DNA of 46,273 nt from Planctomycetaceae bacterium (GTDB lineage: Bacteria > Planctomycetota > Planctomycetia > Pirellulales > PALSA-1355): assembly GCA_003153375.1 (NCBI GenBank), contig PLYM01000233.1:1-46273 (forward strand), read 5' to 3'. Of this stretch, positions 1 through 46,273 are shown in pieces (position 1 is the stretch's first letter; the number at the start of each line of letters is the position of its first letter). Below the pieces are notes generated by a model, which searched no databases, was not told where the DNA came from, and was given only the letters and a program-made list of their open reading frames with translations. Made by a program: the position numbers and the translations under genes.

Positions 1-2
1 TG

Positions 3-143
3 ATTGACCCAGCTGACTACAACCGCATCCTGATCACCGACTCCGCTGAGGAAGCCGTTCGCTCGGTGACCGAGGTGGCCTTGCCTCAGTTCGGGCTCAC
101 TTACGGGCCGCGAGTGAAACGCCATTGGTATTTGTGGGAATGA
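3..143 (+). CDS. C-terminal end of a LOG-family (TIGR00730-like) Rossmann protein, 5' truncated by window edge
   Basis: Only the last 46 codons are present; the gene starts before the window. The visible tail contains the stretch ILITDSAEEAVRSV, which resembles the last helix region of the LOG / TIGR00730 Rossmann-fold family (cytokinin riboside monophosphate phosphoribohydrolase-like, often misnamed lysine decarboxylase). The catalytic motifs of that family lie upstream and cannot be checked here. The call therefore rests on a short segment and is tentative. It is followed by a run of remnants and small genes. Confidence 0.45.
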   Translation: MDPADYNRILITDSAEEAVRSVTEVALPQFGLTYGPRVKRHWYLWE

Positions 144-177
144 GCTCCATTCGCATGGGTGGCTAATTCAACTCAGC

Positions 178-339
178 ATGAAGATCCATCAGTTGACCAC
201 GAACGAGGCGCTGGGCAGCCTGCAAAGCGGTCCCGAAGGGCTCTCGGACGAGCAGGCCGCTCGTCGAGTTTGGACTCCAATCAAGTCGTGCGGCCTTTTA
301 CTGCCTTCGCTCAATCTCCCAACATCTTCGCCACGATAA
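178..339 (+). pseudogene. Remnant of a cation-transporting P-type ATPase (N-terminal domain only)
   Basis: A 53-codon frame beginning MKIHQLTTNEAL and containing GLSDEQAARR matches the start of the cation-ATPase N-terminal domain (PF00690), which precedes the actuator and membrane domains of P-type ATPases. After codon ~31 the similarity ends and the frame reads unrelated sequence to a stop. The rest of a ~850-900 aa transporter is missing. The remnant overlaps the 3' end of an opposite-strand small gene, so the ATPase was probably cut by a rearrangement that brought in the downstream sequence. Confidence 0.6.
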
Positions 340-439
340 AAATCAGGACGGCTCCGCCCAGGCCGCCGCCACCCAATAGGTAGACGAGTGAATATCCGAT
401 TGCGGCCAACGGAAACATGGTGTGCGCGAAAAGTTCCAC
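311..439 (-). CDS. Small hydrophobic membrane protein (42 aa)
   Basis: A short GTG-started frame with a strong ribosome binding site (AGGAG six bases upstream). The peptide begins VELFAHTMFPLAAIGYS, continues through a Gly-rich turn (LLGGGGLGG) into a second hydrophobic segment (AVLIFIVAKMLG) and stops. It therefore looks like a two-helix inner-membrane peptide with a glycine hinge. I do not recognise a named family. The clean RBS, the complete hydrophobic architecture and the neighbouring small membrane-protein genes on the same strand support it being real. Its 3' end overlaps the P-type ATPase remnant on the other strand. Confidence 0.6.
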   Translation of the reverse strand: MELFAHTMFPLAAIGYSLVYLLGGGGLGGAVLIFIVAKMLGD

Positions 440-503
440 GATGAACTCCTTAAAAACCCGGGGTAAGGTCTACTATGATTGATTTGATCGCCCAGTCGTG
501 ACT

Positions 504-746
504 TCAGTCCAGGAGCGACGCTGTCGGATTCTTTGAGTTAAATTCAGCGGTAGTGGCCCGGCCTGTATCCCGATCATAAATGATGTAGGTATTTGCACTG
601 GAACCGGGATGGAATTCATATCTTTCCGGCTTCATCAGCTCTGCCGACAGGATCATCGCGGCGCCCAGAATAAGCGAGCCGACAAAAATCGCGGCAGCAA
701 CCTTGTGGTGACCGTGAACCGGTCTGTCGACTTGAGTATTTTGCAT
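504..746 (-). CDS. Hypothetical single-pass membrane protein (80 aa)
   Basis: Start chosen at the ATG preceded by AGGAGG with a 7-base spacer; an upstream in-frame TTG is too close to the RBS. The protein has a short polar, His-containing N-terminus (VDRPVHGHHK), one hydrophobic helix of about 20 residues (roughly residues 17-36, AAAIFVGSLILGAAMIL), and a polar C-terminal domain of about 40 residues rich in Tyr, Asp and Thr. The arrangement suggests one membrane anchor with a small periplasmic or cytoplasmic tail. No family recognised. It belongs to the same-strand group of small stress-type genes between 0.3 and 2.4 kb. Confidence 0.55.
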   Translation of the reverse strand: MQNTQVDRPVHGHHKVAAAIFVGSLILGAAMILSAELMKPERYEFHPGSSANTYIIYDRDTGRATTAEFNSKNPTASLLD

Positions 747-943
747 AGGCAAACCTCCTTTAGCGAGAGATGAACTGGAGTCGTTTCATTCAGCACGTGC
801 ATACGACAGTATGGAGCCCTATGGCGCCAATCCGCTGTTGCGGGCAATCGTGGCGTCTCATTGTATCATTTTCCCGCACCGTGCGGCGGTAAACTAGCCG
901 ATTGGCGACGCTGAGAACCGACCGCAACGAGACCGTATTCGGG

Positions 944-1150
944 TCAATCAGACTGTTCGCCAAAGTCCGCCACGCGCAGGACCGTCACCCAACCCCAAAC
1001 TGGCTCGCCGTATTCATAACGCAAAACCTCGGCCGTTTGACTTACCAGTTGCATGCCGGCTTCTTGCGCAACCTGCAGGAGATGGTCGCGGTGGTGAGCG
1101 AAGCGGCCTGAGTCGGTCAAGCAGAACGGAAATGGGCGAGCAACGGCGCG
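944..1150 (-). pseudogene. C-terminal remnant of a class I SAM-dependent methyltransferase (TPR-methyltransferase type)
   Basis: The minus-strand frame reads RPFPFCLTDSGRFAHHRDHL then VAQEAGMQLVSQTAEVLRYE and ends EPVWGWVTVLRVA. This pattern (phenylalanine/proline strand, a Ser-Gly-Arg-Phe-Ala-His turn, a helix, 'vlR.E.G.PV.g.v.vL') resembles the last two strands of predicted TPR-repeat methyltransferases. The SAM-binding half is absent: upstream the frame runs into the start of a different small gene (1170-1259). It is therefore a truncated remnant. Family assignment is by resemblance only. Confidence 0.45.
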
Positions 1151-1169
1151 GCAAAACTGCGCACACCCC

Positions 1170-1259
1170 TTACCGTCGGCGGGTCCAAAAATAGCCGCCA
1201 CCCCCGCCGAACAGAAGGATCAACACAATGATCAATATGATCAGCTGAGTATTGTCCAT
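1170..1259 (-). CDS. Tiny membrane peptide with C-terminal Arg cluster (29 aa, DUF3309-like)
   Basis: A 29-aa frame: short polar start (MDNTQ), a hydrophobic helix of Leu/Ile/Val (LIILIIVLILLF), a run of five glycines, then YFWTRRR and the stop. Tiny proteins of this design, annotated as DUF3309 or simply hypothetical, are common in bacteria and usually lie near other stress-related small genes, as here. The RBS is weak (AAAG about ten bases upstream). The gene overlaps the edge of the methyltransferase remnant, suggesting that it sits at the recombination joint. It is short, so confidence depends mainly on the architecture. Confidence 0.55.
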   Translation of the reverse strand: MDNTQLIILIIVLILLFGGGGGYFWTRRR

Positions 1260-1330
1260 GAACTTTGACTTTCTGTGATTAAACCAAACCGGGCTCCGCC
1301 ACCCTATCTCATTCGCGGACCGCCAGAAGC

Positions 1331-1502
1331 TCATCTCACGGCCTGCTCGACCTTGCCGACAGCCTTCTGGGCGACTTGCCTAATCCCATTGACGGGTCTA
1401 GTCGGCCTTACCCTTGTCGCGAAGATTGTCGTTGCCGGACAATGCGCCAGCTGCATTCCTAATTCGCCTATTGCCACGTCCGTCTTGCCAACCCACGATG
1501 GC
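1331..1502 (-). pseudogene. Decayed CsbD-family gene
   Basis: Read on the minus strand, the sequence gives KTDVAIGEL, then after a one-base frame change AAGALSGNDNLRDKGKAD followed by a stop, then in another frame QVAQKAVGKVEQAVR and a final stop. Together these pieces spell a CsbD-family protein (PF05532), whose hallmark is 'G..k...GaltgdD.l...Gk.dq..G..q'. There is no usable start codon, one internal stop and at least two frame changes, so it is a pseudogene. An intact family member is at 2173-2349. Confidence 0.7.
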
Positions 1503-1507
1503 GGCTC

Positions 1508-1675
1508 TCACTCAACTGGCCCTCTGCGGCCAGTGACCAGGGAAATTACGAAGAGAATCAGGAACACCACGAATAGAATTCTGGCGATCTGCATCGCGAC
1601 GCCTTCTAGACCCCAGAAGCCAAGTGCCCCCGCGACCAGTGCCACAATCAAGAAGATCAGCGCGTATCGAAGCAT
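1508..1675 (-). CDS. DUF1328 / UPF0391 small membrane protein
   Basis: A 55-aa protein starting [20 protein letters not shown] and continuing through a second hydrophobic helix ([15 protein letters not shown]) to TGRR near the end. This is the complete DUF1328 (UPF0391, E. coli YtjA-type) architecture: two transmembrane helices, a Gly-Phe-(Gly/Trp) turn, and a basic C-terminus. The ATG chosen is preceded by GAGAG at a workable distance and matches the family's usual start; the longer upstream frame is not conserved. The function is unknown; family members are commonly linked to stress responses. It lies next to two csbD genes, one intact and one decayed. Confidence 0.9.
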
Positions 1676-1725
1676 CAGTAACTCTCTCGAAAAGGAAAGG
1701 ATTTTAGCACGGGCCAATCGCGTCT

Positions 1726-1896
1726 TCACTTCTTGTCCGTAGATTCTTTGTGGATGTCAGTCGTCGTCGTTGTGCCTTCAGACGTGGTCACGGTTGTGTC
1801 TGTCTCTGTCTTGACTTCCTTCTTCTTGTTCATGTCGCAGCCAGCGAAAGGCACCATCAAAACGGCGAACACGAACAGGGGGAGTAAACGCTTCAT
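1726..1896 (-). CDS. Small Thr-rich lipoprotein (56 aa)
   Basis: Begins with a signal peptide, [20 protein letters not shown], ending in a lipobox-type PFAGC, so the mature protein would start at the lipidated Cys (residue 20). The mature part is short, charged and threonine-rich (tracts such as [18 protein letters not shown]), with no predicted fold. Start chosen at the ATG preceded by GGAG. Small Thr/Lys-rich lipoproteins of this kind are frequent in planctomycetes next to DUF1328 and CsbD genes; role unknown. It lies 50 bases upstream of the DUF1328 gene on the same strand and may share its transcript. Confidence 0.75.
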
Positions 1897-2172
1897 GGTT
1901 GAGGCTCCGAAAAATGGACAGCGTTGGATCACGCGACAGACCGCCTGGTGCGAATAGCACAACTAGCTATTAAGGTACGCTGAACTGATCCCTTATTCCT
2001 GGACGACAGGAAAATCGAGGCTGGTTGCCCAGCAGCCCCCAAGAGAGCATTTCATCAAGTTTCAACACTGAAATGGCTTCTGACGCTCGACCCTGCGCAG
2101 CACCAAGGTAGTGCGGCGGTGAGTTATTCTGTCAAAGCCGAAAAAGCCTGCGGTTCTATCTCCACTGCATTG

Positions 2173-2349
2173 CTATTTCTTCAGATCATCGAGAACGTCT
2201 TTGGTCTTTTCTACGACCTTCTCGACCACCTGCTTGACCTTGCCAGTCGCCTGATCCAACTTGCCTTCGCGACGCAGCTGGTCATCACCAGTGAGCGCCC
2301 CTGCAGCTTCCTTAATTCGCCCTTTGATTTCTTCGCTTTTTCCACTCAT
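2173..2349 (-). CDS. CsbD family stress-response protein
   Basis: A 58-aa hydrophilic protein, MSGKSEEIKGRIKEAAGA then LTGDDQLRREGKLDQATGK, followed by a Lys/Val-rich amphipathic helix. This matches the CsbD family (PF05532): 'eeikGk.keaaG.ltgd..l..eGk.dqa.Gk.kq'. CsbD proteins are abundant cytosolic proteins, often controlled by general stress sigma factors; biochemical function unknown. The chosen ATG has AGGAG eight bases upstream, and the start fits the family's length. The neighbouring decayed copy (1331-1502) indicates an earlier duplication or a second acquisition. Confidence 0.88.
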   Translation of the reverse strand: MSGKSEEIKGRIKEAAGALTGDDQLRREGKLDQATGKVKQVVEKVVEKTKDVLDDLKK

Positions 2350-2998
2350 AGCTCGATCTCCTAAGTTAGCGGTCGTCTTGGTTCCACGCGAAACTAGCCT
2401 GGGCTGGGCACCCACTTTGCCGACATTTCGACCTATTCGCGGGTTCAAATCTTAGCCCGTTAGCGATGCCGCATCTTCTTAGCAACTTGCGCGCCAGAAC
2501 GAGTCTGAGTCTCATTGTTAAGACCTGTGCTTGATCCCTGCGTCACCTGGGCTCGGCACACGGCAAGGAGATTTCTGTCGCGGCACGGACCCTCGTCACC
2601 GACTGGAAAGCATTATGGTAGGTGGCCTTTAGTGGACCGCTAATCTTCGAAGTGACGCGCAAGTTCATCGCAACTGGCCCTAGACCGCACAGTTCATGCG
2701 CCCGTTCGCACACAGCAACCGTCGCGGCAGCCGAATCCGCACCTTTGCATCGTCTCGCGCGACCAATAGTTGCCGCTTCCTGATTTCCGTCCATCGAAAA
2801 CCGGCCTGGCGAAGGTCGTCGGCGACCGACTCATGGTCGGCGAGAGTCACGCCGTGCAGCGGCTGACGGAGAAAAACTCCGCTGCTCGCCGAATGGTGCA
2901 GTTCAGACGGAGTGGCAACATGACAATGGAGCCGTTTTTTCGCGCAGAATTCGCGAATGGAACGGTGCGAGCTGACACCGAAAATCGCCGTAAGTCAT
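2350..2998. other. Non-coding or decayed stretch, no supported gene
   Basis: Open frames here (for example the minus frame 2543-2794) show no family resemblance, no convincing ribosome binding site and no hydrophobic or repeat architecture. The stretch ends exactly at the tRNA-derived att-like repeat. It probably holds the csbD promoter region followed by decayed sequence at the island edge. Confidence 0.4.
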
Positions 2999-3040
2999 TA
3001 CGCCCGACAGGAATCGAACCTGTAACCTGCGGATTAGAAG
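2999..3040 (-). repeat. tRNA-Arg(TCT) 3' half, att-like direct repeat, copy 1
   Basis: Read on the minus strand this is the anticodon loop CTTCTAA (anticodon TCT, Arg), the 3' strand of the anticodon stem (TCCGC), variable loop AGGTT, the T arm ACAGG-TTCGATT-CCTGT, the acceptor strand CGGGCGT and the discriminator A. The sequence on the 5' side (…AGAGTTGC) cannot form the anticodon, D or acceptor stems, so this is not a functional tRNA. The same 42 bases occur at 16783-16824. Tyrosine-recombinase elements that integrate at tRNA anticodon loops duplicate exactly this half. Confidence 0.85.
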
Positions 3041-3322
3041 GCAACTCTTGCCGAGATCAGAAAAGCCCGTTTTCTTCGAGGATTATCGGCATTTTATACC
3101 TCGCGGTGGCAATTGCAAGGCGCTGCGAACAGACCCCTGTTTTGCCCAACAAAAAGCGGTATCGCGAAAACCAAAACGGTAATTACCGGCGTGCGAGCCG
3201 AGCGCGTGATCGGTGAGATCGGCCATTGCTGCGGCGTCGTAGAGGACGATCGATTGCGGCCCATGCCCGAAGCAATCCGGGCAGGCCTGGAGATGGTGCT
3301 GCCGCGGTGGCTGAGGCTTTGG

Positions 3323-3823
3323 TCACACGCGCATCGCGCCGCTAACCGGTGGCGCCCAGGCAAGCTGGTTTTGTTCGGCCAGCATGGCGTCGATGCGCGT
3401 GAGAATCTCGGCGGGATATGGAGTCGTCTTTCGCGCCTGCAAGTCGACCAACGCGTTGACGCACTCAAAGTGGGCAGCCACTTTTCCGGTCGATTCATTG
3501 ACCATGAACATGAGGTAATGGATCATTTTGGCCGACCGCGCCACCATCCGGGCGTAGACGCAGATCTGGCTGTCGGCCATTACCTCGTTGATGAACCAGG
3601 TGTGGTGCTCCAGATCCATCGTGCCCGAGCCATGCGCTCGACGGAACTCGCGTGTCAGACCCAAATGATCGTGCAGCGTGTCTCCCGCGTCGTCGAAAAG
3701 CGCCACGTACCAGCGCATGTTCATGTGATTGTTCAGATCCAGATATGCCGCGGGAATCGTGCGGCGCAGGCACACCGGCCGCAATGCAGCAATGTCGTCG
3801 ACCGAGATATTTGTAGGCTTCAT
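3323..3823 (-). CDS. Hotdog-fold acyl-CoA thioesterase family protein
   Basis: A 166-aa protein containing YLDLNNHMNMRWYVALFDDA at about residues 27-46. That segment is the hotdog-fold hallmark of the 4-hydroxybenzoyl-CoA/betainyl-CoA thioesterase type, in which an Asp in 'D.n.HmNn..Y' is catalytic and the following long helix packs in the sheet. The strands after it (TWFINEVMADSQICVYARMV and KMIHYLMFMVN) fit the remaining fold. The likely reaction is hydrolysis of a small acyl-CoA; the substrate cannot be told. The length is typical for a single hotdog domain. It stands alone, just inside the tRNA-derived repeat, with no co-directional neighbour close by. Confidence 0.8.
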   Translation of the reverse strand: MKPTNISVDDIAALRPVCLRRTIPAAYLDLNNHMNMRWYVALFDDAGDTLHDHLGLTREFRRAHGSGTMDLEHHTWFINEVMADSQICVYARMVARSAKMIHYLMFMVNESTGKVAAHFECVNALVDLQARKTTPYPAEILTRIDAMLAEQNQLAWAPPVSGAMRV

Positions 3824-4219
3824 GGAGATGGTCCTTTTGGGCGGCGGAAAGGCGTCCTGCGCGGATGAGCGTCGGTCAGTACGGGCTGGCAGATTCGCGG
3901 GCCATCGTTGGACATCGATTCACGCCGGGCGGACTATGTTTGCCACAAGCGCGGGCTACCTGAGACCGTGATCGAGGCCGATTCGAGAAGGACCCGCCCG
4001 CACTTCTAACCGTTGCCATTTTGCGAAATCACGTGCGCGGTTGGCCAGCGGTTCCCGCTTCGAGGGCACGAAAGAAATAGACCGCCCCCTCCTCCCGGCC
4101 CTTTCGAGGTGCATTATCCGGTTTATGGGGCGGTCATCAATAAGACGATCGCACCGCATTGGTCGGACTTGCCCGATCTGGACGCGTACAATCAGGGTCA
4201 GCGCACAACCTGAATCGTG
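3824..4219. other. Intergenic stretch with a 9-bp inverted repeat, no supported gene
   Basis: No frame here resembles a protein family. The only structure I see is the inverted repeat GACCGCCCC / GGGGCGGTC at about 4080-4088 and 4129-4137 with a 40-base loop. There is no U-tract, so it is not a standard terminator. Confidence 0.35.
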
Positions 4220-4424
4220 CTATTCTCGATTCAGCAATTGATGCAGTTGGTTCGCCAGCTCGTTGATCGCCGCCGCGGTTCTTTGACGCGGACAAAAACC
4301 GGGTCGTTGGCCGGGAAGTGCTTCTGATGCATCCGTCCTTCAAGGCGGTCGAGAAATGCAGCTCCGAGTGCACGCGCCGGTAGAGCCTCTCGATCTGCCA
4401 GGCCTCTAAGCTGTTGCTGTTCAT
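4220..4424 (-). pseudogene. Frameshifted copy of the 70-aa helical protein found at 31350-31562
   Basis: Starting at the ATG at 4424, the minus strand reads MNSNSLEAWQIERLYRRVHS, then shifts frame to RLEGRMHQKHFPANDPVF, then shifts again to INELANQLHQLLNRE and a stop. These three pieces align in order with the intact protein at 31350-31562 (MNSNSLELWQIEKLFRRAQA … EGRMHQKHFPAKDPVYEAVK … AVNELSIQFHHLM). At least two indels separate the frames. The upstream DNA also matches the intact copy (CAAATGTCCAYAT in both). It lies just downstream of the DUF6602 gene. Confidence 0.8.
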
Positions 4425-4502
4425 CGGCTCGCCCTCGCTTGACGAGTTTAGCCGATAGTGTGCAAATGTCCATATGCACAATCCGGCGTGTCCGACAATG
4501 TG

Positions 4503-5417
4503 TTACGATGCAAATAAGTGCGAGCACCGATATCCATCTTTGCGAGCTCCGTATCCGCCAGTAAGAGTCGTTGGAAGGCAATATTCATGGTCATGCCCAT
4601 TGAGAGAATGAACTAGGTCGATCATGAATCGCCAGAATTCATTCGGCCCAAAGTCGCCGGAGACGACATGCGTGAACGTGTCCTCAACGAACGATGGAAA
4701 GGCGGCGCTCACATCGCATCCATCATTGACGACGCCGCTGATATCTTCCATTCCTGACATCATGTAGGAGGTGCTGGCAGACCAATTGGGATGGCGTTGG
4801 CCGCGGATGATTAAGGCCCCGATGAATTGCATGAAGGGGTCTTTCTGCCAAAACGGTGCCAAGGCACCCAGAGCATCAGCGTATTCCTTGGCGTCGCTGA
4901 CTTTGGTCTCGAAGAATACGGCGGCCGCGCGAAACTCCGATGGAAGCGAGCTGGGCCTGGCGCCCGGATAAGGTGGCTTGGTGGCCTGGAAGCTACGAAG
5001 CTTCAGCAGTTTGCGTGTGACTTGGGTGGCCATCGCCTTGTTAAACGTGGCCTTAACCTCGATGACACCGCGGACGAATTCGACCGGAATTCCGCGCTCG
5101 CCGGCAGATAGGCTTTCTTCCTTTGTGCGTCGAACAAAGAGAACAGGCGATTCCTGCGAGTCGTAAATAATGACGTCCCATTCTTCAAGCGGGCCAGCAT
5201 AATCCAAGTTAGGAGTGATGATATAGCCTTTGGTGACGCCATACTTCTTGGGCAAGAATTGCTCAAGGAATGTGCGGAAATGGGCCTCGCAACTGACGCC
5301 GTGGGCGGTTTTGATAGGGTCGTCAGCACCCTGTTTGACCGCTGTATCATAATCAGCGAGCAATTTTGAGCGCTCGGCGTCCAATGCTGTGGGTCCGACG
5401 TGTTCTGATTGTGGCAT
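4503..5417 (-). CDS. DUF6602-type restriction-endonuclease-like protein
   Basis: A 304-aa protein whose N-terminal ~130 residues follow the DUF6602 pattern: Glu44 in a helix (CEAHFRTFLEQFLPKKYGV), a Tyr-Gly-Val turn, then EEWDVIIYD with Asp81, and further on GVIEVKATF with Glu120 and Lys122. The Asp…Glu-x-Lys spacing is that of a PD-(D/E)xK nuclease core, which suggests DNA cleavage, although the activity of this family has not been established to my knowledge. The C-terminal half is unassigned. It lies 50 bases downstream of a 174-aa gene on the same strand, probably co-transcribed. Proteins of this family are common in defence islands. Confidence 0.7.
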   Translation of the reverse strand: MPQSEHVGPTALDAERSKLLADYDTAVKQGADDPIKTAHGVSCEAHFRTFLEQFLPKKYGVTKGYIITPNLDYAGPLEEWDVIIYDSQESPVLFVRRTKEESLSAGERGIPVEFVRGVIEVKATFNKAMATQVTRKLLKLRSFQATKPPYPGARPSSLPSEFRAAAVFFETKVSDAKEYADALGALAPFWQKDPFMQFIGALIIRGQRHPNWSASTSYMMSGMEDISGVVNDGCDVSAAFPSFVEDTFTHVVSGDFGPNEFWRFMIDLVHSLNGHDHEYCLPTTLTGGYGARKDGYRCSHLFAS

Positions 5418-5467
5418 CGGGACGGTCTCGCTAGTTGAACAGCAAAATAAACTCAGGGATTCTGTGG

Positions 5468-5992
5468 CTACTTGCCGCGATAAGAGTCAAACATGTGTTG
5501 GTGATAGTCTTCAAGGTCCCACGCCATTTCGCTAAAGGCCAACGCGATTGGGGTAAGATCCTTTTCCAATTGAAGAAATAGGTCGATGCCCTCGGTGTGG
5601 GGCATCGTGAGGACTTTCTTCGCCTTGGCTTTCAATGCAGTCAGCTTCTGGCGCGAAATCGGATTGGCGATAAAGTTGTGGGCGTCGAGATGTTTGTGGA
5701 AGGATTTGGCCCGCTCGACTGGGTCCGCAATATCTAGCAAGCCTTCTTCCTCTTTGAGCATCGCGAGATAGATATTGAGCGCGCCCAGCGCATGAATGCT
5801 CTTGGTCGGGTCCAACAGGTCTTGCGAAAACCAGGGCGTATGCACTCCGAAGCGCCCGACGAGCACCTCACGGAAGTCGATGTCGCGGCTCTCGGCGATG
5901 AAGTCCTTCTGTCGTTCGAGTTCTTCGAGAAAGTTCGACAGGCGTTTGCAGATCAGTTTCCGGATATAGTCACGCGGACGATACGTCAGCAT
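5468..5992 (-). CDS. Hypothetical helical protein (174 aa), operon partner of the DUF6602 gene
   Basis: A soluble, mostly helical protein starting MLTYRPRDYIRKLICKRLSN and ending MFDSYRGK. It is rich in Leu, Lys, Glu and Asp and lacks membrane segments, Cys clusters or a recognised catalytic motif. The first in-frame ATG is preceded immediately by GGAGG with no spacer, so the true start is uncertain, but an upstream stop leaves no better choice. The next gene downstream is the DUF6602 protein, with only 50 bases between, so the two likely form one unit. Function unknown; by context it could be an accessory or partner subunit. Confidence 0.55.
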   Translation of the reverse strand: MLTYRPRDYIRKLICKRLSNFLEELERQKDFIAESRDIDFREVLVGRFGVHTPWFSQDLLDPTKSIHALGALNIYLAMLKEEEGLLDIADPVERAKSFHKHLDAHNFIANPISRQKLTALKAKAKKVLTMPHTEGIDLFLQLEKDLTPIALAFSEMAWDLEDYHQHMFDSYRGK

Positions 5993-6423
5993 CCTCCGGG
6001 CCGGGCTGGCCCAAATCGGGAAGCTTCAGTCGGGGAATCCACTGCGCCGATGACCATCTGGACTATCCAAGGGCGCCACGACGTACTTTTTGAGCCAATT
6101 CTCCGGTTTGCACGGGTTAAACAGTCTTCCAGGCACTGACATTAGCCTACATTTGTGAGGCACTGGTCACGGTTGGGCGGTAGACCACGTTGGCGCCCGG
6201 TCTGGATGGCAAGCACCAGCGACACCCGTAAGCGATCGCGCCGAGAACCGGTGTATACGTTGCCGTGTCCGTCCCCCTGGGGGCCACTACAATTAGGGTC
6301 AGCGAATCCGAGCCGGGGTACGGTGCCAGAGCTTTGGTTACTCGCCGAGCCTCTCCCAACCGCACGAGCGGGGGTCACGTTACGTAGAACTTGTCGAATC
6401 ATTCAAGGTCGAGCGGCACTCTC
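5993..6423. other. Divergent intergenic region between the 174-aa gene and the efflux operon
   Basis: About 430 bases between a minus-strand gene and the plus-strand efflux operon, so it should hold promoters in both directions. Frames on either strand show no family resemblance. I see no clear -35/-10 pair or metal-regulator operator that I can defend. Confidence 0.35.
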
Positions 6424-7809
6424 ATGCAATTGCAACTCAAAACACGAGCCTCAGTCGTCATCGGCGTCTTGTTGCCGATCGTCGTCTTGGTCTGCGTGAT
6501 TATCTGGCGCAATGCTGCGGGTGAATCGAAGGAATCCGAAACTACGGGGGAGGAGGCCGCGGCACATGGCGCGGCGTCCAAGGCCGTCCTGGATTCGATC
6601 GAATTGAGTCCGCGCGTTGTCAAACTGGGCGGCATCGAAGTCGCCCGAGTTACGCGACCGACGCGGCCTCGGAACCTGGAACTCAGAGGGTCATTGGCGT
6701 TTGATTCAAACCGGCTCGTGACGGTTAGCGCGCGATTTCCCGGTGAAGTCGTCGAAGTCGCGACCATTGATGAGCCCGTAGTGCAGTCACCCGGCAACCC
6801 AACGCCACCCATCAAGCGCCCGCTGAGCTATACGGATCGCGTCACCAAGGGACAACGGCTTGCCATCCTGCGGAGCAAGGACCTTGGTGAAAAGAAGAGC
6901 GAGCTGGTCGATGCTCTGGCGCGTTTGAAGTTGGATGAAGTGACACTCAGTCGGCTGAAGACGTTGGTTGAAAGCGGCGCGGGCATGGAGCGGTCCGTGC
7001 GTGAAGCGGAACGGACGGTCGATGTTGGGTTGCTCGCTGCCAGGACAGCGGAACGGACTTTGCGCTCCTGGGCCATCAGCGAAGAAGAGATTAACCGCCT
7101 CAAGGCTGAGGCACAGCGTGTCAATCTACGTGATAGCGGCGAAAAACGAAGCGAAACCGACTGGGCTCGCGTCGAAGTCATTGCGCCGATGGACGGACGG
7201 ATCGAAGAAAAGAATATCACCGTCGGTGATCTCGTCGACACCAACGCCGAACTGTTCAAGATCGTCGACATGAGCGTCATGAGCGTCTGGCTGCATGCTT
7301 ACGAGGAAGACTTGCCGTATTTGCGACAGTTAGTGCGTCCGATTCGGATCGAGCTTCGACTCCCGGCAAATCCAAACTTGGGCGTGCTCGAAGGAACCAT
7401 CGATCGGATCGGTGACATTATCGACCCGAATGAGCACATGGCGCTGTTAATCGGGTCCGTTAAGAATGAAGATGGCGTCTTGCAAGCCGGCCAGTTTGTC
7501 TCCGCGACCATTCATCTTCGGAACGAGCCCAACATTGTCGAGATTCCGGCCACGGCGCTCGTGGATGAGGACAGCGATTGCTATATCTTTGTTCAGCCTG
7601 ATCCCAAGGTTCCGCGATTTCAATGTCGCAAGGTGCTCGAAGTGCGGCGCCAGCATGATGTGGTTTATGTTCGATCGCAGCTGAGCGAAGACCAGCGGCA
7701 AAAGGGTCTGCAAGAATTGCATGCTGACGAACTCGTTGTGTCTCGCGGTGCGCTTGAATTAAGAGAAGACCTGCTTCAGCAGCAGACGGCTGCGGGCTCA
7801 GCGCCCTAA
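6424..7809 (+). CDS. czcB: RND efflux periplasmic adaptor (CzcB/CusB-like membrane fusion protein)
   Basis: A 461-aa protein with an N-terminal membrane anchor (residues ~9-27, SVVIGVLLPIVVLVCVIIWR). Then come a beta-barrel/lipoyl half, a long coiled-coil hairpin (KSELVDALARLKLDEVTLS … EINRLKAEAQRVN), and the second lipoyl strand VIAPMDGRIEEKNITVGDLV, which is characteristic of HlyD/CusB-type adaptors. It bridges the inner-membrane pump and the outer-membrane channel. The start is placed at ATG 6424, giving a short basic N-terminus; a TTG 33 bases upstream is possible. The czcA gene follows after 19 bases and then czcC, forming one operon for divalent metal export. Confidence 0.88.
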   Translation: MQLQLKTRASVVIGVLLPIVVLVCVIIWRNAAGESKESETTGEEAAAHGAASKAVLDSIELSPRVVKLGGIEVARVTRPTRPRNLELRGSLAFDSNRLVTVSARFPGEVVEVATIDEPVVQSPGNPTPPIKRPLSYTDRVTKGQRLAILRSKDLGEKKSELVDALARLKLDEVTLSRLKTLVESGAGMERSVREAERTVDVGLLAARTAERTLRSWAISEEEINRLKAEAQRVNLRDSGEKRSETDWARVEVIAPMDGRIEEKNITVGDLVDTNAELFKIVDMSVMSVWLHAYEEDLPYLRQLVRPIRIELRLPANPNLGVLEGTIDRIGDIIDPNEHMALLIGSVKNEDGVLQAGQFVSATIHLRNEPNIVEIPATALVDEDSDCYIFVQPDPKVPRFQCRKVLEVRRQHDVVYVRSQLSEDQRQKGLQELHADELVVSRGALELREDLLQQQTAAGSAP

Positions 7810-7828
7810 CCTGCTGAATGGTGCACCC

Positions 7829-10800
7829 ATGATTGCCCATCTGATCCGCTGGTCGGTCAACAACGCGCTGATCGTGATCTTGCTCACGATCGCCCTGGCG
7901 GCTGCCGGGGCGTATGCGTTCAGCCGCGTCAACGTCGAAGCCTATCCTGATCCCGCTCCGGCGGTGGTTGAAGTCGTATCGCAGTATCCGGGGCGGTCCG
8001 CCGAAGAGGTCGAACGGCTGGTTACAATTCCCCTTGAGGTCGGTCTTTCGGGAATGCCGGGGCTTACCTTCGTCCGCAGCAAGTCGTTGTTTGGGCTGTC
8101 GTTTGTCAGCACGCAATTTGAATATGGCGTCAATTACCTGGCTGCTCGACAGGAAGTCATCAATCGCATCCAAAGCACCGACCTGCCCCCCAGCGTTTCG
8201 CCGCAGATTTCCCCGCGCTCGCCGATCGGCGAGATATTGCGCTATGTCGTGACTGGCCCCAAGGATCGCCACGGCGAGAGTGTCTATTCGCTGAATGACC
8301 TGCGCGCCGTGGAGACTTGGACCTTGGAGCGCGAGTTTCGTCGCATCCCCGGGATTGCCGACGTGGCCAGTTTTGGAGGGACCACGAAACGCTATGAAAT
8401 TCATCCTGACCCCGATCGGATGAAACGGTATGGAATCACGCTCGATCAACTCCAAACGGCTGTTGCGGCCAGCAACGACAACGTCAGCGGCGATTACTTG
8501 GTGCAGGGCGAGTCGGTGGCCGTTGTGCGGGGCCTGGGCTTGATTGGCCGCGGCCGTGACCCGATGCAGCGCATTCTGCAAATGAATTCGGCTACGGATG
8601 CCGTCAAGTATGTGCGCGAAGAAGAACAAAGACGGCTGTCGGAAATTCGCCAAATCGTCTTGTCCAGCACGAACAATCTGCCGGTTCGGGTTGGGGATGT
8701 CGTTGACGGCGGGCCGCTAGCTCCGGGCGAAACGACTTCCAATCGTGGCGTTGTCGTGGGATATCAGACGCGACTGGGAAAAGTTGGACTCAGCCGGCCC
8801 GCAACCGACGATCATGGAAACGTGGTGGTGGACGCGGAAGGCAACCGTGTTTGGGTTGACGACGGCGACGTGGTCCAGGGATTGGCACTCCTGCGCAAAG
8901 GTGCGGACTCCTTGCCGGCACTCAAGCTCCTGGAAGCCAAGATCGCCGAGTTGAATAGCACGCCCGGTCGGCTGCCGCCAGGAGTGAAAATTGAGACGTT
9001 TTACGATCGCACCGATCTCATCAATCTCACGACCGACACCGTTGAAGAGAATCTCTTGCTCGGGATCGTGCTGGTCACCGTCATTCTGTTGATGTTTCTG
9101 AGCAACGTTCGCAGCGCGATCATCATTGCGATCAACTTGCCGCTGGCGTTGCTGTTTGCCTTCGGCGCGCTCTATGCGCGAGGCGAATCAGCAAACCTGC
9201 TGTCCATCGGAGCGGTCGACTTCGGCATCATCATCGATTCAACCGTGATCATGGTCGAGAACATCTATCGCGTGTTGAGCACTGGCAAATTCTCCGATTT
9301 ACCGCTCAAGGAGCGAATCGTTCTGGCCGCGCACGAAGTCGAGCGAAGCCTGTTCTTCTCGACGTTGATCATGGTCTGTGCAATGTTGCCGCTGTTTACG
9401 ATGCGCGGCCCCGAAGGCCAACTCTTTCGGCCGATGGCCGAAACTTATGCTTTCGCGATCGGCGGAGCCCTGCTGCTCGCGCTCACCCTCGCGCCGGTGC
9501 TGTGCCTGCTCTTCTTCAACCACTTGCAGCCGAGTCCCGATAATTTTCTGGTGCGGTTCCTCAAACGAGGATACCTGCGGAACCTGGAACTATGCTTGAA
9601 TCATCGTGCCTTGGCGCTAGGAGTCTTTGCGGCGCTGATTATCGGCACCTTCGGCGCATTACCAATCTTGGGGCGAGAGTTCATGCCGCCTTTGGAAGAG
9701 GGCCATCTTTGGATTCGTGGCTTCTATCCAGTCAGCGTCTCGCTCGAACAGAACGCCGAGAAAACGCGAATCGCTCGCAAGATCATGACCAAGTACCCGG
9801 AAGTCGAGTTGGCCGTCAGCCAGATGGGCCGTCCCGACTCGGGTGTCGATCCGACCAGCTTTTATAGTTCCGAGACGCTCGTGCCGCTGAAGCCGTTCGA
9901 GACGTGGCCGGCCACGGTCAAAGAGACGGGTTGGATGAAATGGTTTCGCGCCAAGCGGCCCCGCACCAAGGCAGAACTGATTGACGAGATGAGTGCCGAG
10001 CTGAATGAAGTGCTGCCGGGAGTTAACTGGACGTTCACGCAGACCATTCGCGACACGGTCCTGGAAGTGCTGTCCGGCGTCCAAGGTGAGAACTCGGTCA
10101 AAATCATCGGCGCGGACCTCGACGAATTGGAAGTCATCGGCAAGAAAGTCGTCACCGCGATGCGCGGCATTCCGGGCATCGAGGACGTTGGTCTGTATCG
10201 CATCAAGGGGCAATCGAATCTGGAGTTGGCGATCGACCGCGAGAAATGCGCCTTGTGGAACATCAAGCCAGCCGATGTCCACGCAGTCATTCAATCCGCG
10301 ATTGGCGGCCAGGCAGTCTCGCAAATGATCGAAGGCGAGAAATCGTTCGACATCACCATCCGGTGGCCCGAGCGATTGCGGCAGGATGAAACGGCGATCC
10401 TGGATATTCCGGTCGATGTGATGTCGCACCAAGTCACGGGCAGCGTCAAGCCAAGCCTTGGTTCGACGCCGGTATCGGGCGGTTCCCAGGGCGTGGCGTC
10501 GACGGGGTTCGCCAACTCCTTGCCTTCGCTCACGGGCAGCAAGCGCGGCTCTGTTCCGCTTGAAGTCGTGACAACCCCCCGCGAGCGGATTGGCGATCTT
10601 GTGACGCCGCAGGCACTCGATCCCGACGATCCACTCGACCCCAACGGCCGTTTTGTCCGGCCGGGCGCGTCCATGATCGTCCGCGATCAAGGAAGTCGGG
10701 TCATGAGCGTGAAATTCGGCGTTCGCGGACGGGACCTGGCCAGTGCGGTCAGCGAAGCACAAAGAAAAGTGGCAGCCGTGATCCCCAAGGGATACCGAAC

Positions 10801-11359
10801 TGTGTGGAGCGGCGAGTTCCAACAAATGCAGGACGGCGAACGCAGGTTGATGCTAATCATTCCGTTGTCGCTTGTTCTGATTTTCATCCTGCTCTACCTG
10901 GCGTTCCATTCGTTTGTTGATGCGATTGTCGTGCTCTTCAACGTCCTGGCCCTCTCCTTGGGGGGAATCTGGGCGCTGATGCTGACAGATACGAATTTCA
11001 GCATCGCTGCCGCTGTTGGTTTCACCTCGATTTTTGGCGTGGCAATTATGGACGGATTGCTCCTCGTCTCCTCGTTTAATCACCTCCGTTCTGAAGGACT
11101 GCCGTTGCGAGAAGCAATTCTCAAGGGGGCCGAACAGCGGATTCGACCGGTTATGATGACAGCACTGACAGCAATCTTCGGCCTTTTGCCGGCGGCCGTT
11201 TCCTTAAAGGTTGGGGCTCAAACACAGAAGCCGCTAGCCATCGTGGTGGTCGGCAGCATGATTACCACGCTGCTGTTGACCCGCTACTTGATGCCTTTGC
11301 TGTACAGCCTTTACGGCAACCGCCAGCCCAAGCAAGGCAGCAGCAGGATGGCTCATTAG
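7829..11359 (+). CDS. czcA: Heavy-metal efflux RND pump (CzcA/CusA family)
   Basis: A 1176-aa inner-membrane proton/metal antiporter. It starts MIAHLIRWSVNNALIVILLT (TM1) and has the porter-domain signature NVEAYPDPAPAVVEV and, in TM4, DFGIIIDSTVIMVEN with Asp464, Asp470 and Glu477. That is the D-x5-D-x6-E pattern of CzcA-type divalent cation (Zn/Co/Cd/Ni) pumps rather than the Cu/Ag CusA type. It is longer than the usual ~1040-1070 aa: extra segments lie at about residues 323-350 (HGNVVVDAEGNRVWVDDGD) and 865-945 (a Ser/Gly/Pro-rich stretch between periplasmic strands). Operon order is adaptor, pump, outer-membrane factor. The metal cannot be fixed from sequence alone. Confidence 0.93.
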   Translation: MIAHLIRWSVNNALIVILLTIALAAAGAYAFSRVNVEAYPDPAPAVVEVVSQYPGRSAEEVERLVTIPLEVGLSGMPGLTFVRSKSLFGLSFVSTQFEYGVNYLAARQEVINRIQSTDLPPSVSPQISPRSPIGEILRYVVTGPKDRHGESVYSLNDLRAVETWTLEREFRRIPGIADVASFGGTTKRYEIHPDPDRMKRYGITLDQLQTAVAASNDNVSGDYLVQGESVAVVRGLGLIGRGRDPMQRILQMNSATDAVKYVREEEQRRLSEIRQIVLSSTNNLPVRVGDVVDGGPLAPGETTSNRGVVVGYQTRLGKVGLSRPATDDHGNVVVDAEGNRVWVDDGDVVQGLALLRKGADSLPALKLLEAKIAELNSTPGRLPPGVKIETFYDRTDLINLTTDTVEENLLLGIVLVTVILLMFLSNVRSAIIIAINLPLALLFAFGALYARGESANLLSIGAVDFGIIIDSTVIMVENIYRVLSTGKFSDLPLKERIVLAAHEVERSLFFSTLIMVCAMLPLFTMRGPEGQLFRPMAETYAFAIGGALLLALTLAPVLCLLFFNHLQPSPDNFLVRFLKRGYLRNLELCLNHRALALGVFAALIIGTFGALPILGREFMPPLEEGHLWIRGFYPVSVSLEQNAEKTRIARKIMTKYPEVELAVSQMGRPDSGVDPTSFYSSETLVPLKPFETWPATVKETGWMKWFRAKRPRTKAELIDEMSAELNEVLPGVNWTFTQTIRDTVLEVLSGVQGENSVKIIGADLDELEVIGKKVVTAMRGIPGIEDVGLYRIKGQSNLELAIDREKCALWNIKPADVHAVIQSAIGGQAVSQMIEGEKSFDITIRWPERLRQDETAILDIPVDVMSHQVTGSVKPSLGSTPVSGGSQGVASTGFANSLPSLTGSKRGSVPLEVVTTPRERIGDLVTPQALDPDDPLDPNGRFVRPGASMIVRDQGSRVMSVKFGVRGRDLASAVSEAQRKVAAVIPKGYRTVWSGEFQQMQDGERRLMLIIPLSLVLIFILLYLAFHSFVDAIVVLFNVLALSLGGIWALMLTDTNFSIAAAVGFTSIFGVAIMDGLLLVSSFNHLRSEGLPLREAILKGAEQRIRPVMMTALTAIFGLLPAAVSLKVGAQTQKPLAIVVVGSMITTLLLTRYLMPLLYSLYGNRQPKQGSSRMAH

Positions 11360-11603
11360 GCCCAACTCTCGCGACAGTCCCACCTTCGGCACTTCTTCGA
11401 CGCTGAAAAACGCGGCATTCTCGTTCATCACATCGGGCGATCGTGGCCGATAAAACCGGAAGAACCATCAAAGTCTTCCCAGTTTAGCGCGATCAACTCC
11501 GCGAAGCCTCTTCCGTGGCTGAGCGGCGTGATCGCGTCGCGCTGGCGAAGCGACGCGACTTCCGGAACTTGCGATGCGCGTGAGAGGCACTTCACCGAGC
11601 CCT

Positions 11604-13340
11604 ATGTTCCACACGCGGAAAGCCGCGCGCTGGTGGAGTCTCGTTTTCCTCGTCGTGTTCGGGTGTCGCTCACCGGTAATGGCTCCTCCGAAAGCGAACC
11701 CGGTCGTCGAGCCGATTCAGGCGGCCCCGATTCCGAGCAAGCCGCGGGTAGACGTTGGCGATCGTGGCCCCGCTCAACCTTCAAGCGATCAGCAAGTGAC
11801 CAGGCTGCCGCCAGTCGAGCCCGCGGCTGCGGATCATTTGCTTGATAACGGAACCGGCATCCGTCTGGTGTCCGCATACGAGCAACAACAACCCGAGGCG
11901 CCTACCGCCGAGAGTCTTCCGGCCCCCTCATTAGTCCCTCGAATCTTGGAACGGTTGAAAATTCCCAACGAACTGCCCGGGGCAAACGCGCCGCCGCTGC
12001 GAATTCCCTTGCAGGAAAGGGTGCCGCCCGCCGAGCGCAATGCGCTGATCGACGAACTGTTCCCTAACCGTCCGCTGCCCCCCAAGCTGGCTTCGCAGGT
12101 CGTCGGTCCGACGACCTTGAAGCAGATCGAGGATCTTGCGCTCGCGAATAATCCCGAAATGGTCCAGGCATCGGCAGACGTGACATCCGCAATGGGAAAC
12201 GCGATTCAGGCGGGAACCCACCCAAACCCGACTCTCGGATATGAGGCCGACACGGTTGGTTCGGCCGGCACGCGCAACTATCAGGGCGTTTTCGGTACGC
12301 AAACCATCAAGACGGCCGGCAAATTGGGCCTGGCACGATCGGTCGCCAATATGGATCTGATGAACGCGGAGTTGGCTGTCCGCCGCACGCGGATCGATTT
12401 GCTGTCTCGCGTCAAGGCTGCTTACTACGCTGTGCTCGTTGTCCAACAGAATGTCGCCATTACCAGCGCGATGGCGTGGTTCACAAACGAGGCTTATCGC
12501 ATCCAGGTGGACAAACTCCGAGCGGGAGAAGCCACGGCCTACGAGCCCGCTCAGTTGCGGGCGTTGGCGGTGCAGGCCCGCGTGGCGCAGATTCAGGCCC
12601 AGAATCAATACATCACGTCATGGAAGCAGCTCACGGCCCTAATCGGATTGCCCGACATGCCGACCGCTGAGTTGGAGGGACGCGCCGACATGCCGGCGCC
12701 GGTGGTTAATTACGAAGCGATGCTGAACAGGGTTCTGAATTTTCACCCCGAGGTTCTGGCCGCCCGAAACCTGGAGACCAAGGCCCGGCTGCAACTTCAA
12801 TTGGATCGAATCCTTCCCATTCCCGACGTGCAGATGTATGGCACCTTTCAGCGGGACTTTACGGCGCCCGCCAATCCGCGCACGACTTATAACGTGCAAT
12901 TCGGATTGCCAGTCCCGCTGTTTGATCGCAATCGAGGCAACATCATCAGCGCGGAAGGCGACTTGCGTCGGGCAGCCGAGCAGGTGCGCCGGACCCGCAA
13001 CGACTTGACGGCTCGGTCAGCCGATGCCTTCAACCGACTCGCAACAAGTCGCTATCTGGTGCAATCGTACCGGGATCAAATTCTTCCCGATCTAGGCCGC
13101 GCCCTTCGCGGCGTGTATGTACGGCACCAACAGGAGCCGGAAGTAGCGGGTTTTGGTGATATCGTCGTTGCCCAGCAGAATCTGGCCTCTGGGTTGGCCA
13201 CGTATATCGCGGCGCTTAATGACCAGTGGGCGGCCGTGGCGGACATCGCCAACCTGATGCAGGCCGAAGATTTGAACGAACTCAACTCGGGTCTGCATCC
13301 AGGCGTTGAACTGCAATTCGATCATTCGCACGTTAAATAG
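11604..13340 (+). CDS. czcC: TolC-family outer-membrane efflux factor (CzcC/CusC-like)
   Basis: A 578-aa protein whose first 30 residues are basic then hydrophobic and end in VVFGC, a plausible lipobox. A Pro-rich linker of ~140 residues follows. The core from about residue 170 has the duplicated TolC/OEP pattern: 'l..ia..nNPe…a' (IEDLALANNPEMVQASADV), then long helices and the barrel strand QFGLPVPLFDRNRGNIISAE, typical of outer-membrane efflux proteins. It completes the tripartite system with the adaptor and pump upstream. The start is uncertain: ATG 11574 adds ten residues but is no better supported by an RBS. About 245 bases separate it from czcA, more than is usual inside such an operon. 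Confidence 0.88.
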   Translation: MFHTRKAARWWSLVFLVVFGCRSPVMAPPKANPVVEPIQAAPIPSKPRVDVGDRGPAQPSSDQQVTRLPPVEPAAADHLLDNGTGIRLVSAYEQQQPEAPTAESLPAPSLVPRILERLKIPNELPGANAPPLRIPLQERVPPAERNALIDELFPNRPLPPKLASQVVGPTTLKQIEDLALANNPEMVQASADVTSAMGNAIQAGTHPNPTLGYEADTVGSAGTRNYQGVFGTQTIKTAGKLGLARSVANMDLMNAELAVRRTRIDLLSRVKAAYYAVLVVQQNVAITSAMAWFTNEAYRIQVDKLRAGEATAYEPAQLRALAVQARVAQIQAQNQYITSWKQLTALIGLPDMPTAELEGRADMPAPVVNYEAMLNRVLNFHPEVLAARNLETKARLQLQLDRILPIPDVQMYGTFQRDFTAPANPRTTYNVQFGLPVPLFDRNRGNIISAEGDLRRAAEQVRRTRNDLTARSADAFNRLATSRYLVQSYRDQILPDLGRALRGVYVRHQQEPEVAGFGDIVVAQQNLASGLATYIAALNDQWAAVADIANLMQAEDLNELNSGLHPGVELQFDHSHVK

Positions 13341-13355
13341 GACAAGGACCTCGTA

Positions 13356-14717
13356 ATGCGTTCGGCGGCATTCAAACTGATAGTGCTCTCTCTCTGCTTG
13401 CTGGCTGCCAAAGCCACCCATGCACAGATTGACGCTGCGCCGCCCGGAAGCTTAGGGCCACCCGGGGGGCCAACGATCGAGGCACTCCCGCCGACGACCA
13501 GCCCAACTGGATCTGGAATGCCCAATGGTCGATCGCAGGCCGAGCCCATCGCTGCGCCGGTCACCGGCGTTCCAGCTAATGCCGCTCCACCTCCAGAACC
13601 GGCATTGCCCAACTGGGGCGACTATAGCCGCCCGCGACCGGTGCCGGCCGTGTATCCGCCGGTGCTCTACGATCTCGCCGGCCCGCCGCGCGGATTCGTG
13701 CAACCCAATTCCGGCCATGATTATCAAAGGGTGATTGGTGATCCGAATAGCGTGCTGGCGGCCGATGCGAATTTGACGCAGGGCATTGATTTGGCTCGAC
13801 CGGACGGAATCGCGCCGATTGGAGTGCGCGGCGACCACACGCTCCATGCCGGACAGATGCTGTTCTCCGTTCGTTACGATCAAGAATCGTTCGACGACAC
13901 CTTCGTATCGAGCCACCGCGTGAGCACGGCCAGCGTGCTGGCCGGCTTCCCATTTGCACCGCGGCGGCTCTTCCAGAATCGCGAAACTGCTCTGATTGAA
14001 TACGGTGCCACGGAGGATTTCACGCTCCTGATGACGCTGCCATTCCAACACTCGCGGCTCGATTATTTGGACACCGGTGGCGGATCTTCAAGCACTTCAT
14101 TTACCAACCCCGGCGACATCACGATCACCGGACTCTACGTGTTGTATCGCCGGCCGGGCCAGCAACTGCACCTGAATTTTGGCCTGAGTGCTCCGACTGG
14201 ATTTCTCGACTCGCAAACTGATCAGCCCTCCCCGACATTCCCCAACCTTCCTTACGTGATTCGCACCAGTTCGGGCACCTACGATCTGTTGCCCGGGCTG
14301 ACCTATCGGGGGCAAAACGAGTTCTGGACGTGGGGCGCGCAAACCACCGGCGCCGTGCATCTAGGTCTGAACCGCGCCAGCTACGAACTTGGAGACCAGG
14401 CGGACATGACTGCCTGGTTGTCGCGCCGATTCACGCAGCGGTGGGGAGCGTCGGCGCGGATTGATGGCCAAAGCTGGGGCAATGTTCGGGGGGCCGATCC
14501 ACGACTCAATACGAGCCTCTCGCCAACCAACCGGCCCGATATGCAAGGCGGCTCTCGCCTCAATATGCTGTTCGGCATCAACTATTTCCTGCCGGCGGAG
14601 CGAACCCCAGGCCAACAATTCTCCATTGAAGTCGGCGTGCCTCTGTTTCAATCTCTTGACGGTCCGCAATTAGGGCTCGACTGGACGCTGATTACTGGAT
14701 GGAACTTACTCTGGTAG
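13356..14717 (+). CDS. Outer-membrane beta-barrel 'transporter' protein of the efflux operon
   Basis: A 453-aa exported protein: signal peptide MRSAAFKLIVLSLCLLAAKA ending near THAQ, a ~110-residue Pro/Gly-rich linker, then a beta-barrel of alternating strands (MLFSVRYDQESF, EYGATEDFTLLMTLPFQ, LYVLYRRPGQQLHLNFGLSA, FSIEVGVPLFQ). It ends with an aromatic residue (GWNLLW), as outer-membrane barrels do. It resembles proteins annotated 'transporter' (phenol-degradation MetA-like, PF13557) that accompany RND metal pumps in planctomycetes. The gene starts 15 bases after czcC behind AAGGACC and is surely co-transcribed. The role could be an extra outer-membrane channel; this is inferred from context. 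Confidence 0.75.
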   Translation: MRSAAFKLIVLSLCLLAAKATHAQIDAAPPGSLGPPGGPTIEALPPTTSPTGSGMPNGRSQAEPIAAPVTGVPANAAPPPEPALPNWGDYSRPRPVPAVYPPVLYDLAGPPRGFVQPNSGHDYQRVIGDPNSVLAADANLTQGIDLARPDGIAPIGVRGDHTLHAGQMLFSVRYDQESFDDTFVSSHRVSTASVLAGFPFAPRRLFQNRETALIEYGATEDFTLLMTLPFQHSRLDYLDTGGGSSSTSFTNPGDITITGLYVLYRRPGQQLHLNFGLSAPTGFLDSQTDQPSPTFPNLPYVIRTSSGTYDLLPGLTYRGQNEFWTWGAQTTGAVHLGLNRASYELGDQADMTAWLSRRFTQRWGASARIDGQSWGNVRGADPRLNTSLSPTNRPDMQGGSRLNMLFGINYFLPAERTPGQQFSIEVGVPLFQSLDGPQLGLDWTLITGWNLLW

Positions 14718-14836
14718 CACGACCGATCCGACCGTCCCCTGGCCTCGTTTTGGTCTTCTGTAAAGTGTATCGGCACAACTAGAATGCTCGGGCTTTTTGG
14801 CGGGCTGACCGTCCGCACACTTGCCCGGAGCAAACC

Positions 14837-16057
14837 GTGTTCCTGCACAGCCAGATTGGAAAGATTTGGATTATCGCATTGCTCTGCCTCGCGCATCGAG
14901 CGCACAGTGCGGAGTCCGTCGACGACAGACATGGCAATCGTTCGTCCGTCCACCCCGCCGCAGCCCGCTCAGAATCCGAGCCCAAGAGCAACAGCGTTCC
15001 CTCGCCACCGATAGCGCGATTCAAAGTCGCCAAGGACGGCGACGCACTCCTTCTGCCGGTACAGTTCAACGGAAGAGAGTACCTGTTCCTTCTCGACACC
15101 TACTGCGCTTGTACGGCCTTCGATGCCTCCTTGCCGCTCGGTGATCCTCAGAAGCAGCGGGAATTCACAACCGGAAGTGATCGCGTTTCACTACCTCTCT
15201 TCAAAGTTCCGGCGGCTTTATTGGGGACGTTTAATCTCCAAGACTGCCTTTCCACAGTTGCTGCGGTTGACCTCAGCAAAATCAGGGAAGTCAGCGGTTA
15301 TGAGATCTTTGGGCTGATCGGAATGGACTTTCTCAACAAGCACGTTCTTCGCATCGACTTTGACAAAGGAGAACTGCTATTTCTTGAAGGCCCCGATTCA
15401 CATTTGGGCTCGCAGATAGATTTGATCGCGGACCCGTCGGGAGTGCCCGCAGTTCGTGTGCAGATTGGCGGACAACGCATGGAACCCTTTGTATTGAACA
15501 CCGGACACTTTGGCGGCAACAACAGTGGCGCAATCAGGGCCGAGCTGGCCGACGAACTCATTGAACGGGAAGAGTGTCGCGTTGTGGGGGCCACGTATAT
15601 CGAGACCGTTTCTGGACTTTCGAGCAAGCGATTGATCCAGGGGCGTCAAATAGTCCTTGGTAACCTTTTGATTCCCAACCCGATTTTCCATGAGAGCGGC
15701 GCTAACTTCTTGAGTTTGGCGTACCTTTCCCGTTTCGTCGTCACGCTGGACTTTCCCAACAGACGGATGTACTTGCAAGAGGGAAAGGCCTTCAACCGCC
15801 CTGACAGAAGCGATGCCAGCGGGCTCCACGTAATTCGCAGAGACGACAAAACTATTGTCCACAGCGTCGACAACGACAGTCCCGCGACCAAATCAGGGAT
15901 ACGCAGCGGCGACGCGATTCGCAAGATCGGGGAAATCGAAGCAACGCGGGCGAGCCTGTTTGACCTGCGACGGGTGTTGAGTGGGTCAGGCACCGAGGTG
16001 CGCGTTGTCGGCAACCGCGGGGGGACGGATTACGATGTGCTGATGACTCTTGAGTAA
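14837..16057 (+). CDS. Retropepsin-like aspartic protease fold with C-terminal PDZ domain, active sites altered
   Basis: A 406-aa exported protein started at GTG (GGAG upstream). It has a signal peptide (residues ~8-24), a disordered linker, two retropepsin-like lobes and a PDZ domain (~325-406, with VDNDSPATKSGIRSGDAIRK). In bacterial aspartyl proteases of this type each lobe carries Asp-Thr/Ser-Gly. Here the first is FLLDTYCAC (Asp87-Thr-Tyr) and the second is FVLNTGHFG (Asn221-Thr-Gly), so one lobe lacks the Gly and the other lacks the Asp. Strands such as GLIGMDFLNKHVLRIDF fit the fold. It may be an inactive, substrate-binding relative. It follows the efflux operon by 120 bases; a link is not shown. 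Confidence 0.7.
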   Translation: MFLHSQIGKIWIIALLCLAHRAHSAESVDDRHGNRSSVHPAAARSESEPKSNSVPSPPIARFKVAKDGDALLLPVQFNGREYLFLLDTYCACTAFDASLPLGDPQKQREFTTGSDRVSLPLFKVPAALLGTFNLQDCLSTVAAVDLSKIREVSGYEIFGLIGMDFLNKHVLRIDFDKGELLFLEGPDSHLGSQIDLIADPSGVPAVRVQIGGQRMEPFVLNTGHFGGNNSGAIRAELADELIEREECRVVGATYIETVSGLSSKRLIQGRQIVLGNLLIPNPIFHESGANFLSLAYLSRFVVTLDFPNRRMYLQEGKAFNRPDRSDASGLHVIRRDDKTIVHSVDNDSPATKSGIRSGDAIRKIGEIEATRASLFDLRRVLSGSGTEVRVVGNRGGTDYDVLMTLE

Positions 16058-16088
16058 TCTCTGCACGTATAAATCATTGACTTCTGAC

Positions 16089-16469
16089 TCAGTTCAGCCA
16101 GAAATCTCGTTCGTGTCTGAAAGCGTTGAGTGCAGCCTGCGTGGCGATGGAGTCTACCGTTCCGTGGACAACGGCGGCCTTGACTAGCTTCCCACTGACC
16201 GAGGCGTGGTAATAGTAGGTCTCCTCAGACGGCGTTACCACGATGAAGACGACGTCTGTCTCGCCAGAGCCCTTGCGCCGCACATAGATGGTGCGCCTGG
16301 CCGGTCCTTCCTGTCGCAACACGATTTGAGCGATCAGGGCGTCGTCACGTGATGTCAACCTTTCTGCACGCGGGCTGCGCAGAATCCATTCCGCCAGGTC
16401 TTTCAGCGGCTCGTCGCCGACAGCGCGGGTCTGTCGTGCCGGAGTCAATTGCGCCCAGGCGATTGGCAT
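16089..16469 (-). CDS. Hypothetical protein (126 aa)
   Basis: Start placed at ATG 16469 because the longer frame to 16625 runs antisense through a recognisable WYL-regulator remnant. The protein has a helical N-terminal part (DEPLKDLAEWILRSPRAERL), then a beta-rich part with positively charged turns (TIYVRRKGSGETDVVFIVVT and TYYYHASVSGKLVKAAVVHG), and a C-terminal helix ending FRHERDFWLN. No signal peptide or membrane segment is seen. I do not recognise a family. Its 5' end abuts the broken regulator, so it may itself be a 5'-truncated gene with a makeshift start. Confidence 0.45.
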   Translation of the reverse strand: MPIAWAQLTPARQTRAVGDEPLKDLAEWILRSPRAERLTSRDDALIAQIVLRQEGPARRTIYVRRKGSGETDVVFIVVTPSEETYYYHASVSGKLVKAAVVHGTVDSIATQAALNAFRHERDFWLN

Positions 16470-16481
16470 CGCACCCAAAAG

Positions 16482-16691
16482 GTTGTCAAGACGCACAAGA
16501 ATGGCAGCGTGACGCTGGGATTCACCGTGGATGGCCTGGATGAAATCCTGTAGTGGGTGTTGGGCTGGAGCGGGCGTGCAAAGATCCTGAAGCCAGCCAA
16601 GTTGCGGGCCATGGTGGTCGAGCAACTAAAGCTGGCTCTCCGCATCAACGGGGAACCCGTCCAACCACGACCGTCAGACTGCACGCAATAA
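16482..16691 (+). pseudogene. C-terminal remnant of a WYL-domain transcriptional regulator
   Basis: The plus frame reads VVKTHKNGSVTLGFTVDGLD EIL, a TAG stop, then WVLGWSGRAKILKPAKLRAM VVEQLKLALRING. This is the end of a WYL-domain protein: '.G.l.l.f.v.gl.ei..WvL.wG..a.vl.P.eLr..v...l...l..'. The internal TAG replaces the residue before the conserved Trp-Val-Leu. The HTH and most of the WYL domain are missing. It lies 92 bases from the second tRNA-derived repeat, so it was probably truncated at an island junction. Confidence 0.7.
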
Positions 16692-16782
16692 GGGGAAACA
16701 TCGTCGACGTGGCGCCTACACGGGCGCAAAACGGGAGGTACGAGAGGACGCGTAAGTCGCGGTCTTTCTAGGATCTATAAAG

Positions 16783-16824
16783 TACGCCCGACAGGAATCG
16801 AACCTGTAACCTGCGGATTAGAAG
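16783..16824 (-). repeat. tRNA-Arg(TCT) 3' half, att-like direct repeat, copy 2
   Basis: Identical over 42 bases to 2999-3040 and in the same orientation. It again runs from the anticodon loop to the discriminator base, with no matching 5' half: the preceding bases (…GAGCTTGCGA) cannot pair with TCCGC across the loop. The segment between the copies is 13.7 kb. Because the gene would read on the minus strand, the intact tRNA of a tandem array would lie at higher coordinates; none is visible up to 46.3 kb. Confidence 0.85.
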
Positions 16825-16954
16825 TCGCAAGCTCGATTTTCAGGTTTTGGCGTAAAAAGGCCGGGAAAACACAGCATTTTCGCACAGCATGAGGCGATCA
16901 CTGGTTTGCCGCAACAGTCTATAATTTACGCGGGTTTCGTCGCTTTTACAACAG

Positions 16955-16976
16955 GATGTGTGCCGCGGCACACATC
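16955..16976. promoter_or_regulatory. 22-bp perfect palindrome (possible operator)
   Basis: The half-site GATGTGTGCCG is followed directly by its exact complement, CGGCACACATC. There is no spacer and no following T-run, so it is a better candidate for a dimeric regulator site than for a terminator. It lies 117 bases upstream of the gene at 17093 and 131 bases past the tRNA-derived repeat. Confidence 0.45.
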
Positions 16977-17092
16977 GATTTCATGAGCGTCCGGTGTTGT
17001 TCACGTTCGCATTTTCAATCTTCGGCCGTGGACTATTGAGGAGTTGCTGACCGAGATAGCAGCACACTAACCACGTTTGCGGGTGTTCTGGT

Positions 17093-17440
17093 ATGGCAAA
17101 GAAACTTCCCGGGTCCACCTCGCGCATCTTGTACATTGAGTGCAAAACGGGCGGCAGTGATCGCGGCCTAGCTGTCATTGGGCGGGTAGCCTTCTCAAAA
17201 ACCGGCAAGACGATTCGTTATCGTGATCTAGAATTGAGATCGCTTGGCGGTCAAGGAGTCAGCGCCAACTATTTTGACGAAAAGACTGGATTGCAATACT
17301 GGGTGTCTGGTCCAAAAAAGAATGGCAAGGATCGCCACTGGGCTGGAGGCGGTCCAGTTCACGTCGATGAAGACGTGGCCGAGGAATACTGGCGTACGGT
17401 TCGCAAGTGTGAACCGCCAAAGAATCCCTATGTGGCGTGA
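17093..17440 (+). CDS. Conserved small protein of unknown function (115 aa)
   Basis: A soluble basic protein beginning MAKKLPGSTSRILYIECKTG, with central strands (GRVAFSKTGKTIRYRDLELR) and the motif YWVSGPKKNGKDRHWAGGG followed by VDEDVAEEYWRTVR. I recognise this as a widespread small protein of one compact beta-rich domain, sometimes carrying a mistaken 'deoxyxylulose phosphate synthase' label in databases; it is far too short for that enzyme. It is often found singly in accessory DNA. The RBS is weak. A 22-bp palindrome lies upstream. Function unknown. Confidence 0.7.
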   Translation: MAKKLPGSTSRILYIECKTGGSDRGLAVIGRVAFSKTGKTIRYRDLELRSLGGQGVSANYFDEKTGLQYWVSGPKKNGKDRHWAGGGPVHVDEDVAEEYWRTVRKCEPPKNPYVA

Positions 17441-17503
17441 TTCAGCAACACTGAGCTAAGACAGTACCCAATCTTCGTTCGACTATCGCTGGATACTTGA
17501 CTA

Positions 17504-18757
17504 TCACCAAGTCGTGCGATGGGAATGGCGATAATGAGAGCCAGTAAGCAAGAGTGCAATTACGGCTAGCACGGCCAGCACTAGTGCCGACGGCTCCGGC
17601 ACTGGCATCAGCTCGAACACCGTGCCGTCGCCACCCGGCCCACCAAGAGAGGTCGTACCGTACAAATTACCGCTGGCGTCGGCGATCAGGCCGCCGTAGG
17701 GATATAGCCCGTTCGTCCCGTTGAACGTGACCAAGGTGCTGAGCGCGTGCGTGCCGGCGGCCACCTCAAAGACTGTGCCATCAGCGCGTGTCAAGCCATT
17801 CGTCGTGCCGTACAAATTGCCGCTGCCATCGACGATCAGGGCCTGCGCCAGCGGGAATGCCCCATTCGTGACATCGAACGTTGCCAAGGTGCTCAGTTCG
17901 TGCGTGCCAGCAGACAGTTCGAACACGTTGCCGTGAATAGTTGGTCCGCCGCCGCCGCTACTCGTCGTCCCGAACAGGTTTCCGTTGGCGTCGGCGAGCA
18001 GAGTGCAATCGGGAATTGCCCCATTCGTACTATTATGATTGAACGTCGCCAGAGTGCTCAGCGCGTGCGTGCCGGCAGCAATTTGGAAAACTGTGCCATT
18101 ACCTCCCGCGCCGCCGTAATCCGTAGTGCCGAAGAGATTGCCGCTGACATCGGCGATCAGAGCGCCGCTTGGATATTGTCCATTCGAGCCGATGAACGTG
18201 ACCAGAGTGCTGAGCACGTGCGTGCCGGCGGCCAGTTCAAAGACTGTGCCGAGATTGTTCGCCCCACCTTCACGAGTCGTGCCATACAGGTTGCCGCTAG
18301 CGTCGGCGAGCAACCCGGCACTGGGACCTCCCCCGTTCGCGAGATTGAAGATGGCCAAAGTGCTGAGCGCATGCGTGCCAGCGGACACCTCGAACACGGT
18401 CCCGTTGTTGTCCACGGAGTTCCCCGCCGTGGTGCCGTACAGGTTGCCGCTGGCGTCGATGATCAGGTTGCATAGGGGCGTCGAACCATTTGCGCCATTG
18501 AAAGTGGCCAGGGTGCTGAGGGCGTGTGTACCAGCAGCGATCTCGAACACAGTGCCGTCGTTGTTCACGCCACCCATAGCGGTAGTGCCATACAAGTTGC
18601 CTTCAGCGTCGGCGATCAGGCCTGCGGCGGGTCCTTTTCCGTTTGTACCATTGAAGGCGGTCAGGGTGTTGAGCGTGTATTCAGTCGCCAGAGCGGCGGA
18701 GCCTGTGCTCGCTGCCACGGCCGCCACGATTAGCACGGCCCGATCGAGGAATGTCAT
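17504..18757 (-). CDS. GloVer-repeat (TIGR03803) exported protein with PEP-CTERM anchor
   Basis: A 417-aa protein with a signal peptide (residues 1-24, ending ASTGSAALA), then about seven tandem repeats of ~50 residues carrying the core 'GNLYGTT..GG..n.GTVFE…GTHALSTL..F.g.NG'. This is the Gloeobacter/Verrucomicrobia (GloVer) repeat, expected to form a beta-propeller-like surface structure. It ends with the PEP-CTERM sorting signal: VPEPSALVLAVLAVIALLL and a basic tail, recognised by exosortase for export and anchoring. The ATG has AAAGGA upstream. No exosortase is in the window. It precedes a second PEP-CTERM gene on the same strand. Confidence 0.88.
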   Translation of the reverse strand: MTFLDRAVLIVAAVAASTGSAALATEYTLNTLTAFNGTNGKGPAAGLIADAEGNLYGTTAMGGVNNDGTVFEIAAGTHALSTLATFNGANGSTPLCNLIIDASGNLYGTTAGNSVDNNGTVFEVSAGTHALSTLAIFNLANGGGPSAGLLADASGNLYGTTREGGANNLGTVFELAAGTHVLSTLVTFIGSNGQYPSGALIADVSGNLFGTTDYGGAGGNGTVFQIAAGTHALSTLATFNHNSTNGAIPDCTLLADANGNLFGTTSSGGGGPTIHGNVFELSAGTHELSTLATFDVTNGAFPLAQALIVDGSGNLYGTTNGLTRADGTVFEVAAGTHALSTLVTFNGTNGLYPYGGLIADASGNLYGTTSLGGPGGDGTVFELMPVPEPSALVLAVLAVIALLLTGSHYRHSHRTTW

Positions 18758-18894
18758 TAAGGTTCCTTTCAGGATCGATCTAAGGTTGCTGTGTGATGAT
18801 GCGCGGCCAATGTGGCCATTGGGTTGTTGGTTACTCTGTCACGGTGAGTAAGAGGAGCAATTCCATTCATGTCTGCCTGCTGTTGGCCGCCGAG

Positions 18895-19713
18895 TCATGC
18901 GGTACAACTTCGGGTGGCGTCGCACTTTCCACGACCTGTATGGCGACGGCCGAGACCTAGCAGTCCTGCCGCACCGGCCCCGGCGAGCACGAGTGACGAG
19001 GGCTCGGGAATGTTCGTCGTGGTGAACTGGAAATTCGAGAACAATTGGTCGACACCATTATCCGTTCCGGCAGTTAGGCCAACGTAGGCCGTTGATGGGA
19101 GTTGGACTGGAATCAAAAGCGTCGGGCTCGATACAAGCGTAACCATATCGGTGACGGTCTCGCGGAGAATGGCACCGTCATAGTTAATGTTCACGTTGAT
19201 CGGATGACCCGTCAGCAAACTGACCGGGCTGATCGAGTTCGAACCGGCTCCAACGTTCCCATTAGCAAAGAGTCCCGTAGTGAAGGGACTGAAGAGGATA
19301 AACTCAACGGCCTCACTCGATCCGATGCCACTGTAGCCCAAGCCGTTCTCGTTGCCACCCACCGCGTTGAAGCCGGCGCCGCTGTTTTGCAGAACAAATG
19401 CAAAGCCCGCCACGTCGGAGGGTCCCGTCTCTTGATAAGTGAACGACGCGGTGAAGTGCGCCGAGGTCGGCTGCGGCGTCTTGTCGAAAATGCTGCGAGA
19501 TTCAAAAAAGCCTGGCCCGGTAAGGTGGATTGTGCTATTCAGCGGGTTCGGTGAGATTGTAACCGTTGGAGCGGACTGGCCATCGTTCTGGTTGATCTTG
19601 AATCCTGAAAAGTCGCCGAAGCCGGAAAAATCGGCGCGCGCCCAAACGGGTGCGAGGACCACGGCAAAGGACGCGAGGAGCAGAACAGCGAATCGGTGCT
19701 TTGATTGATTCAT
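18895..19713 (-). CDS. L-type-lectin-like PEP-CTERM protein, copy A
   Basis: A 272-aa exported protein: signal peptide MNQSKHRFAVLLLASFAVVL…ARA, then a beta-sandwich domain with the bacterial lectin pattern (SIFDKTPQPTSAHFTASFTY, GFAFVLQNSG, GLGYSGIGSSEAVEF, INVNINYDGAILRETVTD). It ends with IPEPSSLVLAGAGAAGLLGL and an Arg-rich tail, the PEP-CTERM signal. Legume-lectin-like domains bind carbohydrate, so a role in cell surface or extracellular polysaccharide is plausible. A close paralogue lies at 24719-25534 with a similar leader (AGACTTTT.CACG … ACAACTTCGA.GGA). After the sorting signal there is a slightly longer tail (TGRGKCDATRSCTA) than usual. Confidence 0.85.
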   Translation of the reverse strand: MNQSKHRFAVLLLASFAVVLAPVWARADFSGFGDFSGFKINQNDGQSAPTVTISPNPLNSTIHLTGPGFFESRSIFDKTPQPTSAHFTASFTYQETGPSDVAGFAFVLQNSGAGFNAVGGNENGLGYSGIGSSEAVEFILFSPFTTGLFANGNVGAGSNSISPVSLLTGHPINVNINYDGAILRETVTDMVTLVSSPTLLIPVQLPSTAYVGLTAGTDNGVDQLFSNFQFTTTNIPEPSSLVLAGAGAAGLLGLGRRHTGRGKCDATRSCTA

Positions 19714-20362
19714 GGAGTTATTCCTTCGAAGTTGTTTGTAAAAGAATCGTGCAAAAGTCTGGCAACAGGTGATGGCCGGATGAACGTGTACGTCGATCGG
19801 CGCGGTGCTAAATGGAGGGCCATCAAATGCGGTGTCCGCATTCCTCAGGCTACGGAGCCGTCACAACATTGCACGCAATGTCGCGGAGGCTGGTTGCACG
19901 GCACCGAAAGCAATCGGAGAGTCAGCCGCTGAAAAACGGGGGTGGGGGTTGATATCCCAGTCGTTCAACTCGCGAAGCGGCTGATTGCCAGAGTCACTAG
20001 CGACCTGTGATGCGAGCGCGCGCAGGCTGAGCGCACGTGCCCTGTATTGCGGTACGTCTGGAGATTTGCGACTCTGGGTGTCAACCGACGGCAATGCTCT
20101 GCACCGTCGCAGACGAGGCGGCACGGCAGCAAGCCGGCAATCGCAGCCAGCCCTCCATATAGAGTTCAATGCGCGAGTTGGCCAAACCGGACAGAGAATT
20201 TTCAGAAAAACTGAGAATTATCGGGCTGCGTGGTCTCACCTCGGTGATAAAATCATGCCCTGGAATCGCGTTCGAATTGGAAGGTTGATCGCCATCGACG
20301 GGCAGCATGACATCATGTGTGTGTACCATTCGAGCCAGTCTCGTCAGGCCTACCAATAATCG
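19714..20362. other. Divergent intergenic region with a hairpin upstream of the sigma factor
   Basis: Frames here are unconvincing. At 20197-20219 AATTTTCAG-AAAAA-CTGAGAATT forms a nine-pair hairpin (one G.U) with an A5 loop, about 145 bases upstream of the sigma-factor gene; it could be an operator or a leader hairpin. The region must hold promoters for the PEP-CTERM gene and for the sigma/kinase operon. Confidence 0.4.
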
Positions 20363-20965
20363 ATGTCCACCGATCACGACCAGCTTGTTGCCGAAGCCCT
20401 TGCCGGCACAGACGGCGCGCTCAATGCGCTGTTGGTACTGATTTCAGAGAAGCTGAGAGCCGAACTGAAGCATCGCAGGTTGCAAGGGATGAGCCCCTCA
20501 CGCAGTGCTGCCGATTTCGTTCAGGACACGTTGATCAGAGTCCACGAGCACTTTGCAGGGTTTCCCGGAACAACGTTCAACGAATTAACGCGCTGGTCTT
20601 GGCGAATCCTCTATCGACGCCATCAGGAAACGCGGAGGAATCGCCGTGTTCGAAGCAGCGAGCAAATGGCCTGGAAAATCTGGTCCGCAGTGTCCCTCAA
20701 GAAGAGCCTGCCGGGCCAGGAGCGACCTCGCAAGTCCGACGAAGACGAATTGGAGCGACAAGAAGGGGCTGAACGGGTCTTTCGGCTCTTCCAGTCGAGT
20801 CTCAAGCCGCATGAACGGAATGTCATCCAGCTTCGGTTGCTGGAAGGGTTGCCCTATGAGACGATTGCAGCAAGCGTGAACCGTAGCAGCGAGGCAGTGC
20901 GTAAGGAGTACCATCGAGCGATTGACCGCTTGCGAATCCTTTTTGATTCCAATGGCAGACTCTAA
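20363..20965 (+). CDS. ECF-type RNA polymerase sigma factor (planctomycete, kinase-linked)
   Basis: A 200-aa sigma-70 family protein. The region-2 part is SAADFVQDTLIRVHEHFAGF (~50-69) with the 'D.vQdt' core-binding helix followed by WSWRILYRRHQETRR. Region 4 is HERNVIQLRLLEGLPYETIA then VNRSSEAVRKEYHRAIDRLR (helix-turn-helix recognising -35). A charged linker lies between. Sigma factors of this class in planctomycetes are often paired with Ser/Thr kinases, and here the kinase gene starts inside the last codons (14-base overlap), indicating translational coupling. The kinase likely controls the sigma factor, by phosphorylation or as an anti-sigma partner; inferred. The RBS is weak. Confidence 0.9.
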   Translation: MSTDHDQLVAEALAGTDGALNALLVLISEKLRAELKHRRLQGMSPSRSAADFVQDTLIRVHEHFAGFPGTTFNELTRWSWRILYRRHQETRRNRRVRSSEQMAWKIWSAVSLKKSLPGQERPRKSDEDELERQEGAERVFRLFQSSLKPHERNVIQLRLLEGLPYETIAASVNRSSEAVRKEYHRAIDRLRILFDSNGRL

Positions 20966-23900
20966 TCTCAATCCGCGCCCCGATTTGAATTCCGCTGGTT
21001 CATTAGCGGAGTCGGACGGCGCATTTCCGCAGCCCAGTGATGCCGAGTCGTTGGCAACGTGGGTCTGGTTGGCCGAGTTAGCGTCTCGCAATTTCGGCGA
21101 GACAGTTCGATTCGGCAATTCGCCAGAGGTTGAACTTCCCCGGATGGTCGGACAATTTCGGCTTGATACGCTGCTTGGCACGGGCGGCTATGGGGCCGTA
21201 TTTCGCGCCTTCGATACGGAATTGGAATGTCCCGTAGGTCTCAAACTAGCGTGGCCCAGCGTCATGTTCGACGCCGCGGCCAGCCGCCGCTTCGTCGATG
21301 AACCCAAAACTGTAGCCGCGTTGAATCATCCTGGCATCATCAGAGTGTACGGTTCAGGCTGGATTGGCGCCGTCTGCTACATCGCGTTGGAACTCGTCGA
21401 GGGTCCGGCGCTGGGTGAGTGGTTCCGAGACCAGGAACGCGTGTCGGTGCGTTTGGCCGCCGAAATCGTTGGCGACATTGCCAAGGCCATTCAGTTCGCA
21501 CATGAGCGAGACATCATTCATCGTGACTTGAAGCCCAGCAATATCTTGCTGCGACCGCACGGGACAAACGGGCCGTTTCCGTATCAGCTCGTGGTGTGCG
21601 ACTTTGGCTTGGCGCGGCGTCCTCGCCTGCCGGCCGCGTCTGCGGTCACCCGCACCCATGAAATCATAGGTACGGACCCCTACATTGCCCCCGAGCAATT
21701 GGCCGGCGGAAAAACAGCGCCGGACCCGTCGTGCGACATTTTTTCCCTGGGCGTAATCCTTTATGAGCTGGTTACAGGCCGGCGGCCGTTCGATGGTGAG
21801 ACGATCGAGGAAACTCGCAACCTTATCAAGAACTTGGACCCGCCCGCCCCGCGGTCATTGCGAACCAAGGTGCCCAGGGACCTCGAAACCATCATTCTGA
21901 AATGCTTGGAAAAGTCTCCGACTCGGCGTTACGTATCGGCACGCGAGTTGGCTGATGATCTTCAACGATTCCTCAATGACGAACCAATCCGCGCTCGACC
22001 GCCGGCACCTTGGCAGCGAAGTTGGAAAATGGTGAGGCGCAACCCGTTAGCTTCCTCATTGTGGGCGCTGGGTCTGATAAGTGCGCTGGTGATTGCCACA
22101 CTGTTGGGAGCTTGGGCTGCCGACCGCAAATCGGCAGCTCGTCAAATCGCCGTGGCCGACACCGCCGAACGACAGCAGCGGTATGCTTCGAACATCCAAC
22201 ACGCGGCTGAAGCATTGCGCCGTGGTGGGCGGCGCGAAGTTCTGGAACTGCTCGATGAATGTCGCTCGCTGGCCAATGAATCGATCTATTGCGGAGTCGA
22301 ATGGGACTTTCTTTGGGCACAGGTGAATAGGGCAGACCGGACACTGAAGGGCCATGCGGGCAGCGTCCATTGCGTTCGGTACTCTCCGAACGGCGATTTG
22401 CTGGTTTCGGGCGGCGAGGATGGGCGCGTCATTATCTGGGACGCCAGCACTGGGACAAAGCAGCATGAAATCGACGACCATGTTGGAGAGGTCAACACGG
22501 TCGAAATATCGTCGGACGGCTCGCTCGTGGCAATTGGTGGGGATGACGGACGGGTCGTCGTTCACCGGATGAAAAACGGCTCCGTCCTCTTCGATGAGCC
22601 CATCGTCAAAGGCCGGGTTTTCGTCCTCGCCTGGCTGGGTAATAGTATGCAACTGGCCGTCGGCGGCGAGGGCGCGGTACTTTCTGTTGTCGATCTAGTC
22701 AGCCTCCAGCGTCGCTGTACCGGGCCCTTGCCTGCCTCGCCTTACGGGATTGCTCGCGATCCGTTGCATCCAATTGAAATTAAGTCATTGACATTTATTC
22801 CCGAGAGGAACTGGCTCGCAGTCTCAATCGCTCCAGCAGGGCTTCCGATATTTGACGTTTCGACGCTCTCTGAAGTGAAACCCTCGCTTGGGGAATTCCT
22901 TGGCGGGAATGCGACTTGTTATGTTCCGTCAGGGCCCGGTTATCTGGCGGAGACTTGTTTTTCGTGGGTACGGATTTGGAACCTCGAAAGTGGATCGAAG
23001 GTTGCAGAGTTGTCCGCCGGTCATGAGGCGCGGTCGCTTCGGTATTCAGCCGCTACCAAAGTCCTGGTGGCAAGCCTCCGCAACGGGGCGGTGCAAACGT
23101 GGAACATAGAGGACATCCTGGCTGGCCGGCACCCAGGAGGGCAGCGGTTCGATGCGCATGACATCCGCGCTAATTCGGCCGAAATATCTCCGGACGGGAC
23201 GTGGCTGGCAACTGGCGGTCAGGATAGTTGCATCAGAGTGTGGCGTCGTCAATCGATGATGCACCCGTTTGACGTGCCGCTCGATAACAAGCCGTGGGGC
23301 ATTGAGTTTTCACCATGCGGCCGGTGGGCGGCCGTCGTCGATGGCGCGGTCGAGCGACCCCGACGAATTACGATTTGCGACGCAAATTCTGGAGAGTTCT
23401 TATGGGCAACGGGATCACAGTTGATGGACGATTCAGACCAACAACCGAGTGGTATCCCTTTGCATTCGGACGTTGCCTTTGATCCGACAGGATCGGAAGT
23501 AGCGTGTCTTGAGGCAGACTTTGTTGTTCGCGGGCGCGATTCGCGCACCGGCTACATTAAGTGGGAGCACCCATTGCCGGCCAATCAAAAGGCTAGGCTC
23601 TGTGGGTTCTCGCCGGATGCCAAGTCATTGGTCATTGCCGAGGCAGGACGCGGCACCTTCTTTCTAGAGCGTGGATCAGGCGACGCAGTCCACCATATTA
23701 AAGATGCCACACGTACGCTGGTTCAAGCATTACGCACGACCCAGGGGGACTTCTGGTTGGAAACCGGGGCGGTACAAAAGTGTCTATTAGGCGCTGCCTC
23801 ATTGGCGCGGAAGAGTTTAAATCTTCCCGGGCTCTCCGAAAGAGTTCAAGCAGCGACCTTGTCACCAGACGGACGTTATCTCGCTGCGGCAAGCGCGGAT

Positions 23901-24242
23901 CGGATCATCTATTTTTGGGACCTCAACCATCTTGGACCGCCCGGCAAGTTAGTCGGCCATGAAGGGGTTATTAGCAACCTCCATTTCTCGGCCGATGGTG
24001 CCACGATTCTCAGTCATGCTTACGACGGCACCGTTCGGTTCTGGCGCCTTCCCACGCGCACGGAACTCCTCAAGCTAGGCAGCCCTGATGAACCGATCCA
24101 TTGCATGGGGCTCAGTCCTGGCGGGAACCTATTGGTACTGGGCATTGAACATGAAGGTCACTACGGTTTGCAAATCCATCGTTTGGGAGCGGACCGCGAA
24201 TCGTTGGCAAAGAGCTTCGAGCTTGAGCCTAATAAGCCCTAG
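20952..24242 (+). CDS. Membrane Ser/Thr protein kinase with WD40 propeller
   Basis: A 1096-aa protein started at ATG 20952, overlapping the sigma gene. Kinase domain (~70-345): glycine loop GTGGYGAVF (76-84), ATP lysine Lys98 (VGLKLA), catalytic loop IHRDLKPSN (Asp192), DFG at 217, and IAPEQ. All key residues are present, so it should be active. One transmembrane helix follows at ~367-389 (LWALGLISALVIATLLGAWA). The rest (~455-1090) holds WD40 repeats such as LKGHAGSVHCVRYSPNGDLL and LVGHEGVISNLHFSADG, forming one or two propellers on the other side of the membrane from the kinase. The role is probably signal sensing linked to the overlapping sigma factor. This architecture is typical of planctomycetes. 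Confidence 0.92.
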   Translation: MADSNLNPRPDLNSAGSLAESDGAFPQPSDAESLATWVWLAELASRNFGETVRFGNSPEVELPRMVGQFRLDTLLGTGGYGAVFRAFDTELECPVGLKLAWPSVMFDAAASRRFVDEPKTVAALNHPGIIRVYGSGWIGAVCYIALELVEGPALGEWFRDQERVSVRLAAEIVGDIAKAIQFAHERDIIHRDLKPSNILLRPHGTNGPFPYQLVVCDFGLARRPRLPAASAVTRTHEIIGTDPYIAPEQLAGGKTAPDPSCDIFSLGVILYELVTGRRPFDGETIEETRNLIKNLDPPAPRSLRTKVPRDLETIILKCLEKSPTRRYVSARELADDLQRFLNDEPIRARPPAPWQRSWKMVRRNPLASSLWALGLISALVIATLLGAWAADRKSAARQIAVADTAERQQRYASNIQHAAEALRRGGRREVLELLDECRSLANESIYCGVEWDFLWAQVNRADRTLKGHAGSVHCVRYSPNGDLLVSGGEDGRVIIWDASTGTKQHEIDDHVGEVNTVEISSDGSLVAIGGDDGRVVVHRMKNGSVLFDEPIVKGRVFVLAWLGNSMQLAVGGEGAVLSVVDLVSLQRRCTGPLPASPYGIARDPLHPIEIKSLTFIPERNWLAVSIAPAGLPIFDVSTLSEVKPSLGEFLGGNATCYVPSGPGYLAETCFSWVRIWNLESGSKVAELSAGHEARSLRYSAATKVLVASLRNGAVQTWNIEDILAGRHPGGQRFDAHDIRANSAEISPDGTWLATGGQDSCIRVWRRQSMMHPFDVPLDNKPWGIEFSPCGRWAAVVDGAVERPRRITICDANSGEFLWATGSQLMDDSDQQPSGIPLHSDVAFDPTGSEVACLEADFVVRGRDSRTGYIKWEHPLPANQKARLCGFSPDAKSLVIAEAGRGTFFLERGSGDAVHHIKDATRTLVQALRTTQGDFWLETGAVQKCLLGAASLARKSLNLPGLSERVQAATLSPDGRYLAAASADRIIYFWDLNHLGPPGKLVGHEGVISNLHFSADGATILSHAYDGTVRFWRLPTRTELLKLGSPDEPIHCMGLSPGGNLLVLGIEHEGHYGLQIHRLGADRESLAKSFELEPNKP

Positions 24243-24281
24243 CGGTGGAGGCGACACCGACGGCAAAGAATTCGTTGTTCC

Positions 24282-24512
24282 TCATCTTCCTCTGCCGCTA
24301 CGTTCTCTGCCGCTACGCTCGTGTTCGTCCTTGCGACGCAGCTCTTTCAAAAGCTGGAGTATGACCTGCGAAGCGCCTGCCGCGGCCATAACGCACATGC
24401 TGATGAGTGCGACTTTCTGGAAGACCTTGCAATCCGTTCCATCGGTCTTGCCAGCCATGTGCTGGGCTTTCTCGGCGATATAGAGGGGATTGGCATTGAA
24501 GGGACTATTCAT
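24282..24512 (-). CDS. Small membrane protein with repetitive basic tail (76 aa)
   Basis: Starts MNSPFNANPLYIAEKAQHMA, has one hydrophobic helix (VALISMCVMAAAGASQVILQ), and ends in a charged tail with the imperfect repeat ERSGRERSGRGR, encoded by a short direct repeat in the DNA. Start placed at ATG 24512; the frame continues eleven codons further. No family recognised. It is convergent with the kinase gene, whose stop lies 40 bases away. Moderate confidence because of size. Confidence 0.45.
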   Translation of the reverse strand: MNSPFNANPLYIAEKAQHMAGKTDGTDCKVFQKVALISMCVMAAAGASQVILQLLKELRRKDEHERSGRERSGRGR

Positions 24513-24616
24513 GCATTTCTCGTCCAATATTTGCAAAGCAGTCAACCATAGATTTGACCCAGAACAGGTGCATGCGCAAGCAGAAATATGTGACAGTTCA
24601 ATGACAACGCGTAAAT

Positions 24617-24649
24617 CACCACGGGCCGGCGGTGAACCGGCCCGTGGTG
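24617..24649 (-). terminator. Strong hairpin downstream of the PEP-CTERM lectin gene
   Basis: A 13-bp perfect stem, CACCACGGGCCGG / CCGGCCCGTGGTG, with a 7-base loop. It lies 70 bases after the stop of the minus-strand PEP-CTERM gene. On the minus strand it is followed by GATTTAC rather than a pure T-run, so termination is likely but not textbook. Confidence 0.6.
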
Positions 24650-24718
24650 GCGATATTTCGTGGCCGGCTTAGCCAGCCGAATCGGTGGTCTCAGTCTCGG
24701 CAATAAGCCTCGTCGTCG

Positions 24719-25534
24719 TCAAAATTCGAGTGGGGCGGTTAGCATTGACCAGGAGCGGCGGCGGATGCAGGCGAACAGCCCCACGGCAGCAATGCCCGCG
24801 AGCGCGAGCGACGAGGGCTCCGGGACGGTCGTAAACTGGAAATTGGAGAACGATTGGTCGGTGCCGCTATCGGTGCCGGCGGTTAGGCCGACAAAAGCCG
24901 TGGTGAATGGAAGTTGCAACAGGGACGAAAAGGTCTGACTCGATAACCCCGTTGTCGTATCAGTAACGGTCTCCTTGAGAATGGCGCCGTCGTAATTGAT
25001 GTCCACCGTGATCGGATGTCCCGACAATAGGCTGACCGGGCTGATCGGATTCGGACCGGTTCCAACGCTACCGTTGGCAAAGACTCCCGTAGTGAGGGGA
25101 TTCAGAAGGGTAAATTCGACCGCCACACTCGATCCGAAGTTGCCACCATTGTAGCCCAGACGGTTCTCGTCGGACCCCACGGCATTGGAGCCACCACTGA
25201 CACTTTGCAGAACGAATGCGAAGCCCGCGAAGTCGGCGGTTGGCGACTGATCCTTGTCTTGGTAAGTGAACGACGCCGTGAAGTGTGAAGTCGGCTGCGG
25301 CGTCGTATCGAAAATGCTGCGAGCTTCGAAAGGGGCCGATCCCGTAAGGTCGGTGGCGCTATGGATGCCAGGCAAGATTGTGATTCCGGGAAGTCCTTGA
25401 GAGTCGTTCTGGTTAATCTTGAATCCTGAAAAGTCTCCAAAGCCTTGAATATCGGCATGCGCCAAAGCGGGGGCGAGGGCCATGCCGATTTGAGCCATGA
25501 CGAGAAGACAGAATCGATGTTGCGAATTGCTCAT
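24719..25534 (-). CDS. L-type-lectin-like PEP-CTERM protein, copy B
   Basis: A 271-aa paralogue of 18895-19713. Signal peptide MSNSQHRFCLLVMAQIGMAL…AHA, then the same opening (GFGDFSGFKINQND), the lectin sandwich (SIFDTTPQPTSHFTASFTYQ, FAGFAFVLQ, ITVDINYDGAILKETVTD) and PEP-CTERM VPEPSSLALAGIAAVGLFA with a basic tail. Start at ATG 25534, which has GAGGAG upstream and matches the paralogue. The domain probably binds glycans at the cell surface. The two copies flank the sigma/kinase operon, so they may be controlled by it or derive from a duplication across it; both are inference. Confidence 0.85.
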   Translation of the reverse strand: MSNSQHRFCLLVMAQIGMALAPALAHADIQGFGDFSGFKINQNDSQGLPGITILPGIHSATDLTGSAPFEARSIFDTTPQPTSHFTASFTYQDKDQSPTADFAGFAFVLQSVSGGSNAVGSDENRLGYNGGNFGSSVAVEFTLLNPLTTGVFANGSVGTGPNPISPVSLLSGHPITVDINYDGAILKETVTDTTTGLSSQTFSSLLQLPFTTAFVGLTAGTDSGTDQSFSNFQFTTVPEPSSLALAGIAAVGLFACIRRRSWSMLTAPLEF

Positions 25535-25722
25535 GAAATACTCCTCGAAGGTTGTGTCCGTGAAAAGTCTTGAAGCCGGTGGTAACGCAATCGCGTGGGC
25601 GAGGTAACGCGTTAGTGAACCTGGCAGCCGCGGGGAAGCCAATGAGGCGATTAGCGCCCGTTCAGGCGTTGCGGCTGAAATGGATAGGCTTCATTAGCAC
25701 TCTTGGGACGCAACAGTCGCGA

Positions 25723-26043
25723 TCATGAGTCGCGGTGAATCCACGGGTAGCGGTGTGGCTCGATCAGGTGGCGAAATGTCCAGAACACCCGGTACGCCAG
25801 CCCGACCCTGTCCTCGGCGACGAGCCGCGACTTGGTTTCGCAAATGTGCGAGCGAACGGTGGCGTGGCTGATATCGAGTACGGACGCGATCTCTTTGTCC
25901 TTGTGGCTTTGAATCACCAGGCCGACGACTTCGGCCTGTCGCGGCGAGAGGGACAACCGCTGCACGATTTCGTACCACTCTTCGCGGCTGAACAGCGGCG
26001 GAAGTGATGGATCGTGATGGAATGCGGTTTTGCGTCTCGCCAT
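25723..26043 (-). CDS. LuxR-type HTH protein, DNA-binding domain only (A)
   Basis: A 106-aa protein starting MARRKTAFHHDP at ATG 26043 (AGGG upstream). The core LSPRQAEVVGLVIQSHKDKE followed by IASVLDISHATVRSHI is a LuxR/FixJ-type (GerE) helix-turn-helix. There is no receiver or ligand domain. A family-specific preface (PLFSREEWYEIVQRL) and tail (VGLAYRVFWTFRHL) are shared with the neighbour at 26190-26495. Such stand-alone regulators recur in planctomycete accessory regions next to ArdC. It is the last gene of the minus-strand ArdC operon and probably regulates that element; inferred. Confidence 0.8.
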   Translation of the reverse strand: MARRKTAFHHDPSLPPLFSREEWYEIVQRLSLSPRQAEVVGLVIQSHKDKEIASVLDISHATVRSHICETKSRLVAEDRVGLAYRVFWTFRHLIEPHRYPWIHRDS

Positions 26044-26189
26044 TTCGTACCCTGCGCGTCGGCTAATAACCGGGCGACGGACACCCGTCGCCCGGCCGCA
26101 TCCATCGCGGCTAACTGGCCATCCTTGCCGATGAGCCGAAGATACTCGGAATGATCGAGCCTGCGCATCCTCATTTCCCCCATCATCAT
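25914..26189 (-). CDS. Possible small ORF between the two LuxR genes
   Basis: Its ATG directly follows the stop of LuxR gene B, and the first ~45 codons (MRRLDHSEYLRLIGKDGQLA…) look coding by codon choice. However, its 3' third overlaps LuxR gene A in another frame, which is unusual. It could be a real short peptide that has lost its proper stop, or chance. No family recognised. Confidence 0.25.
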   Translation of the reverse strand: MMMGEMRMRRLDHSEYLRLIGKDGQLAAMDAAGRRVSVARLLADAQGTKWRDAKPHSITIHHFRRCSAAKSGTKSCSGCPSRRDRPKSSAW

Positions 26190-26495
26190 TTATGATGATG
26201 TACGGCGTTCGACGACCTGGCGAAAGCACTCAAATACCCGGTAGGCGAGCCCCATTCGATCGGCGGCTTGCAATCGCGACCTGGCGAGTTTGATGTGCGA
26301 GTAGACCGTCGTTTCGTCGACGCGGAGAATTTTGGCGATCTCCTTGTCCTTCTTGCTCTGCATCGCCAAGCCCACCACCTGTGCTTGCCGGGGCGATAAG
26401 GCAAGGGTGCGGACGATCGCCCGCCACTCTTCCAGGGCGAAGAGCGGCGGACGACTTTGATCGTCGCGGGCAGGGGTGGCGGGACGCTGGGCCAT
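26190..26495 (-). CDS. LuxR-type HTH protein, DNA-binding domain only (B)
   Basis: A 101-aa paralogue of the protein at 25723-26043: PLFALEEWRAIVRTLALSPR, then QAQVVGLAMQSKKDKEIAKI and the recognition helix DETTVYSHIKLARSRL, ending GLAYRVFECFRQV. It is again a GerE/LuxR helix-turn-helix without any sensory domain. The gene starts 17 bases after the zinc-ribbon gene, so the two are almost certainly co-transcribed. The differing recognition helices (SHATVRSHI against DETTVYSHI) suggest that the two regulators bind different sites. Confidence 0.8.
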   Translation of the reverse strand: MAQRPATPARDDQSRPPLFALEEWRAIVRTLALSPRQAQVVGLAMQSKKDKEIAKILRVDETTVYSHIKLARSRLQAADRMGLAYRVFECFRQVVERRTSS

Positions 26496-26512
26496 AGATG
26501 TGTAAGCGACAC

Positions 26513-26680
26513 TCAGTCGCCGGATTGCTCCTCTGCGAAAACATCCTCGTCGTCGAAGTCAAAAGAGGCGTCGCATTCGTCGCATCGCACGACGTTCCAC
26601 GGGTCGGTGCGGTCCAGCCCGACAGCGTTTTCGGGAATCTCAACGCGTGCCTGGCAGTTCGGACAAATAACGTAGAACAT
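26513..26680 (-). CDS. Small zinc-ribbon protein (55 aa)
   Basis: The frame begins MFYVICPNCQARVEIPENAV and ends in an acidic tail (FDFDDEDVFAEEQSGD). Two CxxC knuckles, CPNC (residues 6-9) and CDEC (36-39), make a classic zinc ribbon. It has AAAGGG upstream and lies between the 63-aa gene and LuxR gene B on the same strand, with gaps of 30 and 17 bases. Such acidic mini zinc ribbons may bind nucleic acid or a protein partner; the function is not known. Confidence 0.75.
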   Translation of the reverse strand: MFYVICPNCQARVEIPENAVGLDRTDPWNVVRCDECDASFDFDDEDVFAEEQSGD

Positions 26681-26710
26681 GGGAAAGCCCTTTCGGGGTT
26701 GATGATGTGG

Positions 26711-26902
26711 TCAGGCCAGGTAAACCGTCCGTCGCAGAACATTGGCTATGTAGGCGTTCATTTCTTCGGGGCTGAACTGGTAGGGATAGAATCCGCCGCT
26801 GGCAAACCAGCGTTTTAAGGCCAGGGCCAGGGAACGGGCGGTCTCGTGGTCTCCTTCACGCATCGCGTTGTACATGCCGAGATAGGTCTGGTTGGGGTCC
26901 AT
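26711..26902 (-). CDS. Small conserved-looking protein downstream of ArdC (63 aa)
   Basis: A soluble helical protein, MDPNQTYLGMYNAMREGDHE then TARSLALALKRWFASGGFYP, ending YIANVLRRTVYLA. The Leu-rich amphipathic helix followed by Trp-Phe-(x)-Gly-Gly-Phe-Tyr-Pro looks like a folded mini-domain. AGGA lies upstream of the ATG. It starts 73 bases after ardC and precedes the zinc ribbon in the same operon. I do not recognise a named family. Confidence 0.6.
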   Translation of the reverse strand: MDPNQTYLGMYNAMREGDHETARSLALALKRWFASGGFYPYQFSPEEMNAYIANVLRRTVYLA

Positions 26903-26975
26903 GTGCGGGCGTCCTTATATATGGAGAAACAAAAGCCACCCGCCGGAACGCTCCGGCGGGCGGCAAGTTGCCGGG

Positions 26976-27887
26976 TCAGGCTGCCGGCTGCGGCTGCAAG
27001 CCGTGCAGGAAATCGACGGCCCGGCTGGCGTATGAGGCGGCCTGGAACACGGCCCGTTTGTCCTCTTTCAACACCTTGAGCCAGGATTCGATATAGCTGG
27101 CGTGGTCCTCGCGTACTTCCGGCGTGATGTGCAGGTCGGCACACAAGAAAGCGGAGCCAAGCTCGGCGACCAGTTCTTCCATCGCGTAGCCTTCGTCTCC
27201 CCATTTCTTGCGGCCAAGCTCGCGGTTGAGCCGTGATGTGTGCCGCGTCCAGTGGGTCAACTCATGGGCCAGCGTGGCGGCGTGCGATTCGGAATCGCGG
27301 AAGGTCTCGAAGGGCGGCATCCGGACATAGTCAGCCTCGAACGCGTAATAGGCTCGGTTTCCGCCGTAGCGAATGTCTGCCTTGGTGTTGGCAAAGAACC
27401 GCTCGGCCTGCTCGATGCGTTGCAATGGTTGAGTCTGCACGGCCTTGGCCAGCTCATAGAAATAGCCTGGCAATCCCTCCACCTGGTCGGCATTGAAAAC
27501 CGTGTATTGCTTGAGAAACGGAATCTCCTGATCGATCTCGTCGCCTGCCTCGGTCTTGTCCTTCTTGGTGAATTTGCTGGCATAGACCACCGGCGAGCCG
27601 TGCTCCCCCTTCTTGACGAAGGCCCCAAGCTCCCTTGCCTGGTTGAAGGTCAGCCAGAACGGGGACACAAAACCGGACATTTCAGCGGACATCCAAAGTG
27701 TGATGATGTTGATGCCGGAATATTTCTGGCCGTTGTGCCGCAAAGGTCGCGTGATGCGTCCGGCGGCGTGCTCGGCGTTCCAAGGCTTGAGCCAAGGCCG
27801 TGTGCCTCGCTCAAGCTCCTCGACGATGCGAGAAGTAACGCGGGTGTAAATGTCGGTGCGGGTCGTTTGGTCGGTTGTGGTCGTCAT
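26976..27887 (-). CDS. ardC: ArdC-family antirestriction protein (ssDNA-binding N-domain plus zincin metallopeptidase domain)
   Basis: A 303-aa protein. Residues ~10-135 form the ArdC N-terminal ssDNA-binding domain (RIVEELERGTRPWLKPW, the IITLWMSAEMSGFVSPFWLT segment, GAFVKKGEHGSPVVYASKF). The C-terminal zincin-like domain carries His208-Glu-Leu-Thr-His212 (ATLAHELTHWTRH) and a downstream Glu in MEELVAELGSAFLCADL, the expected third zinc ligand. ArdC proteins travel on plasmids and integrative elements and protect incoming DNA from restriction. It is the first gene of a five-gene minus-strand operon. Its leader contains a strong hairpin. It marks this region as conjugative or mobilisable element DNA. 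Confidence 0.92.
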   Translation of the reverse strand: MTTTTDQTTRTDIYTRVTSRIVEELERGTRPWLKPWNAEHAAGRITRPLRHNGQKYSGINIITLWMSAEMSGFVSPFWLTFNQARELGAFVKKGEHGSPVVYASKFTKKDKTEAGDEIDQEIPFLKQYTVFNADQVEGLPGYFYELAKAVQTQPLQRIEQAERFFANTKADIRYGGNRAYYAFEADYVRMPPFETFRDSESHAATLAHELTHWTRHTSRLNRELGRKKWGDEGYAMEELVAELGSAFLCADLHITPEVREDHASYIESWLKVLKEDKRAVFQAASYASRAVDFLHGLQPQPAA

Positions 27888-27921
27888 GGTCTTTCTCTCC
27901 CTTGCTGAAACTTGGTTAATG

Positions 27922-27965
27922 TCCCCTTACGCGAAACGCGCTCGCGTTTTCCGGCGGAAGGGGGA
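27922..27965 (-). promoter_or_regulatory. Two-tier hairpin in the ardC leader
   Basis: An inner stem AAACGCG/CGCGTTT with a 2-base loop sits inside an outer pairing TCCCCTT/AAGGGGA. It begins 35 bases upstream of the ardC ATG. It could be an operator, an attenuator or a structure affecting single-stranded transcription of early-transfer genes; none can be chosen from sequence. Confidence 0.4.
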
Positions 27966-28075
27966 CGAAGTCCGACAATCCAGGGGGAGGGCAGTCAAGG
28001 ACGACCGGAGACGGAGGGCACCGGTCTGCACGAAGCGAAGCGAAGGAAGATCGGGAGGAGGCCACCGCAGGTCGC

Positions 28076-28272
28076 GTGGCACCGATCCTTGACGGGCCGG
28101 GGGATGTGCCCCTAACACCATTCCATGCGAGAAGCACGTCTTCAGTCACCGATAGGTGTCAGTCAGAGGCCAAAGGCCGACGCACCATGTGGGCGGAAGG
28201 GGCAATGCGTCCGATCAGGACCGCAGCGAAGCGCAGCCCGGAAGAACGCGGTCGCCGAAGGCGAGGTGCCCG
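28076..28272 (+). ncRNA. Candidate structured RNA, copy 1
   Basis: About 197 bases closed by GGCACC … GGTGCC (the GTCGCG just before also pairs with CGCGAC at 28284-28289). Inside, in order, are a weak TGC/GCA hairpin, CACC-GATA-GGTG, GGCC-AAA-GGCC, a G-rich region, and TCGCC-GAA-GGCGA. Copy 2 at 37734-37934 has the same elements with changes in loops and compensating changes in stems, notably TCGCCC-GCA-GGGCGA and CATGC-GAGGA-GCATG. No protein frame is shared by the copies. The plus strand is favoured because one loop is GAAA there. HEARO/omega-type element RNA is one family to test; I cannot assign it. Confidence 0.5.
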
Positions 28273-28593
28273 ACAATACGAGACGCGACGTTGCTCTTAT
28301 TTCAGGTTCTCGGCGAGAGCAGTTTTGTCTTGTAGAGTGGCGAAATAAAAGACAGGACGACAGCATTTGCATTTGCATCATGTTGCCTATAAGCAATTCT
28401 ATGCAATTAGCGACGCGACTTGTTCGGACGCGTAAATATCCATAAGTGCTTGCCATTATGCATCTTACGATTTCAGATTAGCCCAGAAGAAGTTGCGTCG
28501 CCAAAGAGCACCTGATACACTTTTGTGAGCTGTTATTTCGCCCTCATTCAAATCATCGAGCGGCTTGAAAAAACAGCGACAGATCGACATCTG
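28273..28593. other. Non-coding stretch after RNA copy 1
   Basis: A/T-richer than its surroundings, with no credible frame. It is bounded on the right by a strong plus-strand terminator, so it may be the 3' part of a transcript that begins at or before the candidate RNA. Confidence 0.35.
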
Positions 28594-28626
28594 CCCCCTC
28601 GCGCGCTCAAGTGGAGGGGGTTTTTT
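28594..28626 (+). terminator. Intrinsic terminator on the plus strand
   Basis: Stem CCCCCTC/GAGGGGG with a 13-base loop, followed directly by six T. This is a textbook rho-independent terminator for plus-strand transcription. The nearest upstream plus-strand feature is the candidate RNA at 28076; no plus-strand protein gene precedes it for several kilobases. Confidence 0.8.
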
Positions 28627-28682
28627 ATTGCGCCGCAATAATTCTCTCTCGATCGTAAGCCTGTGATGATTGGAGAGAGCGG

Positions 28683-28925
28683 ATGATGAGTCTGAATCCA
28701 AAAAACTTGATGAGCGGTTTGATGGAGATTGTGAAGCGGCTGCTCGGGGCATCTGCAAGCCAGCGGACTGATATTGTGCGAGAGGATACGACCACGCAAA
28801 AGGAAGAAATCACAATAACGTTGACAAGGAGGACGGAGACAATCCGACAGTTGAAGGGAACCAATGCGACGGGATCCAAGATTGAGTTCGACGGGCCGGG
28901 TGACGGCGCAGAGTCGAGTCAGTAG
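28683..28925 (+). CDS. Hypothetical small protein (80 aa)
   Basis: Starts MMSLNPKNLMSGLMEIVKRL behind GAGAG, with an amphipathic N-terminal helix. It is followed by a Thr/Glu-rich segment (DTTTQKEEITITLTRRTETI) that could form strands and a short Gly/Asp-rich tail. No signal peptide and no known family. It lies just after the terminator and 45 bases before the SRAP gene, so it could be the first gene of that transcript. Confidence is limited by length. Confidence 0.5.
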   Translation: MMSLNPKNLMSGLMEIVKRLLGASASQRTDIVREDTTTQKEEITITLTRRTETIRQLKGTNATGSKIEFDGPGDGAESSQ

Positions 28926-28970
28926 CGAAGGACTTACGCCGGCGACTTGGTTAAGCCAGAAGAGTGAATC

Positions 28971-29636
28971 ATGTGTGGCCGTTTTACGCTTCGAACGAAG
29001 CCTCGCGAGTGGGCTGAGGTTTTCGCCGTCGTTCGCCAATTAGAGGGTGAATGGCAGCCTGCCTACAACATCGCCCCGACGCAGAACGTCGTGTGTGTGC
29101 GTGATCGCGACGAGCGGGAACTCTTCAAGGCCAGGTGGGGCCTCATTCCAAGCTGGGCCAAGGATGCGAAAATCGGCAACTCGTGCATCAATGCGCGTGT
29201 CGAGACCGTCGACACGCAGCCTGCCTTCCGCTCGGCGTTCAAGAAACGTCGTTGTCTCGTGATGGCCAATGGCTTCTATGAGTGGCGGCGCGGCGTCAAG
29301 CAGCCACACTTCATCAGCTTGAAGTCGGGCGAGCAAATGGCATTCGCGGGACTGTGGGAATTCTGGAAGTCGCCGGACGGCCCGGTCGAAAGCTGCACGA
29401 TCTGCACGACGGAGGCCAACGAGATGATGAGCGAACTGCACGATCGAATGCCGGTCATCCTGCCGCGGCCGATCGTCGACCACTGGCTCGATCCGACCGT
29501 GAACGACGTCGATGAGCTGAAGCCAATGCTGCGGCAATTTCCAGCGGATGAAATGCAGGCCTGGCCGGTGGGCAAGGTCGTGGGCAACGTCCGCAATCAG
29601 GGACCGGAGTTGATGGAGCGAGTCGCGGTTGCTTGA
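28971..29636 (+). CDS. yedK: SOS-response-associated peptidase (SRAP, YedK/HMCES family)
   Basis: A 221-aa protein with all SRAP hallmarks: catalytic Cys2 exposed after removal of Met1 (MCGRFTL), YNIAPTQ with Asn33, RWGLIPSWAKD, INARVETV, GFYEWRR with Glu104, and ELHDRMPVIL with His157. The family forms a stable thiazolidine crosslink between Cys2 and abasic sites in single-stranded DNA, protecting them from cleavage. Full length for the family. SRAP genes are frequent cargo in mobile and phage DNA. A fragment of a second SRAP gene lies at 31245-31329, on the other side of the unknown 497-aa gene. Confidence 0.95.
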   Translation: MCGRFTLRTKPREWAEVFAVVRQLEGEWQPAYNIAPTQNVVCVRDRDERELFKARWGLIPSWAKDAKIGNSCINARVETVDTQPAFRSAFKKRRCLVMANGFYEWRRGVKQPHFISLKSGEQMAFAGLWEFWKSPDGPVESCTICTTEANEMMSELHDRMPVILPRPIVDHWLDPTVNDVDELKPMLRQFPADEMQAWPVGKVVGNVRNQGPELMERVAVA

Positions 29637-29720
29637 TGGTCGGTGCTGCGTTAGGGAGGCGCGTTTTGCGGACTTTGAGATACGGACAAAAAATGGCAAT
29701 GCTTTTTGAGGATGAAAACG

Positions 29721-31214
29721 ATGATTACTGCAAGAGTGGCAGCCGAGGCACTGGCGTCCTTCTGCAAGGACGACAAGGTTGGTATTGGCATCTCGCTTGA
29801 CATATTCAACGCATTACTGAACCAGCAACTCAGGCACGTCGACGCATATGCGAAGAAGTTGATATCGACTTACGCGTTCAAGTCGCTCAGCGTTGTGTTC
29901 TCGCCAGGAGTCGATGTGGCAAAAGTTAAGACGTCGTTGAGAAACGTCAGCTCAACTGGCGGAGGAGGTGCCCATGCCGGGCTGTCGCTCGATGGCTTTG
30001 CGGTCAATTTGGAGGTCGCTTTAGACGGGAAACATGTCTATTCGTGCAGGCTCGAATGGACGATTCTTCTTGGCCGTCTCGCGGTTGAGGATGGTGCCGT
30101 CGTCGTTGTGGTGCAGGATCAGAAATATGAACATAAGGGAATTGATCGGATTTGGGAGCGCGATGCGTCGCTAAAGAGCCACTTTGAATCTACTCATGGA
30201 TTCACCGACGATGCATGGAAAGACCTTCGGTCGCATTTGGATGGAGCGGTCATCGCCTCGGCGCCAACCATATCAAGCAGCGTGCTTCGTTCAATTGAGA
30301 CCCCGAATCTGTTCAGTGTCTTCTCAGGTATCATATTCGAGAAACAGTTCGATTTGGCCCTCAATAACGATTTGCTGTTGCTGGCGGCTCCCGGAAAACT
30401 TGACTTTACGCAATGCGCAACGGCACGAGCGAGGGGAACGACTCAGGTCTCAGTGACTGCAACCGTAGATGGGAAACCGGCAGATATCGACAACCCGAAA
30501 GCGTCGATTCGAGCGCACGTCGCAGATAATTCGGCGAGTAGGCAGTACCCCGAGGTGGGTGCGCGAGCCAAAGAGACTGGCCCATCGGGGACGGGAGACT
30601 TGTTTTTACGTCTCCCTCTTCCACTTCTCACTTTAAATTTCGATGGTGCGATTAAGCCGGCGGCACAGTTCGGCGAAAAACCCAGGGTGTTGATTTTCTA
30701 CGTTCGGTACAGCGGCACCCTAAGTCCAAAAAAAGATATCAAAATCGAATTGACAAGCGAGCGCCCACTCGAATTTACCATATATGCGCCCACAAAGGTG
30801 GAGGGACAAGTTGCGGCAGGAATCAATCTCGCGTGTCTGTCGTATGAACCGGCTGGCGTCATGTATGCTGGAACTATCGAACCGCTAGAGGTAGTGATGC
30901 AGTTGACGCTGTGCACAGATCGCATGGAGTTGACGTTTGTGTCGCGGCTTGGGCCAACGCTCTGCAACGACATGGCGTTCCAAAGCTCGCCACGTCCGCC
31001 CTTCCCACTCGACCTAATCGCAAATTTAGTAATCGCGTTGATACTGAAGCTTGTCGTCCAGTCGAAGGCGGATACCGTTCTATCGACAACCCGAATACCC
31101 CTTGGAAATCTTCGACTGCTAGAAGGACTCGGGAAGATAAGACCGGAGCTCGCGACGTCTAAAGATTCCCATCGCGGGGCGACTATCGGAGTGAAGGTTG
31201 ATTATGTCAAGTGA
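29721..31214 (+). CDS. Unknown 497-aa protein
   Basis: Start chosen at ATG 29721, which has GAGGA nine bases upstream; ATG 29712 and TTG 29706 are in frame but lie within that site. The protein has an N-terminal helical part (AEALASFCKDDKVGIGISLD, with QQLRHVDAYAKKLISTYAF), then mainly beta sequence in long amphipathic strands with small Gly/Ser linkers. One hydrophobic stretch (PLDLIANLVIALILKLVV) near residue 450 could be an amphipathic or membrane-touching helix. No Cys cluster, nucleotide-binding or nuclease motif is seen. The helix-then-elongated-beta layout recalls lipid-binding TULIP-type folds, but this is only an impression. It is inserted between an intact SRAP gene and an SRAP remnant. 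Confidence 0.65.
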   Translation: MITARVAAEALASFCKDDKVGIGISLDIFNALLNQQLRHVDAYAKKLISTYAFKSLSVVFSPGVDVAKVKTSLRNVSSTGGGGAHAGLSLDGFAVNLEVALDGKHVYSCRLEWTILLGRLAVEDGAVVVVVQDQKYEHKGIDRIWERDASLKSHFESTHGFTDDAWKDLRSHLDGAVIASAPTISSSVLRSIETPNLFSVFSGIIFEKQFDLALNNDLLLLAAPGKLDFTQCATARARGTTQVSVTATVDGKPADIDNPKASIRAHVADNSASRQYPEVGARAKETGPSGTGDLFLRLPLPLLTLNFDGAIKPAAQFGEKPRVLIFYVRYSGTLSPKKDIKIELTSERPLEFTIYAPTKVEGQVAAGINLACLSYEPAGVMYAGTIEPLEVVMQLTLCTDRMELTFVSRLGPTLCNDMAFQSSPRPPFPLDLIANLVIALILKLVVQSKADTVLSTTRIPLGNLRLLEGLGKIRPELATSKDSHRGATIGVKVDYVK

Positions 31215-31244
31215 CTGCGCACACTACGCTACGCTCCCCTGCAG

Positions 31245-31329
31245 GCGTACGAATTGCGAACCTGGCCGGTTGGCAAAACCGTGGGCAATGTACGTAATCA
31301 AGGACCGCAGTTGGTGGAGCCGATCGACG
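31245..31329 (+). pseudogene. C-terminal remnant of a second SRAP gene
   Basis: The plus frame reads LRTWPVGKTVGNVRNQGPQL, which aligns with the end of the intact SRAP protein (MQAWPVGKVVGNVRNQGPEL). The nucleotide sequence is similar but not identical, so it is a diverged relative rather than a fresh duplication. The frame continues past the family's normal end into the neighbouring gene's 3' region. Nothing of the N-terminal SRAP domain remains. Confidence 0.75.
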
Positions 31330-31349
31330 CTCCTAGACCTGACGCTCGC

Positions 31350-31562
31350 CTAGCTCGGCAGGTTCTTCATCAAATGGTGGAACTGGATCGATAGCTCATT
31401 CACCGCTGCTCTCGCTTTCTTGACGGCTTCATAGACTGGATCTTTCGCCGGGAAATGCTTCTGATGCATCCGGCCTTCAAAACAATCGAGCCAACGGAGT
31501 TCGGCCTGCGCTCGACGGAATAGCTTTTCGATTTGCCACAGTTCTAGGCTGTTGCTGTTCAT
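31350..31562 (-). CDS. 70-aa helical protein, divergent from the GIY-YIG gene
   Basis: Start at ATG 31562 with GGAGG seven bases upstream. The protein (MNSNSLELWQIEKLFRRAQA … CFEGRMHQKHFPAKDPVYEA … AVNELSIQFHHLMKNLPS) is three short helices with many aromatic and basic residues and no membrane segment. Unknown family. It is divergently arranged with the GIY-YIG gene 72 bases away, so the two probably share a control region. The broken copy at 4220-4424 keeps the same upstream box (CAAATGTCCA) but has lost its GIY-YIG partner. It could be a regulator or antitoxin-like partner of the nuclease; speculative. Confidence 0.7.
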   Translation of the reverse strand: MNSNSLELWQIEKLFRRAQAELRWLDCFEGRMHQKHFPAKDPVYEAVKKARAAVNELSIQFHHLMKNLPS

Positions 31563-31634
31563 CGCCAAGCCTCCGCTTGAGGATTCTAAGCACTAGTAGT
31601 CAAATGTCCACATACCGGGCCAATGGAGCGATTG

Positions 31635-32093
31635 ATGGAAGGCAATGTTGAGAGACTCAAGGCCATCGGATTCAAGCTCGCTGGCCGATGGTCTCGCGGA
31701 GAGTTAGGTATCGCTTTTGAATTATTCGATTGTGCGACCGCGCGCAACGTGCTTTACGCGTTTGTGACCGACGGCCAGGTAATGTATGTCGGCAAGACTG
31801 TGCAGCCGCTACGCACCCGCATGGCGGGCTACAAAAACCCCGGGCCCACGCAATCGACGAACATTCGAAACAAGAAGACGATCGATGAAAGGCTGGCCAG
31901 GGGGCAACAGGTTGAGATATTCGTGCTGCCCGACAATGGCCTGCTGCATTACGGCGGCTTCCATGTGAATTTGGCGGCCGGTCTCGAAGACAGCGTTGTT
32001 CGCGAACTGAGTCCGCCGTGGAACGGCGGACAGAAGGAAGCGGCAAACGAAACATTGCAACCAGTGGCGGACGAGTCATCGAGTCCTGAATGA
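31635..32093 (+). CDS. GIY-YIG nuclease-family protein
   Basis: A 152-aa protein started at ATG 31635 (GGAG upstream); this start matches the broken copy at 34947. The GIY-YIG module runs from ~40 to 130: the first motif is VLYAFVTDG (Tyr41), the second QVMYVGKT (Tyr51), the arginine is in LRTRMAGY (Arg60/62), and the late Glu and Pro-Trp-Asn are in GLEDSVVRELSPPWNGG (Glu117, Asn129). All residues expected for cleavage are present. A 40-residue N-terminal region (RLKAIGFKLAGRWSRGELGI) may recognise the target. It is a single-domain, probably stand-alone nuclease of a defence or mobile module. Confidence 0.82.
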   Translation: MEGNVERLKAIGFKLAGRWSRGELGIAFELFDCATARNVLYAFVTDGQVMYVGKTVQPLRTRMAGYKNPGPTQSTNIRNKKTIDERLARGQQVEIFVLPDNGLLHYGGFHVNLAAGLEDSVVRELSPPWNGGQKEAANETLQPVADESSSPE

Positions 32094-32144
32094 AACGCCG
32101 CGAGGACCGGGCGCTGTCTTGAGTGAATAGCGCAACGGAGAAGG

Positions 32145-34058
32145 TTAATCGAGGCGAACAGCGTTCGGCGAGTTGTCGCTGGCCGCCAGGAGTGATCCAT
32201 CATCGAGGGCTTCTTTGAGCTCGCCCGGCGACAGAACTCGCGGCAGGTCGTCGGTGACCCAAAATCGAGCGTCACGGCTGTGAATGAACTCTTTGAAAGG
32301 GGTCACCCCGATCGGAAGAATGTGGCGATAGGCACGAACGTCATAATTTGTTCCAAGAGGATGCTCGCGGAGCCACTGGGCTTTTTCGTCTACATCGGTT
32401 AATGCCTTTTCGACGACTTGCTTGCGAAAGGCGAGGGCTGTAGGATCGCCCTTTTCCACTGCAATGGCCCGTGCCGACGCGCGACATTCGCAGATGACAA
32501 GGACATCGTCCAAAGCAAACGCAGCGTCAACTTGGCGCGACGTGTTGTCCGTGGCGTGCAGCTCGCCGGTTGGCAGTGCGGAAGCGCCACGGTGCGTGAA
32601 TAATTCCAACGCCGCCCCTTTGAAATTCTGGTCTGGGAGGGTCACGCCGTAAAAGAGATAGTTCAGCCTTTGCAGCAAGTAGCCGTAGTCAATGAATACC
32701 TGGTCCGGACCGTTGGGGATGAACACGGCGTGGGGACCGCCGTAGCCAATGTCGATCTCAGCACGCTTGGCGTCTGTGAGAGACAAATAGTCGAACGCGG
32801 CATCGACGTCGACGCTGGCCGCGTCGAACGGCAGCCCATTGAGCTCGATTGCGGTCGGGAGAGTTTCGTTGATCCATCTCTTGATATCGGCAGGCTTGCC
32901 CGGTGCTTCGTAGGCCCGCTGCCACATGCGGAAGAAATATTCGGGTTGGCGGCTCCAGGTCACAAAGAGGTGATCGATCATCGCTGCGATGACAGCGATG
33001 ATTGATTCCAACGAAACACCGTTGCGTTGGTGGAACGGCTCACTAAAGGGAGAGTGTGCGGTGTAGAACGCCGCGATGTTCATCGGCGTCCAGATGAAGT
33101 TCGGCGAATCGTTTTTTTGCGTTGCAAGCTCCGCCTTAATGAAATGCTCAAAAATCGGCCGGAGTTTCTCATAGCTGACTCGATCGGCGTTCCATTGCGG
33201 GAGAACTATGAGGCCACGTTCTCCCTTTTTGAATTCCTGGTTGAACACCGTGCCAGTGGCAGACGCTGAAAAAGCCAGTCCGCGGTGATCGAAATGAGTG
33301 ACCAAGTAATCCAAGTCGTCGCCCCGATCGTCCTCTACCCATTTCTCGCCATCCATGACTACCAGCGGCGCGCCCTTGCCGACGGTGCGCAATTGAGCCA
33401 TCGTCCTCCAGGCTTCGTAGGCGAGTTTTTCGGTTTGCAAGAACTCTCGGTACTCGTTTAGCCCGAAATCGGTGAGTACGAGTTGTGGGTGGCTGACTAG
33501 CAGGTCCAATATCGCCTGGTGCCCCTTCGCCGCCAGGAAGCCTTGAAGAATTGCTTCTGGCGCAACCTGATTCGAGATGGCAACTCGATTGCAGAGCTCA
33601 ACCTTTGCGTATTTTTGAATCGCCGCGTCGAGGACGGCGCGGGTGATTTGGATTGTGGTCGCGCATTTCTCGGACCCGATTGCATGCGGCGCAAATCGCC
33701 GGTTGACGTGCAACCAATAGGCTAATGACTGGGGGTGGATGACGCCTCGGAGTGCCATTTCCACGCTTTGCAGATACGCCTCAAGGAAGCCCCGCGCCTT
33801 GCCTGGATCGTAGGTGCCGGGAGGAATTAGCTGCCAGAAGGAGCGGCGCTTGGGCGAAGGGCCGCGATCGTAGCCTTGCTGGCTGAGGGTGGCGCCAAAG
33901 TCATAAAACGCCGGGTGGTAGTATTCGCCGAACCACACCGTTGGTTTGCGTAGTTGAGCAGCACGGCGTTTTTTCGGTTTCTTGCGCTGCTTTTTGAGCT
34001 GTTTCCGGCGATTTGCCTGTTCGAGTTTCTGCTGACGTTGTCGATCGCGCTTGCTCAT
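32145..34058 (-). CDS. Large protein of unknown family (637 aa) with a possible C-terminal nuclease-like motif
   Basis: Start at ATG 34058. The first ~35 residues are extremely basic (Lys/Arg/Gln-rich), suggesting nucleic-acid or ribosome contact. A long mixed alpha/beta region follows without a recognised domain. Near residues ~510-527, DAAFALDDVLVICECRASAR resembles the Asp…Glu-x-(Lys/Arg) strand pair of restriction-endonuclease-like folds, with Arg in place of Lys. A following strand (YRHILPIGVTPFKEFI) would fit a NERD-like core. There is no signal peptide or membrane helix. It is convergent with the GIY-YIG gene and divergent from the Nmad2 gene. The nuclease idea is inference only. Confidence 0.6.
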   Translation of the reverse strand: MSKRDRQRQQKLEQANRRKQLKKQRKKPKKRRAAQLRKPTVWFGEYYHPAFYDFGATLSQQGYDRGPSPKRRSFWQLIPPGTYDPGKARGFLEAYLQSVEMALRGVIHPQSLAYWLHVNRRFAPHAIGSEKCATTIQITRAVLDAAIQKYAKVELCNRVAISNQVAPEAILQGFLAAKGHQAILDLLVSHPQLVLTDFGLNEYREFLQTEKLAYEAWRTMAQLRTVGKGAPLVVMDGEKWVEDDRGDDLDYLVTHFDHRGLAFSASATGTVFNQEFKKGERGLIVLPQWNADRVSYEKLRPIFEHFIKAELATQKNDSPNFIWTPMNIAAFYTAHSPFSEPFHQRNGVSLESIIAVIAAMIDHLFVTWSRQPEYFFRMWQRAYEAPGKPADIKRWINETLPTAIELNGLPFDAASVDVDAAFDYLSLTDAKRAEIDIGYGGPHAVFIPNGPDQVFIDYGYLLQRLNYLFYGVTLPDQNFKGAALELFTHRGASALPTGELHATDNTSRQVDAAFALDDVLVICECRASARAIAVEKGDPTALAFRKQVVEKALTDVDEKAQWLREHPLGTNYDVRAYRHILPIGVTPFKEFIHSRDARFWVTDDLPRVLSPGELKEALDDGSLLAASDNSPNAVRLD

Positions 34059-34252
34059 AACCCGCAAGTTATTCAAAAGCGGGCGTCACGGGCAAGGCGA
34101 TTTTCTGGTGCCAGCGTCCAAAGGACTGGACGAGAGAATAGTTGAGCCGTGGGTAAAAACAGGCTCTAATACGCTGGCGATGGGCAATTGGTCGGCTGCA
34201 CGAAAACGGTCGCGTTGTCGGTCACCGGTCGCAGAAATCTAAGGGCAATGCC

Positions 34253-34861
34253 GTGGAAATCTTCTCCTACGTCATCACGCATGATTTCGGATTCGCTCCA
34301 AATCCGTTCGGCGGGTTTCTCACGTTGGCGACTTGCAAGCCGCGAATCAGGTTGAGTGCCGCCAAAGGTGACTTGATCGTCGGAACTGGCTCAGCTTCAA
34401 CCGTCGGAAACCAGAAACTGGTGTATGCGGCAAAGATCGATGACGTCATCTCCATCGAAGAGTATGGCGCCTCGTCGGCGTATGAAATCAAACGGCCGGT
34501 GGCTGGCGGGGAATGGTGGCGAAGGCACGGCGACAACATTTATTTCATGGCCGGTGGAGAATGGAAGCAGCGCCGCAACATCCATCACCCCCTGGAGAAT
34601 ATGGCCCGTGACCTTGGTGGTGAGAATGTGCTGGTCTGCAAGCAATTCTGGTATTTGGGAGACGCCGCGATCCAAATACCGGACGAATTCGCCGACATCG
34701 TGAAAAAAGGGCCTGGGCACAAGAGGATCAGAAACCCGGTACTGGTGAGGCAGTTCGTGGATTGGTTGATGAAGCTGCCGAAAGGCGTTCACGGATCGCC
34801 GGAAACCAGGCCCAAATCAACCGAACGCTGCGTTTCGGCTCCGCGCACGCCTCACTGTTGA
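34253..34861 (+). CDS. Nmad2-family (nucleotide-modification-associated domain 2) protein
   Basis: A 202-aa protein started at GTG behind AAGGG. The N-terminus, MEIFSYVITHDFGFAPNPFG then GFLTLATCKPRIR and GDLIVGTGSAS, matches the Nmad2 domain (PF18753) as I know it: 'YsYvv..D.GFAPNPF.g..TLAtCKP.IR..a..GDwvvGtGs'. The domain was defined by its association with modified-base systems in phages and mobile elements; its exact reaction is unknown. The last ~20 residues after KGVHGSPE are irregular and may be read-through beyond a damaged end. A broken GIY-YIG gene follows in the same direction. Confidence 0.8.
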   Translation: MEIFSYVITHDFGFAPNPFGGFLTLATCKPRIRLSAAKGDLIVGTGSASTVGNQKLVYAAKIDDVISIEEYGASSAYEIKRPVAGGEWWRRHGDNIYFMAGGEWKQRRNIHHPLENMARDLGGENVLVCKQFWYLGDAAIQIPDEFADIVKKGPGHKRIRNPVLVRQFVDWLMKLPKGVHGSPETRPKSTERCVSAPRTPHC

Positions 34862-34946
34862 AGTCAGACCGTCGCACTCTGTTCGGAAGGGCAGTTATTT
34901 GCGGGCGGGACCGTCGAAGGCGGTCGCTAGGAGACATTATCAGTCG

Positions 34947-35211
34947 ATGGAAAACAAGCTCGATCGGCTAAAGAATATGGGGGTTCAAAGTCACTGGCCA
35001 ATGGAAGCAGGCTGAGGCTCGGATCGTGTGCGACCTGATGGATTTCGCGGCATCGAGGAATGTGCTGTATGCGTTCGTTGTGGATGGTGAGTTGATGTAC
35101 GTCGGCCAGACGGCGAAGTCGCTACGTACTCGGATGGCGGATACAGGTCTCCCGCGGCTGGTGGTCTTCCACGTGTTGAGCGGCGCGCAGTTTGTGGAAT
35201 GCGTGGATTGA
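34947..35211 (+). pseudogene. Broken copy of the GIY-YIG protein
   Basis: From ATG 34947 the sequence reads MENKLDRLKNMG, then one extra G in a run of five shifts the frame; continuing in the shifted frame gives FKVTGQWKQAEARIVCDLMD followed by the GIY-YIG motifs VLYAFVVDGELMYVGQTAKS and LRTRMAD. The protein then ends early without the Glu/Asn half of the domain. It aligns from its first codon with 31635-32093. It is therefore frameshifted and truncated. Together with the intact copy it flanks the 637-aa and Nmad2 genes. Confidence 0.8.
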
Positions 35212-35340
35212 ACTAAATAAACCATCGGGATACAGCGCCACCGGCTGATTTGCTGCCCGAACGACCTCATCCCAGTTGGTCGAGGCGCACAACGGCTAGA
35301 CCGATCGCCGAGGCCAGTTCCCTTTCCGAAAAGCGGCGTC

Positions 35341-37185
35341 TCAACCGGCGCGAATATGGCCGACCCGGCGACAATAAAAAGTGAGTAGCGCAACCGTAGC
35401 TAGGCCGCCCAATACAAATGTGCTTGGTTCGGGCACATTAGCAAGTACAATCCCACTTACCGGATTGCCGTCCGCATCGGTGAAGAGATTGTTAGCGGCG
35501 GAAAGGGTATGCAAAAAATCAGCCGTTCCGACCCCACCCCCGATCCCAGCTTGGCCGGTGACGTCAACGTACACGTCGAATAACATGACGAACGATTCGC
35601 CAGGCAACAATGTGATCACACCAGTTTTCAAATCATAGCTCGGTGAATAAAGCTGTGACGCGGAAACGGAGAAAGGCTCATTCAGCACATGATCGCTGAG
35701 TGCGATGCCGGCCAGCGAACTATAAGTTCCGTAGTCGGGATGGAGTCCGATGAAGTAGTTAGTTGCATCACCGCCGCCCGCAGCGATCGCGGAACTGAGT
35801 TTCTCCGGGTCCAGTGCCGAAATTCGTGCATCGACTCGGCCCTCCAATATCCCGAATGAATTGCTCACCGTACCTTCGAGGACGGCATTAATGCTGAAAA
35901 TTTTCGTCTGATCTGTTGCGTTCACGTAAGATTGCCATGCGATGCCACGGCCGGTGCCTTCGGCCGAATGACTGTTGATGCCTTGCGCTTCCGCGAATCC
36001 GCTCGCTAACGCGCCAACCTGCGGCCCTGCGCCTGTGATGACGCCACGCCCCGTGCCACTCCCGCCCGAAATCTGGGATTGAAAGACGCCATTGCCGCCA
36101 CTCTGCGCCGCGATCCCATTAGGATTGCCGTTGATTGGGACGTCATCTTTCTCAGTTCCGCGAGCCGCTGTTCCCGCCAACAAGGGCGGCAAGGATTCCG
36201 GCAGCTTGATCGCGAGGGCCACCGGGTTGTAAAGTCCCGAGACCAAGGCTTTATTTATCGCCGCACCGGAGACGGCATTGTACTCCCCGACCCTAGCGTT
36301 GCCTTGGAAACCTTCTGAGACAAATAGATTGCCGCCGGCCGCTGTAACGGCACCCGGGCCGACCAAGCCTGATACAAACGCAGAGTTCACCGTTGCTCCT
36401 GTGGCGGCATTGTATTCGCCAATCGTGTTATTCAGAGTACTAGTGACGAATAGAGTTCCGCCGGACACGGCAAAACCTCCGGGAAGGGCTAATCCCGATA
36501 ATAGCGCTGCGTTCACTGTTGCCCCAGTAGTCGCATTGTACTCACCGATTGTCCCGCTGCCGGCAACGTATCCATTGGCGTTAAATGTGCCTTCATTCAT
36601 CACATACAGATTCCCTCCAGACACAGCAATTGTTAATGGACGACTGGTTAAGCCTGATACAAGTGAATCATTCACACTAGCCCCAGTGACGGCGTCAAAT
36701 TCCTTGATGACGCCGGCGCCCGTGCTCGCTTGATCCAAGACAAAGATATCGCCTCCGGAAACTGCGATGGCAGTCGAGGATTGGCTAAGACCAGAGATCA
36801 GGTTCGCATTTATTGCCGCGCCGGAAGTGGCGTCGTATTCGCCAATTCTTCCGTTACCAAGCGAACCGCTTGCGACGAAGAGATTTCCTCCGGATACTGC
36901 CAGTCCGTACGGGGTAGTTAACCCTGGAATGAGTGAAGGGGTAATGCCTGCTCCCGACACGCTATAATCGCCAATGGTATTTTGGAAATCATCGGATACA
37001 AATATTTCGGCCCATGCGATTGGTGATACTTGAGCGGTAAATATGAATACAGCAATGGTCTTTGTTAGAACGAGTAAGCCCAGCCTTAGTGTCGGAGTTC
37101 GGCAACGGCGACATGACCGCACGCGATAGTCAAAACAAGAGTTATTGATGTGATAAACTTGCGACGGATGCGGGAATCGTGTCAT
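35341..37185 (-). CDS. Large beta-propeller-type PEP-CTERM protein
   Basis: A 614-aa exported protein. Start at ATG 37185 (GGAGG upstream). A long basic leader precedes the signal helix (LGLLVLTKTIAVFIFTAQVS…AWA). Then come about seven NHL-like repeats of ~43 residues with the core 'GLAVSGGNLFVas…IGEYnA.TGA.vN..LvSGL', expected to build a beta-propeller. A second domain follows (AEGTGRGIAWQSYVNATDQT … YYAL-type strands), and the C-terminus is VPEPSTFVLGGLATVALLTF with CRR, a PEP-CTERM sorting signal. A 16-bp palindrome lies 80 bases upstream. It is probably a cell-surface or matrix protein. Confidence 0.85.
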   Translation of the reverse strand: MTRFPHPSQVYHINNSCFDYRVRSCRRCRTPTLRLGLLVLTKTIAVFIFTAQVSPIAWAEIFVSDDFQNTIGDYSVSGAGITPSLIPGLTTPYGLAVSGGNLFVASGSLGNGRIGEYDATSGAAINANLISGLSQSSTAIAVSGGDIFVLDQASTGAGVIKEFDAVTGASVNDSLVSGLTSRPLTIAVSGGNLYVMNEGTFNANGYVAGSGTIGEYNATTGATVNAALLSGLALPGGFAVSGGTLFVTSTLNNTIGEYNAATGATVNSAFVSGLVGPGAVTAAGGNLFVSEGFQGNARVGEYNAVSGAAINKALVSGLYNPVALAIKLPESLPPLLAGTAARGTEKDDVPINGNPNGIAAQSGGNGVFQSQISGGSGTGRGVITGAGPQVGALASGFAEAQGINSHSAEGTGRGIAWQSYVNATDQTKIFSINAVLEGTVSNSFGILEGRVDARISALDPEKLSSAIAAGGGDATNYFIGLHPDYGTYSSLAGIALSDHVLNEPFSVSASQLYSPSYDLKTGVITLLPGESFVMLFDVYVDVTGQAGIGGGVGTADFLHTLSAANNLFTDADGNPVSGIVLANVPEPSTFVLGGLATVALLTFYCRRVGHIRAG

Positions 37186-37266
37186 ACCGTGTCCTCCGAA
37201 GAGTCGACCTGAACGAGCAAGTCGCAGGGGAAAGCAAAAGAAACACTGAGCGGACAAAGAAACGGC

Positions 37267-37282
37267 GTGTCACATGTGACAC
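37267..37282. promoter_or_regulatory. 16-bp perfect palindrome upstream of the PEP-CTERM gene
   Basis: GTGTCACATGTGACAC is perfectly symmetrical and lies 82 bases before the minus-strand start at 37185. It resembles sites bound by dimeric regulators (CRP/FNR- or TetR-size), but its half-site GTGTCAC is in the opposite sense to the usual CRP box. Confidence 0.5.
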
Positions 37283-37733
37283 CCGATCTTAAAAAAATGC
37301 TCAGTAGCGACTTTCCCGGGATTCTATTGCGGACAGAGGTGGGGGGAACCATCGTCCAGACACCACGCGGCCGAATGTACCGTCCGCCAAAGGTAGAGTC
37401 AAGGGCTTTACTTGCAATTGTCACCAACTTCGCCAATACGTGCACCTACGCGAGCTCTGGCAGGCTTTTAACTGATGTCGATTTGTAATAGCAGTACTCA
37501 GCTAATTTCAGCGCGATCGCCGTCCTTGCCTCCGAACCATCTGCGTTCGTTCTCGCGTCGCAATCTTGTCGGCCTGGGCTTCGTTACCTTGCGGAAGAGG
37601 ATTCACCTGGCCGGCCGCAACAAATAAATTGATGGTCTTGGCCTGACGCCGGCTCGGTATCGGAGCACCTAGGCCGGCGACTTGTCGAGCCGATCGCGAT
37701 TGCGGATGTAGGTAAGGGTGGTCGGCAGGTCGC
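37283..37733. other. Intergenic stretch, no supported gene
   Basis: No convincing frame. On the minus strand near 37690-37715 a short reading (TYIRNRDRLDKSPA) looks as if it came from a coding sequence, but it is too brief to name. The stretch ends at the second structured-RNA copy. Confidence 0.35.
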
Positions 37734-37934
37734 GTGGCACCGATCCTTGACGGGCCGGGGAATGTGCCCCTTAAACCCGGTTCATGCGAGGAGCATGTCT
37801 TCAGTCACCGAAAGGTGTCACTCAGAGGCCGAAGGCCGACGCACCAGTCGGGCGGAAGCGGGCGTCAGCGTCCGTTAGGACCGAAGCGGAGCGCAGCCCG
37901 GGAGCACGCAGTCGCCCGCAGGGCGAGGTGCCAC
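37734..37934 (+). ncRNA. Candidate structured RNA, copy 2
   Basis: The same layout as 28076-28272. The closing stem is GTGGCACC/GGTGCCAC (eight pairs). The internal hairpins are CATGC-GAGGA-GCATG, CACC-GAAA-GGTG (GNRA loop on the plus strand), GGCC-GAA-GGCC and TCGCCC-GCA-GGGCGA. Differences from copy 1 fall mostly in loops or preserve pairing. It lies 200 bases upstream of the imported S8/pilin genes. Both copies point the same way, 9.66 kb apart. Confidence 0.5.
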
Positions 37935-38046
37935 TGTGTCCTGAACATGTTGACCCGCCGCTGGGATAACCAATCCTTAACACCTGCTTGAATGACGGAA
38001 GAGTCGAGTACGGCATTTGCCGGCCATCAGACCTCAATTATTACCA

Positions 38047-38080
38047 GTGTCATAAAACTGTCATACAGATGTGTTAAAAT
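38047..38080 (+). promoter_or_regulatory. Pho box and -10 element for the S8 autotransporter gene
   Basis: Two TGTCATA repeats with an 11-base period (38048-38054 and 38059-38065) reproduce the PhoB-binding Pho box of proteobacteria (CTGTCATAAATCTGTCA). Nine bases further on is TAAAAT (38075-38080), a good -10 at the spacing found in E. coli pho promoters, where the box replaces the -35. The start codon follows at 38133 with AGGAGG. Phosphate-starvation control is therefore likely in the donor. Confidence 0.75.
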
Positions 38081-38132
38081 AAGTTAAGGAAATCAGAAAC
38101 GACGTTCTACTACTAGACGTGCAGGAGGCATT

Positions 38133-40463
38133 ATGCAACGGTGGTCTACTTTCTTGATGGCGTGCGGTACATTTATCCTGGTTTCGCCGGCTCAAATTCC
38201 CGGTTTTACAAGTGAAGCCCATGCGATGGGGCAGATGCAACCATCACCTGCTATGGGCGCTCCCTACGCTCCATTTGTAGTCCCAAATGATGATATGAAC
38301 CCCGCCTACATCGGGTTAACGCCTGCGACGGCTTATATCCCCGAAAGCGCGTTATTTGGAGCGGGCGTTACCATTGGCATCGTCGATGGCGGTGTCGATG
38401 CCAACGATCCGATACTTGCTGGCCGTGTTTCAACGATCTGTATTGGTGCAGCGACTTGTACTGGTTCAAGCCACGGCACTGAGGTTGCCGAGATTGCGGC
38501 CGGAGCGCCCGGAGGAATTGCGCCTTGGACCCAGATCGTAGATGCAAACATCTCCTCAAACGGGGATCAGAATGCTGGCATAATGGCGGCAGCTAATGCC
38601 GGAGCAAAAGTGATCAATGTTAGTCAGGCCGGCGCCCTTAATGCCGTTGCTGGAATTAATTATGCCGCCAGCAAAGGAGCCACCGTCGTGATCGCTGCCG
38701 GCAACAACGGGTGGCCTTACTTTGACATTCCTGTAGGTGTAATAACATCGCCAGCGGGTATATATGTCACCCAAGGAGGCATATTTGGGTTCAGTCCGCA
38801 GGCTCTCAGCCACATCATCATCGTTGGCGCCTCCACCAACATCAATACAAAGCAGAGCATAAGCAGTTACCCCGGCGTTGATTGGATCGGCACCACGGGT
38901 ACGCAGACATGGGTGTACGTCAATCCGGATGGTACATACACTCTGGCCGATATAAATTGTGGTTGTTCAATCACGAAACCACTAATCACTCTTAACACCT
39001 TCACCGGCCCATCAGCATCTTTACAGTCATTATGGCTGATGGCGCCGATGCTTTACACGTCTTACGCCGCGCCGCAGGTGACGGCTGCCGTAGCGCTGCT
39101 CGATGCGCGCTGGCCGGTGCTGTTCCGCAACGGCACGACGGCACAAGTGCTGTTCGATAGCGCACAGAACATAGGCGACCCATCGCTCTACGGTAACGGG
39201 CTATTACGTATCGATCAGGCTTTCCAGCCGATCGGGCTGCTGATGGCAACGACCCTTTCCGGGGTGAACGTGCCGATCGTTATGCCGAAGATGCGCATGA
39301 TGCTGGCGAACGGCGCGTTCGGATCGCTCCCCAGCATTTCGGCCAGCTTAAGTAATTACACTGTATTCGATTATTTCCAACGCGATTTCAAGGTTGATTT
39401 GTCGGGTCTGATTACACCGCCTTCTGCCGCATCGTCGGCACTCGCGGCGATGACCGCGCCTAAACCGGCGGTGAGCAGCATGCATTTGGCCGATGGCAGC
39501 AGCCTGGCATTCGGGACAATGGAAAATACCGGCAACGGCATCGACCACCCGACCGGCGATATCAGCAACCCCAACTGGTTTTTATCCTTTACCGATAGGT
39601 CCGGTTCGACGATGGCGGCGGGTTACGGCTTCCCGGCCTCGGCTTCTTTCGCCGATGCGCTGTGGGGCAATGACAGCCCTATCGCCAGCCAAGCTTCTTC
39701 GCTCGGCGTATCCAGTGCATTGGTTAGTTTAGCGGAAGGCGGCGAGTTCGTCGCTTTCGGCACACCCATGGATAAAAATACCCGCATGGCGTTTTCATGG
39801 ACGGAGACGCGCGCCCCCGACCCCATCGCCAATAACGGTTGGGCTACTCCCAACGCCAACGCTTTCAGCGCCGGGATTTCGACGCATGTGACATCCTACT
39901 GGACGGCCGGTGTCACCACGGGAATGCTGAGCGAACAGGCAGGCTTGCTGGGTATGACCTACGATCAAAATGGTCCGCTGAGTCTGGGCGAACAGAATCG
40001 CAGTTTCTCGATGGGCGTATCGTCGGCGGTCAACCTAAGCGAAAAAAGCGACTTGCTCTTCGAAGCCACCATGGTGCGCAGCGCCGGCAGCAATAATAAC
40101 AACAGCCTGATCTCCGATGTGTCGCCGATCTATGCGCGCAGTTTCGGCGCGTCGCTGGTGCAGCGCGATACCTTGGGCGATGGCGACCATCTCCAGCTAT
40201 CGGTTAAATCGCCGCTCAAGGTCATTTCCGGCACGGCTTCGCTGGCAACTACTTCTGTGGATGCGAACGGCTATGCCACGACGACCAGTCAAAACGTCAG
40301 CCTGCGTCCCAGCGGCAACGAGATGGATTTCGCCGTGGCTTATCAGGCGCCGGTGCGGGGTAACTTCCAGTGGAACGTCTCTCTTGAAGACCGCCGCGAT
40401 GCCGATAATATCGCCGGAGTGACGGAAATCGTGGGACTCGTCGGGGCAAAGCTCACCTTTTAA
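38133..40463 (+). CDS. S8 (subtilisin-like) serine protease autotransporter
   Basis: A 776-aa exported protein. Signal peptide ~1-30, then an S8 domain with the full triad: Asp85 (TIGIVDGGVD), His114 (SSHGTEVAEI) and Ser310 (YTSYAAPQVTAAVALLD, replacing the usual Gly-Thr-Ser-Met). From about residue 500 the sequence becomes amphipathic strands and ends FQWNVSLEDRRD … GLVGAKLTF with a final Phe, as in autotransporter beta-barrels. This design is proteobacterial and unlike the planctomycete genes around it. The promoter has a Pho box. AGGAGG precedes the ATG. The protease may be displayed or released at the outer surface; substrate unknown. Confidence 0.85.
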   Translation: MQRWSTFLMACGTFILVSPAQIPGFTSEAHAMGQMQPSPAMGAPYAPFVVPNDDMNPAYIGLTPATAYIPESALFGAGVTIGIVDGGVDANDPILAGRVSTICIGAATCTGSSHGTEVAEIAAGAPGGIAPWTQIVDANISSNGDQNAGIMAAANAGAKVINVSQAGALNAVAGINYAASKGATVVIAAGNNGWPYFDIPVGVITSPAGIYVTQGGIFGFSPQALSHIIIVGASTNINTKQSISSYPGVDWIGTTGTQTWVYVNPDGTYTLADINCGCSITKPLITLNTFTGPSASLQSLWLMAPMLYTSYAAPQVTAAVALLDARWPVLFRNGTTAQVLFDSAQNIGDPSLYGNGLLRIDQAFQPIGLLMATTLSGVNVPIVMPKMRMMLANGAFGSLPSISASLSNYTVFDYFQRDFKVDLSGLITPPSAASSALAAMTAPKPAVSSMHLADGSSLAFGTMENTGNGIDHPTGDISNPNWFLSFTDRSGSTMAAGYGFPASASFADALWGNDSPIASQASSLGVSSALVSLAEGGEFVAFGTPMDKNTRMAFSWTETRAPDPIANNGWATPNANAFSAGISTHVTSYWTAGVTTGMLSEQAGLLGMTYDQNGPLSLGEQNRSFSMGVSSAVNLSEKSDLLFEATMVRSAGSNNNNSLISDVSPIYARSFGASLVQRDTLGDGDHLQLSVKSPLKVISGTASLATTSVDANGYATTTSQNVSLRPSGNEMDFAVAYQAPVRGNFQWNVSLEDRRDADNIAGVTEIVGLVGAKLTF

Positions 40464-40537
40464 TGCCAGCCTCTGCACTACAAATGTCCTCGCCGCGGTG
40501 CGACTGAGTGCCTCTTCATCCGCTTGCAGTCAGACTT

Positions 40538-41410
40538 TCACTGCTCTGAAGGAAGCGCCAGGGTGGCGCGGGTCGCATAGACGACCACATCGTCAAAATT
40601 ATCCAATCTATTATTCGGGTCAGTGGTCGGAGCTCTCTGGATAAACACGGAATCAAACGTATTCTGCGCCCCGGTAGTGGCACTGCAATTGCAGTTTTTC
40701 AATGTATCCGCATTGACGACAGGATTAGTGTCGGTGCCGGCGCTTATCGTTGTATTGCCACCGTTACGTGGAAAAGCGCCGTGCCCATCCGGTCCAAAAC
40801 TGGTGATCGTATAGGCCGCCGTAGATGTTAGGTTCGTACGAGGCACTGATATCGTATTCATGACATACATCCTTACGCCCGCGGAATCCAAAAAGGGAAT
40901 GGTCGTAAATGCACCCGGTGCGGTGAACGCGGTGTCAATGACGTATCTAAAGCGACGTCCCCATCCGTCAAAAGCATAATCATCCGGAAGCCGAAGCGTT
41001 TGTGTTGGCACCATGCCCGTAGCAGCGCTTTCTGTGGCAGATATATTATCCCAACGGCTCGCATGCGGCGTGCCGCCGTAACAATTGCCGGGAGAGCTGG
41101 CGGCCCAACCTGGATTCGCCCCCTCCACGCCAAAATACTGGTCGGGCAGACCTGTCGTGGGGTCGGCGAGGACAAGCGTTAGATCAGCCGGACAAGGCAG
41201 GCGATTGAAGGCCACACGATAATTATAGAGTGCTGTTTGAATAGCCTGCAATTTGTCATGCGTGTCTTCGATCTGGCGATTATGAAGAGATGCCGTAGAG
41301 ATGGTGATGGAGCCGCCGACAACAATGCCAATAAGGATTAAAACGATGCTCATTTCGAGCAGTGTAAATCCTTTCGTGTGTTGTCCTCGCCGATTGCATG
41401 TCATTGCCAT
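40538..41410 (-). CDS. Type IV pilin-like / pseudopilin-like protein
   Basis: A 290-aa protein with a class III signal: KG|FTLLEMSIVLILIGIVVG, with cleavage after Gly14 and Glu at +5 of the mature protein. The hydrophobic helix leads to an N-terminal spine (LHNRQIEDTHDKLQAIQTAL). The globular head contains several Cys residues (including CNC near 233) and motifs such as LPDDYAFDGWGRRFRYVID, seen in prepilin-type proteins with a G/H-type head. It would need prepilin peptidase PilD and a pilus or secretion machine, none of which is in the window. Convergent with the S8 autotransporter; both look imported from a proteobacterium. Confidence 0.82.
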   Translation of the reverse strand: MAMTCNRRGQHTKGFTLLEMSIVLILIGIVVGGSITISTASLHNRQIEDTHDKLQAIQTALYNYRVAFNRLPCPADLTLVLADPTTGLPDQYFGVEGANPGWAASSPGNCYGGTPHASRWDNISATESAATGMVPTQTLRLPDDYAFDGWGRRFRYVIDTAFTAPGAFTTIPFLDSAGVRMYVMNTISVPRTNLTSTAAYTITSFGPDGHGAFPRNGGNTTISAGTDTNPVVNADTLKNCNCSATTGAQNTFDSVFIQRAPTTDPNNRLDNFDDVVVYATRATLALPSEQ

Positions 41411-41507
41411 CGTATTGTTCTGCGTCCGGTGTGGGCGTGTGAAGTGCTAGTGTAACACTGAATGAGTTAATGGTGAGTTAAAATAGTTCCACCGACTGGG
41501 GTGGGGC

Positions 41508-41539
41508 TTGTGCTAAATAAAGGGGGTTATTTAGCACAA
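41508..41539. repeat. 13-bp perfect inverted repeat at the edge of the imported block
   Basis: TTGTGCTAAATAA / TTATTTAGCACAA with a six-base AGGGGG loop. It lies upstream of both the minus-strand pilin gene and the plus-strand toxin-antitoxin operon. It could be an operator, a transposon-type terminal structure or a recombination site. It is the sharpest boundary between the proteobacterial-looking DNA and what follows. Confidence 0.6.
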
Positions 41540-41567
41540 ACGGCAGGCTGCACTGCGACGTATTCGG

Positions 41568-41596
41568 TTGCGCTGTCGTGCGAGGCGTGCTAGTGT
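41568..41596 (+). promoter_or_regulatory. Candidate promoter of the toxin-antitoxin operon
   Basis: TTGCGC (41568-41573), a 17-base spacer and TAGTGT (41591-41596), 29 bases before the antitoxin ATG. This is an acceptable but not strong sigma-70-type match. The inverted repeat at 41508-41539 lies upstream. Confidence 0.4.
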
Positions 41597-41624
41597 CAAG
41601 GCGTCCATTGCAAGGAGGCATCTT

Positions 41625-41861
41625 ATGGAGAAAGGCAACGTGACGTTCCGGATGAAGAAGGAGCGCATCAAAGCGATTGATGAGCTAGGCAAGTTCTACG
41701 ATCGCGACCGGTCGTACATCGTCAATGAGGCGGTCGAGGAATACCTGACGCGGCGACAATGGCAACTTGAAGAAGTCAAGCGAGCGCTAACTGAGGTCGA
41801 GGAAGGAAAAGTCCTGACCGAAGAAGAATTTCTGCGCGAAGTGGCGAGTTGGGACGCGTGA
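41625..41861 (+). CDS. Ribbon-helix-helix antitoxin (RelB/ParD/CopG-like)
   Basis: A 78-aa protein with AAGGAGG before its ATG. The N-terminus, NVTFRMKKERIKAIDELGKF, followed by DRDRSYIVNEAVEEYLTRR, is a ribbon-helix-helix DNA-binding fold. The acidic C-terminal part (LTEVEEGKVLTEEEFLREVA) should wrap the toxin. It overlaps the toxin gene by four bases (GTGA), the typical type II arrangement. It is expected to bind its own promoter and to neutralise the RelE/ParE-type toxin encoded next. Confidence 0.88.
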   Translation: MEKGNVTFRMKKERIKAIDELGKFYDRDRSYIVNEAVEEYLTRRQWQLEEVKRALTEVEEGKVLTEEEFLREVASWDA

Positions 41862-42142
41862 AGCTCGTACTCTCGCAGCGGTTCCGCGACGAGCTGTACC
41901 GGGAATACCGGTTCATTCGGGAAGCAAATCCCGCAGCCGCACGGGTAGTGCGCGATCGGATCATCAAGGCCGTTCAACGTCTGAAGCGATTTCCGGAGTC
42001 GGGGCGTGCGTGGCGTCTGACCGGCTGCCGCGAGCTGGTGATTCCTGGGCTCCCCTACATCGTCATATATAAGGTCACGGCGGACACGGTGATCGTTGCG
42101 TCGTTGTTTCACGCATCGCGCGAAGTACCGCATGTCCACTGA
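41858..42142 (+). CDS. RelE/ParE-family toxin
   Basis: A 94-aa basic protein started at the GTG overlapping the antitoxin stop. The pattern VKLVLSQRFRDELYREYRFI … AARVVRDRIIKAVQRLKRFP, then SGRAWRLTGCRELVIPGLPY and IVIYKVTADTVIVASLFHAS, is the RelE/ParE superfamily: two N-terminal helices and a beta sheet with conserved Arg, 'GlPY.i.Y' and a terminal 'vlHasR'. The target could be gyrase (ParE) or translating mRNA (RelE); the sequence resembles the ParE side. The 3' end overlaps the recombinase gene by 11 bases, an unusual link between a toxin-antitoxin pair and an integrase. Confidence 0.87.
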   Translation: MKLVLSQRFRDELYREYRFIREANPAAARVVRDRIIKAVQRLKRFPESGRAWRLTGCRELVIPGLPYIVIYKVTADTVIVASLFHASREVPHVH

Positions 42143-43100
42143 TCTCTTAGTCATCGAAGATCAGGGCGGCTCGCAATTGGACCGGCCAAAATTGATCGCC
42201 GCCGCCGGCCCGGCAGCGGGTTTTGCATTCGAGGAATTCTTCCTCGGCCGGCTGCGAAATCCTTACACGCGAAGGGCATATCTGTTTGCCGTGCGGAGCT
42301 TCTTGAGTTGGGTTGAAGGCCGACAGGTCGAGCTGGTGCGGATCACGCCCGGGCTCGTCGGTCAGTATTTTGACCAGTTGGCCGGAAGCCCGCCGAGCAA
42401 GAAACTCTATCTGTCAGCGATTCGGTCATTCTTCGATGTGCTGGTCCAACGGCATGTCATTGTGCTGAATCCGGCGCTCTCTGTTCGGACAGAACGCTAC
42501 TCGGCCGTCGAAGGCCGCACGCCTGAGATTTCCGTTGACCAGGTTCGCAAGCTCCTGGCCTCAATCGAACCAAGGTGCGTCGTTGATCTCCGTGATCGGG
42601 CAATCGTCGGCACATTGATCTATACGGCCGCACGCGCCGGAGCCGTGGCGAAGCTGCGGCTCAAGGAGTTTGAGTTTGACGGCCTTCAGTTCTCGCTGCG
42701 GTTTGCCGAAAAAGGCGGCAAAGCGCGCTCGATTCCAGTTCGGGCCGATCTGCAACGCTACCTGCAAGAATACCTGCTGGCCGGGGGCCTTGAATCGGGA
42801 GACAAAGATAGCCCATTGTTCCGCACAACCGGAGGGCGGCGCGCATCGCTTTCCGAGCAAGCCATGAACGGCGTCGATATTTGCCGTATGGTCAAGAGGC
42901 GGCTAAAAGTTGCGGGACTGCCGACAATCATTTCACCTCACTCGTTCCGCTCCTGTGCAGCGACCGATTTACTCCTGCAAGGAGTTGCGCTGGAGGACGT
43001 GCAGTACCTACTCGGACACAGCGACAGTCGGGTCACGAAGCTCTACGATCGCCGGCAAAAACAGGTTACGCGGAACATCGTGGAAAGAATTTCAGTTTAG
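42132..43100 (+). CDS. Tyrosine recombinase / integrase
   Basis: A 322-aa protein. N-terminal SAM-like DNA-binding domain (~28-125: FFLGRLRNPYTRRAYLFAVR, ITPGLVGQYFDQLAG). The C-terminal catalytic domain has Arg168 (TAARAGAVAKL), Lys194/197 (EKGGKARSIPV), His270-x-x-Arg273 (SPHSFRSCAATDLL), His296 (LLGHSDSRVT) and the nucleophile Tyr305 (KLYDRRQ). All active-site residues are present. It is XerC/D-sized and has no AP2 or Arm domain. Its start lies within the toxin gene, so it is translationally coupled to the toxin-antitoxin pair. It could mobilise the defence genes downstream or the tRNA-bounded island; which sites it uses is not shown. Confidence 0.92.
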   Translation: MSTDLLVIEDQGGSQLDRPKLIAAAGPAAGFAFEEFFLGRLRNPYTRRAYLFAVRSFLSWVEGRQVELVRITPGLVGQYFDQLAGSPPSKKLYLSAIRSFFDVLVQRHVIVLNPALSVRTERYSAVEGRTPEISVDQVRKLLASIEPRCVVDLRDRAIVGTLIYTAARAGAVAKLRLKEFEFDGLQFSLRFAEKGGKARSIPVRADLQRYLQEYLLAGGLESGDKDSPLFRTTGGRRASLSEQAMNGVDICRMVKRRLKVAGLPTIISPHSFRSCAATDLLLQGVALEDVQYLLGHSDSRVTKLYDRRQKQVTRNIVERISV

Positions 43101-43247
43101 CCATGCGGCTGGAACGTGCGGCGCGATTCGCGCAACTTGGATTGTAGTTTTTCGATCGTGCCTGTCAGGCCATGGGCATCATAAGGCATTGAACGGCAAT
43201 GACTTAAGGAGACTCCGATAATCGTTTCCGGCAGACATGGTTCGTTT

Positions 43248-43301
43248 AGCCGAATTACGACTCGGCTTGGTGTTGACAATCGTCTCACAAAATGGCATAA
43301 T
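43248..43301 (+). promoter_or_regulatory. Consensus promoter with adjacent inverted repeat, giving a near-leaderless ietA transcript
   Basis: TTGACA (43273-43278), exactly 17 bases, then CATAAT (43296-43301): one of the best sigma-70-type matches in the window. The start ATG is at 43308, where transcription should begin, so the mRNA would have little or no leader and no Shine-Dalgarno sequence. AGCCGA/TCGGCT (43248-43267) sits just upstream of the -35 and could be an operator. Confidence 0.7.
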
Positions 43302-43307
43302 CGTATC

Positions 43308-44465
43308 ATGAAAACGCAATATGAGTACATGAGCGAGCTATTCCGTATCGTAAATGGGGCACTTCGTCTCGATATAGATAAAGTCCGCAACTATACTGCG
43401 TTCCTGGCGGACAAGCTTGAAAAGGCGGGCGACGCCGCCTCGGCCAAGCGACTGCGGAAGCTGCTTGAGGAGAGCGACAATCAGCTTCGCCCCGCTGGAG
43501 TCGCCTTTGCGAAGACGGTGCCGGTCGATGCCGACAGCCGGTTCCCGCTCATAGAACGGGTAAACCTTAAAACGGTGTCGGAGCCCCCGATCGTGCTCGC
43601 GCAGGATCAATGGGATACCGTTAACGAGTTTTTGAGCATAGCAAAGAGTTACGCCCAAGCCGATGTCGAGGGCCTCTCCGCGTCGTTGAGTTTTCTGTTA
43701 TACGGACCGCCAGGAACCGGCAAGAGCCGGCTCGCGCGGCATATTGCGCACGAGTTGAGCCTCGAATTGTATGTTGCGCGGCTCGACGGCCTGATCTCAT
43801 CTTTCCTCGGAAGCACATCGAAAAACATTCGCGCTCTTTTTGACTTTGCGGCCAAAACCCCGTGCGTTCTGTTTCTCGACGAGTTTGATGCGATCGCGAA
43901 GCTCCGCGGCGACAGCCAGGAGTTAGGGGAGCTTAAGCGTGTGGTGAACAGTTTCATTCAGAATCTGGACACGCTCGGGACTCAATCCATCGTCATCGCA
44001 GCGACGAATCACCACGAGTTGCTCGACTCAGCGATTTGGCGGCGATTCAGTTATCGGTTGGCGTTGGATTATCCCGCCACGGAGTTGCGTGAGACGATCT
44101 GGAAAGGATCATTTGGCGAGTTAAAGTTCACCGCGAAGGAAATAGAGCTGCTCGTCGATCTTTCAGAAGGTTTTTCGGGATCAGATATTCACGAAGTATG
44201 TTTGCGACTTCATCGGCGGCGGATGACAAAAAAACAGGCCCCAGAGCTGAAGGATGCGTTCCAGGTTCTTCAGAACATAAGCATCGGCGAAGGCGAGGGT
44301 CGGCGGTTCGTGTCGGGCCTGCGCGGCAAGGACGAGCATGCGATTTCGACCTTGCTTCGTGCGCGAAATGCCAAGCTATATAGCCATGCCGCGATCGCCG
44401 AGCTTCTTGGTGTTTCAAAGGCGACGGCGCATCGATTGGCGAAGGAGCAAAAGAGCGATGGCTAA
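43308..44465 (+). CDS. ietA: AAA ATPase of an IetAS-type defence pair
   Basis: A 385-aa protein. A helical N-terminal region (~1-95) precedes one AAA domain: Walker A GPPGTGKS at 133-140, Walker B VLFLDEFDAI with Asp191-Glu192, sensor-1 IVIAATNHH, and an arginine-finger-type AIWRRFSYRL; the C-terminal lid contains LSEGFSGSDIHEVCLRLHR. The last ~35 residues (SHAAIAELLGVSKATAHRLA) look like a helix-turn-helix. The gene overlaps the following subtilase by eight bases. An AAA ATPase with a subtilisin-like protease is the IetAS system, reported to act in phage defence and plasmid incompatibility. It has its own strong promoter and probably a leaderless start. Confidence 0.85.
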   Translation: MKTQYEYMSELFRIVNGALRLDIDKVRNYTAFLADKLEKAGDAASAKRLRKLLEESDNQLRPAGVAFAKTVPVDADSRFPLIERVNLKTVSEPPIVLAQDQWDTVNEFLSIAKSYAQADVEGLSASLSFLLYGPPGTGKSRLARHIAHELSLELYVARLDGLISSFLGSTSKNIRALFDFAAKTPCVLFLDEFDAIAKLRGDSQELGELKRVVNSFIQNLDTLGTQSIVIAATNHHELLDSAIWRRFSYRLALDYPATELRETIWKGSFGELKFTAKEIELLVDLSEGFSGSDIHEVCLRLHRRRMTKKQAPELKDAFQVLQNISIGEGEGRRFVSGLRGKDEHAISTLLRARNAKLYSHAAIAELLGVSKATAHRLAKEQKSDG

Positions 44466-46273
44466 GACGTCCGCACCCACGCGGCAGGAACGCCTGCTAA
44501 TCAAGGTCATCATGCCCAAGCAGGGCACGGAGCGCAAGGTCGTCGGCGGTGGTGGGCCGCCGAAACCGTTTCGGTCTGTGGACGCCAAGTACCGCGCACG
44601 TCTTTCCACTCAGGTCTCGGCGATACGCAAAGCCATCGTCCCACAGATTCGGGCTACCGGAGCGGCACCTGTGCGGGTAAAGGTGCTCTCGAAGGCGACG
44701 GCAAAGAGCCATCGACCGGAGCATTTGTTCTCATCGCAATCCTGCCCAATTGTCGGGGCCGGTCGGCTCGGCGAATTGTTCGTCAAAGCAACGTCGGATG
44801 GCTTGGATCGTCTGGTCGACATGATCGAGAACAATGAATCCGATCGAATAGTCAAAGAACTTTCCAGCGTTGAAACGATCGAGCCCGTCACGCCCGCGTA
44901 TCGCCGCAGCGGCCTTGACGCTAAGGATGTGCTGCGCCGGAGTCCACGCGGCAAACATGGCTTCATTACAAGGGTGGGGCTATTTAATTTCGGCACCGAA
45001 GATGACCAACGCAAGCTGGTCGAGGATTTTGAAAGCGTTTGCCGAAGTCGTCATATCGAGGTCCGTTCCAACCGCGGATATTCGCCGTCGAGCTTCACTT
45101 ATGAGCTCGACTGCCGTACCGTCGAGGATGTCGAATCCCTATCTCGCGTCATTGGCGTGCGGTCGATTTCGCCGATGCCGCTCATTCGGACCATTCGGCC
45201 CCGGATGTTCGCCGCCAAACCGCTTCCTGGTCTTCCAACGGCTGATGATGTGAAGGGCGATTTCCCAGTCGTGGTTGTCGTCGATAGCGGAATCTCTGAC
45301 CAGATTCCGGGTCTTGAGAGCTGGGTGGTGGGCCGGGATTCCCAAGTCGCGCCGGAGTACACCAATACCGATCATGGCACGTTTGTGGCAGGTTTAATTT
45401 GCTGGGGTAGTCAGCTCAACCCCACTATCGCTGGACTCGACCGCAGCCCGTGCGGCGTGTTCGACCTTCAAGTGCTTCCGAACGATGATCCTGCGAAGGG
45501 CGAAACACTTGGCCTTCTGGAGTCGGAGTTTCTCGTATCCCTAGAAGCTGCACTTCAGCAGCATGCCAATTCCTACAAGGTCTGGAATCTCTCCCTCGGC
45601 ACCGACGTCGTTTGCTCGCTTGATGAGTTTTCCAAGCTGGCCGAAGAGCTAGACAATTTGCAAGAAAAATACCAGGTCTCGTTCGTTATCAGTGCGGGAA
45701 ACTATGACACTCCACCACTTTTGAGTTTTCCGCGAACAGACAGCCAGCTGCAAGAGGGAAGAATCACTGCGCCTGCGGATAGCGTTCTGGGGATCACCGT
45801 GGGTGCAGTGTCGCATGTCGATTACAAGAAGAACGGACCGAAAGAGAATCAACCATCGGCGTTCTCCCGACATGGTGCCGGGCCGAACTATGTGATCAAG
45901 CCTGATCTCGTTCACTACGGTGGATCATGCTCGACGGACCTTTCCCACATTGCCGGTATTCGCTCGGTGAACGGCACCGGTTCTGCCGAGAATCTCGGAA
46001 CGAGTTTCGCGACGCCGATCGTTGCCCGAACGCTTGCACAGATTTATCACCAGGTCACCCCAACACCGTCTCCGGTGCTAGCCAGGGCGTTACTGACGCA
46101 CCACGCGCGTGATCCAAGGACCGCTCTTCGAGTTCCTGACGGAGACGAGGATTTCTTCGGGTTTGGTTTGCCCGCCCCCGTGCCGTATTGCCTGGAATGT
46201 ACCCCGCATACTTCCACCCTCGTTTTTGACGACGTGCTACGGCCGGGATATTTCCTCGAATGGGATGATTTTC
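44458..46273 (+). CDS. ietS: Subtilisin-like (S8) protease of an IetAS-type defence pair, 3' truncated by window edge
   Basis: 605 codons are visible and the frame is open at the window end. AAGGAG lies upstream of the ATG, which overlaps the ATPase stop (ATGGCTAA). There is no signal peptide, so it is cytoplasmic. The first ~250 residues are a non-peptidase region with a basic N-terminus. The S8 domain has Asp276 (VVVVVDSGISD), His306 (TDHGTFVAGLI), the oxyanion-region VISAGNYD and Ser516 (LGTSFATPIVA). The triad is complete, so proteolysis is likely. With the AAA partner it should form a regulated intracellular protease that acts on infection or on incompatible plasmids; the target is not known to me. 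Confidence 0.87.
   Translation, partial: MAKTSAPTRQERLLIKVIMPKQGTERKVVGGGGPPKPFRSVDAKYRARLSTQVSAIRKAIVPQIRATGAAPVRVKVLSKATAKSHRPEHLFSSQSCPIVGAGRLGELFVKATSDGLDRLVDMIENNESDRIVKELSSVETIEPVTPAYRRSGLDAKDVLRRSPRGKHGFITRVGLFNFGTEDDQRKLVEDFESVCRSRHIEVRSNRGYSPSSFTYELDCRTVEDVESLSRVIGVRSISPMPLIRTIRPRMFAAKPLPGLPTADDVKGDFPVVVVVDSGISDQIPGLESWVVGRDSQVAPEYTNTDHGTFVAGLICWGSQLNPTIAGLDRSPCGVFDLQVLPNDDPAKGETLGLLESEFLVSLEAALQQHANSYKVWNLSLGTDVVCSLDEFSKLAEELDNLQEKYQVSFVISAGNYDTPPLLSFPRTDSQLQEGRITAPADSVLGITVGAVSHVDYKKNGPKENQPSAFSRHGAGPNYVIKPDLVHYGGSCSTDLSHIAGIRSVNGTGSAENLGTSFATPIVARTLAQIYHQVTPTPSPVLARALLTHHARDPRTALRVPDGDEDFFGFGLPAPVPYCLECTPHTSTLVFDDVLRPGYFLEWDDF

Follow-up and report, generated by a model that had tools for sequence, protein, structure and literature searches.

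A conserved structured element head-to-head with ArdC in a planctomycete contig, and its partial likeness to the Frpo regions of plasmid F

The locus and its two element copies

The window, i.e. the whole stretch of 46,273 nucleotides that was analysed, contains two direct copies of a sequence, at 28067-28270 and 37725-37932, which are about 85% identical and spaced by 9.66 kb; the edge of contig C263 carries a third copy. An earlier note, made from the sequence alone, had described a duplicated structured element of about 200 nt. The duplication is real, but the bounds were wrong, as family alignments show that the conserved element reaches about 150 nt beyond the left end first noted for copy A, whose full length is about 350 nt (Table 1). 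The core model R1 scores 114.7 bits in copy A, while next to copy B its score drops to 24.6 bits (E 0.0065), a weakness that indicates truncation or decay. Copy B is a decayed copy, which keeps the right part of the element only.

Table 1. Positions of the element, its parts and the adjoining genes in the window
Feature	Position	Strand	Basis
Copy A, full structured element	27922..28270, left end approximate	+ (strand on which the structure is drawn, opposite ArdC)	Family alignments, R1 match
Gene-proximal hairpin adjoining the ArdC start	27922..27965	+	DNA fold; matching hairpins, of different sequence, in homologues
Small hairpin GGAC-GAA-GTCC	27963..27973	+	Sequence and alignment
Core domain, common to proteobacterial elements; covariance model R1	27981..28114	+	Model matches
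Long-range stem, left arm GTCAAGGA	27994..28001	+	Sequence, family alignment
Long-range stem, right arm TCCTTGAC, with conserved TTGAC	28086..28093	+	Sequence, family alignment
G5/C4 hairpin, closing the core	28099..28112	+	Sequence, family alignment
Planctomycete-type tail domain, variable hairpins, sharp end at GGTGCC	28113..28270	+	Homologue alignment
Copy B, right part of the element; decayed core match overlapping at 37671-37772	37725..37932	+	
ArdC antirestriction gene, ArdcN and MPTase-PolyVal, head-to-head with copy A	26976..27887	-	Pfam; adjacency in 42/59 fetched loci
Two small frames behind ArdC, LuxR/GerE-like cluster	25723..26495	-	Cluster recurs in 10/28 oriented loci; Pfam GerE assignment made on the cluster member from locus L130, not on the window's small frames

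The paired hairpin change reported between the copies is present in the sequence, where TCGCC-GAA-GGCGA in copy A corresponds to TCGCCC-GCA-GGGCGA in copy B. Taken singly, the two copies do not fold better than shuffled sequences with RNA energies (z -0.56 and -1.15), nor does full copy A with DNA energies (z -0.41), so that structure has to be argued from the family alignment rather than from the two copies. Open reading frames of 80-106 amino acids overlap copy A. Despite these, the element is non-coding, as was claimed for both copies, since the family alignment is rich in length differences and compensatory pairs.

The genes between the copies had been called defence-like. SRAP and Nmad2 domains are found among them, and PADLOC gives no match for the 7 window proteins submitted. 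Nothing observed here supports a mobile unit flanked by the copies: what is conserved is the element together with ArdC, which is situated on the left side of copy A.

Structure and distribution of the family

Alignment A2 takes in 40 of 43 upstream regions, L076 being left out as it is cut by its contig, and L096 and L105 as they failed the anchor pattern. Alignment A3 has 56 rows, 51 of which are not identical to A2 rows. Profile alpha2 rests on 42 upstream regions of non-planctomycete ArdC loci, minus 8 that were poorly alignable.

Across several phyla, 56 model matches show changes on both sides in 31 of the 35 pairs, and these compensatory changes amount to 287 cells against 94.7 in shuffles; compensatory pairs are well over both the shuffled and the slid controls. 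The structure is therefore conserved, and the proposal made from two copies is borne out by covariation among homologues. TTGAC is conserved in the long stem; as the anchor pattern used for A2 included CTTGA, conservation of the latter is better judged from A3. The middle hairpins are absent from some family members, and beyond the sharp right end the sequence varies.

The family is, as had been suspected, unassigned: an Rfam search of both copies yields no fitting family, and the curated families at gathering score give no element match in the window or in 7 other loci, so that none of the known Rfam families is retained as a candidate. The sole Rfam match among these 7 loci is a cobalamin riboswitch, elsewhere in locus L211.

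Proteobacterial elements have the core in common with the planctomycete ones. Model R1 finds it phylum-wide in at least 9 of 392 genomes (own genome counted; a lower bound, as filters were strict and scoring stopped at 8 candidates per genome), and a class-wide DNA search in at least 57 of 397 (own genome counted; also a lower bound, with 2 candidates scored per genome). There are several element copies per genome. Carriers in culture include Tautonia sociabilis and Paludisphaera borealis. A blastn search of plasmids and phages with the stretch first noted gives no match.

ArdC at a fixed position and plasmid-type neighbours

ArdC is head-to-head with the element in 42 of the 59 fetched loci of the class. 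In 80 ArdC loci of named genomes there are 62 model matches, 58 of which are opposite in strand to ArdC and separated from it by 41-122 nt, and 22 of these 80 loci are without an adjacent model match. This position is fixed across phyla. Copies in the same locus are on one strand in 9 of the 9 loci counted, leaving aside L172, L180 and L206, in each of which the pieces belong to one element.

The other neighbours are of plasmid type. A relaxase-family cluster (TrwC relaxase) is near the element in 13 of 28 oriented loci, at a distance and on a side that vary, and RepA, ParA and ParB genes recur. In the planctomycete loci, the relaxase genes and ArdC have opposite orientations, which is not so for trwC and ardC of R388; contrary to this rule, the relaxase-like matches of the alphaproteobacterial loci L172 and L180 (26-30% identity) are on the strand of ArdC. 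ArdC is described as binding single-stranded DNA and as being required in the recipient (PMC7213743), and the ardC gene of R388 is placed in the leading region. R388 thus encodes the same kind of protein as the window in its leading region, but differs in that the element is found there by neither model R1 nor model R2.

Likeness to Frpo regions and choice between DNA and RNA

Frpo1 and Frpo2 of plasmid F are described as single-strand promoters (PMC9849209), the transcripts of which are reported to prime second-strand synthesis too (PMC7736820). The alphaproteobacterial elements carry, besides the planctomycete-type core, a second module at their end, which is also found at the end of the F Frpo1 and Frpo2 regions: an alphaproteobacterial profile trained without F matches both regions, with E values of 7.6e-8 and 1.5e-6. 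In each of two IncF plasmids examined, this F-type module precedes the ssb-psiB block; in F, it is on the strand opposite to the leading genes, just as the element is to ArdC. It is not found in 49 planctomycete sources, apart from one off-site match (E 0.58), and the core model has no match in F, R388 or the two IncF loci. As the planctomycete copies are without the F module and F is without the core, the link to Frpo is indirect, through the elements that hold both.

Like Frpo1/Frpo2 (ssiD; ssi2 and ssi3 of ColIb-P9), the element is a long non-coding stretch with a conserved fold, its place next to ArdC would put it just before a gene expressed early, its repeated copies are on one strand, opposite to the gene, and its proteobacterial relatives have the end module in common with the F regions. 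Unlike Frpo, it occurs in a different phylum and is paired with ArdC instead of ssb or ygeA, and the planctomycete copies are without the F end module as F is without the core. Furthermore, in a Frpo-type promoter, pairing in a stem re-forms canonical -35 and -10 boxes. The long stem of the element has the conserved TTGAC, but a linear scan reveals neither a -10 box nor another promoter-like site, the folded form being inspected by eye only. With neither a -10 box detected nor the F module seen in the 49 planctomycete sources, we do not class the element as Frpo.

G-U pairs outnumber A-C pairs on the + strand, by 41:30 in A2 and by 84:42 in A3, where the shuffles give 126 and 107; this excess names the + strand weakly and says nothing on the molecule. 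With DNA energies, the + strand folds better in 39/39 planctomycete and 33/33 alphaproteobacterial sequences, and with RNA energies in 34/39 and 28/33. The difference between strands is, however, nearly the same in shuffled sequences with DNA energies (-6.36 against -7.14; -5.17 against -7.21), and strand stability is thus uninformative. The + strand has 21 GNYA and 21 GNRA tetraloops plus many C-GNA-G triloops, these counts being without a shuffle control. Loops of the GNYA and C-GNA-G types may hint at DNA. In F, of which the folded form is DNA, there is 1 C-GNA-G triloop on the + strand against 3 on the - strand, and GNYA and GNRA tetraloops number 8 and 0 on the + strand, which makes the hint a mixed one. 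The module that proteobacterial elements have in common with the Frpo regions of F speaks for a single-stranded DNA element more than for an RNA.

The element could instead be a classical structured non-coding RNA, made from the + strand by transcription away from ArdC and serving as a regulator or scaffold for a plasmid-type element. Covariation fits an RNA just as well, G-U pairs exceed A-C pairs on the + strand, and such an RNA could form a new family, as no Rfam family fits. The linear scan nevertheless shows no promoter-like site, the module is common with Frpo regions that are described as acting as folded DNA, and GNYA loops equal to GNRA in number, with the many C-GNA-G triloops, may hint at DNA, so that we consider an RNA of this kind unlikely, while granting it more than any other alternative.

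A site of single-strand initiation or other DNA processing (second-strand priming, replication origin or oriT), for which ArdC transcription would not be the point, would accord with the priming attributed to Frpo transcripts (PMC7736820) and with the relaxase and RepA genes near the element in many loci. The element does, however, keep a constant position relative to the ArdC start, while the relaxase varies in distance and side, and some members have no middle hairpins; we judge this function improbable. No oriT could be placed in the planctomycete elements, and a search for nic beside alphaproteobacterial T4CP genes gives nothing convincing. A nic-like motif could be picked out by eye, against a nic consensus, in p42a and pAt1D1609a, and neither plasmid has an element match, with model R2 included.

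As the element directly precedes ArdC, it might also fold on the - strand as the 5' leader of the ArdC mRNA, i.e. as a riboregulator. The G..A loops, in counts without a shuffle control, and the G-U pairs favour the + strand, and a constant promoter is not evident in the variable sequence past the sharp right end; a leader is thus disfavoured only, and seems to us very doubtful. Finally, the RNA of a HEARO/omega-like mobile element, suggested by the earlier note, is hardly credible: HEARO (RF02033), the omega RNA of IscB, is likewise a multi-hairpin structure of a few hundred nucleotides that occurs several times per genome, and a variable flank past a sharp right end would suit it, but HEARO is not listed for either copy at E up to 10 in the all-family scans, its model has no match in the own genome (control genomes being equally silent), and the element has another, constant partner, ArdC, a plasmid-type context in which TrwC relaxase, RepA and ParA recur, and sequence in common with plasmid leading regions.

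A proposed role for the folded strand in the leading region

We therefore return to a Frpo-like role. Copy A is probably, by analogy, a folded element of the incoming single strand from which early ArdC expression, or priming, begins. On a conjugative or mobilizable element, it would serve as a structured control element of the leading region, the part to enter the recipient first. On single-stranded entry, the template strand of ArdC would fold into the conserved structure, which could either recruit the RNA polymerase of the recipient or prime synthesis. ArdC and the small genes behind it would thus be made before the complementary strand exists, and conversion to duplex would remove the fold and shut expression off, as described for F Frpo1/Frpo2. 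Three points of this reading are inferred: DNA as the molecule that folds, transfer of the planctomycete element in the proposed polarity, and transcription starting from the element.

One broader possibility, to which we give nearly even chances, is that an old, modular family spans these phyla and acts as folded single-stranded DNA on incoming plasmids or ICEs, switching on ArdC, and elsewhere perhaps radC, before second-strand synthesis and without a canonical -10 box. Its core would be common to Planctomycetes and Alpha-, Beta- and Gammaproteobacteria, its end module to Proteobacteria and F Frpo, and the planctomycete members would have a tail of their own. If this is true, bacteria in general, and not enterobacteria in particular, would make use of single-strand promoters. 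The conserved folded element at the ArdC start in several phyla offers a handle on leading regions missed by BLAST with known Frpo sequences. One earlier survey is described as combining BLAST with five known Frpo/ssi sequences and a consensus-guided search in chosen islands, and another as running BLAST with 13 putative sequences besides five known ones. The element itself is present on finished plasmids of Paludisphaera, Thiothrix and Nitrosospira, the Thiothrix one lying beside radC.

A duplicated element with conserved pairing

The element is real and widely conserved. Its two copies in the window are direct repeats, about 85% alike, and the paired change cited in the earlier note is confirmed in the sequence of both. 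The left bound proposed there was off, as an alignment of homologues places the element start about 150 nt further left. Copy A is complete; copy B is the right part of the element alone, and the core model (covariance model R1) scores 114.7 bits in copy A vs 24.6 bits beside copy B. Related DNA is found in 10 of 97 genomes of relatives and, at class level, in 57 of 397 genomes, the own genome being counted each time.

Taken singly, the copies fold no better than shuffled sequence. Among 40 sequences of the class, standard pairs make up 90.8% of pair cells, with only 35.9-50.0% paired in the control of slid pairings, and both-side changes are observed at 15 of 35 pairs, in 111 cells vs 27.0 in shuffles. 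Among 56 model matches in ArdC loci of named genomes, in an alignment fitted to the model, such changes reach 31 of the 35 pairs vs 18.2 in shuffles, and 287 cells vs 94.7. Within the long stem the motif TTGAC stands out: the 51 of these matches not identical to training rows carry TTGAC (34), TTGAT (10), another TTGA (3) or none (4). On the plus strand, G-U outnumbers A-C, 84 to 42, which is informative on the strand and not on the molecule; loop counts give a mixed hint on DNA vs RNA, and a strand stability difference did not survive its control.

ArdC as partner gene in a plasmid-type setting

The antirestriction gene ArdC of the window starts directly left of copy A, on the opposite strand. 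An adjacent divergent ArdC is present in 42 of the 59 fetched loci; the other 17 include contig ends and truncated copies, and the 12 of them inspected by eye include one with a frame resembling an ArdC remnant (L099) and one with a ParA-like frame (L103). When named genomes were scanned with the ArdC protein, 127 relatives were obtained and 80 loci kept, in which the core model gives 62 matches at E<=1. Fifty-eight of these, in as many loci, are separated from the ArdC match by 41-122 nt and run on the other strand, an adjacent match being absent at this threshold in 22 of the 80. E<=0.01 is reached by 47 of the 58, and 26 of the 47 are labelled neither planctomycete nor plain "bacterium", being chiefly Alphaproteobacteria.

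One protein cluster, whose L126 member is identified as a TrwC relaxase (E 7e-71), is represented in 13 of 28 oriented loci, and in each of these it is encoded on the other strand from ArdC. RepA, ParA, ParB and tyrosine integrase clusters also recur, each cluster being annotated from one member. The own genome carries a TrwC relaxase on a different contig. Copies within a locus are on the same strand in all nine loci counted (L198, L227, L223, L185, L200, L230, L156, L161 and L158).

In the traC-traA gap of plasmids p42a and pAt1D1609a (L233, L235), an inverted repeat is followed by TATAATTGCG-CCCTT, which we take, by eye and from a consensus, to be the nic region. If this reading holds, ArdC of both plasmids would fall in the leading region.

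Features of the window and plasmid locations of the element
Feature	Location	Position	Strand	Remarks
LuxR/GerE-like frames	window	25723-26495		tandem, small, behind ArdC; cluster recurs in 10/28 oriented loci
ArdC gene	window	26976-27887	-	head-to-head with copy A
Copy A	window	roughly 27922-28270	+	
Core	window	27981-28114		element domain within copy A
SRAP gene	window	28971-29636		HMCES-type
93-nt stretch	window	31245-31337		74% like SRAP gene 3' end, 1.7 kb further on
156-aa frame	window	31623-32093		
Copy B	window	37725-37932	+	
Element	Paludisphaera PALBO2, finished plasmid			adjoins ArdC, near mobF
Element	Thiothrix, finished plasmid			adjoins radC
Element	Nitrosospira multiformis plasmid 2 (L240)	4820-5134		core clear (E 1.9e-6), end module weak (E 0.04); no ArdC, neighbour on that side an IS3 transposase

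Relation to the Frpo promoters of plasmid F

Most likely, the element belongs to plasmid leading regions and acts there, as single-stranded DNA, to control ArdC and switch it on early. In passages of Samuel et al. (2024, PMC11541004), the anti-defence genes of leading regions are located on the strand that is transferred and are associated with single-stranded-DNA promoters of the Frpo type, to which part of another report (PMC7736820) also assigns a priming role; ArdC of R388, according to sections of PMC7213743, binds single-stranded DNA and is required in the recipient.

With one alphaproteobacterial element as query, blastn matched 58 plasmid records; Klebsiella, Raoultella, Escherichia and Salmonella account for at least 31. 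In the two IncF-typed records examined, the match is in unannotated sequence upstream of the ssb and psiB block, and its strand is the opposite of theirs. When alphaproteobacterial elements were built into a profile with F rows left out of the training (model R2, of the end module, includes them), this profile matched F at 58.1 kb (E 7.6e-8) and 63.5 kb (E 1.5e-6). Each match lies at the gene-distal end of a ~500-nt region; the two regions are related, one being upstream of ssb and the other upstream of a gene at 64.0 kb. That gene would be ygeA: according to passages of Couturier et al. (2023, PMC9849209), Frpo2 lies upstream of ssb, and ygeA has Frpo1 upstream of it.

The link to Frpo spans two different modules, the planctomycete core matching the proteobacterial core and the proteobacterial end module matching that of F, and our confidence in the leading-region/ArdC reading and in the cross-phylum reading is slightly lower for this reason. 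Since 49 planctomycete sources gave no match to the F-shared module, and F, R388 and the two IncF loci none to the planctomycete core, and since no -10 box was seen in a linear scan of the element, we propose that it works like Frpo and do not claim that it is Frpo. Titles and abstract starts of the open-licence literature, subscription papers and preprints aside, yielded no description of an ArdC-associated structured element, and ArdC is nowhere named in the main text of either of two Frpo surveys.

Other genes of the window

The 156-aa frame is GIY-YIG-like by eye, with no Pfam match at E 0.001. The 93-nt stretch is apparently, from its likeness to the SRAP gene, the remnant of a second SRAP copy.
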